Source: Bacillus marasmi (GTDB lineage Bacteria; Bacillota; Bacilli; Bacillales; Cytobacillaceae). From it: a stretch of DNA of 64,000 nucleotides. Made by a program: the position numbers and the translations under genes. The notes under the pieces are model-generated. The model made no database searches. It was not told where the DNA came from and worked only from the letters and a program-made list of their open reading frames with translations. The stretch covers positions 124,001 to 188,000 of the forward strand of contig NZ_LR656171.1 in assembly GCF_902168435.1 (NCBI RefSeq), given 5' to 3'. Shown here piece after piece: positions 1-64,000 of the stretch (its first letter is position 1; the number at the start of each line of letters is the position of its first letter).

Positions 1-2
1 GC

Positions 3-764
3 CGCTCACGGCTCGGGGCTGAGCCAACGACTGAGGGCAAGCCAATCATTAGAAAAGCTTATGAGGTCTTAAGGAAAATTCAGGAGCTCAAGGAGGAAGC
101 TGAAGTCCACTCCAATTTGATAAGTGGAGAGCTACGATTAGCAACCGTTCCCGGTACGATGGCATTCATGATTAAAGCATTGTCAAACTTTAAAATGAGT
201 TATCCATATGTTCACGTTGAAATTACCGAAAAAAGTTCAAGGGAAATAATTGAAGATATTAAGCAAAACAAACTAGACATCGGCGTAGTCATTATGACAG
301 CGGACAAGCTTAAAGCGGAATCAAATCATATTGAAATCTTAAAGAAAGGTAAAATGATTGCAGCCGTAAGTAGAAATTCACCTTTGGCCTTATTGGAATC
401 TCTCCCCCTTAATGAACTAAAACATCAACCATTTGTCTTGTATCAGGAAGAATCCGTCAAATGGTTTATTGAGGACATCACAGCAAAATACGGTGCTGTC
501 GATGTATTATTTTGGACAAATAACGTAGATGCAATTAGAAGTGCTGTTAGAGAAGGTATGGCCATTACAGTTGGTTCAGAATTCATTATAAAAAACGACC
601 CTTCCATTCTCCAAGGAGAAGGAATTCCGATTGACATAACTGATTATCACCTCACGAATTGCCTCGGCTTAGTTCGCTCAGAAAAAAAACAACTTTCTGT
701 GATTACAAAAAACTTTGTCCGAGAGCTAAAGGCAGAATTAAAACGCGTAAATCCTCCCTTTTGA
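3..764 (+). CDS. LysR-family transcriptional regulator, 5' truncated by window edge
   Basis: The frame is open from the window edge, and its first residues (RSRLGAEPTTEGK) are the typical end of a LysR winged-helix DNA-binding domain, followed by the linker helix (about residues 20-38 of the visible part). The rest, beginning SGELRLATVPGT, is a periplasmic-binding-protein-like effector domain of about 210 residues. Such proteins bind DNA as tetramers and respond to a small-molecule co-inducer; which one cannot be told here. A TTG at 117 could be mistaken for a start, but the upstream in-frame LysR sequence shows the gene begins outside the window. The target is usually the divergent neighbour, which is not visible. 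Family certain, function unknown. Confidence 0.9.
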   Translation, partial: RSRLGAEPTTEGKPIIRKAYEVLRKIQELKEEAEVHSNLISGELRLATVPGTMAFMIKALSNFKMSYPYVHVEITEKSSREIIEDIKQNKLDIGVVIMTADKLKAESNHIEILKKGKMIAAVSRNSPLALLESLPLNELKHQPFVLYQEESVKWFIEDITAKYGAVDVLFWTNNVDAIRSAVREGMAITVGSEFIIKNDPSILQGEGIPIDITDYHLTNCLGLVRSEKKQLSVITKNFVRELKAELKRVNPPF

Positions 765-869
765 AAATTCTCAAATCATTTGAGTTTACAATGAACCGAA
801 ATATACTCCGCATTGTTTAGAAGTCATAAAAGATACAAATACTAACAAAAACATGACGGAGTCTCGTTG

Positions 870-1733
870 ATGCGAAACAAGAAATCAATTAATAGGTACC
901 CTTTTATCATCCTAGGTATTATTTATTTTATTCTATTGATCATCACGTTTTATAAAAGTAAAGACCGCAAAAGACATGTGGTTCTATTGCTCAATTATGC
1001 AGGTTTTGCGTACATCTTCGAATACTTTGTTGTTGCATTATTTGATGGTTATGTTTATAAACCAAACTTTTTCAAGCAAAAAAAGGTGGATAGTATATTT
1101 GGTGCTGTCTGGTCACAATTTTTTTATGTCCCAGTTGCTGCACTTTTTATTACTGTCTTTGGACTTGGATGGAAAATGAAATTACTATTTAGCACCCTTT
1201 TCTTGTTAATTGAACGAATATTTATTAAAATAGGCGTTTATAAAAACAAATGGTGGAAAACAAGCTATACTTTTTTGTTAATTCTTCTTTCATTTTTTTT
1301 AAATGATAAATGGAATCAGCAACTAATAAAACGAAATCCATTCTATTTGTTTATCTCATTTACTAATACCATTCAAGTTACATGGATGAATATTCTGTAC
1401 ATTTTTGCATTATTTAAAAAAGTACGTTATGGCATTCCTCCGTTTTTATCCTGGAAAGAGCATTTTAAGATCGCTCCACTTAATGTATTTCTTATATCAT
1501 TACTGACTGCATGGTGGATAAAGGACGATAGTGTCATGGCTAAGCTAAAATCTTTATTAGTTATGATTGTTGCAGATTTCATTTTGAGAAAAAATAAAAT
1601 GTTGAAAGTGAAAAGAATTACTTATTTACCGATTATTTATTTCCTCAATATTAAATCAGCAAGTATTCTCCGAAAGTTAGTATACGGTGATGTTAACTCG
1701 AGAATTGAAGACTCTGTTTCTAATACGAGGTAA
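870..1733 (+). CDS. Multipass membrane protein of unknown function
   Basis: A 287-residue basic, very hydrophobic protein with roughly six or seven predicted membrane segments (for example residues 10-26, 40-56, 84-104, 110-122, 135-147, 200-215) separated by Lys/Arg-rich loops. The ATG at 870 follows a CGGAG box at 857-861; a TTG just upstream in frame is less likely. The low G+C and Phe/Ile/Leu richness match Bacillaceae membrane proteins, but I recognise no catalytic motif or family. It stands alone between the LysR gene and a repeat element, with no operon partner. Function not assigned. Confidence 0.7.
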   Translation: MRNKKSINRYPFIILGIIYFILLIITFYKSKDRKRHVVLLLNYAGFAYIFEYFVVALFDGYVYKPNFFKQKKVDSIFGAVWSQFFYVPVAALFITVFGLGWKMKLLFSTLFLLIERIFIKIGVYKNKWWKTSYTFLLILLSFFLNDKWNQQLIKRNPFYLFISFTNTIQVTWMNILYIFALFKKVRYGIPPFLSWKEHFKIAPLNVFLISLLTAWWIKDDSVMAKLKSLLVMIVADFILRKNKMLKVKRITYLPIIYFLNIKSASILRKLVYGDVNSRIEDSVSNTR

Positions 1734-1815
1734 GGTGACATTCAAAAAAACAAAGCTGGGACAGAACTAAATTGTCCGCTATAAAAACGAATGATTTTTA
1801 TGTACGTATGAGAAT

Positions 1816-2003
1816 AAATAAGCGGAGAATTTCCCGTTATTGTATGTAAGGGGGCTAAATGAGCTGAAATAAGAGGAGAATTTCCGCTTAACCACTCTCA
1901 CAAAGACAATATCCAGTGATTTTTATGAAATAAACGGAAAAACTCCCTTTATTCTTAACGAAATATGGGCATTTCACAAAATAAGCGGAATTCTTCCGCT
2001 AAT
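1816..2003 (+). repeat. Four-arm intergenic repeat, family A copy 1
   Basis: About 190 bp holding four short imperfect palindromes of the form AATAAGCGGA..TTCCGCTTA. The GCGGA-type cores start at 1822, 1873, 1934 and 1985, giving spacings of 51, 61 and 51 bp. A second copy lies in inverted orientation at 52869-53057 with the same spacings. The sequence between the arms is also recognisably related between the two copies (for example CAATATCC and AATATGGG). No protein-coding frame fits. Identity with a named element cannot be established from sequence alone. Confidence 0.8.
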
Positions 2004-2083
2004 TTTCAAAAACAAGGAAATCAACATTCGGGTTAACAGACCCTCATGCCAAACACAATGTAATTCACAGTTATTTTAAAAAA

Positions 2084-2132
2084 ATCGAACTATTAGGAAA
2101 TTCAAAGTTAGAATTTCGCATCATAGTTCGAT
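2084..2132 (-). terminator. Intrinsic terminator of hmp
   Basis: Arms ATCGAACTAT (2084-2093) and ATAGTTCGAT (2123-2132) enclose a second inner stem (GAAATTC / GAATTTC). On the minus strand the hairpin is followed by a run of seven T, so it ends hmp transcription; the plus strand also has CTTTTT after it. Confidence 0.8.
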
Positions 2133-2174
2133 CTTTTTAGTTAAAATACTTTTGCCCCAGTCTCGATCAGTATA

Positions 2175-3416
2175 TTACACTCCAACAGCTTCCTCTTGCT
2201 GTTGTTGCTCTAAATCTCCCTTCGGTCCAAAGAATTCAAAGTGAATTTGATCCTCACTAACACCTAAGGCTTTTAAAGATTGATTAATTCCCTTCATGAA
2301 CGGTATTGGACCACAGAAATAAAAATCAGCAGCATTTATCGTCACATTTTCCTTAAGCCATTCTTGCGTCACATAGCCTTCCTCGTCAAAGCGCTTGTTT
2401 TGACAATCATCCTCTGTAGGAGCTGCATAAAATACAAATGATGTAACATTTTCACTGGCAGACAATACTTCCACTTCTTCTCTAAGTGCATGGACATTTC
2501 CATTTTCACACGCATGGATAAACGTCACTTGACGGTCTGGCTGAGCTTCAGCAATCGATTTTAACATACTCATCATCGGTGTTAGTCCAACCCCACCACT
2601 TAATAAAACAACCGGAGCATCATTGTTTGTATCAAGCACGAAATCTCCGGCTGGAGCACTCACCTTGAGTATATCTCCAACGTTTATTTGATCATGAAGA
2701 TAATTGGACACTTTACCATCAGGATTAGCAGTCCCTGCTTCACGCTTAACGCTGATACGATAATAATCACGCCCAGGAGCATCAGATAAACTATATTGAC
2801 GAATATGCGTGTACTCTTCCCCAGGTATTTCCATTTTAAGACTGATATATTGGCCAGGAAGGAATGTTGCGATGTCTTTTCCATCCTCTGATTTTAAGTA
2901 AAATGAAGTAATGACATCACTTTCCTTCACGATTTTACCAACAACAAAGTTCCGGAAGCCCTCCCAGCCACCGTCCTGGTGCTCTGCTGCATCATACATT
3001 TGTGCTTCTACACCGATAAACGCATCCGCGATCACTCCATAAGCTTGTCCCCAAGCATCAATAATTTCATCAGTTGCTGCCTCACCTAAGACATCCTTAA
3101 TGGCTAGTAATAAATGCTTTCCGACAATCGGATAATGCTCCGGCTTAATTCCGAGGCTTCGATGCTTATGGCCAATTTGTTTTACTACTGGAATAATAGC
3201 TTCAAGATTATCTATATACATTGCCGCAGCGTACACAGCACTTGCCAAAGCCTTTTGCTGCCTGCCTTGTTTTTGATTTGCATGGTTAAAAATATTTAAT
3301 AATTCAGGATGATTTCCAAACATTAATTCATAGAAACGAGTTGTAATCACCTCACCATGTTGTTCTAGAACTGGTACTGTAGATTTAATCACATCAATTG
3401 TTTGTTTTTTCAACAA
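2175..3416 (-). CDS. hmp: Flavohaemoglobin, nitric oxide dioxygenase
   Basis: A 413-residue cytoplasmic protein that oxidises NO to nitrate with O2 and NAD(P)H. Domains in order: globin (1-140) with distal Tyr29 and Gln53 and proximal His85 (motif IGHKHRSLGI); FAD-binding barrel (about 150-260) with RQYSLS; NAD-binding domain (about 265-400) with GGVGLTPM. Length is as usual for Hmp; a Gln/Glu-rich tail of about ten residues ends the protein. The start is TTG at 3416, chosen because MLKKQTIDVI aligns with known Hmp N-termini. The gene is monocistronic with its own terminator. Its promoter carries an FNR-like box, so induction under oxygen limitation is likely, alongside the nap operon at 33-36 kb. 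Confidence 0.96.
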   Translation of the reverse strand: MLKKQTIDVIKSTVPVLEQHGEVITTRFYELMFGNHPELLNIFNHANQKQGRQQKALASAVYAAAMYIDNLEAIIPVVKQIGHKHRSLGIKPEHYPIVGKHLLLAIKDVLGEAATDEIIDAWGQAYGVIADAFIGVEAQMYDAAEHQDGGWEGFRNFVVGKIVKESDVITSFYLKSEDGKDIATFLPGQYISLKMEIPGEEYTHIRQYSLSDAPGRDYYRISVKREAGTANPDGKVSNYLHDQINVGDILKVSAPAGDFVLDTNNDAPVVLLSGGVGLTPMMSMLKSIAEAQPDRQVTFIHACENGNVHALREEVEVLSASENVTSFVFYAAPTEDDCQNKRFDEEGYVTQEWLKENVTINAADFYFCGPIPFMKGINQSLKALGVSEDQIHFEFFGPKGDLEQQQQEEAVGV

Positions 3417-3457
3417 ATTAAAACACCCCTTATGTAATAATCATTATTTACACAGTG

Positions 3458-3500
3458 ATTATATGATATTAATTACACCATCGAAGTGATTTACATCACA
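3458..3500 (-). promoter_or_regulatory. hmp promoter with FNR-like box
   Basis: On the minus strand, TGTGATGTAAATCACT (3485-3500) matches the FNR/CRP consensus TGTGA-N6-TCACA at 9 of 10 positions. A TATAAT -10 lies at 3458-3463 and no good -35 is present. The box centre (3492.5) falls about 41.5 bp upstream of the expected start near 3451, which is class II activator geometry. No clear NsrR site was found. Confidence 0.7.
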
Positions 3501-3567
3501 CCATTTTGGAAACTCCACAAAAACAACGTATCTACTATATAAATAGAAACAAAAGGGGTGATTTTTC

Positions 3568-3630
3568 ATGATCGTCTCAGAAATGATAAAAATATGTAAC
3601 GATTATTCGGCTAGAAACTTGATGCCTTAA
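3568..3630 (+). CDS. Possible 20-residue peptide divergent from hmp
   Basis: ATG at 3568 is preceded by a good ribosome binding site (AAAGGGGTG at 3552-3560) and opens 20 codons encoding MIVSEMIKICNDYSARNLMP, followed 30 bp later by a strong intrinsic terminator. The unit is divergent from hmp, and the shared spacer holds the hmp FNR box. I recognise no family. It could be a real small protein, the reading frame of a small RNA, or chance; the ribosome site plus dedicated terminator favour a transcribed unit. Confidence 0.4.
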   Translation: MIVSEMIKICNDYSARNLMP

Positions 3631-3659
3631 AAAATATTCACTACACGAAAAAGATGGTC

Positions 3660-3690
3660 AGCCCCTACTAAAAAAGGGCTGTTTTTTTTT
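3660..3690 (+). terminator. Intrinsic terminator after the 20-codon ORF
   Basis: AGCCC and GGGCT arms with a loop rich in A, followed by G and nine or more T. It ends the short transcription unit starting before 3568 and isolates the LCP gene downstream. Confidence 0.8.
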
Positions 3691-3719
3691 AGCCACGTTC
3701 TTCCTTTTTTTATTTACCC

Positions 3720-3748
3720 TTGCCTATTGAGATTGATAGTATTATAAT
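3720..3748 (+). promoter_or_regulatory. SigA-type promoter of the LCP gene
   Basis: TTGCCT at 3720-3725 and TATAAT at 3743-3748 are separated by 17 bp and lie 63 bp upstream of the ATG at 3811. Confidence 0.6.
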
Positions 3749-3810
3749 TTTTGTAGTTTTTGATAAAAAAAGTCAAAATTCGACCCTAATAACCGAAGGG
3801 AATTGTGTGG

Positions 3811-5187
3811 ATGAAAACTAAAATGAAAACTTTGTTAGAACGTAAGTGGATTCGATTTTCTCTATTTTTCTTGGTAGCCGTTGTAGTAGGTATATCTGCT
3901 TATCTATATAACATGTATACAAATATTGCTAGTGCAGTAGATACAATGAATAAACCAATTGATCGGAAGATTTCCGACAAAAGAGAAGTTGAAATAAAAT
4001 TCAATCGTAAGGACCCGATTTCAATTTTATTAGTCGGAGTTGATGAACGGAATGGTGATTCAGGTCGTACAGACTCTATGATTGTTATGACCTTAAACCC
4101 TACATTAAAAACAAGTAAATTAATCAGTATACCTCGCGATACTCGAGCAGATCTTATTAAAAGTGATGGAAAGCTACATTCCCATGATAAAATGAACCAC
4201 GGCTACGCTTTTGGTGGAATTGAAATGACGATTAACTCAATTGAGAACTTCCTCAATATTCCGATCGATTACTATGTCGGAGTAAATATGGAAGGATTTA
4301 GAGATATCGTTGACGCTGTTGGCGGTATTGATGTAAATAATCAATACGAGTTTGAGTTGGATGGTGTTTCTCTCGCAAAAGGTGATCAACATCTAGACGG
4401 TACTGAAGCGCTTATGTATGCACGCATGCGTAAAGAGGATCCTCGTGGGGACTTCGGTCGTCAAGAACGACAAAGAGAGGTTATTTCTAAAGTAATCGAT
4501 AAGGGTACTTCTCTCAAAGCGCTCACCAATTATAATAATATTTTAAAAGCACTAGAAAAAAATATTAAAACAAGTTTAACACTGGATGATATGCTTGGTA
4601 TTCAAAAGAATTACAAACCAGCTGTAGAATTTATGGAGAAAATTGAGATTGAAGGTACTGGCGGTCTCATTTTCAATGGTAAACAAGACATTTGGTATTA
4701 CATTGTAACTGACGAAACACGACAAGAGCTTTCCGATCAATTACGGGAACATCTTGGACTACCAAAAGCTAAGATTAAGCCATCAAGCAAACAAAGCAAA
4801 ATAGATAATCAAAAAAATAATCAAACTAATAATACAGAAGCCGATACACAGGGAGATGAAGAAACAAACATTACTCCAAAAAGTAACAGTCAGAAAACAC
4901 CTCAAAATAATTCGGGTTCAAATGGACAGAACAACAACGGAGGAATCAGTACACCACCTGTAAAAGATACAACTGGGCAACCAGGTGATACCACCACTCC
5001 TCCACCTAGTGGCGGTACAGGGACTCCGCAAACTCCACCTGACAGTGGAACAGGCACTCCATCAGGAGGAGGTACGGATAATGGAGGTAGCACCGGTGAC
5101 CAAACCGGTGGTGGAACCAATAATCCTCCGGGTAATGAAGCGACTCCACCTCCTACAAGCGGGACAGAAGGACAAACGAACGGTTAA
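3811..5187 (+). CDS. LytR-CpsA-Psr family wall polymer ligase
   Basis: A membrane-anchored enzyme of the LCP family, which transfers teichoic acid or other anionic polymers from undecaprenyl pyrophosphate onto peptidoglycan. One N-terminal membrane helix (about residues 13-31) is followed by the extracellular LCP domain (about 65-300). Visible family motifs are LLVGVDER, GRTDSMIVMT, SIPRDTR and the Arg-rich DFGRQERQREVI. The last 125 residues are a low-complexity Asn/Gln then Gly/Pro/Thr-rich tail, probably disordered and wall-spanning; this tail is longer than in TagT/U/V. Start at ATG 3811 after GAAGGG; a GTG at 3805 is possible. Monocistronic, with its own promoter and terminator. Confidence 0.92.
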   Translation: MKTKMKTLLERKWIRFSLFFLVAVVVGISAYLYNMYTNIASAVDTMNKPIDRKISDKREVEIKFNRKDPISILLVGVDERNGDSGRTDSMIVMTLNPTLKTSKLISIPRDTRADLIKSDGKLHSHDKMNHGYAFGGIEMTINSIENFLNIPIDYYVGVNMEGFRDIVDAVGGIDVNNQYEFELDGVSLAKGDQHLDGTEALMYARMRKEDPRGDFGRQERQREVISKVIDKGTSLKALTNYNNILKALEKNIKTSLTLDDMLGIQKNYKPAVEFMEKIEIEGTGGLIFNGKQDIWYYIVTDETRQELSDQLREHLGLPKAKIKPSSKQSKIDNQKNNQTNNTEADTQGDEETNITPKSNSQKTPQNNSGSNGQNNNGGISTPPVKDTTGQPGDTTTPPPSGGTGTPQTPPDSGTGTPSGGGTDNGGSTGDQTGGGTNNPPGNEATPPPTSGTEGQTNG

Positions 5188-5205
5188 TTATTTAATAATC
5201 CAAAT

Positions 5206-5256
5206 AAAAGAAGAAGCAGGGTCCCCTCTATTGAGGTAAACCCTGCTTCTTCTTTT
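5206..5256. terminator. Bidirectional terminator between LCP gene and ger operon
   Basis: Arms of 17 bp (AAAAGAAGAAGCAGGGT and its complement) form a strong hairpin between two convergent genes. A/T runs built into the outer arms serve both strands. Confidence 0.88.
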
Positions 5257-5303
5257 ATGCCCCTGCCAAGGAATTTTATTATAACATAATTTAGAGTTTG
5301 AAT

Positions 5304-6413
5304 TTAGTTTGATTGCTGAACCGAATTTGTTTGCGAAGTTCTTTCCTTCTTTCTTTTTAAATGAGAAACACCTAACAACAAAAATGGAAGAGGAAACAGA
5401 ATCAGCATGTATGAGTATATGATAATGACTCGGTCAAGTTGAATGTGGTTTCTTGTAAAAAACAAAGCTCCAAAAAAGCCCACAAGTCCGAGAAAAGCAA
5501 ATACTCCTCGTTTCCCCCATTTTGATTTATATTTCGATAGACTCACATCAATTGCAAGGCGAAGGTAAAGACTGCATCTGATATACGTTCCAAACGTCAT
5601 AACGACTAATCCATATACATCCATCCGGTCGATGATACCTATATTGATAAGCCTGATTGATTCAATTGCAGGGTAAACAAAGTTATTAGCAAGACTTAAT
5701 CCAAAAATGGTAATAACTCCAGTAATAGAAGACAACATAATATATCCGTTAAATAAGATTCCCCCTCCCCATATTAAAAAGAATCTTTTTTCTCCGATAT
5801 TATTCACTGGAACGCATAAAAGAAACAACAATTCCATCCAAACGCTGATAAGAATAAGAGTACCTAATATGACAGGAGTCCAACCATACTCTAATATAGG
5901 CAGAAGCTGGTTCCAATGTTTTTTCGTTGTCGATAAAAGCGTGATGATGGGTCCCAAAACCAAGGAACTCATCGTCAACACCCCTGCAGTTAAGGCAATT
6001 CGTTTGATACCTTTCGAGGAAGCATACAATGCAAAAATCCAAAACCAAGCCAAAGGAGCATATCGAGGGGTTCCTGGCAAAAAAACGATAAATATTAAAT
6101 CAGTTAAGCATGCAAAAGATAAAACCATTAAAAAGGTAAAGTAGAGACTCAAAATGTAGCTTACACCTCTCCCCACCCATTTTCCTAATACTTGATTTAG
6201 GAGGTCTGAAATAGATGAATCTGGATAATGAAGCCTAACCCGATAAATCGCAAAAGCGAAAAGAAGGGCTGCAGGAATCGATAACAAAACAGAAATCCAA
6301 GCATCTCGTCCAACAACATCAAGCAAAAGCGGGAGAATCACAACATGACTCATAATTGGAACAGACATAATCATTAAGAATATCGTTTCCCACTTTGTTA
6401 ACAAACGCTTCAC
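5304..6413 (-). CDS. Spore germination receptor permease subunit, GerB type
   Basis: A 369-residue protein with about ten membrane segments and the GerB/GerAB features of the APC-superfamily spore permeases. It is the integral subunit of a Ger receptor in the spore inner membrane that takes part in sensing the nutrient germinant. It is the last gene of a three-gene operon on this strand. Its ATG overlaps the end of the GerC-type gene by 4 bp (6410-6413), implying translational coupling. The order A-C-B is that of the B. subtilis gerK operon. The ligand cannot be deduced. Confidence 0.93.
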   Translation of the reverse strand: MKRLLTKWETIFLMIMSVPIMSHVVILPLLLDVVGRDAWISVLLSIPAALLFAFAIYRVRLHYPDSSISDLLNQVLGKWVGRGVSYILSLYFTFLMVLSFACLTDLIFIVFLPGTPRYAPLAWFWIFALYASSKGIKRIALTAGVLTMSSLVLGPIITLLSTTKKHWNQLLPILEYGWTPVILGTLILISVWMELLFLLCVPVNNIGEKRFFLIWGGGILFNGYIMLSSITGVITIFGLSLANNFVYPAIESIRLINIGIIDRMDVYGLVVMTFGTYIRCSLYLRLAIDVSLSKYKSKWGKRGVFAFLGLVGFFGALFFTRNHIQLDRVIIIYSYMLILFPLPFLLLGVSHLKRKKERTSQTNSVQQSN

Positions 6414-7600
6414 CTTCCAAATAATAATTTAAGATACCGGTATGGGTTGTAAGTAGGTTTCCCCTGTTCCGGAAACCAACTCTCGTTGTTCATCCCACGG
6501 TGAATAAAGGTGACGTCAATATCATAATTCACCTCAGCATTAGCATAAAGCTCATCCCAGTCAGATTTTACTCTTTGCCACTCCTTAGGATCTCGTCGGC
6601 GTAAGTTCAATTCAAAATCAGTGATATCAGTTTGTAAGCCTTGAAGCTTCTTTAGTGATGAACGCATGAGCTTCTCTACTTCTTTAGCAATTTTTGATTC
6701 TGCATCCTTCTTAAACGCTTTATTGAGCGTCCTTTGGGTCACATTATCCGCAAATGTTCCCACAACCTTCGTATGAATATCGACTTTAAGCTGATTTCCC
6801 TCAATATATGGTTTAATTTTAGTCTTAGCATCTGTTACTTCGAGAGAAAATCTACTTTGTGGATCAATCTCAACTGAAACGCTTCCACCCTTTACGTAAT
6901 CTAATAGCCAATTGAGTCCTGCCGATTCTTTTTTATTTAACTTTCCGACCATTTTGTTATCCTTAATGACCGCTGTTCCTGTGATAGCCGTCACTTTTTG
7001 CTTGCCGGCTTTTTGAATCGAAATAATAGGAATATAGGCATTATTGTGATGATCAGTAAGAAAACGATAAAATTCATAATTATAGACCGGTAGATATTCG
7101 GTAATAAATTTTGTGTGCTCAATTACCGAGGCAAGTTCATTTGATGTAAGACTTTTATACAAGGTTGGCGTATTAAAGATTTCCGTAGGATCTTTGTCAG
7201 TGATAAACAGATAACTATTTAAGCGAAGCATTGTATCTCGTCTGATTAAATCGAGTTCCACCGGAATATCTACGTCCTTTGCCAAGTTTTCACTAATAAT
7301 AAATATTTGCGTATGAGTAAAATCAAGCCGACGTTTTGCAGTCCGAATCAACCCTCGAAATGCTTCTATTAATGTATCAGCCTTTATTTCAAGGATGACA
7401 TGTTGTCCGCTGCTTTGTCCGCCAGCGCTTCCTTCTTGACCGCCTGAAGGTTTCGTGATTTCGGTGTATACTTTAATTCTTTTTCCTTCTTTATCTATCC
7501 CAACCCCCTGAACAAAGGCCGATTCCTCGAACTCTTGATAGTCCCAGCAACCAGTTAATAATAGTTGGATTAAAAGAAGAAATGGTATCGCTTTTCTCAT
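6410..7600 (-). CDS. Spore germination receptor lipoprotein, Ger(x)C type
   Basis: A 396-residue protein with a lipoprotein signal (MRKAIPFLLLIQLLLTGC; lipobox LLTGC, lipidated Cys at residue 18) followed by WDYQE, the conserved start of mature Ger(x)C proteins. The soluble remainder is exposed on the outer face of the spore inner membrane and assembles with the A and B subunits. It overlaps the A gene by 4 bp (7597-7600) and the B gene by 4 bp. Length is normal for the family. Expression is expected in the forespore, but I could not verify a sigma-G promoter. Confidence 0.94.
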   Translation of the reverse strand: MRKAIPFLLLIQLLLTGCWDYQEFEESAFVQGVGIDKEGKRIKVYTEITKPSGGQEGSAGGQSSGQHVILEIKADTLIEAFRGLIRTAKRRLDFTHTQIFIISENLAKDVDIPVELDLIRRDTMLRLNSYLFITDKDPTEIFNTPTLYKSLTSNELASVIEHTKFITEYLPVYNYEFYRFLTDHHNNAYIPIISIQKAGKQKVTAITGTAVIKDNKMVGKLNKKESAGLNWLLDYVKGGSVSVEIDPQSRFSLEVTDAKTKIKPYIEGNQLKVDIHTKVVGTFADNVTQRTLNKAFKKDAESKIAKEVEKLMRSSLKKLQGLQTDITDFELNLRRRDPKEWQRVKSDWDELYANAEVNYDIDVTFIHRGMNNESWFPEQGKPTYNPYRYLKLLFGR

Positions 7601-9171
7601 TGTTTATCACCTGTATCCGGCAATGACTGGATTTTCACATCGCGTTTGTTTGGTACGCTTTTTCGGCGATGTTTAAGCAATATAGACGGAAAACGAATGA
7701 ATGTATCTTTAAAATCTCGCAAATTTGCGGGTGCCAACGGTGACATAAATGGAACGCCTAGTGAGGTCAAGGAAACCATATGTGTCAGCAGTCCTAGCAA
7801 TGCAACAATGAAACCAAATGGTCCAAATAACAACGAGGTTATTAACAATCCAACCCGGACAAGTGATACGATTTCCATCATAGGGGTAAGGACGAAGGCC
7901 GATATATATGTGATCGATATAACCACAATCGTTGGTGCACCAACAATACCGGCTGATACAGCTACCTGACCCAGAATTAATGCGCCAACAATACTTAATG
8001 CTGCTCCTACTTGCTGTGGAAGTCGAACCCCGGCCTCTCGAACCACTTCAAACATACCAATCATAAAAAACAACTCCATCCACAGCGAAAACGGAACCAT
8101 TTCTCTTGCTTGAATTATCGGTACAAGTAAATCGGATGGGATAAGTTCTTTGTTAAAATTTAATGCTGACAAATAAAAAGCAGGAAGAATAGTACTAATC
8201 ATAAAGGCCGCAAAACGCAATAATCGAACAAAGGAACTAAAATATGGTCGAGAATAGTAATCTTCAATTGCCTTGATGTTGTCCATAAAAAAAGTAGGGA
8301 CAAATAAACTGACTGGATCTCCATCACAAAATACTAAAATTCTTCCTTCCAATAGTAAAAAAGCACCTTTGTCGGGTCTTTCTGTATTTCCGATTGTTGG
8401 AAAAATCGAATAAGGATGGTCCTCAATATATTGTTCAATATCCCCTCCACTATTTATTGCGTCGACTTTAATTTGCTTTAATCTTTCTTTCACACGATTT
8501 ATTAAATCTGGATCTGCAATTCCTTCAATATAGGCAATAACGACATTTGTTTGGCTAATTTCACCAATCTTCATCGTGTCGAACGTTAAGGATGGATGGG
8601 CAATCCTGCGACGAAGCAAGGAAATATTTACAGAAGTAGACTCAATAAAACCATCACGTGCCCCGCGAACCGTTTTTTCAGAGGTTGGCTCCTCAACAGC
8701 GCGAAGAAATTCGAAAGCTTCAACATGGATGATTAAACCGGTATCCACCCCATCAACCATCAATAATAGTTTCCCTTTTAAAACTTCCTCTATTACTTTT
8801 GATGGATCACTTTCCTCGGTTACTCTTTTGGAAGAGATTTTTCCTTTTATCTCATTAAGCAATTTTAGTTCGCATTCTTGGAATTTTTCTTCGACGAGTG
8901 GCTTTATTACACTTTGACGTACTGCAGTTTCTAGAACTAATCCATCAATAAAAATGATAAGCGTCTGTACTGAATGACCTTCGGAAAAATTCAACGAGAA
9001 ATTCCGATAAATCAAATCCGGACTTTTCCCTAATAGCTTTTTTAGCGCTGTTTCATTTTCTTCAAGCTTCGTCGAAAACTTCGCTAAGGTATGATTAGGA
9101 ATGGTCTCTGTTCCGTTATTTTTTTCTTTAAAATGTTTTAAGATTTTATTGATTTTCGAGTTTTGCTTCAA
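7597..9171 (-). CDS. Spore germination receptor subunit, GerA type
   Basis: A 524-residue GerA-family protein: an N-terminal soluble domain (about 1-300, with two subdomains) and a C-terminal membrane domain with about five or six helices (about 305-480), ending in a Lys/Arg-rich cytoplasmic tail. Motifs include PTIGNTERPDKGA and the EGRI(L)V(F)CDGDP stretch before the first membrane segment. The start is TTG at 9171 after AAAGGGG. Only 33 bp separate it from the flavoprotein gene upstream, so co-transcription with it is possible, although germination genes usually have their own forespore promoter. Confidence 0.94.
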   Translation of the reverse strand: MKQNSKINKILKHFKEKNNGTETIPNHTLAKFSTKLEENETALKKLLGKSPDLIYRNFSLNFSEGHSVQTLIIFIDGLVLETAVRQSVIKPLVEEKFQECELKLLNEIKGKISSKRVTEESDPSKVIEEVLKGKLLLMVDGVDTGLIIHVEAFEFLRAVEEPTSEKTVRGARDGFIESTSVNISLLRRRIAHPSLTFDTMKIGEISQTNVVIAYIEGIADPDLINRVKERLKQIKVDAINSGGDIEQYIEDHPYSIFPTIGNTERPDKGAFLLLEGRILVFCDGDPVSLFVPTFFMDNIKAIEDYYSRPYFSSFVRLLRFAAFMISTILPAFYLSALNFNKELIPSDLLVPIIQAREMVPFSLWMELFFMIGMFEVVREAGVRLPQQVGAALSIVGALILGQVAVSAGIVGAPTIVVISITYISAFVLTPMMEIVSLVRVGLLITSLLFGPFGFIVALLGLLTHMVSLTSLGVPFMSPLAPANLRDFKDTFIRFPSILLKHRRKSVPNKRDVKIQSLPDTGDKQ

Positions 9172-9204
9172 CGGAATTTCCCCTTTATTAATACATAAGG
9201 ATTT

Positions 9205-10617
9205 TTAATTCTCGGCTGAGTCTTCCCAAGGTTTAAAAGAAAAAGGTATTCCTGCCATTTTTGCCGTCAATTCATCAAAGGAAACTAAATCTTTTTTTGA
9301 TAACTCCTTTAATGACCGCTTCCCCATTGCTCTTAGTGCTATTTTTATTTCCTCTGTGCTCGCTGTTAAAAATTTTTCTGCTGCTTGTACCCCATCCTCA
9401 ACCTTAAATTGATCCTTAAACTTTCCATCATACCAAAGTGCTTGTGTTGGCGGTTCAAATGGTATTGCTTTTAATACTTGCTCATGAGCAAGTGCAAATA
9501 ACATAGCTGAACCCAAATAAACGGCATCAGCTCCAAATGCGAGTGTTTTTAAAAAATGGCCTGGGACCAGCATTCCCCCGGAGATAATGAGACTAATTTT
9601 CCCTTTCATATTTCTTTTTTCTAAATGGTTAGCTGCCCGAACCACCGCATGTAGGGTGGGAATTCCAAAATCATCAAACATAATAGGTGGTGCGCCAACC
9701 ATCGCCGCTTGACCACCGTCAATTACGATAAAATCGACTTCTAGAGAGATTAAATTATCAATATCTTCTTCAATTCTTCCACCCGCGCCAATTTTCACTC
9801 CAATTGGTACTCCGCCAGATAATTCTCTTAACTCATCAACCAATTGTTTTATATCCATTAAAGTTTGATTTTCGAAAAAGTTTTCAGCAACGATTGCATC
9901 CTCGTTTTCCTTTAAACCCATAACATCACGAGCACGACCTGTTAAATTTTTTGGCAGAACTTTTTTCCCCATTCCTGCGGTAGCACCTTGTCCTAGCCTA
10001 ATTTCAATCATGTCAGCACGCTTGATAAATTCCTCATCCTTCCCCCATTCTGTTTTCGAGAACTGTAATATGTACTTACCTACAGCGTTTAATTCCTCCG
10101 GTAAAATCCCACCTTGCCCAGAGTTTAAGGCTGTACCTACGTTTTTGGTTGCTTGCGCTAAAGAAAGCCTTGCTTGTTCACTGAGTGAAATCCCATAGCC
10201 CATTCCGCTAATCATCAAGGGAATGTTTATTTTCATTGGCTTTTTGGCCATAGGACCAAGAGTAACAGCCACATCAACATCTTCTTCCTTATCGATTGGA
10301 AAAGGGGACGTTTGAGCCGGGATAAATGTAATCGAGTCTAAATGTGGCCATTTTTTAGCCGAGCCGCCGAGCGGACGCTCAAGAAGAAGTCCAGTATGTG
10401 CCCGCATCGTATTTTCAAGTACATTTTGAAGACCTACATGTCGAAGCCCTGGCATCAATTCCATAATGTTTTCTTGATAATTGTCAGTTAGGATAATTTT
10501 GCCAGTACCTCTAACGATTTTTTTCAAAATCCATCGCCAGCCAACAAGCATGAATAAAGAAGCTGAAAATAATATGACTATCATGCCAAAATTCAAATAT
10601 AGAATGATATCGGTCAT
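9205..10617 (-). CDS. FMN-binding glutamate synthase-like flavoprotein, copy 2
   Basis: A 470-residue protein with one N-terminal membrane helix (about residues 5-25) and a glutamate synthase central/FMN domain (TIM barrel, PF01645 type) over about 80-440. FMN-barrel motifs such as GVPIGVKIGAGG and GADAVYLGSAMLF are present, whereas the glutaminase and small-subunit parts of true GOGAT are missing. Its loop reads DGGQAAMVGAPP where its neighbour has DGGQGGSYGAPP, the latter closer to the GOGAT form. Start ATG 10617 after AAAGGGAGA; an earlier ATG at 10653 lacks a good site. It lies 41 bp downstream of a paralogue of similar length. Substrate unknown. Confidence 0.85.
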   Translation of the reverse strand: MTDIILYLNFGMIVILFSASLFMLVGWRWILKKIVRGTGKIILTDNYQENIMELMPGLRHVGLQNVLENTMRAHTGLLLERPLGGSAKKWPHLDSITFIPAQTSPFPIDKEEDVDVAVTLGPMAKKPMKINIPLMISGMGYGISLSEQARLSLAQATKNVGTALNSGQGGILPEELNAVGKYILQFSKTEWGKDEEFIKRADMIEIRLGQGATAGMGKKVLPKNLTGRARDVMGLKENEDAIVAENFFENQTLMDIKQLVDELRELSGGVPIGVKIGAGGRIEEDIDNLISLEVDFIVIDGGQAAMVGAPPIMFDDFGIPTLHAVVRAANHLEKRNMKGKISLIISGGMLVPGHFLKTLAFGADAVYLGSAMLFALAHEQVLKAIPFEPPTQALWYDGKFKDQFKVEDGVQAAEKFLTASTEEIKIALRAMGKRSLKELSKKDLVSFDELTAKMAGIPFSFKPWEDSAEN

Positions 10618-10658
10618 TTTTACTTCTCCCTTTAAACAGAAAACGGACCACAAGTACC

Positions 10659-12071
10659 CTATTCCGCTTTTTGCTTATCCTCAAATGGTTCAAAAGAAAA
10701 AGGAATTCCAATCATTTTTGCAGTCGTCTGATCATAAGACACTAAATCACTTTTGGAAAGTTCTTGTAAAGACCGTTTTCCCATTGCTCTTAGTGCCGTT
10801 TTCATTTCTTCCGCACTTGCTGTTAAGTATTTTTCTACTGCTGTTGCCCCTTCGTCTACTTTTAATTGATCCTTAAATTTCCCATTATCCCAAACAAGTT
10901 GAGTTGGCGGCTCAAAAGGAAAGGTTTGTAGGTTCTGCTTATGAGCGACAGCAAATAATATCGCAGAACCTAAATAAACAGCATCCGCACCGAGTGCTAG
11001 TACTTTTAAATAATGACCTGGGGAAAATAAACCAGCAGACGATATTAAACTGATCTTCCCTTTCATGTTTCTTTTTTCCAAGTGATTAGCTGCCCGAACA
11101 ATTCCTTGTAACGTTGGTATTCCAAAATCATCAGACAATAGTGGCGGTGCACCATAGGAACCACCTTGTCCGCCATCAATTGCAATATAATCAACCCCTA
11201 TGTCAATCAGATGATCAACGTCTTCTTCAATTTTTCCGCCTGCGCCTATTTTCACTCCAATTGGTACGCCACCCGATAGACTTCGAAGCTCATCAACTAG
11301 CTCTTTTAAATCGTTTAATGTTTGACTCTCTAAGAAATTTTCATAAATCACTGCTTCTTCATTTTCATTTAAACCTAATGTTTTGCAAGCTTCATTGGAT
11401 AAATCTTTATTTGGTATTTTCCAACCCATCCCGACAACCGCGCCTTGTCCCAGTTTTATTTCAATCATATCAGCACGTTTGATAATAGCTTCTTCTTTTG
11501 CCCATGCTGTTTTTGAAAATTGTAATATATATTTTCCTGCCTTTTTTATTTCCTCTGGTAAGATTCCTCCTTCGCCTGAATTAATGGCTGTTCCGCATTT
11601 TTTAGCACCTTCTACTAATGCCATTCTGGTTTTTTCACTGAGAGCAACCCCAAAGCCCATCCCGCTAATCATTAACGGAATGTTTATCGTTAATGGTTTT
11701 TTTGCCTTAGGTCCAATCGTAACTGTAACATCAACAGCTTCACTACTATCAATCGGAAACGGCGATGTTTGAACAGGGATAAAGGTAATTGGTTCAAGGT
11801 GGGGCCATTTCTTTGAAGAACCTAGTGGACGGTGTAGCAGCATTCCTGATTCTGCTCGAAAGTTATTTTCAAGCACATTCTGAATGCCCACATGTCGAAG
11901 GCCAGGAATCATTTCCACAATATTTTCTGGGTAACTGTCTGTTAAAAGAATTTTCCCTATTTGCTTTGTAAAACGTTTTACTAACCAACGCCACCCAAAA
12001 AGCATGATTAATATAACCACACAAACCATTGTGAGGATGATAAAGCTTAAATAATATAAAATATGGGTCAA
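10659..12071 (-). CDS. FMN-binding glutamate synthase-like flavoprotein, copy 1
   Basis: A 470-residue paralogue of the downstream gene and alike in almost every segment: an N-terminal membrane helix (about 3-23), then a GltB-type FMN barrel with NSGEGGILPEE, GVPIGVKIGAGG and GGQGGSYGAPP. Proteins of this kind are annotated as glutamate-synthase-family FMN proteins, but no reaction has been established that I know of. The membrane anchor suggests electron exchange with the respiratory chain rather than ammonia assimilation (inference). Start TTG at 12071, with GTGAGGCG about 8 nt upstream. Confidence 0.85.
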   Translation of the reverse strand: MTHILYYLSFIILTMVCVVILIMLFGWRWLVKRFTKQIGKILLTDSYPENIVEMIPGLRHVGIQNVLENNFRAESGMLLHRPLGSSKKWPHLEPITFIPVQTSPFPIDSSEAVDVTVTIGPKAKKPLTINIPLMISGMGFGVALSEKTRMALVEGAKKCGTAINSGEGGILPEEIKKAGKYILQFSKTAWAKEEAIIKRADMIEIKLGQGAVVGMGWKIPNKDLSNEACKTLGLNENEEAVIYENFLESQTLNDLKELVDELRSLSGGVPIGVKIGAGGKIEEDVDHLIDIGVDYIAIDGGQGGSYGAPPLLSDDFGIPTLQGIVRAANHLEKRNMKGKISLISSAGLFSPGHYLKVLALGADAVYLGSAILFAVAHKQNLQTFPFEPPTQLVWDNGKFKDQLKVDEGATAVEKYLTASAEEMKTALRAMGKRSLQELSKSDLVSYDQTTAKMIGIPFSFEPFEDKQKAE

Positions 12072-12220
12072 ATTTATCGCCTCACAATAAATGTCATTTC
12101 ATACACATTACAGTTCTTACTATTACCAATAAAAACAAAATCATGTGTCTTTTGGCATCTTAACGTATTAAAATTTCATTTTTCACCAAAATATGAACAT
12201 ATATGATTAAGGGGCACGTT

Positions 12221-12970
12221 ATGATGAACTTATTGAACGACATTTCCCACCGACTATGGCCAATCCCGTCCGGAATATGGATTATGAAACAAAAATGGAG
12301 TAATTTATTATTTGCTCACTGGCCAATTCCAGAAGAATCTCTACGATCATATATACCTAGTTCATTAAAAATTGATACTTTCAATGGTGCCGCATGGTTA
12401 GGTGTGGTCGCATTTGTTATGGATGGTATATATCTTCGTGGACTAAAGGGCTTTTCCGTTACGCCAAGATTTACAGAGGTAAATGTAAGGACATATGTTC
12501 ATTACAATGGAAAACCAGGGGTTTATTTTTTGTCTCTAGATGTTGGGGATAAAGCTTCATTAATGGTGGCTAAAAGATGGTATCGTTTACCTTATCAACC
12601 TGCAAAAAGCTCGTTAAAAATGGAAGATAAAGCTGTGTATTGGGAAAATATTCGGAGAGGGAAATCTAAAATTCCGATAGAATTTAAGGGGAAATTTGTT
12701 CCTCTTTCGAGAGTTTATTATCCTGAACAAGGAACATTTGAGCACTGGGCTACTGAGCGATATTGTCTTTACAGTAAGGATAACAGGGACAACCTGTATA
12801 CCGCAGAAATCCATCATAGTCAGTGGCCGTTACAAAACGTCGAGGCGGAAATTTTTAGTAATACTCTTTTTACGCCTTTTCAATTACAACCTACTGAATC
12901 AAAACCGATTGTTCATTTTTCAAAGGGTTTAGAAACTATTTTTTGGAACATTAAAAGATTAAAGATTTGA
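12221..12970 (+). CDS. DUF2071 (YqjF-like) protein
   Basis: A 249-residue soluble protein of the DUF2071/YqjF family, recognised by the N-terminal pattern KQKWSNLLFAHWPIPEESLR, the central GAAWLGVVAF and TEVNVRTYV motifs, and the late SQWPLQNVEAE. The fold is related to acetoacetate decarboxylase, but no activity is established. Start chosen at ATG 12221 because AAGGGG at 12209-12214 gives 6-nt spacing; an in-frame ATG at 12203 lacks a site. It precedes the CopC/CopD pair by 66 bp and could be co-transcribed. Confidence 0.85.
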   Translation: MMNLLNDISHRLWPIPSGIWIMKQKWSNLLFAHWPIPEESLRSYIPSSLKIDTFNGAAWLGVVAFVMDGIYLRGLKGFSVTPRFTEVNVRTYVHYNGKPGVYFLSLDVGDKASLMVAKRWYRLPYQPAKSSLKMEDKAVYWENIRRGKSKIPIEFKGKFVPLSRVYYPEQGTFEHWATERYCLYSKDNRDNLYTAEIHHSQWPLQNVEAEIFSNTLFTPFQLQPTESKPIVHFSKGLETIFWNIKRLKI

Positions 12971-13036
12971 TAATTGATTAGGTGGCCATATCCTTTGAAG
13001 TATTGAACTAATTCATACCATTCGGAGGTTGTTTTC

Positions 13037-13594
13037 ATGAAAAAACTATTGTTATTTACTATAATTTTCTTTCTAGCATTTGTTAATGGCGCCCTTGCAC
13101 ACACTGGTTTGAAGAGCTCTTCACCTCAATACGGGGAAATCATAAACGATGAATTAAACCAAATCAGATTAATTTTTGAAACAAAGATTGAGCAAGGAAG
13201 TAAGCTGGAAATTAATCATTCTAACGGAGAACCTGTGCAAGTTGATAACATCGCCATAACAGAAAATCAAATGGTGGGAAATCTCTCTAACTTCTTAAAC
13301 AATGGGAATTACATCGTGAATTGGGAAATAATTGGTGCTGATGGACATCCACTTGATGGTGAATTCACTTTTTCAGTTGATTTACCCGTTAGCGAGGAAC
13401 AGGAACCTAGGCAGGATCAGCTCACACAAAAAGATGAAACACAGCCTCAAGCCGATGAAGTAAAAGAAGATAAAACTAAAGCTGATGACGCTCAACAGTC
13501 CAATAAAGCAGCTTATCCGATTCCAGTAATTTTAGGAGTTTTGATTGTGATTATCGTTGCTAGTTTCTTATTTTTAATGAAAAGGAAGCAATAG
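13037..13594 (+). CDS. CopC-domain copper-binding membrane protein
   Basis: A 185-residue exported protein. The signal peptide (1-21) is predicted to be cut after Ala21, leaving His22 as the new N-terminus (AHTGLKSSSP), the classic Cu(II) ligand of CopC. The CopC beta-sandwich spans about 22-115 and contains the second-site motif GADGHPLDGEFTF. A charged Gln/Lys/Asp linker (about 120-155) leads to a C-terminal membrane helix (162-180), so the domain is tethered outside the membrane. Start ATG 13037 after CGGAGG. CopD follows after 2 bp. Together they resemble B. subtilis YcnJ split into two proteins, implicated in copper uptake. Confidence 0.9.
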   Translation: MKKLLLFTIIFFLAFVNGALAHTGLKSSSPQYGEIINDELNQIRLIFETKIEQGSKLEINHSNGEPVQVDNIAITENQMVGNLSNFLNNGNYIVNWEIIGADGHPLDGEFTFSVDLPVSEEQEPRQDQLTQKDETQPQADEVKEDKTKADDAQQSNKAAYPIPVILGVLIVIIVASFLFLMKRKQ

Positions 13595-13596
13595 TC

Positions 13597-14688
13597 ATGC
13601 CTTTTATAAACACCATTACTCAAGCACTTATATATGTATGTTTCGGTATTATCCTTGGGAGCTTTATTTTATCCTTGGTGCCATTATCATATAGACCAGC
13701 TATATCAGTACCAAAAGGAACCATTTTGACAGCTATAGCAGGTATAGCTATTTTTTCATTTATACCGGTTTTACAGTTAATTTTATATCTTTCTCCAGGG
13801 ATGGGATTTTTGTATACTTTACAGTCTGTTTTATTAACGTTTGAGGTTGGAAAAGCTTGGTGCTTTACTTTCGTTTTATCCATCCTATTATTTATATTTG
13901 CCATTTGGACTGATTATCGAAAATGCGCATTACATTCATATATTGGTATGGTTTTAGTTTTAATATTAATTTTTGCATTAGCATGGTCCAGCCATGCGAG
14001 TTCACTAAATAAAGTGGTTGGTTTCCTCACACATACAATCCATTTTACAGCAGTTAGTGTTTGGTGCGGTATTCTCATTGTTATTAGTTGGTTTTCTAAA
14101 AACCATTCTAACTGGACCAATTTCTTAAAATGGTTTACACCTACAGCGAGCTTTTGTTTCATAAGTACGATAGTTTCTGGACTCATTCTCATGACGTTTG
14201 TCGTGAATTTCAATGACTACACAAATTCCTGGATTCTTCCTTATGGACAAACTTTGTTAATTAAGCATTTATTAATCCTCCCACTGCTTATATACGCATT
14301 GATTAACAGCATTTTTATCAAAAGAAATATAATGATAGATGACCAATATAATCCAATCGCTTGGACAAGAATGGAAAGCATCATGATTTTGCTGATTTTT
14401 TCAGCAACAGCTGCATTAGGACAGCAATCTCCGCCTCACGAAACAGTCATAATAGATGAAGAAGTTTCTAATCTTTTTAAGTTTTTTTATGAAGGACCGT
14501 TTTTCCCAGAAATGACATTACAGTTTTCGATGAACATAACTAGCGTTAGTCTGATAGGATTCGCGCTCCTTTTCCTAGCCATAATCATTATTTCTTATAT
14601 AAAAAAAGCACCCACCATTTTAACATTAGTCATGAGTGTGCTTTTCGTATTTAGCATCTATTTATCAATCATGCTAAGTGTAACATGA
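13597..14688 (+). CDS. CopD-family copper transport membrane protein
   Basis: A 363-residue protein with about eight or nine membrane segments. The CopD domain is recognised by the central HASSLNKVVGFLTHTIHFTA stretch and the following W(C)G motif, whose His residues lie in or near the membrane. In the YcnJ/PcoD group it is thought to move copper across the membrane with CopC as the outer metal-binding partner. It starts 2 bp after the CopC gene and ends 10 bp before the convergent ZIP gene. No metal-regulator site was evident upstream of the pair. Confidence 0.87.
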   Translation: MPFINTITQALIYVCFGIILGSFILSLVPLSYRPAISVPKGTILTAIAGIAIFSFIPVLQLILYLSPGMGFLYTLQSVLLTFEVGKAWCFTFVLSILLFIFAIWTDYRKCALHSYIGMVLVLILIFALAWSSHASSLNKVVGFLTHTIHFTAVSVWCGILIVISWFSKNHSNWTNFLKWFTPTASFCFISTIVSGLILMTFVVNFNDYTNSWILPYGQTLLIKHLLILPLLIYALINSIFIKRNIMIDDQYNPIAWTRMESIMILLIFSATAALGQQSPPHETVIIDEEVSNLFKFFYEGPFFPEMTLQFSMNITSVSLIGFALLFLAIIIISYIKKAPTILTLVMSVLFVFSIYLSIMLSVT

Positions 14689-14698
14689 CATTTTTTCA

Positions 14699-15439
14699 TT
14701 AATGTCCAAAGGAAACAAATACAAAATACAGTTTGATAAAAATTAATCCTAGGCACGCGCTCATTACCATCTTCAATGTTAAGTGGTTTTTGAGTCCTTT
14801 CCACAAAATCTCAAAGAATGTAACGTATCCTAAGGACCCTATTGCGATACCCATTATAATCGTACGGAGCTGAATCGAATTAACATCAAAGGTAATTCCA
14901 AAATAAATATTTAAGCTTACTGCAAGAGATAACAAAGATCCAAAAATCAGAAAACTTTTTAGCTTCATTTTAGAGTAGAGGACCGAAACCATCATGACCA
15001 TTCCCTCTGGAATATGGTGAAGTATTATAGCGCCAAATAATGAAGGATCTTGGAAATGATGATGAGTAAAATTTAAACCTAAGGCAAAACCCGTAGGTAT
15101 ACTATGAATAAATAGGGCTAAAAACAATAAAGTAAAGGTTTCATGATGTTCAATATGAACTATTTTAGGATGCTGATGCAAATATCTATCTATTAACAAC
15201 ATAAACATAAACCCCAACGTAATTCCAATGAATATCCCAACTGGTTGATATTTTCCTATCAAATCTGGAATCAACTCAAACCCTAATAAACCCGCTAAAA
15301 TACCTCCACAAAAAACAATTAATAAGAGGTAGTTTTGTTTCATCATTTTTGTAAGCAATACTACGGCTAATCCACCAACGATTATCCCAACAAAAATATA
15401 AATCCAGATCATAAGGCTTGTCTCGAATGCTTCTGTCAT
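14699..15439 (-). CDS. ZIP-family divalent metal transporter
   Basis: A 246-residue membrane protein with eight predicted helices. The ZIP signature is present: His-rich loop segments (HQHPKIVHIEHHET), helix 4 with HSIPTGFALGL and helix 5 with HHIPEGMVMM, which form the binuclear metal site. ZIP proteins bring Zn2+ or similar divalent ions into the cytoplasm. It is convergent with CopD and divergent from the MarR-arsM pair. I looked for a Zur box upstream and did not find one, so control by zinc is not shown by the sequence. Confidence 0.88.
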   Translation of the reverse strand: MTEAFETSLMIWIYIFVGIIVGGLAVVLLTKMMKQNYLLLIVFCGGILAGLLGFELIPDLIGKYQPVGIFIGITLGFMFMLLIDRYLHQHPKIVHIEHHETFTLLFLALFIHSIPTGFALGLNFTHHHFQDPSLFGAIILHHIPEGMVMMVSVLYSKMKLKSFLIFGSLLSLAVSLNIYFGITFDVNSIQLRTIIMGIAIGSLGYVTFFEILWKGLKNHLTLKMVMSACLGLIFIKLYFVFVSFGH

Positions 15440-15554
15440 TTGTACCCCCGGAGAGTCTTTTTTACATTATATTCGAATTCAGGATCGGAATAACTAAAAC
15501 TAGACTTGGAATTCTAAAGACCAAAATATATTTGCGTTTTGTAATTAAAATAGG

Positions 15555-15567
15555 TTGCAAATCGCAA
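15555..15567. promoter_or_regulatory. Candidate MarR operator
   Basis: TTGCAAATCGCAA, an inverted repeat (TTGC/GCAA) of the kind bound by MarR dimers, 36 bp upstream of the MarR start and within the divergent spacer shared with the ZIP gene. Autoregulation is inferred. Confidence 0.4.
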
Positions 15568-15602
15568 TTTTATTAGATATAAATATAATAGAGGTGAAAA
15601 AA

Positions 15603-16058
15603 ATGGAAGACAACAACCTTAGAAGTATATTCCAAATGATTGTTAGGAGGTTTGGATTTTTAAACGAGCAGTGCTGTGAAGATTGTTGCGGCAACGACAT
15701 CAGTCTTATCCAAAGTCAAATTTTATATGAAATATCAAGACAAGACGCCCCCTCTATGCAAGAAGTTGCTGGAGCGCTAGGCGTAGATATTACTACTTTT
15801 AGTCGACAGGTAAAAACTTTAGTTGAAAGAGACCTTGTCAAAAAAACACCACACCCAAACGATAACCGCGTCAACCTACTATCACTCACGTCTAAAGGAA
15901 ATATGACAGAACAAAAGATTAATGACGAAATGAATAAATATCTTAACCAAGTCTTATCTAATTTAACGGATTTCGAGCGTGAAACAGTTATTAGATCAAT
16001 GGATTTATTAGACAAAGCATTGAAAAAAACCGTAAATAATTGTTGTTCTCCAAAATAA
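15603..16058 (+). CDS. Cys-rich MarR-family regulator, likely arsenic-responsive
   Basis: A 151-residue protein with a MarR winged helix (helix-turn-helix about 45-70, SMQEVAGALGVDITTFSRQVKTL; wing with KKTPHPNDNRVNLLSLT). Two Cys pairs near the N-terminus (QCCEDCCGN, about residues 20-26) and a CC pair six residues from the end are unusual for MarR and could bind As(III) or another thiophilic metal. The adjoining arsM gene supports this. Start ATG 15603 after GAGGTG; an in-frame ATG 48 bp upstream overlaps the candidate operator. Role as an arsenic sensor is inference. Confidence 0.85.
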   Translation: MEDNNLRSIFQMIVRRFGFLNEQCCEDCCGNDISLIQSQILYEISRQDAPSMQEVAGALGVDITTFSRQVKTLVERDLVKKTPHPNDNRVNLLSLTSKGNMTEQKINDEMNKYLNQVLSNLTDFERETVIRSMDLLDKALKKTVNNCCSPK

Positions 16059-16186
16059 GGGAGAAGATGTAAACACATTATAACACTTGCAATCAACAAG
16101 TAAAATACTTGAAATTACTAACTGATTGATTCATTTTTTATTTCATTCTGCTTAAATGACAAAAATTATTTGAGGAGTGATTCTTT

Positions 16187-16978
16187 TTGAGAAACAAAGA
16201 AGAAATCCGGGAACATATTCGCAAGAACTATACAGAAATCGCCTTAAAAGGTACTGAAAGTGATTGCTGTAGTGGTGGCTGTAGCTGTAGTGAATCCCCT
16301 ACTAACATTCATGACATTTCCGTTAAACTAGGATATTCAAAAGACGATCTTGCTAATATGCCAATTGAAGCAAACATGGGCTTAGGATGTGGCAATCCAA
16401 TCGCCATTGCATCGCTAATGGAAGGCGATACTGTACTTGACCTTGGAAGTGGCGGCGGATTCGATTGTTTCCTTGCAAGAGAGAAGGTCGGCGAAACTGG
16501 TACTGTAATTGGTGTTGATATGACACCTGATATGATTAAATTAGCGAGAAAAAATGCAACAAAAACTGGATACTCTAATGTTGAATTCAGGCTGGGAGAA
16601 ATTGAACATTTACCAGTCGCTGACTCATCAGTGGATGTTATCATATCCAACTGCGTCATCAATCTCTCTTTAGACAAAGAGAAAGTATTTAAGGATGCAT
16701 ATAGAGTCCTTAAGCCAGGTGGACGATTATCGATATCTGATGTCGTGGCAACCGCACAATTACCTCAACAAATTAAGGATGATCTCGCACTACTTGCAGG
16801 CTGTGTTAGTGGAGCTGAATATTATGAGGACTTAAAAAGAATGATTGAACAGGCAGGTTTTAGAGATATCAGTCTAACACCAAAGGATAACAGCAAGGAG
16901 ATTATCAATTCATGGTCCCCAGATCATCATCTTGAAGATTATGTTGCCTCCTTTATAATTGAGGCTGTTAAGAGGTAG
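16187..16978 (+). CDS. arsM: Arsenite S-adenosylmethyltransferase
   Basis: A 263-residue class I SAM methyltransferase that methylates As(III) to volatile or less toxic organoarsenicals. SAM motif I is VLDLGSGGGFDC (about residues 82-93). Cysteines expected for As(III) binding are present: the N-terminal cluster CCSGGCSC (27-34), C68 in GLGCGNP, NCVINLS (about 158) and AGCVSGA (about 205). Start is TTG at 16187 with GAGGAGTGA ending 6 nt before it. It follows the Cys-rich MarR gene by 128 bp on the same strand and ends before a terminator. No arsB/arsC/acr3 genes are nearby, so it stands apart from a classical ars operon. Confidence 0.93.
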   Translation: MRNKEEIREHIRKNYTEIALKGTESDCCSGGCSCSESPTNIHDISVKLGYSKDDLANMPIEANMGLGCGNPIAIASLMEGDTVLDLGSGGGFDCFLAREKVGETGTVIGVDMTPDMIKLARKNATKTGYSNVEFRLGEIEHLPVADSSVDVIISNCVINLSLDKEKVFKDAYRVLKPGGRLSISDVVATAQLPQQIKDDLALLAGCVSGAEYYEDLKRMIEQAGFRDISLTPKDNSKEIINSWSPDHHLEDYVASFIIEAVKR

Positions 16979-17026
16979 CACACGTTGTTGAAATACCATT
17001 TTTGCGAGTCCTTTTGTCGAAAAAAA

Positions 17027-17056
17027 AACCACTCAACATTTCGTGAGTGGTTTTTT
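17027..17056. terminator. Bidirectional terminator arsM / fsa
   Basis: AACCACTC and GAGTGGTT arms between convergent genes, with six T following on plus and eight A preceding (a T run on minus). Confidence 0.85.
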
Positions 17057-17092
17057 CGCAATTACTTATGATCCGTAGTTTTTGCAGGTTCC

Positions 17093-17761
17093 TTAGATTT
17101 GTTTTGTTTTTTCCCAATCCGCCACGAATTTTGCAATTCCTTGGTCAGTTAATGGATGCTTTGTTAGTTGCTCAATTACTGAAAATGGAATTGTCGCAAT
17201 ATGTGCTCCAGCCATCGCAACACGTGTAACATGGTCTGGGTGTCTTACTGAAGCCGCAATAATTTGAGATTCTAAGTTATGAACACGGAATACTTCCGCA
17301 ATATTTTCAACTAATTGTACTCCATTTTCTGAAATGTCATCTAGACGACCTAAAAACGGAGAAACGTATGTAGCACCAGCACGGGCAGCCAATAGCGCTT
17401 GGTTCACTGTGAAGATAAGCGTAACGTTTGTTTTAACGCCTTTTTTAGTTAAATACCGGCAAGCCTCTAAACCTCCAAGTGTCATTGGTAGTTTAATCGT
17501 TACTTTCTCATCACCACCGTTGATTTTAATAAGTTCTTCTGCTTCGGCAATCATTTCTTCAGCTGTTACTGCATCTGGGCTAACTTCCGCAGAAACTGAT
17601 TCACATTCAGGGACAGCTTGGCAAATCTCAGCAATACGATCTTCAAATTTAACCCCTTCTTTTACAACTAAAGAAGGATTCGTGGTCACCCCAGCTAGAA
17701 CCCCGATTTTATATGCTTTTTTAATATCCTCAAGATTTGCAGTATCGATGAAAAATTTCAT
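17093..17761 (-). CDS. Transaldolase-type aldolase (TalC / fructose-6-phosphate aldolase family)
   Basis: A 222-residue TIM-barrel class I aldolase of the short transaldolase family. The N-terminal [16 protein letters not shown] and GVTTNPSL motifs and the Schiff-base Lys in TIKLPMT (about residue 85) are present. It exchanges dihydroxyacetone units between sugar phosphates in the pentose phosphate pathway; a true FSA activity cannot be excluded. Start ATG 17761 after TTGGAGGAAAG; the 42 residues upstream in frame are untranslated leader. It lies downstream of the DeoR gene, with DeoR-like repeats in the 143-bp spacer, and so is likely part of the pentitol regulon. Confidence 0.9.
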
Positions 17762-17863
17762 TTTTTCTTTCCTCCAATTCTTTCTCAAAAATAGCAAAAT
17801 TATTTTAACCCTATAAGTATTATGAATGTTTTCAGGCAAAAAAATCAAGCACTTTATCGATAA

Positions 17864-17884
17864 AAACAAACAAAATCGAACAAT
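17864..17884 (-). promoter_or_regulatory. Candidate DeoR operator upstream of the aldolase gene
   Basis: On the minus strand TTGTTCGATT is followed directly by TTGTTTGTTT, a 10-bp direct repeat of the TTGYTCR type also found at the araB/dehydrogenase spacer. ATTTTGTTTGTTT recurs upstream of the deoR gene. Confidence 0.45.
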
Positions 17885-17904
17885 CATTAAACATTTTAAA
17901 ACAA

Positions 17905-18666
17905 TTAAGCAATAAAAACATTGATTCCCATCTCTTCAAATTGATGGATTTGTAGCTCGGTTGCTTCAGTTCCCGTCACTAGCTTATGAATCCGACTAGA
18001 AGAAGCAACGGTATGTAGGGAAATCCCTCCAATTTTACTATGATCTGCAACTACGATAACCTCTTGAGCTGCCTCGATCATCCCCATTTTAGCCGCTACT
18101 AGTTGTTCCTCAAAATGAGTAAGTCCAAATTTCGGGTGGATGGCTGGTGTTGCTACAAATGCTTTATGTACATGTAACGTTTTCAGTACCTCATTGGTAA
18201 ACATACCGTTTAACATGAAGCTCTCTGGATACAGAATTCCACCAGTTACAATGACCTTAATATCTTTAGAATCCCTAAACTCTGCGGCAATATTTATATC
18301 ATTTGTTACAACCGTCAGATTGGACCGTTTCGCAAGATGTTTTGCAATTTGGAGAGTGGTTGTCCCAGAATCTAATATAATATGCTCTCCGTCATTAACC
18401 ATCTCCGCTGCCTTTGCCCCAATGCGCTGCTTTTCTTCAACCCTTTCAGTAACCCTGACGGTAAAAGACGGCTCTGAATGAACTCCTTCTGTTAGAACGA
18501 CGCCGCCGTGGGTCCTCCGCAAAAGACCTTCTTTTTCAATTTCCGATAAATCACGACGAATTGTCGCTTCATGAACGTTAAATTCTTCTGCCAGTTGAAA
18601 GACAGATGCAACATTGTTTTTTTTCACATACTCGATAATTTTTAGTTTTCGTTCAGCGGCAAGCAT
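17905..18666 (-). CDS. DeoR-family sugar-phosphate-responsive regulator
   Basis: A 253-residue regulator: N-terminal DeoR helix-turn-helix (about 1-57; [35 protein letters not shown]) and a C-terminal isomerase-like effector domain (about 75-230) with the ILDSGTTT and VVTNDINIA motifs that bind sugar phosphates. It probably represses the surrounding pentitol genes until a phosphorylated intermediate accumulates. Start ATG 18666 with AAGGAG 8 nt upstream; a GTG at 18675 overlaps that site. It lies between araD and the aldolase on the same strand and has its own promoter. Confidence 0.9.
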
Positions 18667-18712
18667 ATTTCCCACTCCTTTATCTCCTAAAACAATCTCT
18701 ATTTATACTAAT

Positions 18713-18772
18713 ATTTTGTTTGTTTATATTAAGGATATATTAAGATTATGTTTAAATTACGATAAATGTCAA
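18713..18772 (-). promoter_or_regulatory. deoR promoter with operator-like repeat
   Basis: TTGACA (18767-18772, minus strand) with CATAAT 16 bp away (18745-18750) or TAATCT at 18 bp. Downstream, ATTTTGTTTGTTT (18713-18725 on plus) repeats a 13-mer found in inverted orientation before the aldolase gene, consistent with autoregulation. Confidence 0.5.
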
Positions 18773-18830
18773 GCATATGCGCAAAATATAACATTGTGGT
18801 AAAAATTAATAAAATGAGCCTGACCTATTT

Positions 18831-19013
18831 TTGCGGACACAGAATACCATTATTACTGTCAAAAACCTTCATTTGTGAGGTTTGCGGACACTAGCGACCT
18901 TACTTGGTCCATAATCTGAAAGTTAGACCGTTTTGTGCCAAATAGCGGATTGTATGTCCGCTTCCTCCTCGAAAATACCAGTTATAACTCAAATAACGGA
19001 TTGTATGTCCGCA
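18831..19013. repeat. Four-arm intergenic repeat, family B solitary copy
   Basis: Arms GCGGACA at 18833 and 18884 and TGTCCGC at 18955 and 19006: spacings of 51, 71 and 51 bp. The unit is related to the array at 27.9-28.8 kb (GAGGTTTGCGGACA, CGACCTTA and TCCTCG flanks are shared), but the sequence between arms has diverged. Confidence 0.75.
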
Positions 19014-19049
19014 AAAATTTGTTACATCAAAAATGCCAGTAAAACAAAA

Positions 19050-19092
19050 AAGCTGACGACAAGCTTCAAAAATCGAAACTGTCGTCAGCTTT
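19050..19092 (-). terminator. araD terminator
   Basis: AAGCTGACGACA and TGTCGTCAGCTT arms (12 bp), followed on the minus strand by TTTTTTGTTTT. Confidence 0.85.
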
Positions 19093-19107
19093 ATATAATT
19101 GTACTAT

Positions 19108-19803
19108 TTACTTTTGACCATAGTATGCGAATGCACCATGTTTTCTTAAATAATGCTTATCTAATAAATTTTGGTCCATTGAAGGAATTGAAGGGCTTAA
19201 ATTAAGTGTGTGATATCCCATTTTACATACTTCTTCTAAAATGACTGCGTTGTGGAGGGCATCCTCCGGATTTTTCCCCCAAGCAAATGGGCCATGACTA
19301 TACACTAATACAGCTGGTACTTCATTCGGATTAATACCGCGCTTATTGAAAGTTTCTATAATTACATTTCCAGTTTCTAACTCGTAATCACCTTTAATTT
19401 CTTCTTCGGTTAAACTGCGAGTGCATGGAACTGAACCATAAAAGGTATCAGCCTGGGTTGTACCGAGAGCTGGTAAATCTTTAGTTGCTTGTGACCAAAC
19501 GGTTGCCCATGTTGAATGTGTATGAACAACTCCACCAATATCTTTAAAGTTTTTGTATAACACTAAATGAGTGGCGGTGTCGGACGAAGGCTTTAGTTTT
19601 CCTTCAACGACATTTCCGTCTAAGTCAACGACAACTAAGTCCTCAGCTTTAAGCTTTGGATATTCCACACCACTTGGTTTAATAACCACAAGGCCTGATT
19701 CGCGGTCGATTCCACTTACATTTCCCCAAGTAAACGTTACTAAATCATGTTTTGGTAATCCTAAATTTGCTTCTAGCACTTGTTGTTTTAATTTTTCTAG
19801 CAC
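19108..19803 (-). CDS. araD: L-ribulose-5-phosphate 4-epimerase
   Basis: A 231-residue class II aldolase-fold enzyme converting L-ribulose 5-phosphate to D-xylulose 5-phosphate. The zinc ligands in [11 protein letters not shown] and YSHGPFAWG, the substrate motif TWGNVSGI and the C-terminal [15 protein letters not shown] are diagnostic of AraD. Length equals that of E. coli and B. subtilis AraD. It lies 70 bp downstream of a zinc dehydrogenase on the same strand. No araA isomerase is present in the window, so L-ribulose phosphate may arise from a pentitol rather than arabinose here. Confidence 0.93.
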
Positions 19804-19873
19804 CGTTTCTCCACCATCCCAGCTATAAATTCTTTTTCAGTTTGATTCTTGAATTCTTGCAATCTGCTAGTTT

Positions 19874-20932
19874 CTATTTTTCATCAAAAGAAACTAATAC
19901 TTTGTTGTATCGGAGAGTTCGATCGGCCATGCCTTTTAAATACTCGCCAACTTCATCAACTGAGATTTTATGCGAAACCATTGGCTTAAACTTTATATCG
20001 CCTTTTGCCATAAAATCTAAAGTTGCTTTCCATGAGATTCCTGGATATGGGGCAGTATATGAATTCCATGTACCTTGAATTTTAATTTCACCGCGAAGAA
20101 TGTGTTCCATTGTTGCTTCTTCTAATGGAAGTTCTGAGTGTGAAATTCCGATTAAAACTACTCGTCCTTTTTTCTTTGCTGCAAGGATTGATTGCTGTTG
20201 AGTAATTTTACTTCCTGCCGTTTCAGCAACAACGTCCGCTCCACCATTCGTTAGTTCACGAATTTTCTCTACAACATTATATTCTTTAGCATTAATCGTA
20301 ATGTCTGCGCCTAATTCTCTTGCTAATTCTAATTTTTCCTCAAAGACGTCTACGGCAATGACAGTAGATGCCCCAAAGATTTTCGCCCACTGAATCGTCA
20401 ATTGCCCGATTGGACCACAACCCATAACGACTACTGATTCACCAGGTTGAATGTCTGCTTTTTGCAAGCCATGATAACCTATCGTTGCCGGTTCGATTCC
20501 AGCGGCTGTTTCAAAATCTAGTGAATCGTCAATCTGTAATACATGTTCTTTTGGTGCTTTTACATATTCCGCGAATGCGCCGTTGCTGCCTGTTCCGATT
20601 ATGTTATAGTCTTCACATAAACCATAGTCACTCGCCTTGCAATATTGGCACTCACCGCATGGTACGAGCGGAGCAACGACAACACGATCGTTTACTTTTA
20701 CATTTTTCACATTTGCGCCGATTTCTGCTACTACACCAGTGAATTCATGTCCTAAAATAAGCGGATATTTCCGCGCTCCACTTACCATTGAACGAGGCAC
20801 ATCCGAACCACATATTCCGCAATATACTACCTTAATTAAGACTTCATTTTCATTTATTTGTGGTATATCTACCTGCTCAGATTGAAAATTACCAAGTGAG
20901 TGTAATACCGCCGCTTGCATTTTTCCTTCCAT
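19874..20932 (-). CDS. Zinc-dependent polyol(-phosphate) dehydrogenase, GatD-like
   Basis: A 352-residue medium-chain dehydrogenase. Catalytic zinc ligands are in CGICGSD and GHEF; structural zinc cysteines are in CGECQYCKASDYGLC; the NAD fold motif is GCGPIGQ. The closest family by eye is galactitol-1-phosphate 5-dehydrogenase / sorbitol dehydrogenase. In this context it probably oxidises a pentitol or pentitol phosphate to the matching ketose. Start ATG 20932 with GGGAGA upstream; an internal ATG four codons later is an alternative. It follows the ABC permease gene by 150 bp containing a stem-loop, and precedes araD. Confidence 0.88.
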   Translation of the reverse strand: MEGKMQAAVLHSLGNFQSEQVDIPQINENEVLIKVVYCGICGSDVPRSMVSGARKYPLILGHEFTGVVAEIGANVKNVKVNDRVVVAPLVPCGECQYCKASDYGLCEDYNIIGTGSNGAFAEYVKAPKEHVLQIDDSLDFETAAGIEPATIGYHGLQKADIQPGESVVVMGCGPIGQLTIQWAKIFGASTVIAVDVFEEKLELARELGADITINAKEYNVVEKIRELTNGGADVVAETAGSKITQQQSILAAKKKGRVVLIGISHSELPLEEATMEHILRGEIKIQGTWNSYTAPYPGISWKATLDFMAKGDIKFKPMVSHKISVDEVGEYLKGMADRTLRYNKVLVSFDEK

Positions 20933-21027
20933 AACAATCTTCTCCCTTGTTGTCGTAAATTTCCCCAAATTCCGCTACATCTTGTAGTTATAAAAATAGG
21001 AATGGTTTTCATGTATCTAATTAATAG

Positions 21028-21058
21028 GTCAGTATGGAGTGCTACCTCATACTGACCC
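21028..21058. other. Stem-loop between ABC permease and dehydrogenase genes
   Basis: GGTCAGTATG and CATACTGACC arms with an 11-nt loop. On the minus strand the following bases are only weakly T-rich, so it may be a partial terminator or an mRNA-stabilising structure separating the transporter genes from the dehydrogenase and araD. Confidence 0.5.
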
Positions 21059-21082
21059 GAATTTTTTCTGTTAACGATCAGC

Positions 21083-22078
21083 TTAATCCTTTTGGCTTCG
21101 GCTGCTATAGTAGATAGCACCAACGATGATGACACCTTTTAATACCCTTTGAACGTGTGGTGAAACACCCATTAAGTTCAGTCCATTACTTAATACACCC
21201 ATTAATAAAGCACCTAGTAATGTTCCAAAAATATGGCCACGTCCACCAGCGATACTAGTTCCACCCAACACTACTGCGGCGATGGCATCTAGTTCATAGC
21301 CTTCACCAGCCATCGGCTGACCTGAAGAAAGTCTTGCTGTCATGATTAAACCACTGATGCTGGCTGTGATTCCACTGATTAAATAAACTAAAGTTTTAAT
21401 TCTTTTAACTTTTACACCAGATAAACGTACTGCTTCTTCGTTACCACCAATCGCATAAATATGTCTTCCGAATGGTAAATGATTAAGAATAACGTAAGCC
21501 GCAATAAACACTAAAATCATGATGACTGCTGGCATTGGAATTACCTCAAATAGGTATCCTCTACCGATAAAAGCAAATTCACTAGGTAATCCTGATAAAG
21601 GATATCCACCCGTATACAATAGTGCTACACCACGCGCAGCTTCCATCATCGCTAAAGTAACAATGATTGCTGGAATTCTTGCATATGAAACGAAAATTCC
21701 GTTAATATAACCAAGCAATGCACCTAGTAAAATTCCAATTAATACTGCTAAAATTGGTGACAATCCGACATTGATCATTAAGCCGGCCATAATTGTTCCT
21801 GTTAAAGCCAATACTGACCCGACTGATAAATCAATACCACCTGTTAAAATGACGAATGTCATACCAACTGCCAAGATTCCGTTGATTGAAACTTGTCTGA
21901 TGATATTTGAAATATTTGTTCCTGTAAAAAATTCCTCAGTAAATACGCTGAAAAATACGCATAGAACAAAAAATCCAATTAAGGTTAACATTTCTGGATG
22001 TTTAAAGGTTTCTTTTAGATTAAATGGTTTTGCATTATTTAATTTTATTGACGTTGATTCTTTTTTGATTCCACTCAT
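21083..22078 (-). CDS. Ribose-type ABC transporter permease
   Basis: A 331-residue inner-membrane protein of the RbsC/AraH/XylH (carbohydrate uptake 2) family with about nine or ten membrane segments. GGIDLSVGSV is the family signature, and GGNEEAVRLSGVKVKRIK is the cytoplasmic coupling (EAA-like) loop. It pairs with the double-ATPase upstream, overlapping its stop by 4 bp (ATGA at 22075-22078). The substrate is probably a pentose, pentitol or related sugar, judging from neighbours. Last gene of the leader-controlled transporter operon. Confidence 0.93.
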   Translation of the reverse strand: MSGIKKESTSIKLNNAKPFNLKETFKHPEMLTLIGFFVLCVFFSVFTEEFFTGTNISNIIRQVSINGILAVGMTFVILTGGIDLSVGSVLALTGTIMAGLMINVGLSPILAVLIGILLGALLGYINGIFVSYARIPAIIVTLAMMEAARGVALLYTGGYPLSGLPSEFAFIGRGYLFEVIPMPAVIMILVFIAAYVILNHLPFGRHIYAIGGNEEAVRLSGVKVKRIKTLVYLISGITASISGLIMTARLSSGQPMAGEGYELDAIAAVVLGGTSIAGGRGHIFGTLLGALLMGVLSNGLNLMGVSPHVQRVLKGVIIVGAIYYSSRSQKD

Positions 22079-23577
22079 TTTGAAACACCACCCACAGCAT
22101 AGTGCATTACGTTTTCTGAAGTTGCTTCTTTACTAGACATTTCTGCCTGAATTTTTCCTTTATGCATAACAAGCACTCTATCGCTCATTCCTAAAACCTC
22201 AGGTAATTCCGATGAAATCATAATAATCGAAATTCCTTTATCTGCTAAATTTCTCATTAATTTATATATTTCTTCCTTAGCCCCTATGTCTATTCCACGG
22301 GTAGGTTCATCAAAAACAATAATTTTACAATCCGTATTGAGCCATTTAGCTAATACGACTTTTTGTTGATTTCCACCGCTTAAATGTTTAACCTTCTGCT
22401 TTGAGCTTGGGGTTTTGATTAGCAGCTCTTTAATAGATTGCATCACAAGCTCTTCTTCTTTCTTTTTATCAATTAGACCAATGCTTTTTGATAGTTTCTT
22501 AAGTATAGGCAAAGTGATATTGTTCTTTACTGTCATATCAAGAACTAACCCATGCGTTTTTCTGCTTTCTGGTAATAAACAAATCCCATGATTTAACGCG
22601 TCAGTAGGGTTTTTAATATTTACTTTTTTACCATTCAAATAGACTTCCTTGTCTTTTGCATCATCAGCACCTATTAGCGCTCTAACAGTTTCTGTCCTGC
22701 CTGACCCTACTAAACCAGCAATCCCTAGAATTTCACCTTTTTTTAATGAAAAGCTAACTTCCTTAACATGAAGATTATTTAACCTTTTCACTTCCAAGAG
22801 GGTTTCCTCGTCTTTCTCATCACGTTTTGGCCGCTCAGGAAAAGCATTTACAATTTCTCTTCCTACCATCATTTTGACGATATCTTGTTTCGTACAATCA
22901 GCAACTTCTCGTGTTCCGACGAATTCTCCGTCTCTTAAACACGTTAAGCGATCACACATTTGCAAGATTTCTTCCAAGTGATGAGAAATATATATAATGG
23001 TTACACCATTTGCTTTCAACGTCTCAATTAACTCAAATAATTTATCAATTTCTTTCCCTGTCAAACTTGCAGTAGGCTCATCAAAGATTAACACTTTCGT
23101 ATCAATGGCAATCGCTTTCGCAATTTCAATAAATTGCTGATTGGCAATACTTAATCTTGTTACCGGTTTATTGAGATCAATTTTGGCATTTAATCTTTGT
23201 AAAACTTCCTCAGCCTGTTTTTTCATTTTTCGTTTGTCTAATAGACCATTAACTTTCTTTAGTTCACGACCCAAAAATATGTTATCAACACCATTTAAAT
23301 ATGGTATTAAGCTAAATTCTTGATGGATAATACTAATTCCTAACTTTTGCGCTTCCTTAGGATCTTTAAAAATAACTTCTTTTCCATCTAGTCGGATTTT
23401 ACCTTGAGTAGGGCTGTATACACCCGAAAGGATTTTCATTAATGTTGACTTACCAGCGCCATTTTCCCCTACTAAAGCATGAACTTCACCGCGTCTTATG
23501 TTAAAACTTACACCATTAAGCGCTTTAACCCCAGGGAATTCTTTTGTTATATTCTCAATTTCCAGGATATGATCCAA
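22075..23577 (-). CDS. Ribose-type ABC transporter ATP-binding protein (two ATPase domains)
   Basis: A 500-residue CUT2-type ATPase with two nucleotide-binding domains. The first has Walker A GENGAGKST, Walker B VLIFDEPTASL and His-switch YISHHLEE. The second has a loosened Walker A (GLVGSGRTE), the signature LSGGNQQK and Walker B IIVFDEPTRGID. The start is TTG 23577, because GGGGGAAGG lies 8 nt upstream; a GTG at 23586 is too close to that site. It powers uptake through the permease encoded next. The kinase at 25981-27828 carries a degenerate relative of this protein's first domain. Confidence 0.93.
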   Translation of the reverse strand: MDHILEIENITKEFPGVKALNGVSFNIRRGEVHALVGENGAGKSTLMKILSGVYSPTQGKIRLDGKEVIFKDPKEAQKLGISIIHQEFSLIPYLNGVDNIFLGRELKKVNGLLDKRKMKKQAEEVLQRLNAKIDLNKPVTRLSIANQQFIEIAKAIAIDTKVLIFDEPTASLTGKEIDKLFELIETLKANGVTIIYISHHLEEILQMCDRLTCLRDGEFVGTREVADCTKQDIVKMMVGREIVNAFPERPKRDEKDEETLLEVKRLNNLHVKEVSFSLKKGEILGIAGLVGSGRTETVRALIGADDAKDKEVYLNGKKVNIKNPTDALNHGICLLPESRKTHGLVLDMTVKNNITLPILKKLSKSIGLIDKKKEEELVMQSIKELLIKTPSSKQKVKHLSGGNQQKVVLAKWLNTDCKIIVFDEPTRGIDIGAKEEIYKLMRNLADKGISIIMISSELPEVLGMSDRVLVMHKGKIQAEMSSKEATSENVMHYAVGGVSK

Positions 23578-23608
23578 TGAAATCACCTTCCCCCTACTTT
23601 TATTAATT

Positions 23609-23641
23609 AGAGCGCTCTAAGGAATGACCTTAAAGCGCTCT
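23609..23641 (-). other. Intercistronic stem-loop
   Basis: AGAGCGCT..TAAGG and CCTTA..AGCGCTCT arms with a 5-nt loop between the binding-protein stop and the ATPase start. Such hairpins commonly cut read-through or stabilise the upstream message, so that binding protein exceeds transporter. Confidence 0.6.
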
Positions 23642-23654
23642 CTGTGGAGATAAA

Positions 23655-24623
23655 TTACCAGCTAAAGCCTTTTGCGTTTTCTTTTGTTTGTAATTTAACA
23701 TCGATTGGAACTTCAGTTGGTACTACTTTTGCACCCCAATATTTAGCTAAAGCCATACCTAAACCGATTCGTACTTGGTCTCTTGGGAATTGTGCAGTAG
23801 TCGCTTTAAATGGACCATCTGCTAAAATTGCTTCGATTGCTTCTGGATGTCCGTCAACACTGTATAGTAATACATCACGGCCAGATGCTTCGATTGCACC
23901 AAGTGAACCTAAAGCACCCTCGTCATTAACGCTGAAAATTGCCTTTAGTTCTGGGTTAGCTTGTAACATATTTTCAGTTACGCTCATTGCTTTTTCACGA
24001 TTTTGCTTACCATTTTGAGTATCTACTAATTCAATACCAGGATGCTTAGCAATCGCAGCTTTGAATCCTTCAACACGCTCTAGGATAGGTACTACTGGAA
24101 TACCATCTAGGATAGCTACTTTGCCTTTTCCATCAAGGTCTTTTGCCATTTGTTCACCAGCAAGGAAACCTGCATCGTAGTTTTTAGATCCTACAAATGA
24201 ATCAGTTGGACCTTCTGCTTGAGCATCAACCGCAACTACAATAACACCAGCTTTGTTAGCTGCGATTACAGCGCTTTCAACACCTTTACTGTCAGTAGGG
24301 TTGATTAAAAGGATATCTACACCTTTTTGGATCATATCTTCAATATCACTTACTTGCTTACTAACATCATGTTGCGCATCGGCAATAATTGTTTTTGCAC
24401 CAACAGCTTTAGCTGCATCTTCAAAAGCTTCATTCATTGAAATAAAGTAAGGATTGTTCATTTCTTGGAATGACATACCAATTAGTAACTCTTCATCACT
24501 AGCACTCTTACCTGTTGATTCTTTCTTCTCTCCGCCAGCTTCTTTATCAGATGAACATCCAACAGCCACAAACATAAATGAAACTAGTAAAACAATCAAA
24601 AACGCCAATGAGTTCTTTTTCAT
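23655..24623 (-). CDS. Ribose-type sugar-binding lipoprotein
   Basis: A 322-residue solute-binding protein of the RbsB group (Peripla_BP_4 fold). The lipoprotein signal ends in the lipobox AVGC with Cys23, then a Lys/Glu/Ser linker, and the binding domain from about residue 45 (LIGMSFQEMNNPYF). Motifs INPTDSKGV, SKNYDAGFLAGE and FSVNDEGALGSLGAIEASG are typical hinge/ligand regions of the family. It is the first gene of the transporter operon and lies behind a terminator-containing leader. The ligand is not decided by sequence; a pentitol or pentose fits the neighbourhood. Confidence 0.93.
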   Translation of the reverse strand: MKKNSLAFLIVLLVSFMFVAVGCSSDKEAGGEKKESTGKSASDEELLIGMSFQEMNNPYFISMNEAFEDAAKAVGAKTIIADAQHDVSKQVSDIEDMIQKGVDILLINPTDSKGVESAVIAANKAGVIVVAVDAQAEGPTDSFVGSKNYDAGFLAGEQMAKDLDGKGKVAILDGIPVVPILERVEGFKAAIAKHPGIELVDTQNGKQNREKAMSVTENMLQANPELKAIFSVNDEGALGSLGAIEASGRDVLLYSVDGHPEAIEAILADGPFKATTAQFPRDQVRIGLGMALAKYWGAKVVPTEVPIDVKLQTKENAKGFSW

Positions 24624-24740
24624 GTTAAACCCCCGAAAAATATTTTTATTTTTTCATTAAAAGATTAAAAATCAGCTATTCTTGGTTAACATCCCCCCCT
24701 TCAAATAATGAATGCGTTTACAACTTATACAAAAAATAAA

Positions 24741-24852
24741 AGTGCCTCATTTAATAGACCTATTATGTTTAAAAAACAAACATAATTAGATCATTAAACA
24801 AGGCACTCATAGCCTTATAAATTTTATACCAGCCGTAAGCATAAAATTTATA
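24741..24852 (-). promoter_or_regulatory. Candidate ANTAR-controlled antitermination leader
   Basis: Read on the minus strand, three structures occur in order. P1 (24816-24852): a 15-bp stem with a 7-nt loop UACGGCU. P2 (core 24800-24816): AAGGC/GCCUU stem, extendable to 7 bp, with a 7-nt loop UAUGAGU. Then an intrinsic terminator (24741-24807) with arms of about 30 nt and the tract TTTATTTTTT. The loop and 3' arm of P2 are the first bases of the terminator 5' arm, so P2 and terminator exclude each other. Paired small hairpins with the second overlapping a terminator are the known layout of ANTAR targets, and an ANTAR regulator is encoded next door. The loops are 7 nt with UA-N-G, not the strict published hexaloop. 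Confidence 0.72.
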
Positions 24853-24923
24853 AATATTTAATTTAGATTAATTTTTCACTTAAAAATAGAAACAATGTTA
24901 ATTCAGTTAGTTAAGTTAATTGA

Positions 24924-24952
24924 ATTATATTAATATCAAACACAATAGTCAA
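24924..24952 (-). promoter_or_regulatory. SigA promoter of the sugar transporter operon
   Basis: TTGACT (24947-24952) and TATAAT (24924-24929) on the minus strand with exactly 17 bp between. Expected start near 24917, giving a leader of about 295 nt ahead of the binding-protein ATG at 24623. Confidence 0.8.
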
Positions 24953-25035
24953 GTGGTTTTTATATATTTTAGTATAACATTTTTACAATTAAGTATAACC
25001 TACTTGCCTGTTAAGTATAACATATTAATCATTCT

Positions 25036-25626
25036 CTATTCAAAATAAAATAATGATTCCGCTTGAATAAGTTCTTTCGCTATAACGACTAGTTTTTTAT
25101 TTTTATCTCTACTCATTTTTTGTAATCGTTTCATAGCCTCTGCTTCCTGGATATTCATTCGTTTCATCAGAATGCCTTTCGCTTTTTCAATATGTTTACG
25201 AGCCTCCAGGGCGCTCTTTGTGTCCTTCAACTCATCTTGAAGTTTTTGAATTTCTTCAAACTTAGCCATACTAATATTGATCGCAATATTTAATTCCTTA
25301 ATATCGATAGGTTTTAATAAGTAATACAGTACACCCTCTTCTGTAGCCCTATCTATTAGTTTTTCATCTGAATACGCACTGATTACGATACTAGGAATAT
25401 ATAATTTTTCATGTATTTTTTTAATTGCTTCAATACCATCGAGATTCGGCATATTTATATCCATAATGACTAAATCCGGCTTCTTCTCTAATGCTAATTC
25501 TACCGCTTTCTCCCCATCAGTCGCCTCTCCGATCACTTGATGTCCTAAATTTTCAACATATGCTTTTAAGGACATTAATATCAAAAATTCATCTTCAGCT
25601 ATTACGACTCGTAAAGATTTTTTCAT
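25036..25626 (-). CDS. ANTAR-domain antitermination response regulator
   Basis: A 196-residue regulator with a receiver domain (1-120) carrying the acidic pair E11/D12, phospho-acceptor D56 (VIMDINMP), S84 and K105, a short coiled-coil (121-140), and an ANTAR RNA-binding domain (about 137-192; HIEKAKGILMKRMNIQEAEA). ANTAR regulators, once phosphorylated, dimerise, bind paired RNA hairpins and prevent terminator formation. The likely target is the leader of the transporter operon, whose promoter lies 84 bp beyond this gene's stop. ATG 25626 follows GGGGAGG. The partner kinase is divergent at 25981. Confidence 0.95.
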   Translation of the reverse strand: MKKSLRVVIAEDEFLILMSLKAYVENLGHQVIGEATDGEKAVELALEKKPDLVIMDINMPNLDGIEAIKKIHEKLYIPSIVISAYSDEKLIDRATEEGVLYYLLKPIDIKELNIAINISMAKFEEIQKLQDELKDTKSALEARKHIEKAKGILMKRMNIQEAEAMKRLQKMSRDKNKKLVVIAKELIQAESLFYFE

Positions 25627-25980
25627 ATAATCCTCCCCACCAAAGTCATCATTTGATTATTGAAAAATAATTTATAATGGTTTTGGAAATTCCCAAAAGA
25701 ATAGAAGGCGCTTTCACATCATCATGTTAACAGCGCATTTAATGGTTAAGTTTATTTATTGTTGTTCATGATATTTTCTATTATGATAAAAAATAATAAC
25801 GCTTCCTTCTCAGCACTTAAACCCATCCATTTTATTATATCAAAATCAAGTTTTTTGCTTACATGTATATTTAGTCAAAAAAACTACAAAAAACGCTTCT
25901 GCCACAAATTTTTCATTAGGTTAATAATATTAACATATTAATTAGATTTTTTCATGAATAAAGGATTACGGAGGTTTACC

Positions 25981-27828
25981 TTGTCAAAGTATATTTTTGA
26001 GATTAACAACTTAACATATAGAAGCCCTGACGGAAATATGGAAAATGTTAGTTTGAATCTTGGATACGGAGAAATCCATGCAGTCATCATAAAAAGTAGC
26101 TCAGAACAAAATGTATTTATTAATTCTTTAAAGGAAAAGCAAGAGGACCATGGTCAAAAAGGCGTTTTTACGTTTAAGGACCATATCCTTATGAATAATA
26201 ATCTTAGAAAAAATAAGATCTTAATCATGCAACAAAAACCATTATTGTTCAATAACTTCACAGTAGCTGAAAATCTTAATTACGCAAACTTACCTACTCG
26301 AAAATTCATCCCATTAATCAATTGGTGGAAAGTAAGAAAAAGAGCAGAAAATATATTAACGCTATTAGATTTTCAAATCAATCAAAATACAAGAGTTAAT
26401 AAATTAACCGAAGAAAACAAAAGAATCGTTTATATTGCCGGAATATTTATGTCCAGACCAGAAGTTATCATTATGCAAGAACCAATGGAAGGCCTGTCGG
26501 CAAATTATGCTGCAAAGTTATCCAAAGTACTTAAACAGTTTAAGGAAGATGGCGGGAGCATCATTTATGTGACGAAACAATGGGAAGAAGCCATTAAAGT
26601 TGCGGATCGAATTTCAATTCTTTCAAAGGGGAAAATTAGGAATGAAATACCTGCAGAAGTAGCTAAGCGTGATCCCCATAAATTACTTCGGGAAATTGAA
26701 AATTACACGTTTAAAGAGGACCATTTAGAAAAGGATGATGACACCCAAGCAGTACTTGAGGCAATTTTTAAAGCTGCCGAATTTTTAACCTCTGAATATG
26801 AGCTGAAGGATGTATTATTGCTGTTGGCTAAAGAAGGCAATAAGGTAATGAATGCTGATGGCTGTTCCATCAAATTAATTGACGAGCAAACCTGGAGTAT
26901 TATTGATGAATTTGGAATTAACGAGAAAAATGTAAAAGCCCATTTAACAAATGAAGCAATCATTAAAATTGCTAAAGGCAACGATATTTTTTATGTAAAT
27001 GAAAATGATAAAGAATTCAACTTGATGTTTGAAAAAATTGAGAATGTAAAAACATTTATTTGTATTCCAGTATTAATTAGGAACCAAGTAACCGGAATCA
27101 TCCAATTATTTTATGAAAATTTATATGTTTATTCAAACGAAGAAGCTAAATACTTGTCGACATTAGCGCGTCATGCTGCAATCGCAATAGAAGATACTAG
27201 ATTAATTGGTCGATCGGCCTTTTTACAAGAAAGTCACCATCGAATAAAAAATAATCTTCAATCTATTGTTGGACTGATATATCTACAAAAATCATTTGTG
27301 CAAAAAAATCCCGAAATGTCGATTGATGATGCTCTAGATAGTATCATTTCTAGGGTAAAAAGCATCGCCTCTGTCCATAATCTTCTGGCGAGAGACAAAT
27401 TAGGAAGAAGTATTATCAACGTAAAAGAAATTATTGAGGCCGTGATTGACCTGTTGAATATGGACCCCAATATTAAAATCAGCTTAGACTTAGATGATAT
27501 TTTAATTCCTTATAACAAGGCCACTTCTATTGCCCTTATCATTAACGAATTAGTCATCAACTGCTTTAAACACGCTTTTAAAGGTATGGATTCTGGCAAA
27601 ATTGATATCAAATGCAAACGAATGGAAGAAAACATTGTATTACAGGTTGCTGATAATGGGATAGGATTACCTGACAATTTTAACTCAAAACAAGGCGAAA
27701 GCCTCGGATTAACAATTTTACAAGGAATTGTTAGTAGTGATTTAGGTGGAACGATTCATTTTATCAATCAGGAAGGCACTACCGTAGAAGTCATCGTACC
27801 GACTAACCAAATTTTTCCACAACCATAA
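25981..27828 (+). CDS. Sensor histidine kinase fused to a degenerate ABC-ATPase domain
   Basis: A 615-residue cytoplasmic protein without membrane helices. Residues 1-240 form an ABC nucleotide-binding-like domain resembling the first domain of RbsA-type ATPases. Its Walker A is lost (IKSSSEQN, about 37-44, no GKS/T), Walker B reads VIIMQEPMEGL (Asp to Gln), and the switch His is Lys (YVTKQWEE). A GAF domain follows (about 258-405), then HisKA_2 with H420 (SHHRIKNNLQ) and a HATPase domain (about 500-610; NELVINCFKHAF, DNGIGLP). The HisKA_2 type is typical of ANTAR partners such as EutW. Start TTG 25981 after GGAGG at 6 nt; the ATG at 25954 has no site. It probably phosphorylates the divergent ANTAR protein. 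Confidence 0.9.
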   Translation: MSKYIFEINNLTYRSPDGNMENVSLNLGYGEIHAVIIKSSSEQNVFINSLKEKQEDHGQKGVFTFKDHILMNNNLRKNKILIMQQKPLLFNNFTVAENLNYANLPTRKFIPLINWWKVRKRAENILTLLDFQINQNTRVNKLTEENKRIVYIAGIFMSRPEVIIMQEPMEGLSANYAAKLSKVLKQFKEDGGSIIYVTKQWEEAIKVADRISILSKGKIRNEIPAEVAKRDPHKLLREIENYTFKEDHLEKDDDTQAVLEAIFKAAEFLTSEYELKDVLLLLAKEGNKVMNADGCSIKLIDEQTWSIIDEFGINEKNVKAHLTNEAIIKIAKGNDIFYVNENDKEFNLMFEKIENVKTFICIPVLIRNQVTGIIQLFYENLYVYSNEEAKYLSTLARHAAIAIEDTRLIGRSAFLQESHHRIKNNLQSIVGLIYLQKSFVQKNPEMSIDDALDSIISRVKSIASVHNLLARDKLGRSIINVKEIIEAVIDLLNMDPNIKISLDLDDILIPYNKATSIALIINELVINCFKHAFKGMDSGKIDIKCKRMEENIVLQVADNGIGLPDNFNSKQGESLGLTILQGIVSSDLGGTIHFINQEGTTVEVIVPTNQIFPQP

Positions 27829-27883
27829 TTTTTCGGCGGGGGTTGTATTACCAGTTTTTGCTTGTAATGTAAACAAACGTAAT

Positions 27884-27933
27884 TGCAGGAAGTAATAACA
27901 TCTCGTTCGTTAGTATTTCCTGCATTTTTTTTT
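27884..27933 (+). terminator. Terminator of the kinase gene
   Basis: TGCAGGAA..TA..TAAC and GTTAGTATTTCCTGCA arms followed by nine T, 56 bp after the stop codon. Confidence 0.85.
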
Positions 27934-27943
27934 AAAAATCAAG

Positions 27944-28802
27944 CGGACCTTGGGATGTTATTAGTACAAATAAGGGATTGGTTGTCCGCTAAATTTTGTT
28001 CTTTGGATTAAGCGGACACTACGGACCTTATTTGCGGTTTAACGCCCTCAATTTCGAGGTTTGCGGACAACACGGACCTTATTTAGGCAAAATCTTAATA
28101 GTTGGATAGTTTTTTGGGCTAATAGAGGCTTAGGTGTCCGCTTTCACCTCGAATCTTTTGATTTTCCCACAAATAAAGGCTTTGATGTCCGCTAAATTTT
28201 GTTCTTTGGATTAAGCGGACACCACGGACCTTATTTGCGGTTTAACGCCCTCAATTTCGAGGTTTGCGGACAACACGGACCTTATTTAGGCAAAATCTTA
28301 ATAGTTGGATAGTTTTTTGGGCTAATAGAGGCTTAGGTGTCCGCTTTCACCTCGAATCTTTTGATTTTCCCACAAATAAAGGCTATGATGTCCGCTAAAT
28401 TTTGTTCTTTGGATTAAGCGGACACCACGGACCTTATTTGCGGTTTAACGCCCTCAATTTCGAGGTTTGCGGACAACACGGACCTTATTTAGGCAAAATC
28501 TTAATAGTTGGATCGCATTTTTGGCTAATAGAGGCTTTGGTGTCCGCTTTCACCTCGAATCTTTTGATTTTCCCACAAATAAAGGCTATGATGTCCGCTA
28601 AATTTTGTTCATCAGATTAAGCGGACACCACGGACCTTATTTGCGGTTTAACGCCCTCAATTTCGAGGTTTGCGGACATCACGGACCTTATTTAGGCAAA
28701 ATCTTGATAGTTGGATCGCATCTTGGGCATATAGCGGCTTATCTGTCCGCTTCCACCTCGTATCTACCGATTTTCCCACAAATAAAGGCTTTGGTGTCCA
28801 CT
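27944..28802. repeat. Tandem array of four-arm repeat, family B (203-bp period)
   Basis: Four near-identical units begin at 28012, 28215, 28418 and 28621 (period 203 bp), after a partial unit with arms near 27949 and 27983. Each unit has arms GCGGACA, GCGGACA, TGTCCGC, TGTCCGC separated by 51, 72 and 51 bp in all four copies. The direct arms carry CCTTATTT just downstream and the inverted arms carry its complement upstream. Arms 2 and 3 pair further (GAGGTTTGCGGACA with TGTCCGCTTTCACCTC). The last arm is decayed (TGTCCAC at 28795). Open frames across it are by-products of the repeat. Confidence 0.9.
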
Positions 28803-28838
28803 AAATATTGTATCCAATCATTTAGACAAAACATAAAA

Positions 28839-28873
28839 AATCCATTTCCCCAAAAATTCTAGGAAAATGGATT
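28839..28873 (-). terminator. Terminator of the TarJ-like dehydrogenase gene
   Basis: AATCCATTT and AAATGGATT arms with CC/GG extension, followed on the minus strand by TTTTTTATG, 17 bp after the stop. Confidence 0.8.
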
Positions 28874-28889
28874 GAATGAATATTTATTT

Positions 28890-29975
28890 TTACCACTTAA
28901 AGTCTAAAATGACTCTTTCCCAACTTCTATGCTCTCCAGCAAAATCCATTGCTTTCATAAAATCCTTTGCATCATGAATCGGATTAAATTCTGCAGGAAG
29001 AATGGCTCTTAGTGTCTTTTGATACTCAACGTCTTCCATCGCAGTGATGACTGCATGAAAATCCGGATATGCGCTTCGGCTGCTTCCATATAGAGTAAGG
29101 CCTTTTTCAAGCACGTCTCTTGTATTAATCGGCACCCTTTCCTCTGATACTCCCATAAGAACGAGCGTACCGCCACGAGCTAATAAATCAATTCCTTGGT
29201 TTACAGCACTTTCGCTAAATTTTCCACCTGTACACTCAACCACAACATCCACTTTTTCCGAAGTTTTAAAATCATATTCTTGAACTAATGCGCGTTTTGC
29301 AAATCCAAATTGCGCAAGTTTTTCAGGGATGGCCCCAAACACGATTAATCTAGAAGCATCCAATCCATAAATATGATGAATCATCGCTGCAGTTAAATAC
29401 CCAACAGGCCCATCACCGAAAACAGCTACTTTAGAATTTGGCGAATTTAATTTGCTCTTTATTCGGCTTAACGCTTGATAGGAAACTGTGCACAATTCAG
29501 ATAGTACAGCAATTTCATTAGGTATACTGTCTGCTACTGGAATCGCGCATTCTGCCGGGATCACTAGGCGACTTTGGGCAATGCCATCATAACCGCTACC
29601 CAAAAATTTATTTTTTTCATTGTAATTTCCAATAAATTCATCTTCACAAAGAGAACTACATTCTACTGAGTCGCCATTTCCTGGGATGTTAGGGACGATT
29701 ACCACTCTTTGCCCTACTTCAACGCCATCTGCTTTACTTTCTATAACTCTACCAATTCCCTCATGAATTAAAGCCATTGGTAATTTCTTCGCCATTACTT
29801 CCGGACTTCTTAGCCCCATGTAATAACGCAAGTCTGCATGACAAACGCTTGCAAGAATTGGTTCTACTACAACTTCCCCATCCATTACATCTCGCTCAAT
29901 CATGACTTCTTCAACGTTCCCAGGACTTAGTAGTCTAAATGTTCGTGATTGAACTGCTGACTTTGTATCTTGCAT
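28890..29975 (-). CDS. TarJ-like ribitol-5-phosphate / pentitol dehydrogenase
   Basis: A 361-residue medium-chain dehydrogenase whose pattern matches TarJ (ribulose-5-phosphate reductase) better than other alcohol dehydrogenases: SVCHADLRYYMG, KKLPMALIHEG, FGDGPVGYLTA and LEKGLTLYGSSRSAYPDFH. TarJ interconverts D-ribulose 5-phosphate and ribitol 5-phosphate with NADP(H). No tarI or tarF partner is present, and the gene is divergent from araB with shared operators, so oxidation of a pentitol (phosphate) in catabolism is more likely than teichoic acid synthesis (inference). ATG 29975 follows GGGGG. It has its own terminator. Confidence 0.88.
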   Translation of the reverse strand: MQDTKSAVQSRTFRLLSPGNVEEVMIERDVMDGEVVVEPILASVCHADLRYYMGLRSPEVMAKKLPMALIHEGIGRVIESKADGVEVGQRVVIVPNIPGNGDSVECSSLCEDEFIGNYNEKNKFLGSGYDGIAQSRLVIPAECAIPVADSIPNEIAVLSELCTVSYQALSRIKSKLNSPNSKVAVFGDGPVGYLTAAMIHHIYGLDASRLIVFGAIPEKLAQFGFAKRALVQEYDFKTSEKVDVVVECTGGKFSESAVNQGIDLLARGGTLVLMGVSEERVPINTRDVLEKGLTLYGSSRSAYPDFHAVITAMEDVEYQKTLRAILPAEFNPIHDAKDFMKAMDFAGEHRSWERVILDFKW

Positions 29976-30027
29976 CTCTATTCCCCCTATAAATAATCAC
30001 AAAAAATTATTTAACATTAGTACATTT

Positions 30028-30047
30028 TTGCTCATTTTTGTTCATTT
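30028..30047 (+). promoter_or_regulatory. Candidate DeoR operator, dehydrogenase proximal
   Basis: TTGCTCATTT followed directly by TTGTTCATTT, a 10-bp direct repeat located just downstream of the dehydrogenase -10 on the minus strand. Binding there would block transcription. Confidence 0.5.
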
Positions 30048-30062
30048 GCACTTAACGATTTA

Positions 30063-30110
30063 AATATACTGAGATATTCTTAGTACGTCAAGCGAACATG
30101 AACAAAAACG
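30063..30110 (-). promoter_or_regulatory. Promoter of the TarJ-like gene with upstream operator repeats
   Basis: TTGACG (30086-30091) and TATATT (30063-30068) on the minus strand with a 17-bp spacer. Immediately upstream, at 30092-30110, the minus strand reads TTCGTTTTTGTTCATGTTCG-like repeats, the same half-site as the other DeoR candidates. Confidence 0.6.
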
Positions 30111-30284
30111 AATAAATTCACGCCGAATTCAAACATTCTTTATAAATCCCCTTAAAAATGAGTGATTTTTCTTATTGTTATTGCTTGATTTTAAAAGTTA
30201 TTATACGTTTGTTTGAATTTTCCAAAAAAATCAAACGACATATGTTCAAAGATGTTTGTGATTTAATATTTTTATATAAAAACA

Positions 30285-30340
30285 TTGCTCACTATTGCTC
30301 GATTCTGTTAAAATGATACAAAGAATTGTAAAGGTTTTCA
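30285..30340 (+). promoter_or_regulatory. araB control region: promoter, DeoR repeats, possible cre
   Basis: TTGCTCACTA and TTGCTCGATT (30285-30304) form a 10-bp direct repeat overlapping a likely -35 (TTGCTC); TAAAAT at 30309-30314 is a possible -10 at 18 bp. TGTAAAGGTTTTCA (30327-30340) resembles a catabolite-responsive element, with one departure from the central CG. Confidence 0.45.
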
Positions 30341-30359
30341 TGCGGGAGGTACTACACAT

Positions 30360-32036
30360 ATGGAAAATAACAAGTACTCAATTGGAATTGATTATGGATC
30401 TGAATCTGGAAGGGTTCTTATAGTAGATATAGCAACTGGAGAAATAAAAGGAATGCACGTCATTCCATACCGTCACGGAGTCATTACTGAAACAATACCT
30501 AATTCATCAATCATGATTCCAAAAGGAAGTGCTCTTCAACACCCCAATGATTATATTGAGGTTTTAGAACAAGGAATTCCCGTAGCAATGTCAAAAGCTG
30601 GTATCAAGCCAGAGCAAATCATTGGCCTTGGAATTGATGTAACGTCATCAACATTAATACCCGTTGATGAAACCTTAAAACCTTTATGCCTTCACAAAGA
30701 ATGGCAGGATAACCATCATACATGGTTAAAGCTTTGGAAACATCATCATACCAAGTCGCAAACAGAAAAAATCTATAAATTAGCAACTCAGCGAAAAGAA
30801 AAGTGGATGCGTCGCTTAGGTTATAATATCTCAGAAGAATGGGCGCTCCCAAAAATGTTAGAGATTTTTGAGGATGCTCCTGAAGTATATAGCGCAACAA
30901 CCTATTTTATTGAAGCAGTAGATTGGCTAGTCTCTAACCTTACTGCAACCTTAATTAGGAACAATTGCTCATTAGGTTTCAAAACATTTTGGAATGAAAC
31001 GGACGGATTTCCTGAAGAATTCTTTAAAGAACTAGATGAAGAATTTGGTTCAACAATACTAACAAAATTACAAGGTGAAGTTAAAAACATCGGTACACGC
31101 GCTGGATTCCTTACAAAAGAATGGGCTGAAAAACTTTCCCTTCCAAAGGGATTGCCTATAGCAACAGGGATTATTGATGCACATTCTGCAGTACTAGGGA
31201 CTGGGGTCTATCAACCTGGAACCTTCCTTATGGTGATGGGGACTTCTACTTGTCATTTAATGCTGCACCCTGAAGTAAAAGAAGTACCTGGAATTTCAGG
31301 TGTCATGAAGGATGGGGTTTTACCTGGCCTATATGCCTATGAAGCTGGTCAATCTGCCGTAGGTGATTTATTTGGTAGCTATGTAAAAAAACATGTGCCT
31401 AAATCTTATTATGATGAAGCACAAGAACTAGGATTATCCGTATTCAACCTTCTGGAAAAGAAAGCTAGTAAGCTCCTACCAGGAGAAAATGGCATGTTTG
31501 CGCTCGATTGGCATAACGGCAATCGTTCCATATTATCTGATGCTGATTTGTCTGGAGTATTAATCGGTCTCACCCTTCATACAAAACCTGAAGAAATATA
31601 CCGTGCGTATATGGAAAGTACGGCGTTTGGAGCAAAGATCATAATAGAAACGTTCCGAGAATGGGGAATGAATGTTGAAAAAGTAGTGGCTTGTGGTGGA
31701 TTGCCACAACGCAATGCACTTTTAATGCAAATTTATGCGGATATTCTTAATATGCCAATTCAAATTTCACAGTCCGAATATGCTCCTGCAATCGGTGCTG
31801 CTGTATTAGGGTCAGTAGCGGCAGGCAAAGAAAATGGTGGGCATCATAACATTGCAGAGGCTATTGAACATATGGCCCAACCTTTTGATAAGACATACTA
31901 TCCAAATGCTGAAAGTGTCGCTATTTACGAAACCCTTTTTAACTATTACAAAGAGATGCATAATTTATTTGGTATTACACACGTCAATCTAATGAGGACA
32001 TTAAAACAACTTCGAAATCGTTCAAGTGAATTTTAA
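30360..32036 (+). CDS. araB: Ribulokinase
   Basis: A 558-residue FGGY-family kinase, close in length to AraB of E. coli and B. subtilis. The N-terminal phosphate-binding motif GIDYGSESGRVLIVD, the substrate loop LHKEWQDNHH, GTSTCHLML and the ATP-site ACGGLPQRNALLMQIYADI are present. It phosphorylates L- or D-ribulose; E. coli AraB is known to accept ribitol and L-arabinitol too, which is relevant as no isomerase gene accompanies it. ATG 30360 follows GGGAGG. It is divergent from the TarJ-like dehydrogenase and ends at a strong terminator. Confidence 0.94.
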   Translation: MENNKYSIGIDYGSESGRVLIVDIATGEIKGMHVIPYRHGVITETIPNSSIMIPKGSALQHPNDYIEVLEQGIPVAMSKAGIKPEQIIGLGIDVTSSTLIPVDETLKPLCLHKEWQDNHHTWLKLWKHHHTKSQTEKIYKLATQRKEKWMRRLGYNISEEWALPKMLEIFEDAPEVYSATTYFIEAVDWLVSNLTATLIRNNCSLGFKTFWNETDGFPEEFFKELDEEFGSTILTKLQGEVKNIGTRAGFLTKEWAEKLSLPKGLPIATGIIDAHSAVLGTGVYQPGTFLMVMGTSTCHLMLHPEVKEVPGISGVMKDGVLPGLYAYEAGQSAVGDLFGSYVKKHVPKSYYDEAQELGLSVFNLLEKKASKLLPGENGMFALDWHNGNRSILSDADLSGVLIGLTLHTKPEEIYRAYMESTAFGAKIIIETFREWGMNVEKVVACGGLPQRNALLMQIYADILNMPIQISQSEYAPAIGAAVLGSVAAGKENGGHHNIAEAIEHMAQPFDKTYYPNAESVAIYETLFNYYKEMHNLFGITHVNLMRTLKQLRNRSSEF

Positions 32037-32070
32037 GTCACTTATCTTAAAAGAAAAAAACTATAATAAA

Positions 32071-32118
32071 AGAGGGTAACATAATGGTAGGATTTCCATT
32101 ATATTACCCTCTTTTTTT
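32071..32118. terminator. Terminator between araB and nap operon
   Basis: AGAGGGTAA.ATAATGG type arms of 17 nt with one mismatch and an 8-nt loop, followed by seven T on plus and a T-rich tract on minus; it serves both convergent units. Confidence 0.88.
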
Positions 32119-32131
32119 GCCTATAGCTTGT

Positions 32132-32683
32132 TTAAGGCTTTATCTGGATTGCCCTATCCTCTGAAATACAATTTAATCGGCAAACTCCACAGCCCGTACA
32201 AGTTTCCGTATCAATCATAGGCTTTCCAACAATTAAATTAATGGCACCATCAATTGGACAGGCACGAACACAATAGTCACATAATACATCTTGATAGCCT
32301 AAGCAAAGGCTGGTGTCAATCTCTGCAGTACCTATCCGTAGTTGCTCCTGTAAAGACGCTCGATTAAGAGCATCCGTCGGGCAGACTTCCATACATTTAT
32401 TGCAAAAAGTACAGGCCGCATTGGAAAAATCCAAATATGGAGTACCTGTGATTTTCACCCCATCTTGTATCGCAAAAAGCTCAATAACCATTTCAGGACA
32501 AGCCGATTTGCAATCCCCACATCTTGAACAGGAGGTTAAAAATTGCAACTCTTCAACCGAACCCGGAGGCCTAATGTAATTCCGCTCCATTTCCAATTGG
32601 GGTGCCAGAAAATTACTTAGGAAACCGACAGTCGAATCCCAATTCATTGACAGGTATCCTCTTCGTGTGAGCTTCTCAGGCAT
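32132..32683 (-). CDS. NapF-like polyferredoxin
   Basis: A 183-residue iron-sulfur protein with four [4Fe-4S] Cys sets: CSRCGDCKSACP (C52-C62), CTFCNKCMEVCP, the widely spaced CLGYQDVLCDYCVRACP and CTGCGVCRLNC. There is no signal peptide or membrane helix. NapF proteins are cytoplasmic accessories of periplasmic nitrate reductase, thought to help load or reduce NapA before export. The order and the near RRGY pattern at the N-terminus also recall NapG/MauM types, but no export signal is obvious. It overlaps napD by 8 bp and is last in the operon. Confidence 0.85.
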   Translation of the reverse strand: MPEKLTRRGYLSMNWDSTVGFLSNFLAPQLEMERNYIRPPGSVEELQFLTSCSRCGDCKSACPEMVIELFAIQDGVKITGTPYLDFSNAACTFCNKCMEVCPTDALNRASLQEQLRIGTAEIDTSLCLGYQDVLCDYCVRACPIDGAINLIVGKPMIDTETCTGCGVCRLNCISEDRAIQIKP

Positions 32684-32942
32684 TTAAGTGCTCCGCAGAG
32701 TGATAGTTTGGATCATCTTCAAAATGGGTGTATACAAGGCATATCCCCAGCACTCCCTCTACGTCCTTAAAGGTTTCGGCCGTTTGATAGCTTTGATCAA
32801 CTGAACCCGCTTCTAAGGTGAGCACAATTTTATAATCATCCTGAAGATGGTGTATCTCTACCCCTTCGATTAGAGCTAGTTTCTTAGCTGCAGCCTCAAC
32901 CTTTCCCGGAATAGTTTCAACATAAATTCCAGATATAACCAT
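32676..32942 (-). CDS. napD: NapA-specific chaperone NapD
   Basis: An 88-residue protein matching NapD: MVISGIYVETIPGKVEAAAKK start, ferredoxin-like alpha/beta fold, and the conserved EGV.IHH..DDYKIVLTLE core. NapD binds the Tat signal peptide of NapA in the cytoplasm and holds back export until the molybdenum cofactor is inserted. The presence of a Tat signal on the NapA of this operon fits. It overlaps the downstream NapF-like gene by 8 bp. Confidence 0.9.
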   Translation of the reverse strand: MVISGIYVETIPGKVEAAAKKLALIEGVEIHHLQDDYKIVLTLEAGSVDQSYQTAETFKDVEGVLGICLVYTHFEDDPNYHSAEHLNA

Positions 32943-33003
32943 GTGTAATCCTCCTTCATTGCAATACTCAGTTGTCCTTTTTTGGCTATGAAAATAAGTC
33001 TTA

Positions 33004-33405
33004 TTACTTCTTTTCTTTAAATGCGGTTTTGGTTTTTACATCCTGTTGCTCTGCGTGACATTGAATACAATTGTCACGATATATTAGTCCCTTAACATCG
33101 TTATCATAAAAATGATTCTCCGGTGGCGTCGGTGCACCTGTGCCCTGTTTGCCATGGCACATTAAACAAGACTCATGATGCTTTTCTGGAACCCAACGAT
33201 CCTTATGGCTGATATGCTGCATTGGCGGAGCTTCTTGTAATTCCATTGTAGTCGCATCTGGTCGTCCATTCTCTTGTAGTTGCGGCAATAACGCCAATTC
33301 CACGGATGTTTCTTCTTTTATTTTTCCGCTTAGGGTATAGGCTGCTACACCTAAAGCAACAACGACGACAATTGCAAATATAGAATATAGAGTTTTACGG
33401 TTCAC
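33004..33405 (-). CDS. napB: Membrane-anchored dihaem cytochrome c, NapB
   Basis: A 133-residue protein with an N-terminal membrane helix (about 7-25) and two c-type haem sites, CLMCH (80-84) and CIQCH (113-117), with the NapB-type HISHKDRWVPEKHHESC context supplying distal His ligands. It passes electrons to NapA on the outer face of the membrane. In a Gram-positive cell the uncleaved helix would keep it attached. It lies 15 bp downstream of napA. No napC-type tetrahaem quinol oxidase is encoded in this cluster. Confidence 0.92.
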   Translation of the reverse strand: MNRKTLYSIFAIVVVVALGVAAYTLSGKIKEETSVELALLPQLQENGRPDATTMELQEAPPMQHISHKDRWVPEKHHESCLMCHGKQGTGAPTPPENHFYDNDVKGLIYRDNCIQCHAEQQDVKTKTAFKEKK

Positions 33406-33420
33406 ATTTTTCGCCTCCTA

Positions 33421-35961
33421 TCATGCCTTCTCAATTTTTACAGCGCATTTTTTAAAATCTGGCTGCTTGGAAATTGGACAATAGCAATCTAGTGTTAATA
33501 GATTGATTAAGGTTTCTTCAGCAAAAAATGGAACATATACAGAACCTATAGCCGGGTTTCCGCGCCCCTTTGTTGTTACCTTAATTTCAATTTCACCACG
33601 GCGGGAAGAAAGTTTTATCTTATCTCCCGTTTTTATCCCTAAACTCTTAGCATCGTCAGGATGGATTTCACAAAGCGCCTCTGGAAAGGCACGGTGTAGT
33701 TCAGGAACTCTTCTTGTCATCGAACCACTATGCCAATGCTCAAGCACCCTTCCAGTTGATAACCAGTACGGATACTCTTCATCTGGAATCTCAGCAGCCT
33801 CTTCAAATGGACGAAAAATGATTGATGGACGATGTTCTGTCGATTTATAGAAATCAATTCCCTTATATTTAGACGCTGAACCGAATTCCTCTACACCGAT
33901 TTGGTCGAACCCATCCTCTTGTTTTCCGTGTGCGTATCTCCAGCTTGTTTCGAGCCACTTGCCATTCACATTGCGAACTGGCCAACAAATTCCATGCTGT
34001 TTTAGGTACTCATCGTATGGAGCCATTTGTTTCGCATTTAATTTCAAGGTCGTCCCTAATTGTTGAATCTCAGAATTGGTATTCTCATGAGGGTTAGTAA
34101 AGGTTCGATATTCCTCCCATAATAGGCGGTTGACTTCTCCTTCATCTTCTAGTAAATCGTTTTTCTTTTTATCCCAAACTAAACCAAACAAGACATCAAA
34201 TGCAGGTTTATCACCAATTTGCTTTCCTTCTAATACACGTTTAGCAACCTGAACGATTTGCCATAAATCCCATTTGGCTTCACCAGGGGCATCAATACAT
34301 TTTTCAAAAATAGCCGTTCTCCGCTCTGCATTACCAAACTGACCTTCACGCTCTACCCACATTGCTGCTGGGAAAACCACATCTGCTAGTTCAGTAGATT
34401 TTGTTGGATAGACCTCAGACACTACAATAAAGGCATCTAACACACCCTTACCATTTGCATCTCTTCCAATAAAGCGATTTAATTTCGGTAAAGTTTGTGC
34501 CCAGTTATTGGACATACTCCATAAAAACTTAACATTACCATTCCCCAATTCACGAAACATCTTCATCGTGTGGAAGCCTGGTGCTTGAATTGGGTCTAAG
34601 TACCCTTTCGGCAAATTCCAGACTAATTCTGTGAATTTTCGGTGCTCTGGATTTTTGACTACCATATCCGCTGGTAAACGATGTGAAAACACGCCAACCT
34701 CACGCGCAGTACCGCACGCACTCGGTTGTCCAGTTAAAGAGAATGGACCATTACCCGGCTGGGCAATTTTTCCTGTTAGCAAATGGATGTTATAAATAAG
34801 ATTGTTCATCCACGTTCCACGTGTATGCTGATTGACTCCCATCGTCCAAAGGGAGACGATTTTTTTCTTAGGATTAGCAAATTCTTTTGCCAAACCCTCG
34901 ATGTCCTCAGCCGGAACACCAGATAATCGCGTTGCCTCGTCTAATGTATAGGCACTGACCATCTTCTTGTATTCCTCAAACGGAATGACCCAATCCTTTT
35001 CGGCTGCTTGACCGATGTCCGTCATATCGTAATTGTCCTCAAAACTATTACCCAAGTTTTCAGTACCAGCTTTAAACTGGCCATGCTCCTGCACGAATTT
35101 TTCATCATATAGTTGATTTTGGATTAAATAATTTGCTATAGCATTAGCAATAGCCAAGTCAGATTGCGGTTTGAATATCATGGTCACATCGGCCATTTCC
35201 GATGTTCTCGATACTCTAGTGGTTAAATCATAATGTTTCACTTTTTCTTTATTTTTTAGCTTTCGGGCTGTCATCCTAGAATAAAGTACGGGATGCATCT
35301 CCGCCATATTTGCTCCCCAAGTAACGTAAACATCTGCCTCATCAAGGTCCTTATATGACCCCATCGGTTCATCCGATTGGAAGGTTGTCATAAACCCGGC
35401 GACGGCACTTGCCATACATAACCTAGCATTTGGATCAATATTATTACTTAATAAGCCAGCCTTCCAAAGCTTAACAGAGGCATATCCCTCCATGATTGTT
35501 TGCTGTCCTGACCCCCAGAATGCAATCGACTTCGGATTTTCTGCATGAGCTTCTCTTAACTTATTGGCAACCAAGTCTAACGCTTCTTCCCATGTTGCTT
35601 CTCTGAATCCGTTCATTGTTCCTTTTGTGGATTTGTCTGAACGAATTAACGGTTTAATTATTCGGTCTTTTCCGTAAAGAATTTTGCCAACATAATACCC
35701 TTTAATGCAGTTCAAGCCATTATTCGACTGATTATCAGGGTCTCCTTTAGTGGCGATAATTTTTCCATCCTTTACTCCAACGAGGATGCCACAGCCTGTC
35801 CCACAAAATCTGCAAACTGATTGTTTCCATTCATCTGGTTCAACCATTGCTTGGGCGTTCTTTTCTAGTGGTTTTTTTGCAGTTTGCTGGCTACAGCCGG
35901 CAGCTGCCATTGTTAACGAAACAGCGGTTGCTTTCAGCAGTGTTCTTCTCGTTAATTCCAT
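33421..35961 (-). CDS. napA: Periplasmic-type nitrate reductase catalytic subunit
   Basis: An 846-residue molybdopterin oxidoreductase reducing nitrate to nitrite outside the membrane. The Tat signal TRRTLLK has twin arginines at 5-6 and is followed by a lipobox-like AAAGC (Cys23), so the enzyme may be a Tat-exported lipoprotein. [4Fe-4S] ligands are C50, C53, C57 and C85, with electron-transfer Lys87; the Mo ligand is C182 (NARLCMASA). The start is ATG 35961 after GGAAGAGAG; the 33 residues upstream in frame are leader. First gene of napA-B-D-F, behind an FNR box. Confidence 0.95.
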
Positions 35962-35999
35962 AGGCTCTCTTCCTTTTCTTAAATTGAGGGTCTGTTTTA

Positions 36000-36043
36000 A
36001 TCGTACACGATTTTTTTTAAAAACTAGTGTGACGTACTTCACA
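36000..36043 (-). promoter_or_regulatory. nap promoter with perfect FNR box
   Basis: TGTGACGTACTTCACA at 36028-36043 is an exact TGTGA-N6-TCACA palindrome. On the minus strand a TACGAT -10 lies at 36000-36005, placing the box centre about 42 bp above the predicted start, which fits class II activation under anoxia. Confidence 0.75.
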
Positions 36044-36291
36044 GTTTGAAATATCTTCATTTTTTCCTAAAAATCGTGAAACCACAGATATTATCATGTT
36101 TTTGACCATACAATGCCTTATTTACGATTTGTTCGTCATCTATTTGTCATTTTTTTAATAATCACTCTATGCATAAATTTGTTGCACTATATGTTTTTTA
36201 GTGATAAGTTGCATTTCTTTATTACGATAATATTGATAAACTATTTCATGGAAAACTCTATGCGAAAAAGTATTATTAAGGTGTGGTATCA

Positions 36292-37374
36292 ATGATTGAG
36301 GACTTAATTGCAAATGGGTCGCTTATTATTTCTTTTCTTTTTATCGCAGGGCAAATATTTAAGAACTCTCCTTTGAACTTAAGTGCAAGGATTATTACTA
36401 GAATGCTAGCGGGAATCATTGGGGGTATATGGGGCACAGTTCTAATGTGGTTTTCAATCGAAGTGTCAGATACCATCATATTAGACATGAGAAGTATCGC
36501 TTTAGTACTTACTACACTTTACGGTGGACCACTAGCCTCTTTCATTTTTGTAATGATATTCAGCTTTTTCCGTGTCGCATTATTTGGACTAAACGAAGCA
36601 TCAATTGTTGCGATTGTTATTCTGATGATACTAAGTATAAGTTGTAGTTTGATTATTAAAATTGATAAATGGTCTATCCCGAAAAAATACTGGACTATGA
36701 TTTTTCTAAACCTTAGTTTGTATTGTTCCTCACTGATTTACTTAATTGATGATGCATCAAAACTTGGAAAATTATTCTTTTATTTCAGTCTTATTTCATT
36801 ATGCACTGCTTACTTCAGTTATGTAGTTGTCATTTATATCCAAAAATCAAATGAACTATTTAGGAAATATATGGAAGAGTCGAAAATTGATTTTTTAACA
36901 GGATTACACAATGTCCGTGCTTTTGATGAGATGTTTAACGAACAAATAAGAATTGTTGAAAATCAGAAGGAGATATTGTCCGTTCTTATTATTGATATCG
37001 ATTTCTTTAAAAAAGTAAATGATACTTACGGTCACACTGACGGAGATTTGGTTTTGCAAAAACTTGGAACAACCTTAAAACAATCTTCTCGTAGCTTTGA
37101 TATAGTGGCTCGTAAGGGTGGAGAAGAATTCGCCGTTTTGTTATTGGATTGCACACTTCAAAGAGCTTTAGAAATTGCTGAGAAAATCCGGCACAAGGTG
37201 GAACACACTAAATTTCCAATCTCAAATGGTCAAGAAATCAATATTACTATTTCGATTGGGGTAGCATCATATCCTGGGACAGTAGAAAATCATAAAGATT
37301 TACTTCACCAAGCAGATGCAGCGCTTTATCTTGCAAAGCGTTCAGGAAGGAACATGGTTTGTCATGGAAATTAG
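36292..37374 (+). CDS. Membrane diguanylate cyclase (5TM-GGDEF)
   Basis: A 360-residue protein with about six N-terminal membrane segments of the 5TMR_LYT type (about 1-185) and a C-terminal GGDEF domain (about 195-358). The active-site motif is intact as GGEEF within ARKGGEEFAV, and the inhibitory I-site RSFD lies exactly five residues upstream. The Mg2+ site DIDFFKKVNDTYGH is present. It is predicted to make c-di-GMP with product feedback. ATG 36292 with AAGGTG 8 nt upstream. Monocistronic and divergent from nap, with no obvious link to it. Confidence 0.92.
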   Translation: MIEDLIANGSLIISFLFIAGQIFKNSPLNLSARIITRMLAGIIGGIWGTVLMWFSIEVSDTIILDMRSIALVLTTLYGGPLASFIFVMIFSFFRVALFGLNEASIVAIVILMILSISCSLIIKIDKWSIPKKYWTMIFLNLSLYCSSLIYLIDDASKLGKLFFYFSLISLCTAYFSYVVVIYIQKSNELFRKYMEESKIDFLTGLHNVRAFDEMFNEQIRIVENQKEILSVLIIDIDFFKKVNDTYGHTDGDLVLQKLGTTLKQSSRSFDIVARKGGEEFAVLLLDCTLQRALEIAEKIRHKVEHTKFPISNGQEINITISIGVASYPGTVENHKDLLHQADAALYLAKRSGRNMVCHGN

Positions 37375-37398
37375 GAATACTTTCCACTAGACAAAAAG

Positions 37399-37430
37399 GA
37401 CGTAGTAGCTAATTTTACAGCAACTACGTC
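37399..37430 (-). terminator. Terminator of the hydrolase gene
   Basis: GACGTAGTAGCT and AGC.ACTACGTC arms, followed on the minus strand by CTTTTTGTC. Confidence 0.7.
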
Positions 37431-37510
37431 TACGTCCCTATTAATCCTTTAGTATTAAGATTTCTCGACAATCGAAATGGATATACTAACTTACTTTATA
37501 AAGGAGTATA

Positions 37511-38548
37511 CTAGGATTTCTCGTCACTATTTACTTCCTCAATCATATCCATGATTGCCATTACGACTAGTTCTGGTTCATCATCCATCACAGCGTGTCC
37601 TGAATTTTTCGCGGTAAGGATTTTGCTGTTTGTTGAAAGTCTCAGCATTTTTTGTTGCTCATCTTGCCAGATTTCTTCCATTTTATCACTTTGTTCTTTT
37701 GTTAAACCAAATGGCGTTGCATCAATGGCAATTCCTCGAGTGATGATAGTAATCGGAATATCTCCTAATGCTTGGTTGCGAATACTGTCTTCTAATTGTG
37801 TCAGATAACTCAACTCCTCATTTATCGCTTGAAAGGCCTTTGGACGAAGCTCAATGTTTATCATTCGTCCATTCTCATCTGTGTTAACATCAAGCGCATC
37901 AAAGTGATCCAAGACGCGGATGACCCCTGTCAACTTTAGTACAGTTAGAACATACTGGTTGGATGTACCAATTGATAACTCATCAACTCCTGCCTCACGA
38001 AAAATGGCTTCCGTTCTCTTAGAGAAATCTTCGGTTCTGGCATCTAATAACACAATACCCGCTACTTCATCAGGATAGGTTTGGGCAAATAACCGTGTGT
38101 ACATACCACCTAGAGAATGTCCTACTAGGATGTATGGCCCCTCAATATTTTCCTTTTTCAAAACGGTATAGAGTTCCTTTACAATATTTTCCCCAGTTCG
38201 TTCAGTTTTTGCCTTATCACTCCATGCATAGCCGCCACGGTCATAGGTGATGACAGTCGCAGTTTTCGAAAGCTCTTTTGGAATCTCCCCCCAGCTAGCA
38301 CTTGATGCTGCACTCCCACCTTCAAGAATTATCGTTGGACCACCTTCTCCCTGTTGATGGAGATGCAGCTTGAACTCTCCGGCATCAATTAGTTTTCCCG
38401 GAGCTAGATTGTTTTTGACGCCGATATAACTAGAGATTGACTCATACAATATCCCTGTTAAAGTCAACATTAAGCACAATGCTAGTAAACCCTTGAAGAA
38501 TTTTATTATGGCTCCGGATTTTTTTGTGCTTTTCACATTAACCTGCAT
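37511..38548 (-). CDS. Membrane-anchored alpha/beta hydrolase
   Basis: A 345-residue protein with an N-terminal membrane helix (about 14-35) and an alpha/beta-hydrolase fold outside or at the membrane. The nucleophile elbow is GHSLGGMY (Ser in LVGHSLGG), the oxyanion region LEGGSAAS, and the probable catalytic His is in NSGHAVMDDEPE near the C-terminus. Substrate unknown. ATG 38548 after GGAGGAA; it overlaps the CPBP protease gene by 11 bp, so the two are co-translated. Confidence 0.87.
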   Translation of the reverse strand: MQVNVKSTKKSGAIIKFFKGLLALCLMLTLTGILYESISSYIGVKNNLAPGKLIDAGEFKLHLHQQGEGGPTIILEGGSAASSASWGEIPKELSKTATVITYDRGGYAWSDKAKTERTGENIVKELYTVLKKENIEGPYILVGHSLGGMYTRLFAQTYPDEVAGIVLLDARTEDFSKRTEAIFREAGVDELSIGTSNQYVLTVLKLTGVIRVLDHFDALDVNTDENGRMINIELRPKAFQAINEELSYLTQLEDSIRNQALGDIPITIITRGIAIDATPFGLTKEQSDKMEEIWQDEQQKMLRLSTNSKILTAKNSGHAVMDDEPELVVMAIMDMIEEVNSDEKS

Positions 38549-39404
38549 GTTCTGTTCCTCCTGTCTGTTTGTCTAATGAGCTGGAAATTGACCTACGATA
38601 GAACATAATAGCGCCTATGTTCGTAATGATTAATACCGCTGTAAAAATTAAACTTGATTCCAAGCCATAACCGGCACCGTTCCATATTGTTTTATTTTCA
38701 TAGACAAGATAAAACAATGATTCCACGTTCTTTCCCCCATTGATAAAACCAAAAATAGAAGATTGAAGGAAATTCATAGTGAAATGTAGCCCGATTGGCA
38801 TCCAAAGACTCCTCGAATAAGCACGTGCAATAGACATTAATAGCGACAATAGAAAAATGTTTGTCATCTCGGTTAGTATAAAAGCTAGCGGCCTTGAAAA
38901 AGCATTTGGATTAATCAAATGGATTCCCGTAAAAATGAGGGAGTTTACGAATATCGCTGCTTTCACACCTACATGATGTTGATAAAGACAAAAGAGATAT
39001 CCTCTAAACAGCCATTCCTCGCCTATCGCAACCAAGAGAAATATAATGACTTGCCATAGCATCACATTCATTCCCCAGCTTTGTTCCACCAATTCAGTAT
39101 TACCAGCAATTAGCATGAATGACATAGCGACAGCCATCACAATCGTAATAATTAGAGCGCCGCTCATAGTATGATTTACAGCTAATTGGTCCTGCCACCC
39201 AACGGCCCATTCCTTTCTCCTATCAAGTACAAGCTTTAAAAGCAAAGCTGTTAAACACATACTGAGATGAGGAATAACATTTCCCATATTAATCCCTTTT
39301 AATAAAAATTGATCCGCTAGAAGTAGCACGCCAATTAGGACAAACATTGTTATCATCGCAAGCACCGTTTTTCCAAATAAACCTAATATATCTTTCATAT
39401 TCAT
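38538..39404 (-). CDS. CPBP-family intramembrane glutamic protease (CAAX-like)
   Basis: A 288-residue membrane protein with about eight segments and the three CPBP/ABI motifs: EEWLFRGYLF (paired Glu and Arg), FTGIHLINP (His) and the last His/Asn-type motif GLHFTMNFLQ. Members cleave substrates within membranes or act in bacteriocin self-immunity. Forms a two-gene unit with the downstream hydrolase and follows the NarL-type system, from which it is separated by a terminator. Confidence 0.88.
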   Translation of the reverse strand: MNMKDILGLFGKTVLAMITMFVLIGVLLLADQFLLKGINMGNVIPHLSMCLTALLLKLVLDRRKEWAVGWQDQLAVNHTMSGALIITIVMAVAMSFMLIAGNTELVEQSWGMNVMLWQVIIFLLVAIGEEWLFRGYLFCLYQHHVGVKAAIFVNSLIFTGIHLINPNAFSRPLAFILTEMTNIFLLSLLMSIARAYSRSLWMPIGLHFTMNFLQSSIFGFINGGKNVESLFYLVYENKTIWNGAGYGLESSLIFTAVLIITNIGAIMFYRRSISSSLDKQTGGTEHAG

Positions 39405-39500
39405 TTAATCTCACCCTTCCTTTCTATATCCCTATCTTATTGAAAATAAGTCACGCCCACTTAGTGTCTGAAGTCATATAAAAAGTCATAAACACAAAAA

Positions 39501-39522
39501 GGACGACTACTGATAGACGTCC
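39501..39522 (-). terminator. Terminator after the NarL-type regulator
   Basis: GGACG and CGTCC arms with a 12-nt loop, followed on minus by TTTTTGTGTTT; weak stem but well placed 32 bp after the stop. Confidence 0.5.
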
Positions 39523-39553
39523 GCGTTTAACAAATTCCTTTTCATAAAAAAAC

Positions 39554-40204
39554 TTATAATAGCTTTTCCTGTTGGGCTTTACGAATCGCTTCGGCTCGAT
39601 TCGAGACCTCTAGCTTGCTATAAAGACTTGAAATGTAATTTTTAACTGTTCCCATTGACAGGAATAATTTTTCAGCTATAAATTGATTCGATAAACCTTC
39701 TGATAGGCATTTCAGAATCTCTAACTCTCTTTTACTTAATAAATACTTTTGAGCGTTTTCTTCTTTATTTTTTCCAGGCGAGTCAATATGGTTTGAAAAT
39801 AACGATTTCGCCACCTCATGCGTGATTAAATTCCCACCATTGGCGACGACTCGAATTCCAGCAACCAAATCCTTCGTGTCTATTGCCTTTAGTAAATAGC
39901 CCTCTGCACCGATACGTAGAGCTTCAATTACATAGTCCATTTCCTGGAAAGTGGTAAGCATGATGATTTTAATGTACGGATGCTTTTCTTTAATTTTTCG
40001 TGTTGCTTCAATTCCATCCATCACTGGCATATTTATATCCATTAACACCATATCCGGTGGTTCTTTTTCACAAAACGTGACTGCATGTTCCCCATTTTCG
40101 ACTGCAGCCACGACCTGTATATCTTCCTCAATATCTAGAACGATTTGTAAGCTAGAGCGAATCAGTTCTTGATCCTCTGCCAGTAGCAAGCGTATTGGCT
40201 CCAT
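39554..40204 (-). CDS. NarL/FixJ-family response regulator
   Basis: A 216-residue regulator with receiver domain (1-120; acidic E10/D11, phospho-acceptor D55 in MVLMDINMP, K105 region LLKAID) and a C-terminal LuxR-type helix-turn-helix (about 150-212; LSKRELEILKCLSEGLSNQFIAE). It pairs with the kinase encoded 5 bp upstream. The targets are probably local (for example the CPBP/hydrolase genes), but no binding site can be identified. Confidence 0.92.
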   Translation of the reverse strand: MEPIRLLLAEDQELIRSSLQIVLDIEEDIQVVAAVENGEHAVTFCEKEPPDMVLMDINMPVMDGIEATRKIKEKHPYIKIIMLTTFQEMDYVIEALRIGAEGYLLKAIDTKDLVAGIRVVANGGNLITHEVAKSLFSNHIDSPGKNKEENAQKYLLSKRELEILKCLSEGLSNQFIAEKLFLSMGTVKNYISSLYSKLEVSNRAEAIRKAQQEKLL

Positions 40205-40209
40205 GCTCT

Positions 40210-41379
40210 CTACCCCCCCATTGGAATTTCTATTAATACAATTGTTCCCATACCTGCTTCAGATCGAATGTGAAAAGTACCTCTGAGCGCATTAATTCGT
40301 TCCTTCATTCCTTGAATTCCGTATCCATCCTTCGTATTCTTAAAACCTTTCCCGTTATCTTCAACCGTTAATCTTATACGTTCATTCAATATAGATAATG
40401 AAACTTTTATTTCCGTGGCATGCCCATGTTTCTTGGCATTGGTCAAGGATTCTTGCAGGCATCTGAGGTAAACAAGTTTAATAGCTTCCGTTGTAGCATA
40501 AGGGACTTCCTCAATCTCCAAGATTACTGCTGTTCCAGTTTGATGAGAAAAGTCTTCAGCTGTTTTTCTGATTAATTCATCAAGCGGCCATTTCAACTCA
40601 TTCATTGCCATGTCATGAACGGTTTGGCGAATCTGTTCCAGAGTCTTTCGACTATACACAATTAATTCTCCAAGCCTTTTCTTTGCTGTCTCAGGATTAC
40701 GGTCCATGAGTGTTTGCACAGCTTCCATCGCCACGATCACCGCAGTCAAAGAATGTCCGACTGTATCATGAAGTTCTCTTGACATTCGATTTCTTTCTTC
40801 TAACAAAGTAATCCGTTCAACCTGGTAAATATAATGTTCCAATTCTTTGTTTTTCTCCTCAATTGAGATTATACTTTCCGCAAGCTTATGTTTTTGTCGC
40901 AAAAATACCCCAAAGCTAAACCCGAATGCGCAAAATAAAATTAAATTGCTTATCTGGTTACTAACATATAAAAAATCGTAATCTCCAATTATTTTAAGCG
41001 CAAAAGGAAAGACGAGAATACAAAGAGGCGCAACCCAGTAGATTACTTTTTTTGAAGATAAGTAGGAAACCACAAATACTGGCATATAAAAATAACTAAC
41101 TGCGTTCACTTCATCGGAAATGAAAGAAATGATATAAAGTGTGTAGCCGGCACTTAACAAAAGCTCTGTTGTAATGAACCATCTTGGGCGAATGTGTTCG
41201 GGCAAATAAAAAAGCTGAGGAACGGAATAGGATATGAGAGCAAGAGAAATTACTAACCCACGATGGTCATCTGGAGCATAACTGTATATATAAATAACAC
41301 TTAGTAAAAACCCCATAAAACGAAGACCGACCACAAACCAGTCGGCCCATCCCCACTTCCTCCTTACATGTAACTCCAT
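40210..41379 (-). CDS. HisKA_3-type sensor histidine kinase
   Basis: A 389-residue membrane kinase of the NarX/LiaS-DesK class. Five or six N-terminal membrane segments (about 15-165), a coiled coil (170-190), the dimerisation/phosphorylation motif ERNRMSRELHDTVGHSLT with the His in ELHD, and a HATPase domain with NAKKHGHA and DNGKGF. It partners the NarL-type regulator directly downstream. The membrane sensor is of no recognised ligand class. Confidence 0.92.
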   Translation of the reverse strand: MELHVRRKWGWADWFVVGLRFMGFLLSVIYIYSYAPDDHRGLVISLALISYSVPQLFYLPEHIRPRWFITTELLLSAGYTLYIISFISDEVNAVSYFYMPVFVVSYLSSKKVIYWVAPLCILVFPFALKIIGDYDFLYVSNQISNLILFCAFGFSFGVFLRQKHKLAESIISIEEKNKELEHYIYQVERITLLEERNRMSRELHDTVGHSLTAVIVAMEAVQTLMDRNPETAKKRLGELIVYSRKTLEQIRQTVHDMAMNELKWPLDELIRKTAEDFSHQTGTAVILEIEEVPYATTEAIKLVYLRCLQESLTNAKKHGHATEIKVSLSILNERIRLTVEDNGKGFKNTKDGYGIQGMKERINALRGTFHIRSEAGMGTIVLIEIPMGG

Positions 41380-41547
41380 AAAAATTGATCCCCTTTTGAG
41401 CTGAATTACCCAAAAGATACCATATGGAGCGAGGATTAGTAAATAAAATTCAGAATTCGAGGAAAATTCACTAAACCATCAATGACCTCGCAACTTAACT
41501 GACTAATACAATCTGTTCCTGTCATTTCAATTCTTGTATGCAATTTT

Positions 41548-42561
41548 TCATTTTTCATTTGCGATTTCTTTTCTATTAGGTGCTAGCGGTGGTTGTTCTA
41601 ACCATTTATTTTTCACCATAATATTAAACCATTTTTTTGTAACAGATAGATTCTTTATGATTGTGCTTTCATAAACTGCAATTAAATCAGCTCTCATAGA
41701 GGATGCAAGTCCCTCGCCAAAATAGGCTTGCGCCACTTGTGATAAGAAACCCATATGATACATCATTAATTTCTCAGAAAATGGGGATTCAGTCGAGATT
41801 GTAATCTCAGTTTCCCATGATTTAGGGACTGGCAAATTGTCTTTAAACATGATTTTCGAAAATGCTTGTATATTACTATCAGCAACGCTCTGGGAATATT
41901 CTAGAAACTTTCGAACTTCTGTCGATTGTGAAACTTGTGCAAATCCAATGGATAATGCTTTGGCTAAGATACTCTTTTTCAAATTTAGAGACATACTGAT
42001 TACTTCAGTAGCAGCCAAACATCTTCCTTTCCCGAAAAAACCATCTGTAAAATCCTTACTAGTAATGAATTCCGGGTTCTTGGCAGGATAAAATAGAGGA
42101 TCTCTCTGAAATTCTCCTAGTGTGAGCAATAGCTCGATCACTTGGTTATACATACGTAATACATCATGATTACAGGCTGTGTAAAAATCTCTTAAATCTT
42201 TTCTTATAGACACAGCAATTGATTTTGAATGTCCCATTAATCCGTGTAAAGTCATTACATATAAATAATTCAAGCAAAAAACATCAGTAAATAATCTCGT
42301 GGTATTATTATTGAGGTCGGCATCATTAAACCCGACCGGAATCGGAAATCCATCCCTCTCTAATAATCCTTCAATTTGTGGCTTTTGTTTTTCAAAAATT
42401 TGGATAGCATCCTCAAATATCGCTTTCGTTCTCCTATCTTCAATAATAGTGACCATATATTTATTTACCATATATGTCATTGTCCCATTAATAAACTGAC
42501 CCCAGAGCGAACCAATTTCTGTTGATGTAAGCTGTATGTTGTTCTTATCCACAAATTTCAC
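41548..42561 (-). CDS. DUF3231 family protein
   Basis: A 337-residue protein built from two tandem helical units (about 10-150 and 185-320), each resembling the DUF3231 domain common in spore-forming bacilli (GSLWGQFINGTMTY in the first, SLNLKKSILAKALSIGF in the second). The fold is expected to be ferritin-like four-helix, but I see no clear diiron ligand set. No signal peptide or membrane segment. It stands alone, 145 bp from the rph gene. Function unknown. Confidence 0.82.
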   Translation of the reverse strand: MKFVDKNNIQLTSTEIGSLWGQFINGTMTYMVNKYMVTIIEDRRTKAIFEDAIQIFEKQKPQIEGLLERDGFPIPVGFNDADLNNNTTRLFTDVFCLNYLYVMTLHGLMGHSKSIAVSIRKDLRDFYTACNHDVLRMYNQVIELLLTLGEFQRDPLFYPAKNPEFITSKDFTDGFFGKGRCLAATEVISMSLNLKKSILAKALSIGFAQVSQSTEVRKFLEYSQSVADSNIQAFSKIMFKDNLPVPKSWETEITISTESPFSEKLMMYHMGFLSQVAQAYFGEGLASSMRADLIAVYESTIIKNLSVTKKWFNIMVKNKWLEQPPLAPNRKEIANEK

Positions 42562-42706
42562 CTCAATAATTATTATGAATAGATTTGAGGTTCAATATGT
42601 ATTCTTTAATAGCGTTAAAAATCTAATATCCTATAATTTTTTTATCTGCCGCGTCCATTCTTGAAAAATAAATATTGGGTCGTTAGCGCATTTCAGGACT
42701 CAGCAA

Positions 42707-45319
<2,613 letters not shown>

Positions 45320-45634
45320 TCAACATCTCTCCTTAACGGTAATGTTCTATTGATTTTAGCAGTAGTAAATGAGTATTATAAGTCTATAATTGCCATTATT
45401 AGGATGTTATAATTGAAATAGGAAGAGAATAACGAGGCTTTACCATTACATATAGTATTCCTTATTACCACGATTCATCCACTTGAACACCCATCCATCC
45501 CCATTTAACGGTTATTATTTTACATTTTTTTCAATTATTTTATAAATTTATCCTTTAATGTTATTTATTGAAGATATTGGTTGTGTTTTTCGCTATTGTA
45601 ATATAATATCAATCTGTAAAAATGGAGGGTTATT

Positions 45635-46219
45635 ATGAGTAAGGTTAAATCCTTTGGTAAGAAAATCTTAATTGGAATTGGTTCTATTTTTATCTTATTT
45701 ATTGTCATTGGTCTTTTAACAGCTGAGGATGATACTGAAAAAGCAACGTCAGATGAGAAAGCATCATCTAAAAAAACGGAAGCGGTTGCAACAGAAGCAA
45801 AAACTGAAGCAAAAGAGGAAACAGCACCGGTTGAAGAAGTAAAAGACCAAACAGATGTATTAATTACAGCAATCAATACGTCAAAAGATATCATCGGTGA
45901 AGATACGGTAACTTTAGTGGTACAAAACAATACCGATAAAGTATTAAAAAACATTACTGTAGGAATTACGGGGTATGATGCAGACGGTTTTCCTATTAAA
46001 CTCAATTTTGGATATGATGATGTATACGGTGGAAAAGCCGAAAACGTTAATTTACAACCAGGTCAATCAAAAGACTATAGTTGGACTGTTTATTCTAAAG
46101 AACATAACCTTGCCAAAGCAAAAGCTTGTATCAATACATATGAATTTTATGATGTAGCTGAACAAGAAAACGCATTCTTTTCAACATGGAGAACTCAAAA
46201 CGCAAATAATCCATATTAA
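45635..46219 (+). CDS. Membrane-anchored protein with DUF5780-like domain
   Basis: A 194-residue protein: one N-terminal membrane helix (about 10-28), an acidic Lys/Glu/Thr/Ala-rich linker (30-72) and a C-terminal beta-rich domain (about 75-190) containing VQNNTDKVLKNITVGITGYD and QPGQSKDYSWTVY. The pattern resembles immunoglobulin-like stalk domains such as DUF5780, which is only a tentative match. Topology suggests the domain lies outside the cell. ATG 45635 follows GGAGGG. A terminator closes the unit. Function unknown. Confidence 0.72.
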   Translation: MSKVKSFGKKILIGIGSIFILFIVIGLLTAEDDTEKATSDEKASSKKTEAVATEAKTEAKEETAPVEEVKDQTDVLITAINTSKDIIGEDTVTLVVQNNTDKVLKNITVGITGYDADGFPIKLNFGYDDVYGGKAENVNLQPGQSKDYSWTVYSKEHNLAKAKACINTYEFYDVAEQENAFFSTWRTQNANNPY

Positions 46220-46312
46220 TTCCGATTAAGTTAATTGATACACCAATTCACAACCAAAGCAACCAGATAATCACCTTCATGTTATTATATCAAAATACTA
46301 ATAATCAAATAA

Positions 46313-46355
46313 AAGGAGCATACCTATTAGAGTTCATCTAATGGGTATGCTCCTT
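46313..46355. terminator. Bidirectional terminator
   Basis: AAGGAGCATACC.ATTAGA and its complement flank a 5-nt loop; T-rich on both sides, serving the convergent genes at 45635 and 46418. Confidence 0.85.
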
Positions 46356-46417
46356 ATTTTAATTGTGAACTTTTATTCGGCTTAGAAAATATCCACTGTT
46401 AAAGCAAATATTTGTCT

Positions 46418-47686
46418 TCAATGATTTCTTTCCTTTATCATAACGTCCTTATTAGTTTCATCGAGAACACCTTTTAAATCATTTCCAGATGGATTTTGAA
46501 ATAAGTGAATTCCAAATTCCTGTGCGACCGCAAACAGATGGTCGAAAATATCCGATTGAATCGCTTCATATATATTCCACCGTACATCATTTGTAAACGT
46601 ATAGATTTCTAAGGGCAAACCATGCTCTGTTGGCGCTAATTGCCTGACGATTAATGTCATTTCTTTATTAATACCAGGATGATTTTGCAAGTAATTAACG
46701 ATATAAGTTCTAAAGACGCCGATATTCGTAAGGGCGCGTCCATTCACAGGGATATCCCGATTGATGTCATACATAGCATTAAACTCAGCTATTTCGATTT
46801 CCTTTTGAATAATATAATGGGATAGATAGTCAATTTTTTTAAATTTCTCAAGCATTGCTTCACTACAAAATTCAATACTATTGGTATCGATAAATAAAGA
46901 ACGCTTAATTCGGCGGCCTCCTGAACTTTGCATTCCTCTCCAGTTTTTAAAAGAGTCGGAAATTAGAGCATAGCTAGGGATCGTCGTAATCGTTTTATCC
47001 CAATTTTGAACCTTTACCGTATTTAAAGAAATATCAATAATTTCACCATCGGCACCATATTTTGTCATTTCAATCCAATCTCCAACTCTAACCATATCAT
47101 TGGCTGTCAGCTGCACACCTGCTACAAGTCCAAGTAATGAATCTTTAAAAACCAACATTAAAACTGCTGAGAGTGCACCAATACCACTAAGCAGGATAAA
47201 AGGACTTTCTCCGATTAAATTGGCAATAACTAAAATTGCTCCAAGCGTTAACACAACAATATTGACGACTTGAATATAGCCCTTTATCGGCCTACTTTTC
47301 GATATTTCAAAGGTTTGATAAATATCATTAATCGCATTTAACAGACTATTAATAACTAGTAATCCGACGATAATGATATAGGTAATCGCCCCTTTTTCGA
47401 TAATCGTCTGATAATCGGGAAAAGTTGCAGCAAAGTAATAAATAATAATCGCTGGAACAATATGGGATAACTTATGAAAAACCTTCCTTTCCAAAACGAT
47501 ATTGTCCCAAGTGAATTTGTTATTATTGACGAAATGAGTGATGATTCTAATCACGATTTTTTTGGTAATAAAATTGACGATTACGCAGATGATTCCTATT
47601 AATAAAATCATGATAAATACCGAAAGATATTCTGCCCATGTTGGCGAGATATTAGCTTCAGCAAGTAAGTTATAAATGAATTCCAT
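46418..47686 (-). CDS. MscS-family mechanosensitive channel, YbdG-like
   Basis: A 422-residue channel with about five membrane segments (about 15-190), the pore-lining region around GIGALSAVLMLVFKDSLLGL, then the MscS beta domain (VRVGDWIEM, DGEIIDISLNTVKVQNWDKT) and the extended C-terminal domain with the SFKNWRGMQSSGGRR motif seen in YbdG/MscM. It gates under hypo-osmotic stress. The overall length and the GG RRIKRS insertion fit YbdG better than MscS. Single gene. Confidence 0.9.
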   Translation of the reverse strand: MEFIYNLLAEANISPTWAEYLSVFIMILLIGIICVIVNFITKKIVIRIITHFVNNNKFTWDNIVLERKVFHKLSHIVPAIIIYYFAATFPDYQTIIEKGAITYIIIVGLLVINSLLNAINDIYQTFEISKSRPIKGYIQVVNIVVLTLGAILVIANLIGESPFILLSGIGALSAVLMLVFKDSLLGLVAGVQLTANDMVRVGDWIEMTKYGADGEIIDISLNTVKVQNWDKTITTIPSYALISDSFKNWRGMQSSGGRRIKRSLFIDTNSIEFCSEAMLEKFKKIDYLSHYIIQKEIEIAEFNAMYDINRDIPVNGRALTNIGVFRTYIVNYLQNHPGINKEMTLIVRQLAPTEHGLPLEIYTFTNDVRWNIYEAIQSDIFDHLFAVAQEFGIHLFQNPSGNDLKGVLDETNKDVMIKERNH

Positions 47687-47719
47687 TTCTTCCCCTCCTC
47701 ACAACATCATGTGAATATT

Positions 47720-47760
47720 AAACAAACAACGTCCAACAAATGTTAGAACGTTGTTTGTTT
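47720..47760. repeat. Inverted repeat upstream of the MscS-like gene
   Basis: AAACAAACAACGT and its exact complement 13 bp long are separated by 15 nt. It could be a terminator-like or regulatory structure; no T run is attached. The rest of 47687-48241 shows nothing else I can name. Confidence 0.5.
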
Positions 47761-48241
47761 AGTTGGTCAATATTTTTCACACAACTTCCTTTATATCCTC
47801 TGTGCTTTGATTATTATTATTCATTATTTTCCGCTCGATTATCGTATGTCCGAGGCCCAGTTCTTTTGCTTCTAACTAGTTTGAATAAGGCTGCGGTATT
47901 TTGCATGGATTAGTCTACAGAAAATTTCGGGGGTTATGGCAACTATATCAAAATGTTCTAAACCAAGCTAACAGGAAAAAATAGCTTATTTAAGGCTCTC
48001 GTCTTTCTAACCCGTTATAGTAGGAGGAATTAAGACCTATTCTTAGAATAACTCTCAGTTTCTGTGGATATGGCCGGAATTCTCGAGGTAATGGTCAAAC
48101 ATTGGTAAGTTTCTGTGGATAAATTTATTAATAGCCGCTTTCTTGGACTTTCCATTCTAATTATTAAGATTGTAACAATCTAGTTTAATAAGCTAAAATG
48201 GGAAAGAAAACGTATCACACTCTATGATTGGAGGTTTTTTT

Positions 48242-48913
48242 ATGTACAAACTATTAATTGTCGAGGATGATATGGTCATTGCTAGAACGGTAAGTCATCA
48301 CCTTCAATCTTGGGGATTTGAAGCGGAATTTGTGACCGATTTCCAGAATGTGATGACCCAATTTGTTTCATTTGATCCGCAATTGGTGTTATTGGATATC
48401 TCACTTCCCTTTGTAAATGGATTTACCTTGTGTAGTGAAATTCGCAAAGTTTCCAAAGTACCGATCATTTTCATCTCATCTGCTTCTGATAATATGAATA
48501 TTGTCATGGCGATTAATATGGGTGGAGATGACTTTATTGCCAAACCTTTCGACTTAAACGTCTTGACCTCGAAAGTTCAAGCTTTGCTTCGTCGTACCTA
48601 TGATTTTACGGGACAAACCAATTTGCTTGAACACAAAGGGGCAATTTTAAACACAAGTGACGGAACCCTTACCTTTAATGGTGAAAAAATCGAACTAACG
48701 AAAAATGACCAAAAAATTCTGCACGTTCTGCTTGAAAATAAGGGCAAGGCGGTCTCAAGAGATGTCCTCATGACACGGTTGTGGGAAACGGACAGCTTTA
48801 TTGATGATAATACACTGACGGTCAATATTAATCGACTCCGCAAAAAATTAGAATTACTCGGGTTGATTGATTATATTAAAACAAAGAAAGGCCTCGGCTA
48901 TTTGGTGGACTGA
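48242..48913 (+). CDS. BceR-type OmpR-family response regulator
   Basis: A 223-residue regulator with receiver domain (1-115; acidic E9/D10/D11, phospho-acceptor Asp in VLLDISLPFVNG, Lys in AKPFD) and an OmpR/PhoB winged helix (about 130-222; DDNTLTVNINRLRKKLE). Start ATG 48242 with TTGGAGG upstream; the ORF extension to 48224 includes that ribosome site. First gene of a regulator-kinase-ATPase-permease module of the Bce (bacitracin/lantibiotic detoxification) type. The kinase gene begins 1 bp after the stop. Confidence 0.92.
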   Translation: MYKLLIVEDDMVIARTVSHHLQSWGFEAEFVTDFQNVMTQFVSFDPQLVLLDISLPFVNGFTLCSEIRKVSKVPIIFISSASDNMNIVMAINMGGDDFIAKPFDLNVLTSKVQALLRRTYDFTGQTNLLEHKGAILNTSDGTLTFNGEKIELTKNDQKILHVLLENKGKAVSRDVLMTRLWETDSFIDDNTLTVNINRLRKKLELLGLIDYIKTKKGLGYLVD

Positions 48914-48914
48914 T

Positions 48915-49916
48915 ATGAAAAATCAAACAGAAAACATCATTCTCCTATATTTACATAAAAACTGGAAACCAATTGCTTTGTTCAGCGTGTTTGTCCTCGT
49001 GTTTTCTATCGTGTTTTCCTTGAGCCATCTCCCCCTCGGCCCGATTCTCTACTCGACCCTATTATGTTTTTATATTGGACTCATCTTTTTTGTCGTTGAT
49101 TTTTTCATATTTATCAAGCGTTACAAAAAGCTGCAAAAATCAAAGAAAACGATTATCGTGCATACCGACCAATTGCCTGCGCCCCAAAATGCAATTGAAC
49201 GGCAGTATCAGGAATTGTTACAGATTTTATCGGAAAATAAAAACGAATTGACGGTTCAAGCTGACAATAAACAAAAGGATTTAGTCGATTATTTTACCCA
49301 ATGGACACATCAGATCAAAACACCCATGTCTGCAATGCGTCTGTTGCTACAATCAGAACAAAATGAGCAAACTTCAGAACTCGAAATGGAATTGTTTAAA
49401 ATTGAACAATATGTCCAATTTGTCCTGCAGTATCTACGATTAGAAAAAATGTCCAATGATCTCGTTTTTAAAAAATACGACTTAGATGACATTCTGAAAA
49501 GTGCTATCCGGAAAAATGCAAAAATGTTTATCCGCAAGAAAATCTCGCTAAACTATTCGGACGTAAACTGTACTGTGTTAACAGATAAAAAATGGCTGCA
49601 GTTTGTAATCGAGCAGATTCTATCGAACGCGTTAAAGTATACAAACGCTGGCTCGATTTCTATTCATATGAAAAATTACCGACTCATCATTGAAGATACG
49701 GGCATTGGGATTCTTGAAGAAGATTTGCCCCGGGTATTTGAAAAAGGTTTTACAGGATACAATGGTCGCACATCAAATCAATCTACCGGGCTCGGCTTGT
49801 ATCTTTGCAAACAAATCCTAACCAAATTATCCCACGACATCGCAATTGAATCCCAAGTGGGAAAAGGAACAAAGGTCATGATTGATTTAGAAACGAAGGA
49901 AATTGGGGTGGAATAA
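48915..49916 (+). CDS. BceS-type intramembrane-sensing histidine kinase
   Basis: A 333-residue kinase with two closely spaced N-terminal membrane helices (about 17-37 and 43-63) and almost no external loop, the hallmark of Bce-type kinases that sense through their ABC partner rather than directly. The phosphorylation site is in YFTQWTHQIKTPMSAM; HATPase motifs are EQILSNALKYT, EDTGIGI and TGLGLYLCK. ATG 48915 follows the regulator stop by 1 bp. Followed by the ABC genes and a BceR box. Confidence 0.93.
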   Translation: MKNQTENIILLYLHKNWKPIALFSVFVLVFSIVFSLSHLPLGPILYSTLLCFYIGLIFFVVDFFIFIKRYKKLQKSKKTIIVHTDQLPAPQNAIERQYQELLQILSENKNELTVQADNKQKDLVDYFTQWTHQIKTPMSAMRLLLQSEQNEQTSELEMELFKIEQYVQFVLQYLRLEKMSNDLVFKKYDLDDILKSAIRKNAKMFIRKKISLNYSDVNCTVLTDKKWLQFVIEQILSNALKYTNAGSISIHMKNYRLIIEDTGIGILEEDLPRVFEKGFTGYNGRTSNQSTGLGLYLCKQILTKLSHDIAIESQVGKGTKVMIDLETKEIGVE

Positions 49917-49933
49917 CCGAAAAACTTCCATCC

Positions 49934-49947
49934 TTACATTATTGTAA
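49934..49947. promoter_or_regulatory. BceR-type operator of the ABC genes
   Basis: TTACATTATTGTAA fits the inverted-repeat consensus TNACA-N4-TGTAA described for BceR-like regulators. A TATACT -10 lies at 50002-50007 with no good -35, as expected for an activator-dependent promoter. Confidence 0.7.
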
Positions 49948-50045
49948 GTTTGAGCGTTGATATGTAAGCTAAAGCGATGTTTGTGCTAGATAGCCCCCTG
50001 ATATACTGATCATATAAACAACATAAGGGACGGAGGAATTTAATC

Positions 50046-50813
50046 ATGACCTTACTAGAAGTGAAAAATCTAAAAAAAGTATACACCACTCGTTTCAGTG
50101 GAAATCATGTTCAGGCACTAACAGATGTGAGCTTTTCAGTTGAAGAAGGCGAATATGTGGCAATTATGGGTGAATCCGGTTCTGGTAAAACGACCCTGTT
50201 AAATATTTTAGCTGCACTTGATAAACCAACGAGCGGCGAAGTTTTACTTCAGGGCAAAGATATCGTAGCCATTAGTGAAAAAGAAATTTCGGCTTTCCGC
50301 CGGCAAAATCTCGGTTTTGTGTTTCAAGACTTTAACCTACTCGATACCTTTTCAGTGCAAGACAATATCTTTTTACCACTCGTTTTATCCGGCAAAGCCT
50401 ATCGTGAAATGAGTAAGCGCTTAAAGCCACTTGCTGAAAACTTAAGAATCAGTGATATTTTAGCAAAATTTCCTTATGAAGTATCCGGTGGTCAAAAACA
50501 GCGAGCAGCGGTTGCGCGCGCGCTTATTACGAATCCAAAGCTAGTCCTTGCCGATGAGCCAACTGGTGCGTTAGATTCGCGAGCTTCTGATGATTTACTG
50601 GAGATTTTTTCCAAAATTAATCAAGAAGGCCAAACGATTCTAATGGTTACCCATAGTACAAAGGCTGCCAGTCATGCGGGTCGTGTATTGTTCATCAAAG
50701 ACGGAGCCGTGTTTCATCAACTCTATAAAGGATCGTTATCCAATGAAGCAATGTACCAAAAAATTTCGGATACATTAAACATCATTGCAACGGGCGGTGG
50801 TAGAAATGAGTAA
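50046..50813 (+). CDS. BceA-type ABC transporter ATP-binding protein
   Basis: A 255-residue ATPase of the MacB/BceA group: Walker A GESGSGKTT (about 42-50), Q-loop VFQDFNLLDTF, signature VSGGQKQRAAVARAL, Walker B VLADEPTGALD and switch His in VTHSTKAA. With the permease it frees or flips the lipid target from antimicrobial peptides and signals to the kinase. ATG 50046 after GGAGGAA. Overlaps the permease gene by 8 bp. Confidence 0.93.
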   Translation: MTLLEVKNLKKVYTTRFSGNHVQALTDVSFSVEEGEYVAIMGESGSGKTTLLNILAALDKPTSGEVLLQGKDIVAISEKEISAFRRQNLGFVFQDFNLLDTFSVQDNIFLPLVLSGKAYREMSKRLKPLAENLRISDILAKFPYEVSGGQKQRAAVARALITNPKLVLADEPTGALDSRASDDLLEIFSKINQEGQTILMVTHSTKAASHAGRVLFIKDGAVFHQLYKGSLSNEAMYQKISDTLNIIATGGGRNE

Positions 50814-52782
50814 GTTTTTCTACACCAAACTTGCCCTCACCAACATCAATAAGCACCGAAAAACGTATATTCCTTATATCTTTACGAGTATTTGTACCAT
50901 CTCCATGTTCTACATGATGCATTTTATTTCTGGAAATCCTGGGCTAAAAGAAATGTCTGGTGGGGATTCTTTAATCACGATATTAAATTTAGGCAATATC
51001 GTTATCGGGATTTTTTCACTCATTTTCTTGTTCTATACGAATAGCTTCTTAATAAAACGACGAAAAAATGAGTTTGGATTATTTAACATACTTGGCATGG
51101 AGAAAAAGCATATTGCCAAAATCATTGTTTGGGAGACTTGCATCGTTACCGTTACGAGTCTTGTATTGGGGATAGTTAGCGGAATTGTTGTAGGTAAATT
51201 AATGTTTTTACTATTAAACTATATTTTACATTTTGAAATCCCGCTTACGTATTTTGTTTCAATAAAATCACTCGGAATTACCTTAGTTCTATTTATCGGA
51301 ATTTTTGTGCTTACGCTTCTTAACAATTTAAGACAAATTCACTTGGCGAAACCGATTGAATTATTGCGAGGCGGTCAGGTCGGCGAAAAAGAGCCTAAAA
51401 CGAAATGGTTCCTCGTCTTAATCGGGGTCGCGACTCTTGGATATGGATACTACATCGCCCTAGTGACAGAGTCACCATTAGTTGCGATAAATAAATTTTT
51501 CTTTGCTGTTCTGCTTGTCATTATCGGGACCTACGCTTTGTTTACAGCTGGTACGATCGCTGCGTTAAAATTAATGAGAAAAAACAAAAACTTCTATTAC
51601 CAAACAAAGCATTTTATCAGTATTTCAGGTATGATTTATCGGATGAAGCAAAACGCAGTCGGCCTCGCAAATATTTGTATTTTGTCAACGATGGTGTTAG
51701 TGATGCTGTCGACCACCGTGTCGATGTATATTGGAATGGATGATTTGTTAAAAAATCGCTATCCGAAGGAAATGGATGTTTCCGCTAGGAATCTTTCTGA
51801 GGAGCAGTCTCGTGAAGTTGAAAAAATAATCCATGATTTAGCGAAAGAGTATGGAATAGAAATTAAAAATCCCGTTCATTATCGATCAGCAGGCTTTCCG
51901 ACAATCAGAACGGAAAACAGCTTTAACATGGTCCGCCCAAACTCGAAAGCATTCTCAAATATTTCTGTCATTGAACTGATTACGGTTGACGAGTTTAATC
52001 AGTTGGAAAACCAATCTGCTACACTTGAGGACAATGAAGTTCTTGTCTACACGTTTAGAGGAGATCCTATTGGGGATACGATGACAGTCGAAGGACAGCA
52101 ATTCAACGTAAAATCTCAAATAAAAAACCTATCCATCAACGGTGATTCTGCCGCCATGATAGCCGACACTTACTTCGTCGTCGTAAAAGATGAAGAAACA
52201 CTTAAATCCCTGTATCCGGCTGAGAAAATGGAAGGGATGGACTGGAAAGACTTATCCTTCTTTTACGGCTTTGACGCTGAAGGAAGTGTAAAAGATGAGA
52301 TCGCCCTTACCAAAGCTTTAACGCAAAAATTACAGGAGTCCTCTATCGATGGCCATGCAGAAGGTCAGGAAGAAGCACGAGAATCGTTTTATTCCATCTA
52401 CGGCGGCCTATTTTTCCTTGGCTTATTCCTAGGCACATTATTCATCATGGCAACAGTCTTAATTATGTACTATAAGCAAATATCAGAAGGTTACGATGAC
52501 AAAGAGCGATTTGCGATCATGCAAAAAGTAGGCTTGAGTAAAGCTGAAATTAAGAAATCAATTAAGAGTCAAGTCCTGCTCGTCTTTTTCTTACCGCTTG
52601 TCGCAGCCGTTGTGCACATCGCTTTTGCTTTCAAAGTCATTACAAAACTACTAGCCTTACTAAACTTAACGAACGTAGACCTCTTTATGATGTGTACTGC
52701 TTCTACCATTCTAATATTTGCTGGATTTTACGCAATGGTTTATACCTTAACAGCAAGAGAATATTATAAGATTGTTAGTTAG
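50806..52782 (+). CDS. BceB-type ABC transporter permease
   Basis: A 658-residue permease with ten membrane segments and a large extracellular domain of about 210 residues between helices 7 and 8 (about 300-520), the feature that sets substrate specificity in Bce-type transporters. FtsX-like segments are present (RRKNEFGLFNILGMEKKHI; ERFAIMQKVGLSKAEIKKSI). ATG 50806 lies inside the end of the ATPase gene. The peptide recognised (bacitracin, nisin-like or other) cannot be read from sequence. Confidence 0.93.
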   Translation: MSKFFYTKLALTNINKHRKTYIPYIFTSICTISMFYMMHFISGNPGLKEMSGGDSLITILNLGNIVIGIFSLIFLFYTNSFLIKRRKNEFGLFNILGMEKKHIAKIIVWETCIVTVTSLVLGIVSGIVVGKLMFLLLNYILHFEIPLTYFVSIKSLGITLVLFIGIFVLTLLNNLRQIHLAKPIELLRGGQVGEKEPKTKWFLVLIGVATLGYGYYIALVTESPLVAINKFFFAVLLVIIGTYALFTAGTIAALKLMRKNKNFYYQTKHFISISGMIYRMKQNAVGLANICILSTMVLVMLSTTVSMYIGMDDLLKNRYPKEMDVSARNLSEEQSREVEKIIHDLAKEYGIEIKNPVHYRSAGFPTIRTENSFNMVRPNSKAFSNISVIELITVDEFNQLENQSATLEDNEVLVYTFRGDPIGDTMTVEGQQFNVKSQIKNLSINGDSAAMIADTYFVVVKDEETLKSLYPAEKMEGMDWKDLSFFYGFDAEGSVKDEIALTKALTQKLQESSIDGHAEGQEEARESFYSIYGGLFFLGLFLGTLFIMATVLIMYYKQISEGYDDKERFAIMQKVGLSKAEIKKSIKSQVLLVFFLPLVAAVVHIAFAFKVITKLLALLNLTNVDLFMMCTASTILIFAGFYAMVYTLTAREYYKIVS

Positions 52783-52812
52783 AGGCATGCCCATTTGAAT
52801 GGGCTTGCCTCT
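52781..52812 (+). terminator. Terminator of the Bce-type module
   Basis: AGAGGCATGCCCAT and ATGGGCTTGCCTCT arms (one mismatch) with a 4-nt loop, then TATTATT. Confidence 0.82.
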
Positions 52813-52868
52813 TATTATTGTAGTGCGAACCATCTATGTATAGCTGAATTTTGATTTCCTTGTCATTG

Positions 52869-53057
52869 AAAATAAACGGAAAAATTCCTGCTAAATTAGA
52901 AAATACCCATATTTCCTAAACAATAAGAGGAGTTTTTCCGTCTATTTGATTTAAATCTTGGGATATTGGCTTTTTTTGAGCAGTTAAGCGGAATTTCTCC
53001 CCTTAAATTTGCTTCATTTGTCTCCATTTTTAAAATAAGTGGAAATTCTCCGCCTAT
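52869..53057 (-). repeat. Four-arm intergenic repeat, family A copy 2 (inverted)
   Basis: Cores at 52876, 52927, 52988 and 53039 (spacings 51, 61, 51 bp). Reverse-complemented, it aligns along its whole length with the element at 1816-2003, including inter-arm segments. It occupies the gap between the permease terminator and the convergent MDR reductase gene. Confidence 0.8.
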
Positions 53058-53080
53058 GGATTCTGAATTCTACGCGAAAA

Positions 53081-54073
53081 TCAATAGCTCGTCAAAAACA
53101 CTTTTCCTTTTCGCATTTTAGAAGATTCAACCACATCAATTGCACTTTTAATATCAGTTAAATCGTAATGGGAATCTACCACCATCATTCTTAATTTTTC
53201 ATCCTCGATCAGGCTTATCAGATGTTCAAAAGCGCCTTGCCATTCATCTGTCGACACCTTTCCATTCCAGTGCCGCAAATGAAATATATTGGCGTTTACT
53301 TTGGCTCTTTTTACAATATCAGCCCAGTTCACTTGTACCCCTGATAATAGTCCAATCGTGATAAAGTTCCCATTAGGGCGAACACAAAACGCCAACTCGT
53401 TCCCGGCTGAACCACCAATGGAATCGATTGCGGCATCGGCCCCTTTACCGTTTGTTAATTCCATCACGGTTTCGCGGAGTGGCATTTTAGAGGTATCAAT
53501 CACTTCAGAAGCACCGAGTAGCAACAAATCTTCAGTATGCTTATGATTTCTTGTCACCGCTATCAATCGAAAGCCTAAAATCTTCGATAATTGTGCAAAA
53601 ATATGGCCAATCGCAGACCCGCAAGCATTCACGAGTAAAACATCATTATGTCTCAGTTTTAACGCTTCCGTACAAACCACCCATGCTGTCAGAGGATTGA
53701 TATACATCTGAGCTGCCGTAAAATCATCAATTGTATCTGGAATAACGACTGCATGTTGATCTGATGTTTTGACAAACTCTTGCCACGTCCCTTCCCCACG
53801 TAAAGGGAGCACACGTTTACCGATAAGATCTTTCGAAACTAAAGGACCTACTTCTTCTACAATCCCCACTCCTTCATACCCAGGAATATTAGGTAAAGAA
53901 ATTCGATGAGCATATGAACCTCTTATCGGTATCAAATCAGAAGGATTAATCGGACGAGCCAACATCCGGACAAGCACTTCATCATCCTTAGGCGGTACAA
54001 TAATCTTATTCTCAATTTTGAGGACATCACTAGGACGACCAAACTCGTAAAATTTCAAACATTTTGCGTTCAA
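53081..54073 (-). CDS. Zinc-free MDR oxidoreductase (enoyl reductase/quinone reductase-like)
   Basis: A 330-residue medium-chain reductase that lacks the zinc-binding cysteines of alcohol dehydrogenases. N-terminal NPSDLIPIRGSY and PNIPGYEGVGIVEEVG motifs and the NAD(P) region VNACGSAIGHIFAQLSK match the trans-2-enoyl-CoA/ACP reductase (MECR/Etr1) and quinone oxidoreductase branch. Start TTG 54073 with AAAGGAG 10 nt upstream. Single gene, separated by 294 bp from the dab operon. Substrate unresolved. Confidence 0.85.
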   Translation of the reverse strand: MNAKCLKFYEFGRPSDVLKIENKIIVPPKDDEVLVRMLARPINPSDLIPIRGSYAHRISLPNIPGYEGVGIVEEVGPLVSKDLIGKRVLPLRGEGTWQEFVKTSDQHAVVIPDTIDDFTAAQMYINPLTAWVVCTEALKLRHNDVLLVNACGSAIGHIFAQLSKILGFRLIAVTRNHKHTEDLLLLGASEVIDTSKMPLRETVMELTNGKGADAAIDSIGGSAGNELAFCVRPNGNFITIGLLSGVQVNWADIVKRAKVNANIFHLRHWNGKVSTDEWQGAFEHLISLIEDEKLRMMVVDSHYDLTDIKSAIDVVESSKMRKGKVFLTSY

Positions 54074-54317
54074 GATTAATAGACTCCTTTATTATCTGTG
54101 GTACCTGTCACGCCCCGAAAAATCTTGTTTCACAGGATGTTCCACGCGTCGAAAAGATTATGATTCTCACATTGACCAACCACACGGTGAAATCACTGGG
54201 AGGTTACTGATTAGAACATTATTAGCAATGGCAATTCCTAAAAGCCTAAGAAAATAATCCCCCAAAGCTTTTGTATCATTTTGTCCATGAGAAATCAATC
54301 ACTCTGGTGCTCTAATA

Positions 54318-54352
54318 GGAAAACAAAAGGTCATTCCCACCTCTTGTTTTCC
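54318..54352 (-). terminator. Stem-loop after the dab operon
   Basis: GGAAAACAAAAGGT and ACCTCTTGTTTTCC arms (one mismatch) 16 bp after the last gene of the dab operon; the following tract on minus is only weakly T-rich. The remaining 54074-54317 shows nothing recognisable. Confidence 0.5.
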
Positions 54353-54367
54353 CTTGGTTTTCCATCG

Positions 54368-54883
54368 TTAAAAATTCCCCGCCGTTTTATCAACTGGTTC
54401 ATTATAGATTTTTTCGCCAACCATATCGATAAATAATTCGGTAACTTTTACATTGGTCGGCATTAAGGGATGATTTCGAATCACATCGGTCCTTTCAGCA
54501 GTGGTCAACGGTTTGCTTCCTTCAAGCCACTCTTTTACATTACTGTTAGGAAACTCGGGCCTACAATTTTTAAAGAGATAATCTACTGTTTCGATTTCTT
54601 CTTGGGATCCAATTCTTTCACAAATTTTGTTAAGGATGCTTCTGTCGTTCTTTTTAACATCATGCATGGAAACTAAATAGATTTCTTCGACATTTTCCAT
54701 ATAAACTGCCAAAATGATTTCCCTCATTAAATTACCAAAAGGCTCAATAGCATCATGTCGGTAACCGTGTATAAATAAGATACTTTCTGGATTGATACTC
54801 ATCTTCTGCTTAATGATATTCTCTAGTTTGTGTTCCATCCCAATCACAAATAACACTTTAGTATTTTCATCTTTATTCAACAC
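54368..54883 (-). CDS. Carbonic anhydrase-like protein (YbcF-like)
   Basis: A 171-residue protein of the beta-carbonic-anhydrase-like fold (LFVIGMEHKLENII start; LVSMHDVKK and the Arg/His-rich ERTDVIRNHPLMP end). The usual zinc triad Cys-His-Cys is not obvious, so catalysis is doubtful. B. subtilis has a carbonic anhydrase-like YbcF beside its DabA homologue, which matches this context. Start GTG 54883 with AAGGAGG 8 nt upstream; a GTG at 54889 is too near the site. Last gene of the dab operon. Confidence 0.72.
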   Translation of the reverse strand: MLNKDENTKVLFVIGMEHKLENIIKQKMSINPESILFIHGYRHDAIEPFGNLMREIILAVYMENVEEIYLVSMHDVKKNDRSILNKICERIGSQEEIETVDYLFKNCRPEFPNSNVKEWLEGSKPLTTAERTDVIRNHPLMPTNVKVTELFIDMVGEKIYNEPVDKTAGNF

Positions 54884-54901
54884 GTTCACCGCCTCCTTGA
54901 T

Positions 54902-55282
54902 TTATAGTTCACCTAGGGATAATTTGCTTTGCAAATCACTTGAAAGCTTAAAAACTATGATTCGTTCACCTGTCTGAGTACTAAGATCAGTGAAAAAACT
55001 AACTACTTCTTGTCCTGTAAGGTTTAAAATGATTTCCTTTAATTCTTCTAATCCGGTTTCCACCAAGCTATTTCGATTCAATTTAACAGATAATAATCCT
55101 TCTTTATCTTGACAAAGTGCATATTCGGCTGGAGTTAAGATTCCGCGTAATCCAATGATGATCATGTCACGCAGTATATCTGATTTAACCGATACTGAAC
55201 CACGTCCAAGATAATGCTTTTCCCAATGAGTTAATGCTTTACTTATTTCAGCTTCAAGTGCTCCTTTTGATTTAACAATCAT
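54902..55282 (-). CDS. DUF2294 family protein
   Basis: A 126-residue soluble protein of the DUF2294 family (KGALEAEISKALTHWEKHYLGRGSVSV; RGILTPAEYAL; TGQEVVSFFTDLSTQTGERIIVFKL). The family is frequent in Bacillaceae and often lies beside dab genes; no function is established. Start ATG 55282, since GGAGAGGGAG precedes it by 6 nt; an upstream ATG at 55303 overlaps that site. It lies 37 bp after dabA and 18 bp before the carbonic anhydrase-like gene. Confidence 0.85.
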   Translation of the reverse strand: MIVKSKGALEAEISKALTHWEKHYLGRGSVSVKSDILRDMIIIGLRGILTPAEYALCQDKEGLLSVKLNRNSLVETGLEELKEIILNLTGQEVVSFFTDLSTQTGERIIVFKLSSDLQSKLSLGEL

Positions 55283-55319
55283 ACTAAACTCCCTCTCCTT
55301 CATTATTTAAATAACTCTG

Positions 55320-57938
55320 TTAAGTCCAGCTCATCCAGTTTCCTTCTGCATCTATTACAGCAAGACGAATCCATCCGTTTTGAATTTTTTGCCGAAATGC
55401 TGGAACTCGATCCAGTAACCGTTCAATAAATTCCTTTGGAGCATGAATCACGACCAACAGGCGTAAAGGAGCATGATAGATTTCTTGATCCGACTTCATT
55501 ACAGACTGCCAAGGAAGTCCGGATAGTAAGTCACTTGCATTCCCCTGCATCACACCAATACCGGATGTCACCGTTTGAGTCGCTTTATTCCCACTGCCAT
55601 AATAATGTGGTGCCACGGTTGACGCGTAATATTGAAGATTAATCCATTGGGCTACAGTTGTCGGGCCAGTAATGATATTTTCGAGAATGACACCGTTTTG
55701 ATCCTTTTCCCAATTATAATTGTGGAGAAATGCTCTTCCATCTAAATGGCAGTCTTTAGTAAGTTTGCGGTCACCAATAATGAATGCGGCATTTCTCGCT
55801 AGGCCCCATTCGGGACGCACCTCACTCCAATCTTCTGACAAGCGCTGGGCTTCAATTATTGGATTTATTTTATCAGATCCAACTTTTGGTAACTTTGAAA
55901 TTCGCTCAGCATTTGCTTCCTTCCTCACTTTAGTCAGTGTCACTTTGATTTGCTCAAATGCATCTTTCGCTTCATCTGATAAGGTTGGTACATAAAGCCA
56001 ACGCAGTTCATCTAAGGTAGTAATATGTTCTGCTGCAACAAAAACAGTATCTTTCGGAATTGATATTCCCCTTTTTCCAAGTGATAATCTCACCTGTGGA
56101 AGATTACACAATGACGCTAATACTCGTGCATTAAAGCCACTTGATGCTCCGCCACATGCCCCGCAGTCTAATGCAGATGAATAGGGATTATTTGTACTGT
56201 GACTTCCATGGCCACATATAACTACTAAAGAAGCGAAATGATCTGTGAGCCCCATCATGGTTAACGCCTGATGAACATATTGCACTTTCTGTTCTTCGGT
56301 AAAACCAATCGGAAGTTCCGTTTCCACTGTATGTTTATATTCAAGTGATAGTTCAGTACTAGGTTTATGAAGCCATTTTTCACGAAACTTGCGGGACACA
56401 ACACCAGTTAGCCGCGGAGTAAAGCTTCGTGCCAAAGTTTGAATACTTTGCCAGGGACCACTAATCTCTGGGAGTAGCATACTCGAAAGCACATTCTGTT
56501 TCATTGTTTTAAATGTATAGTTTATAGTCTTACCCACTTGCTTCCGTTGTTGATATCGATGTAATTTAGGCTCAGTTGACGATTCCTTAACTTTTAATTG
56601 CGGTTTGAACATGACTGGCAACGAATGATGTGTGTGTTTACTGCCAAGCTTATTAGTTTCAATCGGCAATCCAAAAAATCCAGCTGTTCCCAAAGTCTCA
56701 AATGGACCAGATTCTTCGAGTTTTCGGCGAAAAAGCTCTGATCGAACATCGATACAAAATACAAATTGAGCTTTTACATGCTTTACTTTTCCCATCATCG
56801 TATGTTTTTTGGAAGCAATCGTTTGCATGAGCTGATTTTCGTATGTTTTTTCCCATGCCTCTAGCCATAATCGATTGCGGAGAACCCTATCAAAACGGTC
56901 AGCCAGTGTCAATCGGGCCTGTATTTCTGTGGCGGATAACTGCGACCAAGCTTTGACAGGTAAGTTCCCCCATTCTTCCCAAGATAAAATCAATGATTCT
57001 AAGTTTACGTTTTGTTCTATTGATGGCTGAGGTAAAGGGAGATAGGGCTTGACCAAAACCTTCTCCAAGCATAAGCGAACAGCCAAATAGTCCATAAGTA
57101 GTGAGTTTTCTGGCGGTGATTCCTTAGAGCGCCATAGCATCATTCCTGCCCATCCCGGCAAGGCAAGTAAATGAGCTTCCAAATATTCCTGTATATCCGA
57201 ATACGGAATTCCAAGTGCTAACAAGGCTTCTTTTAAAGCATGGTCTGCATCCTTATGTAAATTCTTTAGTTGATTTCGTTGTTTTTTGCTCAGTGATGGA
57301 TCGTGTTGAACAAGTCTCTTCCAAGCACGATAGAACCCTTCTTCACGTTTGGGCATGGACCAGGCAGCGTGAGATCGATCCAAAAACAATTTACACCACT
57401 TGATGATATGGCTATTTAGTTCCTTTGTCGTCATTACACCGCTTAGCTTTTCGAGTCGCTGACTGGATGTTTGGACAGGCTGATTTTTAGTGATTTGGGA
57501 TTGAAACCTACTTAATTTCTTTACGATAATTTTAGACTCAGGACTGGGTTTTATATTGATTGATTGTTTTTCTAGATTCAAACTTGCCCTGCAAAACCGT
57601 TCAGCATCTTCTCTTGGCATTTCAAATTTTTGAAAATCAAGCCATTGTGAAAGACTTTTTTCAAGTAACTCCTGATGAATCTCACCGTTTTTCCATGCCG
57701 ACAACAAAATTGATTCATTTGGCATCATGTCAATATCACAAGCATATTTAAATCGGCGTGCTACTTGTTCAAATGTTTGTTCTTCTAATCCGACCCAGGG
57801 ATTCCGCGCCGCAAATGTGTTAATGGGCCCCAGTGGTACGATTGTTTTGCTAGCTACATGAACCAAATCGTAAATATTAAGCTGAAGTTCAACAGGTTCT
57901 TTTTCCCATTTTAATACTTTGGCTAAACTTGTATACAT
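55320..57938 (-). CDS. dabA: Inorganic-carbon pump catalytic subunit DabA (UPF0753)
   Basis: An 872-residue soluble peripheral-membrane protein of the DabA/DUF2309 family. The beta-carbonic-anhydrase-like zinc site is intact: CIDVRSE near residue 400, ICGHGSHSTNNP and DCGACGG near 575-595. With the ion-translocating subunit DabB it performs energy-driven, one-way hydration of CO2 to bicarbonate in the cytoplasm, supplying carbon for anaplerosis. ATG 57938 follows GGAGG and lies 2 bp after the dabB stop, so the two are coupled. Confidence 0.94.
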   Translation of the reverse strand: MYTSLAKVLKWEKEPVELQLNIYDLVHVASKTIVPLGPINTFAARNPWVGLEEQTFEQVARRFKYACDIDMMPNESILLSAWKNGEIHQELLEKSLSQWLDFQKFEMPREDAERFCRASLNLEKQSINIKPSPESKIIVKKLSRFQSQITKNQPVQTSSQRLEKLSGVMTTKELNSHIIKWCKLFLDRSHAAWSMPKREEGFYRAWKRLVQHDPSLSKKQRNQLKNLHKDADHALKEALLALGIPYSDIQEYLEAHLLALPGWAGMMLWRSKESPPENSLLMDYLAVRLCLEKVLVKPYLPLPQPSIEQNVNLESLILSWEEWGNLPVKAWSQLSATEIQARLTLADRFDRVLRNRLWLEAWEKTYENQLMQTIASKKHTMMGKVKHVKAQFVFCIDVRSELFRRKLEESGPFETLGTAGFFGLPIETNKLGSKHTHHSLPVMFKPQLKVKESSTEPKLHRYQQRKQVGKTINYTFKTMKQNVLSSMLLPEISGPWQSIQTLARSFTPRLTGVVSRKFREKWLHKPSTELSLEYKHTVETELPIGFTEEQKVQYVHQALTMMGLTDHFASLVVICGHGSHSTNNPYSSALDCGACGGASSGFNARVLASLCNLPQVRLSLGKRGISIPKDTVFVAAEHITTLDELRWLYVPTLSDEAKDAFEQIKVTLTKVRKEANAERISKLPKVGSDKINPIIEAQRLSEDWSEVRPEWGLARNAAFIIGDRKLTKDCHLDGRAFLHNYNWEKDQNGVILENIITGPTTVAQWINLQYYASTVAPHYYGSGNKATQTVTSGIGVMQGNASDLLSGLPWQSVMKSDQEIYHAPLRLLVVIHAPKEFIERLLDRVPAFRQKIQNGWIRLAVIDAEGNWMSWT

Positions 57939-57940
57939 CG

Positions 57941-59455
57941 TTATTTACCTCCTCGAGATAAGATTTGAGTCAAATACTTCGGGTGGCTTTCGACCAAATT
58001 CCGATGAGGCTCACCTAGTCGTACGAACCAAAGATAAATGACCGCGAAGGCTGTTGATGTACGATTTCGGGTGAGCCAGGCACCTAATGAACTGATAATC
58101 AATAAGACTAGTACGAGCGAAATAGCCGTAAATGCATGAGGGTGTTCACCTGTATGAATGGTACCTTCTAACAATTTATAAAATACTGTATGAATCAACA
58201 TATATACAAAAGCAGCTCCAGCAAAGATAGAAATTCCGACCATTCGTGCGATATGTCCGTTCCCATTAACCACAAGTTGCGTCCATGCTAGGAACACTGA
58301 CCATCCTAACGCCACTGCGCTTACCATTCGATACGCCTCAAAAGGTGCTTGAAGCCAATACCCAACTCCTACCATGACACTGGATACAACTCCCATAATC
58401 GACCATATATATGACTTTGACTTATTATTTTCGTGATTCGGGTCATGATGACGAATCGCAGAGCCCGCTTGTAGGAATAAGGTTGATTTGAACAGCCCAT
58501 GTAATATTGCATGAATGATAGCTGCCAAATAAGCACCTAATGCACACTGGATGAGCATGAATCCCATTTGTGCTATCGTTGATCCAACCAATTGCCGTTT
58601 ATAGTCAACTTGGACTAACATCATTCCAGTTCCAATTAAAACAGAAAGACTGGCTATTACGAGCAAAACAATTTGGGCTGGGTCCCCGTTAAAAAACGGT
58701 GCGAATCGAGTCAACATGATTCCACCCGCATTTACGATTCCCGCATGCATCACTGCAGATATTGGCGTTGGCGCCACGACCGAATCTAACAACCAGCGTT
58801 GGAATGGCCATTGTGCAGCCGGAATCATTACACTTAGGATGAACAGTAAGTTAATCAAGGTTTTTTCCCATGAAGCTAATTGTGCCAAGCTTTTTTCGGA
58901 TAGGACTACAGACAACTCCCAGTGCCCTGTTGCTTGCGTCACCCAAATGATCACTATCGACAAAATAATCCAGCTAAGGGCAAACATTCGTCCCGTAAAA
59001 GCAGCAGCCTGTCTTGCCACTTGCCATTCTTTTCTTAATCCGATGAGCAAGGTTAGACCAAGAAGTGTTATCCCCCAGCAAACTAATAGTAAACGAAGAT
59101 CATCACTTAGCCAGGCAAGTGCGTCAGCCGATGTTGTAATGGTGAGAAGTGCAAAATATTTTCGATAATGTCGATCACCAAGTAAATAATGAACTGAATA
59201 GCGCTGTACGATTAAGCCAACTGTAAGAACGAACAATGCTAAAATCCATGATAAGTGATCAAAACGCCAAGGCCCAAAGTTTCCTCCCTTATGATGAAAA
59301 ATCAAGGCAAAAAGGACGATTACTGGGGGCAGAGAATGCAAAACGATATGCATACGGACAAAACGCAAGGGAATCTTTGAGTGTAACAACAATAATGAAC
59401 TAATCACAGAAACTGCAACTGAAATAAAAAATACGATTGGCATGGAAACTAACAT
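57941..59455 (-). CDS. dabB: Inorganic-carbon pump membrane subunit DabB (NuoL-like)
   Basis: A 504-residue membrane protein with about 13 helices, homologous to the antiporter-like subunits NuoL/MrpA (proton_antipo_M). Conserved features include SVHYLLGDRHYRKYFA, PAAQWPFQRWLLDSVVAPTP and HAGIVNAGGIMLTRF with the membrane Lys/His residues of ion channels. It couples H+ or Na+ flow to DabA. Start ATG 59455, because GGGGGAA lies 6 nt upstream; the in-frame ATG at 59470 lacks a site. First structural gene of the dab operon, overlapping a 27-codon upstream ORF. Confidence 0.92.
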   Translation of the reverse strand: MLVSMPIVFFISVAVSVISSLLLLHSKIPLRFVRMHIVLHSLPPVIVLFALIFHHKGGNFGPWRFDHLSWILALFVLTVGLIVQRYSVHYLLGDRHYRKYFALLTITTSADALAWLSDDLRLLLVCWGITLLGLTLLIGLRKEWQVARQAAAFTGRMFALSWIILSIVIIWVTQATGHWELSVVLSEKSLAQLASWEKTLINLLFILSVMIPAAQWPFQRWLLDSVVAPTPISAVMHAGIVNAGGIMLTRFAPFFNGDPAQIVLLVIASLSVLIGTGMMLVQVDYKRQLVGSTIAQMGFMLIQCALGAYLAAIIHAILHGLFKSTLFLQAGSAIRHHDPNHENNKSKSYIWSIMGVVSSVMVGVGYWLQAPFEAYRMVSAVALGWSVFLAWTQLVVNGNGHIARMVGISIFAGAAFVYMLIHTVFYKLLEGTIHTGEHPHAFTAISLVLVLLIISSLGAWLTRNRTSTAFAVIYLWFVRLGEPHRNLVESHPKYLTQILSRGGK

Positions 59456-59532
59456 GTGATATTCCCCCATCGCAATATATGGATGGAAGTAACTGTAATG
59501 CCGAATAAATCCATCTTCATCATATGCTTCAT
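59449..59532 (-). CDS. Possible 27-residue leader peptide overlapping dabB start
   Basis: ATG 59532 after AGGAAGG opens 27 codons (begins MKHMMKMDLF, ends RWGNITC) and stops at TAG 59449-59451, four bases inside the dabB start region in another frame. The dabB ribosome site lies within it, so translation of the small ORF would be coupled to dabB. It lies between an intrinsic terminator in the leader and dabB. Protein-coding status is unproven. Confidence 0.4.
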   Translation of the reverse strand: MKHMMKMDLFGITVTSIHILRWGNITC

Positions 59533-59571
59533 TTTGAACCTTCCTTTCTGATGATTATGAGACAAACAAAA

Positions 59572-59633
59572 AAACCGACAATTTTTGAGTTTAACGGTTA
59601 TTGAAAACCATTAAACTCGTAAATTGTCGGTTT
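59572..59633 (-). terminator. Attenuator-like terminator in the dabB leader
   Basis: AAACCGACAATTT..GAGTTTAA and complement make a stem of about 25 bp; on the minus strand TTTTTTTGTTTG follows. No minus-strand gene lies upstream before 60006, so the hairpin sits in the 5' leader of dabB, 117 nt before its ATG. Conditional read-through is inferred. Confidence 0.75.
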
Positions 59634-59823
59634 ACTATTAACTAGCCAAAATATTGGTTTTTTACATAGTCTACCTTTATAAGATATTTAAAAGTGGATT
59701 TTTTCTCGGTTATCTTAAAACAACTTTATCAATAGGATTACTTTTTCATCTAGTCAAAAACTTAACTTTATGCTAAAGCAATCTTTATTTACCATCTGTT
59801 TTTACATCATTAATATAGTGGAT

Positions 59824-59852
59824 ATGTTACTATTGTTTCAAGATTCTGTCAA
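59824..59852 (-). promoter_or_regulatory. Predicted dab operon promoter
   Basis: TTGACA (59847-59852) and TAACAT (59824-59829) on the minus strand with 17 bp between, giving a leader of about 360 nt. No known riboswitch fold was recognised between it and the terminator. Confidence 0.5.
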
Positions 59853-60005
59853 GTCAAAATTAACAAAGGTAATGACTACCTTATGGGAAGTAATGATCAT
59901 ATAAATTCTTTGATACTGTTTTATAGACCGCTTCAGGGTACAAATCACTGCAAGCAGAACTTTGAATAATGATGTACTTATGCTATTTTTTTAAAGGGTG
60001 ATATT

Positions 60006-60437
60006 GTGGAAATTAGATTATGTAAAGATACGGAAATTAGCAAATTAGCAGAAATATGGTACGAAGCTTCCTTAAATGCACATGATTTTGTAGATAAAGA
60101 TTTTTGGGGATCTCAAAAGAATAACATGAAAGAAAAGTACCTTCCAATGGCTGAAACCTATGTTATCAGCAATGAGAAAGATGTTATTGGCTTTATATCA
60201 ATGGTAGATCATTATTTGGCTGCTTTGTTCATTGATGTTAAGCAACAAGGTGCAGGATATGGTAGTCGATTGTTACATTTTATAAAAGGCCGAAGGGAAA
60301 AAATACAATTGAAGGTGTACAAAAAGAATACTAATGCCGTAAATTTCTATTCAAAAAATGGCTTTGTTATAAAAGAAGAATTACTAGATGAACAGACGGC
60401 AGAGGAAGAACTTTTAATGGAATGGAAAAAAATTTAG
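60006..60437 (+). CDS. GNAT-family N-acetyltransferase
   Basis: A 143-residue acetyltransferase. Acetyl-CoA binding motif A is in DVKQQGAGYGSRLLHF (about 75-90), followed by VYKKNTNAVNFYSKNGFVI, the conserved motif B. Closest in pattern to YiaC/YjaB-type small GNATs that act on protein lysines or small amines. Start GTG 60006 with AAAGGGTG upstream. Monogenic; shares a terminator with the convergent membrane protein gene. Confidence 0.9.
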   Translation: MEIRLCKDTEISKLAEIWYEASLNAHDFVDKDFWGSQKNNMKEKYLPMAETYVISNEKDVIGFISMVDHYLAALFIDVKQQGAGYGSRLLHFIKGRREKIQLKVYKKNTNAVNFYSKNGFVIKEELLDEQTAEEELLMEWKKI

Positions 60438-60492
60438 CGAAAACAAGAAACAAGGTCAATCATTCTTCAATTAATTTGAATAAGTAAAGTAG

Positions 60493-60527
60493 AGGTTTCC
60501 CTAAGTTTTCTTAACTTATGGGAAACC
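60493..60527. terminator. Terminator between GNAT and membrane protein genes
   Basis: AGGTTTCCC..AAGTT and AACTT..GGGAAACCT arms with a 5-nt loop, overlapping the last codons of the convergent gene; TATTTCTTTT follows on plus. Confidence 0.75.
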
Positions 60528-60966
60528 TGCTATTTCTTTTGTCCATCGCTTTATTTTGCTTTGCTGCGGCATTATAGGTTTTTAACTTTTTAAAATGCTT
60601 TTTCTTTTTTATGTACTTCTCGTTTAGAACTAGTACTTTTTGGTTTTCAGATGTTTCGTATTTCCGGTAAATTGAATTATATTTTACAAAAGCAAGATGT
60701 CCTAAGTAGTAAATTGGCAAGGTCATAAACAGAAGGATGGCTAATTGGAGGAACCAATTGTAATCCTTACCGAAACCGTATATGGTCATGACAGCATTTG
60801 CTGTGAGAGAAACCATTAAGGTGATCACCACATTACATATATGAAAAGAAATCACAGCTTGATGTTCACGAAATAATTGCTCTAATTCATTCTTGACTAA
60901 TAGCGTGATAAATACCGATAACACAATGGCAATAAAGGAAACGAGATAAATGAGAGCCAAATCCAA
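60511..60966 (-). CDS. Small four-helix membrane protein of unknown function
   Basis: A 151-residue protein with about three or four membrane segments (about 3-23, 38-58, 70-92) and a strongly basic Lys-rich cytoplasmic tail (YIKKKKHFKKLK and beyond). Start chosen as TTG 60966 because GGGAGGGG lies 7 nt upstream; the ORF extension to 61020 has no such site and contains it. No family recognised. Confidence 0.65.
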   Translation of the reverse strand: MDLALIYLVSFIAIVLSVFITLLVKNELEQLFREHQAVISFHICNVVITLMVSLTANAVMTIYGFGKDYNWFLQLAILLFMTLPIYYLGHLAFVKYNSIYRKYETSENQKVLVLNEKYIKKKKHFKKLKTYNAAAKQNKAMDKRNSRFPIS

Positions 60967-61026
60967 TTTTCTACCCCTCCCTGATAATCCCCTAATATTT
61001 CCATTATAACCTGTACACAAACAAAA

Positions 61027-61052
61027 GAACCAACTATCAAAATAGTTAGTTC
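61027..61052 (-). terminator. Terminator of the microcompartment operon
   Basis: GAAC.AACTAT and ATAGTT.GTTC arms with a 4-nt loop, followed on minus by TTTTGTTTG, 25 bp after the mdh stop. Confidence 0.8.
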
Positions 61053-61076
61053 GATGAAAAGTAGTAAAATATGTTA

Positions 61077-62015
61077 TTATTTTACAAGTGGCAAAATGTC
61101 CTCTACTGATTTTGCCGATTTGTTCAGTGCTGCTTTTTCTTCATATGTTAACGGAAGTTCAATGACGCTTTGTATTCCGTTTCCACCAATAATTGTCGGT
61201 ACACCTAAGCATATGTCGGTAAAACCATACTCCCCCTCTAAATAAGCAATGGTTGGTAGGATTCGTTTTTTATCTCGAATAATGGCTTCAGCCATCATAA
61301 CAAGTGAGGCGGAGGGAGCATAGTAGGCACTGCCATTCCCTAGTAAAGAAACAATTTCTCCTCCACCCTTTCTAGTCCGCTCGACAATTGCATCCAAGCG
61401 TTCTTTCGAAATTAGCTTGTCAAGCGGTATTCCACCAGCATAGGAGTAACGGATTAATGGTACCATGTCATCCCCATGACCACCTAAAACAAAACCAGAT
61501 ACATCTTCTACCGATATATCCAATTCATCCGCAACAAATGTATTAAATCTAGCTGTATCTAAAACTCCAGATTGCCCAATTACACGGTTTCGTGGAAAAT
61601 TCGTTGCTTTATAACACGCATACGTCATTGCATCAACAGGATTACTTAATACGATAATAAAACTATTAGGCGCGTATTTAGCGATATTAAGAGAGATTGA
61701 GTGAATGATTTTTGCATTAGTAGAAATAAGATCGGCTCGACTCATCCCGGGCTTTCTTGGTAACCCAGCGGTAATGATGACAAGGTCGGCTCCATCAAGC
61801 TCTTCAAAATTGGATGTCCCTTTAATAGTAGCATTGAAACGCAAGACTGGACCCGCCTCAAGAAGGTCGAGTGCTTTGCCTTTTGTTGGATTTTCCTGTG
61901 CTGGTATATCTAAAAGAACAATATCGCCAAGTTCCTTTTGGGCGAGCATTAATGCCGTCGTGGCACCTGTATGGCCAGCACCAATTACGGCGATTTTTGG
62001 ACGTCTAAATCCCAT
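61077..62015 (-). CDS. mdh: Malate dehydrogenase in a microcompartment operon
   Basis: A 312-residue LDH-like malate dehydrogenase. NAD motif GAGHTG (residues 12-17), the specificity loop [14 protein letters not shown] with Arg where lactate dehydrogenases have Gln, and catalytic His in [11 protein letters not shown]. This matches Bacillus Mdh in length and motifs, but the gene is not beside citZ-icd; it ends a shell-protein operon, 48 bp after the last shell gene, with a good GGAGGAG site. It may recycle NADH made inside the compartment. No obvious encapsulation helix is attached. Confidence 0.9.
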
Positions 62016-62063
62016 GCTTCTCCTCCTTTCACCTTTTAATGAGATAAGTATTTCAAAAGTCTA

Positions 62064-62339
62064 TTATTTCGTCTTGTTCATTATTCCGTAAATTTCGCTA
62101 TCCACTCTTGGTATGACATGTGCTGATCGCAGGCCTCCAACTCTATATGCAGCCTCTTTGCCCGCTTCAACAGCCGCTTGTACGGCACCAACATCTCCTT
62201 CTACCAATACGGATACAAGCGCCCCGTCGATTTTTTCCTGATTTACGATTCTCACATTTGCTGCTTTTAGCATTGCATCCGCTGCTTCAATCGATGCTAC
62301 TAAGCCAAATGTTTCAATCATCCCGATTGCTTTCGCCAT
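62064..62339 (-). CDS. Microcompartment hexameric shell protein (BMC-H)
   Basis: A 91-residue single-BMC-domain protein: [20 protein letters not shown] start, LVEGDVGAVQAAVEAG core with pore region, and RVGGLRSAHVIPRVD near the end. Six copies tile the facets of a polyhedral microcompartment. It overlaps the EutN-type gene by 26 bp and shares a pattern with the larger shell protein at 63545. Confidence 0.94.
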   Translation of the reverse strand: MAKAIGMIETFGLVASIEAADAMLKAANVRIVNQEKIDGALVSVLVEGDVGAVQAAVEAGKEAAYRVGGLRSAHVIPRVDSEIYGIMNKTK

Positions 62340-62622
62340 TTACGACACCTTCTCTTTTACGAATTTCTGTAGAATCGACAATTCCGATAACAGCAGCATC
62401 AAGAGGTGAAATACAGTCAGGCATAATTGCCCGTGCTGAACTGCCTTCTGTATAAATGATTTGATCCCCCATGCCAGCCCCAATGCGATCTGCCGCTATG
62501 ATTGGCGAATGAATAAAGGATCCATCAGGGTGAATCGGCTGCACGACCAATAATTTCAACCCAGTCATACCTTCCTCTTTCCTTGTTGCCCAAACATTGC
62601 CAATGATTATCCCTAATTTCAT
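62314..62622 (-). CDS. Microcompartment pentameric vertex protein (EutN/CcmL type)
   Basis: A 102-residue BMC-P protein: MKLGIIIGNVWATRKEEGMTG start, LLVVQPI, ADRIGAGMGDQIIYTEGSSAR and the late DAAVIGIVDS. Pentamers cap the vertices of the shell. It lies 12 bp after pduL and runs 26 bp into the next shell gene. The C-terminal ten residues are charged and unlike the family core. Confidence 0.94.
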   Translation of the reverse strand: MKLGIIIGNVWATRKEEGMTGLKLLVVQPIHPDGSFIHSPIIAADRIGAGMGDQIIYTEGSSARAIMPDCISPLDAAVIGIVDSTEIRKREGVVNGESNRDD

Positions 62623-62634
62623 CGTTCACCCACC

Positions 62635-63498
62635 TTACGCTTCGATTATTTCAATCTTTATACCTGAATTGCGAGCTGTTTCTCTTGCCAACGGGGTAAC
62701 AATGGTAGATTTTTGAATAGCAATGGCTTTTCCTGAATGTTTTTGAACGTCATGTTCTGACAGTACCTTCCCTCCAAAAACAGGAAGCTTCTTATTATCA
62801 TTAACCGATTCGATGATTGGGGAATGGATTGGATTTTGCTTATGCATCCTATTAACTATTAATCTGCCAAGCTGTCCGGTTTGTATCCAGCCAGCATTTG
62901 CTTCATCTGTGTCGATATGCATTTCGGTAATATAGGAGGATGAAACCCGAACGAGAACTCGCTCAAAAGTAATTGGTCGAATCGTATCCACTCCGACTGA
63001 AACGTAATCTCCATCACTCACTCCGAATGCTTTCGCATCAGAAGGATTTGTATGAATATGCGGTTGTGCAATAATCAAACCCTCCTGTAAATATAGACTT
63101 CCTTTTGTTCCGATTATCGTGACTGGGCTAGACCCAACGAGATTTCCAGACTGCCGAATTGGAGGATTACAACCAAGCTTTATCGCATCTGTCAAACTCA
63201 CTTCCACTTGTGTTTGTCCCCTTGCTGGACCGAGAATTCGAACTCGTTCAATCGCCCCCCTCGGGCCCGCAATGGTAACAGTTTCCTCAGCAGCAAACTG
63301 ATTGGGTTGAGATAGATATTTTTTTACCGTTAATTGATAATTTTCTCCAAACAGTTGGGACACATGTTGCTCTGAAAGATGGACATGACGGGCTGATACT
63401 GCAATCGGAACTTCATTTACTCGCATGCCTGCATTATTTTTTTCCTTAACCTGCTGAACAACCTGTTCAATAATCGTTTGTAGAAAAGGGTGATCCAA
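62635..63498 (-). CDS. pduL: Phosphate propanoyltransferase PduL with C-terminal extension
   Basis: A 287-residue protein converting acyl-CoA and phosphate to acyl phosphate inside the compartment. An N-terminal amphipathic helix (about 3-20, LQTIIEQVVQQVKEK) looks like an encapsulation peptide. Zinc-ligand motifs SARHVHLS, QPHIHTN and EMHIDTDEANAG are intact. PduL is usually about 210 residues; here about 75 more follow, ending SEHDVQKHSGKAIAIQ and TIVTPLARETARNSGIKI, a motif seen in other microcompartment accessory proteins. Start TTG 63498 after GAGGTGAGG. Confidence 0.92.
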   Translation of the reverse strand: MDHPFLQTIIEQVVQQVKEKNNAGMRVNEVPIAVSARHVHLSEQHVSQLFGENYQLTVKKYLSQPNQFAAEETVTIAGPRGAIERVRILGPARGQTQVEVSLTDAIKLGCNPPIRQSGNLVGSSPVTIIGTKGSLYLQEGLIIAQPHIHTNPSDAKAFGVSDGDYVSVGVDTIRPITFERVLVRVSSSYITEMHIDTDEANAGWIQTGQLGRLIVNRMHKQNPIHSPIIESVNDNKKLPVFGGKVLSEHDVQKHSGKAIAIQKSTIVTPLARETARNSGIKIEIIEA

Positions 63499-63544
63499 TT
63501 GTTCCTCACCTCACTTTAAACGTAATTAGGAAAAATAATTGACT

Positions 63545-63871
63545 CTATTTCACATCTGGAATATGTGGTACTGATTGTTGTTGTGCTTCTTGAATTTGCG
63601 GTAGGATAGCTTCAAGCTCATTATGCGGGCGTGGAATCACATGAACACTTAGGATTTCTCCAACCCGAGCTGCTGCAGATGCCCCAGCATCGGTTGCAGC
63701 TTTTACTGCACCAACATCCCCCCGCACTAAAACCGTCACGATTCCCCCACCGACATGTACTTTCCCAACTAAGTGCACACTCGCAGCTTTAACCATTGCG
63801 TCCGCAGCTTCAATCGAAGCTACCAAACCTTTTGTTTCAATCATTCCAAGTGCCGTCATCTCTCTAGCCAT
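63545..63871 (-). CDS. Microcompartment hexameric shell protein (BMC-H, EutM/PduA type)
   Basis: A 108-residue BMC-domain protein: [20 protein letters not shown] start, [34 protein letters not shown], plus a short Gln/Pro tail. A PduA/EutM-like major shell subunit. Start ATG 63871 after GAGGAGGAA; the ORF extension to 63889 overlaps that site. It precedes pduL by 46 bp. Confidence 0.94.
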
Positions 63872-63944
63872 ATTCCAATTCCTCCTCATTAATATCTTTA
63901 TTTTCCGAATGATTGTTATCCTTCATAACAAGGAACAAGGATCG

Positions 63945-64000
63945 TTACCCTTTATTGATTTGTTTTAAAATTTGCTCGACGATTTGAGCAACATCAGCAA
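63945..64000 (-). CDS. C-terminal end of an unidentified microcompartment gene
   Basis: Only the last 18 codons are inside the window, reading ADVAQIVEQILKQINKG and then stop. The residues form an amphipathic helix (hydrophobic at V, I, V, I, L, I positions) of the kind used as encapsulation peptides for microcompartment cargo. The gene is upstream of and in the same direction as the shell genes, so a core enzyme is likely. Identity cannot be given. Confidence 0.6.
   Translation of the reverse strand, partial: ADVAQIVEQILKQINKG

Follow-up and report, generated by a model that had tools for sequence, protein, structure and literature searches.

The closest described counterparts of the leader reported here are the RNA targets of ANTAR regulators. 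In the EutV/EutW system (PMC3369931; PMC8934654), as at the locus described below, a receiver-ANTAR regulator is accompanied by a HisKA_2 kinase, and the target has two hairpins in tandem, of which the second and a terminator exclude each other, with G at loop position 4. The published target hairpins carry hexaloops with A1 and G4 (A-N-N-G), and altering any of those four bases in the two loops lowered induction (PMC3369931). The EutV-RNA structure has Tyr164 stacked on G4 and Met172 plugging the loop, and Met172 was proposed perhaps to set the loop sizes that an ANTAR accepts (PMC8934654). The nasF leader of Klebsiella oxytoca likewise has dual hairpins read by an ANTAR domain, that of NasR, for which SELEX yielded hexaloops that had A1 and G4 and sat under a C:G pair (PMC7496416). 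The majority of published ANTAR regulons have nitrogen-metabolism cargo (PMC3369931), and some actinobacterial ANTAR-target RNAs resemble the present case in being linked to ABC and sugar transporters (PMC8164766); the latter paper was the only one found on ANTAR, a sugar transporter and antitermination together. Our literature searches returned nothing on ANTAR with a heptaloop, nothing on ANTAR with HisKA_2 and an ABC transporter, and no histidine kinase fused to ABC transporter ATPase and GAF domains, and broader ones brought up known ANTAR papers and general ones, which is no proof of absence from print.

The window, i.e. the whole stretch of DNA that was analysed, comprises 64,000 nt of Bacillus marasmi (NZ_LR656171.1, 124,001-188,000; GCF_902168435.1). 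On its minus strand a promoter, two hairpins (P1 and P2) and a strong intrinsic terminator follow one another between 24952 and 24731, ahead of a sugar-transporter operon. An earlier, sequence-only reading had placed a near-ideal SigA promoter here, and the SigA-type pair TTGACT-17-TATAAT is indeed found at 24924..24952 with 11 of 12 consensus matches. P1 (24816..24852) bears the loop UACGGCU (24837-24831), with an invariant closing U·G over C-G in the folds and in a comparison of nine orthologous leaders; its stem has the 15 bp originally assigned to it in the nascent fold and 17 bp in the full fold. P2 (24801..24815) bears the loop UAUGAGU (24811-24805), as had been described, on a stem of 4-7 bp rather than 5-7 bp. 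The terminator (24731..24807), also recognised earlier, appears in the folds as a stem at ~24807-24741 followed by a U-rich tract (24740-24731), and its 5′ arm begins within P2. The full leader of the window folds at -50.8 kcal/mol (z = -7.4), a value equalled by 0/200 shuffles. In step-wise folding of the nascent RNA of the window, the P2 pair probability stays at 0.994-0.998 up to an RNA 3′ end of ~24755, is down to 0.06-0.11 at 24745 and is 0 in the complete leader. P2 and the terminator are thus mutually exclusive, as had been proposed from the 3′ side of P2 being the start of the terminator 5′ arm, and there is only a brief interval in which P2 could be held. Simple pattern scans of the window give no support on their own: promoter-like sites were not enriched, and the terminator at 24807-24731 was absent from the scan's list, although the folds do show it.

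Close orthologs of the regulator (67-88% identity; 70% in G583) occur in nine genomes including the window's own (G000, G013, G014, G091, G452, G515, G547, G571 and G583). That of Mesobacillus campisalis (G091, locus L048) was the one close ortholog among the best 80 of 289 relatives in a contig scan. Searches with the regulator found nothing among plasmid records at E 1e-40 and only its own genome among 398 class-wide genomes at E 1e-42. The gene order regulator, leader, binding protein, ATPase, permease is kept at 9/9 loci, the binding-protein frame being shorter in G014, and all nine leaders have a promoter-like pair (spacing 17, 10-11/12 matches), P1, P2 and a U-tailed terminator. Mean pairwise identity over the nine loci is 80% for P1 and 89% for P2, in contrast to 29% between promoter and P1 and 31-35% in the stretches past the terminator (three stretches in all). 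The conservation in related genomes on which the sequence-only reading had been staked is therefore present, and the layout of an ANTAR antitermination site beside an ANTAR gene is kept at all nine loci and at a distant tenth, described below. The published arrangement of tandem hairpins, the second exclusive with the terminator, is found in 9/9 leaders, the step-wise exclusion referring to the window's. Five of the nine leaders (L035, L044, L045, L047 and L132) have an extra upstream hairpin, P0, whose loop is of the same type and lies 87-100 bases upstream of P2. P0 was chosen by a regex requiring the loop type (A2, G4, U7) and at least 3 pairs; the sites are weak matches to the leader model described below (E 0.007-1.3), and in L044 and L045 the RNA favours another fold, with a heptaloop probability of 0.08. 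P0 is possibly an extra docking site.

Other elements flank the leader. Two TTATACTTA copies at 24990-25020, between the regulator gene and the promoter, resemble the 5′ arm of P1; the motif is not clearly rarer than chance, with three in the window and as many in 14/100 shuffles. Directly past the terminator (24709..24723, minus strand) is the cre-like site TTGTAAACGCATTCA, a possible CcpA roadblock. The cre-like pattern alone is not rarer than chance within the window; across the nine leaders four have a strict match, three a relaxed match only, and L047 and L132 none. The position of this site after the terminator suggests that CcpA control may be layered on the leader. A Shine-Dalgarno-like purine box (24691..24702, minus strand) lies far upstream of the first gene. 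A GAAAGGGGTGAT-like box is found 101-128 bases past the P2 start in eight of the nine leaders (regex), the ninth, L046, having GAAAGAGGTGAT in its place (by eye). The box might stabilise the mRNA. A leader peptide at the box was rejected, its reading frame not being conserved (by eye).

Over 25 loops (nine P1, nine P2, five P0 and two from the distant genome G1042) the sequence reads N-A-N-G-N-N-U, with A2, G4 and U7 in 25/25, a figure that is partly selection because P0 and P2 (the latter by a sequence regex) were found by pattern. The presence of P1 and P2 at all nine loci is not a product of loop selection. The U-A-N-G-N-N-U consensus first put forward holds at these three positions, whereas its leading U is found in only 21 loops (C in 2, A in 2); position 5 is G in 19, A in 4 and U in 2. 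Likewise, the proposal that both loops have seven nucleotides, one more than a hexaloop, is one of two readings, because U1 faces U7, which leaves a 5-nt A-N-G-N-N closed by U·U as the alternative; in G1042, A1 faces U7 and the fold pairs them. Either size, seven nucleotides or five with a closing U·U or A-U, differs from the published six, and the conserved A is at position 2 rather than 1. In the Bacillales loops the A-to-G distance is one base shorter than in A-N-N-G, while the AAAG start in G1042 fits both. Set against the published RNA motif, the leader appears to follow the ANTAR antiterminator pattern, yet departs from it in loop size and in A1.

The loops might nevertheless be ordinary ANTAR hexaloop sites, in which one base is pushed out and A-N-N-G is read as usual, with no new code. 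The G1042 loops AAAGGCU and AAAGGAU can be taken as hexaloops that carry A1 and G4 and have gained a U, hexaloop matches near other ANTARs include AAAGGC, AATGGC and AACGGC, and 17/23 Bacillales loops have the A-N-N-G spacing from A2 to G5. However, the hexaloop register has a probability of 0.008-0.033 in the nine P1 hairpins and P2 permits none, and A1 (2/25) and a G at position 5 (19/25) are less constant than A2, G4 and U7. With the loop-handling residues of the regulator also changed (below), we consider this explanation improbable.

In the nine-leader alignment, 7 of 32 predicted pairs change on both sides, six of them in the terminator, whose pairs covary, and one in P1. P1 and P2 alone gave no covariation signal over the nine leaders (score reached by 359/500 shuffles), there being too little variation. 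When the P0 and P1 stems were aligned, 98.1% of cells were paired, with 7 compensatory cells, and the covariation score was 0.335 vs 0.237 in shuffles (0/500 as high), P0 having itself been selected as a hairpin. Two of the five measures, pairs changing on both sides (42/500 shuffles) and further pair types (459/500), were unremarkable. Five P1 pairs vary; in four the change is confined to one side and leaves a G·U-type pair, and the fifth is broken in 2/9 leaders. P1, being long, AT-rich, nearly palindromic and little varied, could be taken for a DNA operator bound by a repressor, the terminator then being a plain attenuator with no ANTAR link. However, the one-sided changes that keep wobble pairing and the invariant closing U·G argue for RNA rather than a DNA palindrome, the loop bases are among the most conserved, and P2 and the terminator exclude each other in 9/9 leaders, all of which renders an operator very improbable. 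The leader had no match to any of 4227 Rfam models, so the library does not pin down its RNA class, and this leaves room for a ligand-sensing riboswitch or the site of some other RNA-binding protein. We regard either as hardly credible, since the hairpins are small and form no junction or pocket, the leader co-occurs with the ANTAR gene, and the layout of dual hairpin and terminator is that described in PMC3369931.

The regulator gene (25036..25626, minus strand) encodes a receiver-ANTAR response regulator scoring 64.4 bits against PF03861 (cut-off 27.3), the curated Pfam score being reached. Its AlphaFold model has a mean pLDDT of 90.1, with EutV bound to RNA (6ww6) as the best structural match; among PDB chains the ANTAR stretch scores highest with NasR, which differs in having Trp and Met at the two positions considered here and a one-component NIT sensor. 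In a gapless alignment with EutV, the regulator keeps Arg142, Lys149 and Glu160, whereas Met165 replaces Tyr164 and Arg173 replaces Met172. The aromatic residue at G4 and the Met plug, usual but not defining for ANTAR, are thus absent, and Met/Arg is found in 8/8 distinct sequences of the clade formed by the nine loci. A first tally found Tyr, Phe or His at the first position and Met at the second in 63/63 other distinct ANTARs, a sample drawn from the best-scoring loci and biased to the consensus. After 40 further loci, 111 distinct ANTARs among the matches listed included Met/Arg in 8, all of the clade, and in 0/103 others; departures outside the clade were Met/Met in two, Tyr/Arg in two, Tyr/Gln in one and Leu/Met in one. 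All 111 agree at the positions of EutV Lys149 and Glu160, and 107 of them at that of Arg142. This sample is almost all from one phylum, apart from PDB chains, and the weakest ANTARs lie outside the matches listed. The idea of a variant recognition class, first raised on account of the loops, is strengthened by the regulator itself, in which the two loop-handling residues of the EutV-RNA structure are replaced; the changed residues would read the changed loop.

Further ANTARs depart at one of the two positions. Those of L205 (G1009) and L215 (G1081), from one genus, keep Tyr and have Arg at the Met172 position; a NANGRNU dual hairpin was not found in 16-19 kb at these loci. At L222, a looser scan found one pair with unlike loops at stem 3. 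The ANTAR of L220 (G1136, 6721-7305) has Met at the Tyr164 position, a receiver below the Pfam cut-off and an adjoining HD-type protein (by eye); in 16 kb of G1136 the final scan found nothing and the loosest one yielded a single pair, with unlike loops.

One of the two Met/Met regulators comes from G1042, a genome of the same phylum and another family. It adjoins a sensor 48% identical to that of the window over 616 residues, with the same ABC-GAF-HisKA_2 make-up. The first contig breaks off within the permease; C31, found among 60 further contigs or contig parts of G1042, overlaps it by 141 identical bases and carries an XylF binding protein (442 bits, cut-off 390), an XylG-type ATPase (just below cut-off) and the permease start. 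Before XylF is a leader, spotted by reading the sequence and then folded, with the loops AAAGGCU (between ACC and GGU) and AAAGGAU (between GGC and GCC), the second within the 5′ arm of a terminator ending UUGUUUUUU. This leader was not found by leader model R1, and it was the only altered-loop match in 61 pieces (546 kb). Because G1042 keeps Met172 with an altered loop, the loop change seems to track Tyr164-to-Met and not the disappearance of the plug at Met172; U1 may go with the Arg found there in the clade. The link between loop and residue may be one event, since a common ancestor of the clade and G1042 is probable.

A covariance search had been suggested at the outset, and a model of P1-P2 was built from these leaders. 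In the genome of the window it had a single match at E up to 5. Among 397 order genomes it matched G000, G452, G515, G547 and G571, the five holding the regulator at E 1e-45, and among 193 family genomes G000, G013, G014 and G091, the four with 79-100% regulator identity, with one leader match in each. Matches are thus confined to genomes with a close regulator; some regulator match at E 1e-20 exists in 57/193 family genomes. The matches are expected because the model was made from the same leaders, and the informative part is that the model stays silent in the remaining 392 and 189 genomes, in searches that scored only the best first-look candidates under stricter filters. Weak matches (E 0.86-4.8) were seen in G1009 and G1071.

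Moreover, a final scan for a dual hairpin of the altered-loop type with an overlapping terminator matched 9/9 clade loci and 0/102 other ANTAR loci, whereas the corresponding hexaloop scan matched 0/9 and 21/102. This is a measure of specificity and not a blind test, because the pattern (NANGRNU, with a better terminator rule) was fixed after the G1042 leader had been read and the loops were known; two P0 loops, CAUGUGU, fall outside it. In block-shuffled pieces of G1042, the one genome used for this control, the altered-loop scan matched 0/305 and the hexaloop scan 4/305; the latter also matched 1/61 real pieces. A first dual-hairpin scan had matched only 4/9 clade loci at stem 4 and 8/9 at stem 3, seven of these being the real leader, with L047 missed and other pairs only in L132, and had matched 1/90 shuffled clade loci. 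The looser variant gave three matches at stem 3 and none at stem 4 in the 40 further ANTAR loci. The window's own genome provides an internal control: its second ANTAR, of EutV type (Tyr, Met), lies in an eut locus with EutA, EutB, EutP and a BMC protein, and this locus has at least three dual hairpins that bear hexaloops and are accompanied by terminators.

The operon behind the leader (minus strand) begins with an RbsB-like sugar-binding protein (23655..24623) and continues with an RbsA/XylG-type sugar ABC ATPase (22075..23586), an RbsC-type permease (21083..22078) and a polyol-type zinc dehydrogenase (19874..20968), and an AraD-like L-ribulose-5-phosphate 4-epimerase (19108..19803) above the curated cut-off. 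The cargo is thus a sugar ABC transporter with pentose enzymes, and in G1042 an XylF-type transporter, in contrast to the nitrogen cargo typical of published regulons and to that of EutV/EutW. A ribulokinase (30360-32036, above the curated cut-off) and a second dehydrogenase (28890-29975) lie on the far side of the sensor gene; among the stretches fetched for the eight other loci, close copies occur only in G013 and G014. The polyol dehydrogenase, AraD-type epimerase and ribulokinase suggest that the substrate may be a pentitol or a pentose.

Divergent to the regulator is a gene (25954..27828, plus strand) for a sensor kinase with a degenerate ABC ATPase domain, GAF, HisKA_2 and HATPase, the ABC domain setting it apart from the EutV/EutW kinase. 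This domain is closest to sugar-transporter ATPases (AlsA and AraG models, 84 and 76 bits). In place of Walker A it has K-[SN]-S-S-E-Q in 9/9 orthologs, and residues around the Q-loop are conserved. A structure model of the sensor had a mean pLDDT of 48.8 and was set aside. That a kinase with a catalytically dead ATPase domain is encoded next to a transporter of matching type hints that the kinase may sense the transporter.

Taken together, we favour, with a probability of roughly 0.8, ANTAR antitermination with an altered loop/reader code and a pseudo-ABC sensor kinase, the leader being a transcription attenuator opened by the adjoining ANTAR regulator. Without a signal, RNA polymerase would start at the promoter at 24952-24924 and make P1 and P2, after which the terminator would capture the 3′ side of P2 and transcription would stop, giving a short RNA estimated to run from about 24917 to about 24735. 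With a signal, the divergently encoded kinase would phosphorylate the regulator, which would bind the P1 and P2 loops and hold P2, so that the terminator could not form and the sugar-transporter operon would be transcribed. The RNA side of the code would be N-A-N-G-N-N-U, or equivalently an A-N-G pentaloop with U·U or A-U as its closing pair, as against the hexaloop A-N-N-G, and on the protein side Met stands in place of the Tyr that stacks on G4 and Arg in place of the Met that plugs the loop. A broader proposal, to which we give slightly less than even odds, is that of a second ANTAR RNA-recognition class, in which the Met replacing Tyr would read an A-N-G loop whose closing pair is U·U or A-U. 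Such a class would be orthogonal to EutV in the same cell and present in at least two distant lineages, and its kinase would report transport through the dead ABC domain, either by docking this domain on the sugar transporter ATPase or by mimicry of that ATPase.

Lastly, the question of whether Met172 bears on loop size becomes testable by swaps, because loop and reader have both changed in nature and G1042 is an intermediate, having Met at the Tyr164 position, Met172 kept and the loop already altered. The RNA targets of the Tyr/Arg ANTARs of L205 and L215 would be informative. Search models that demand a hexaloop could miss sites of this kind. The cargo is carbon rather than nitrogen and the sensor type is unusual, the kinase with its lost Walker A being a possible sensor of transport state. 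A cell in which two ANTAR systems differ in their loops would offer an orthogonal pair made by nature.
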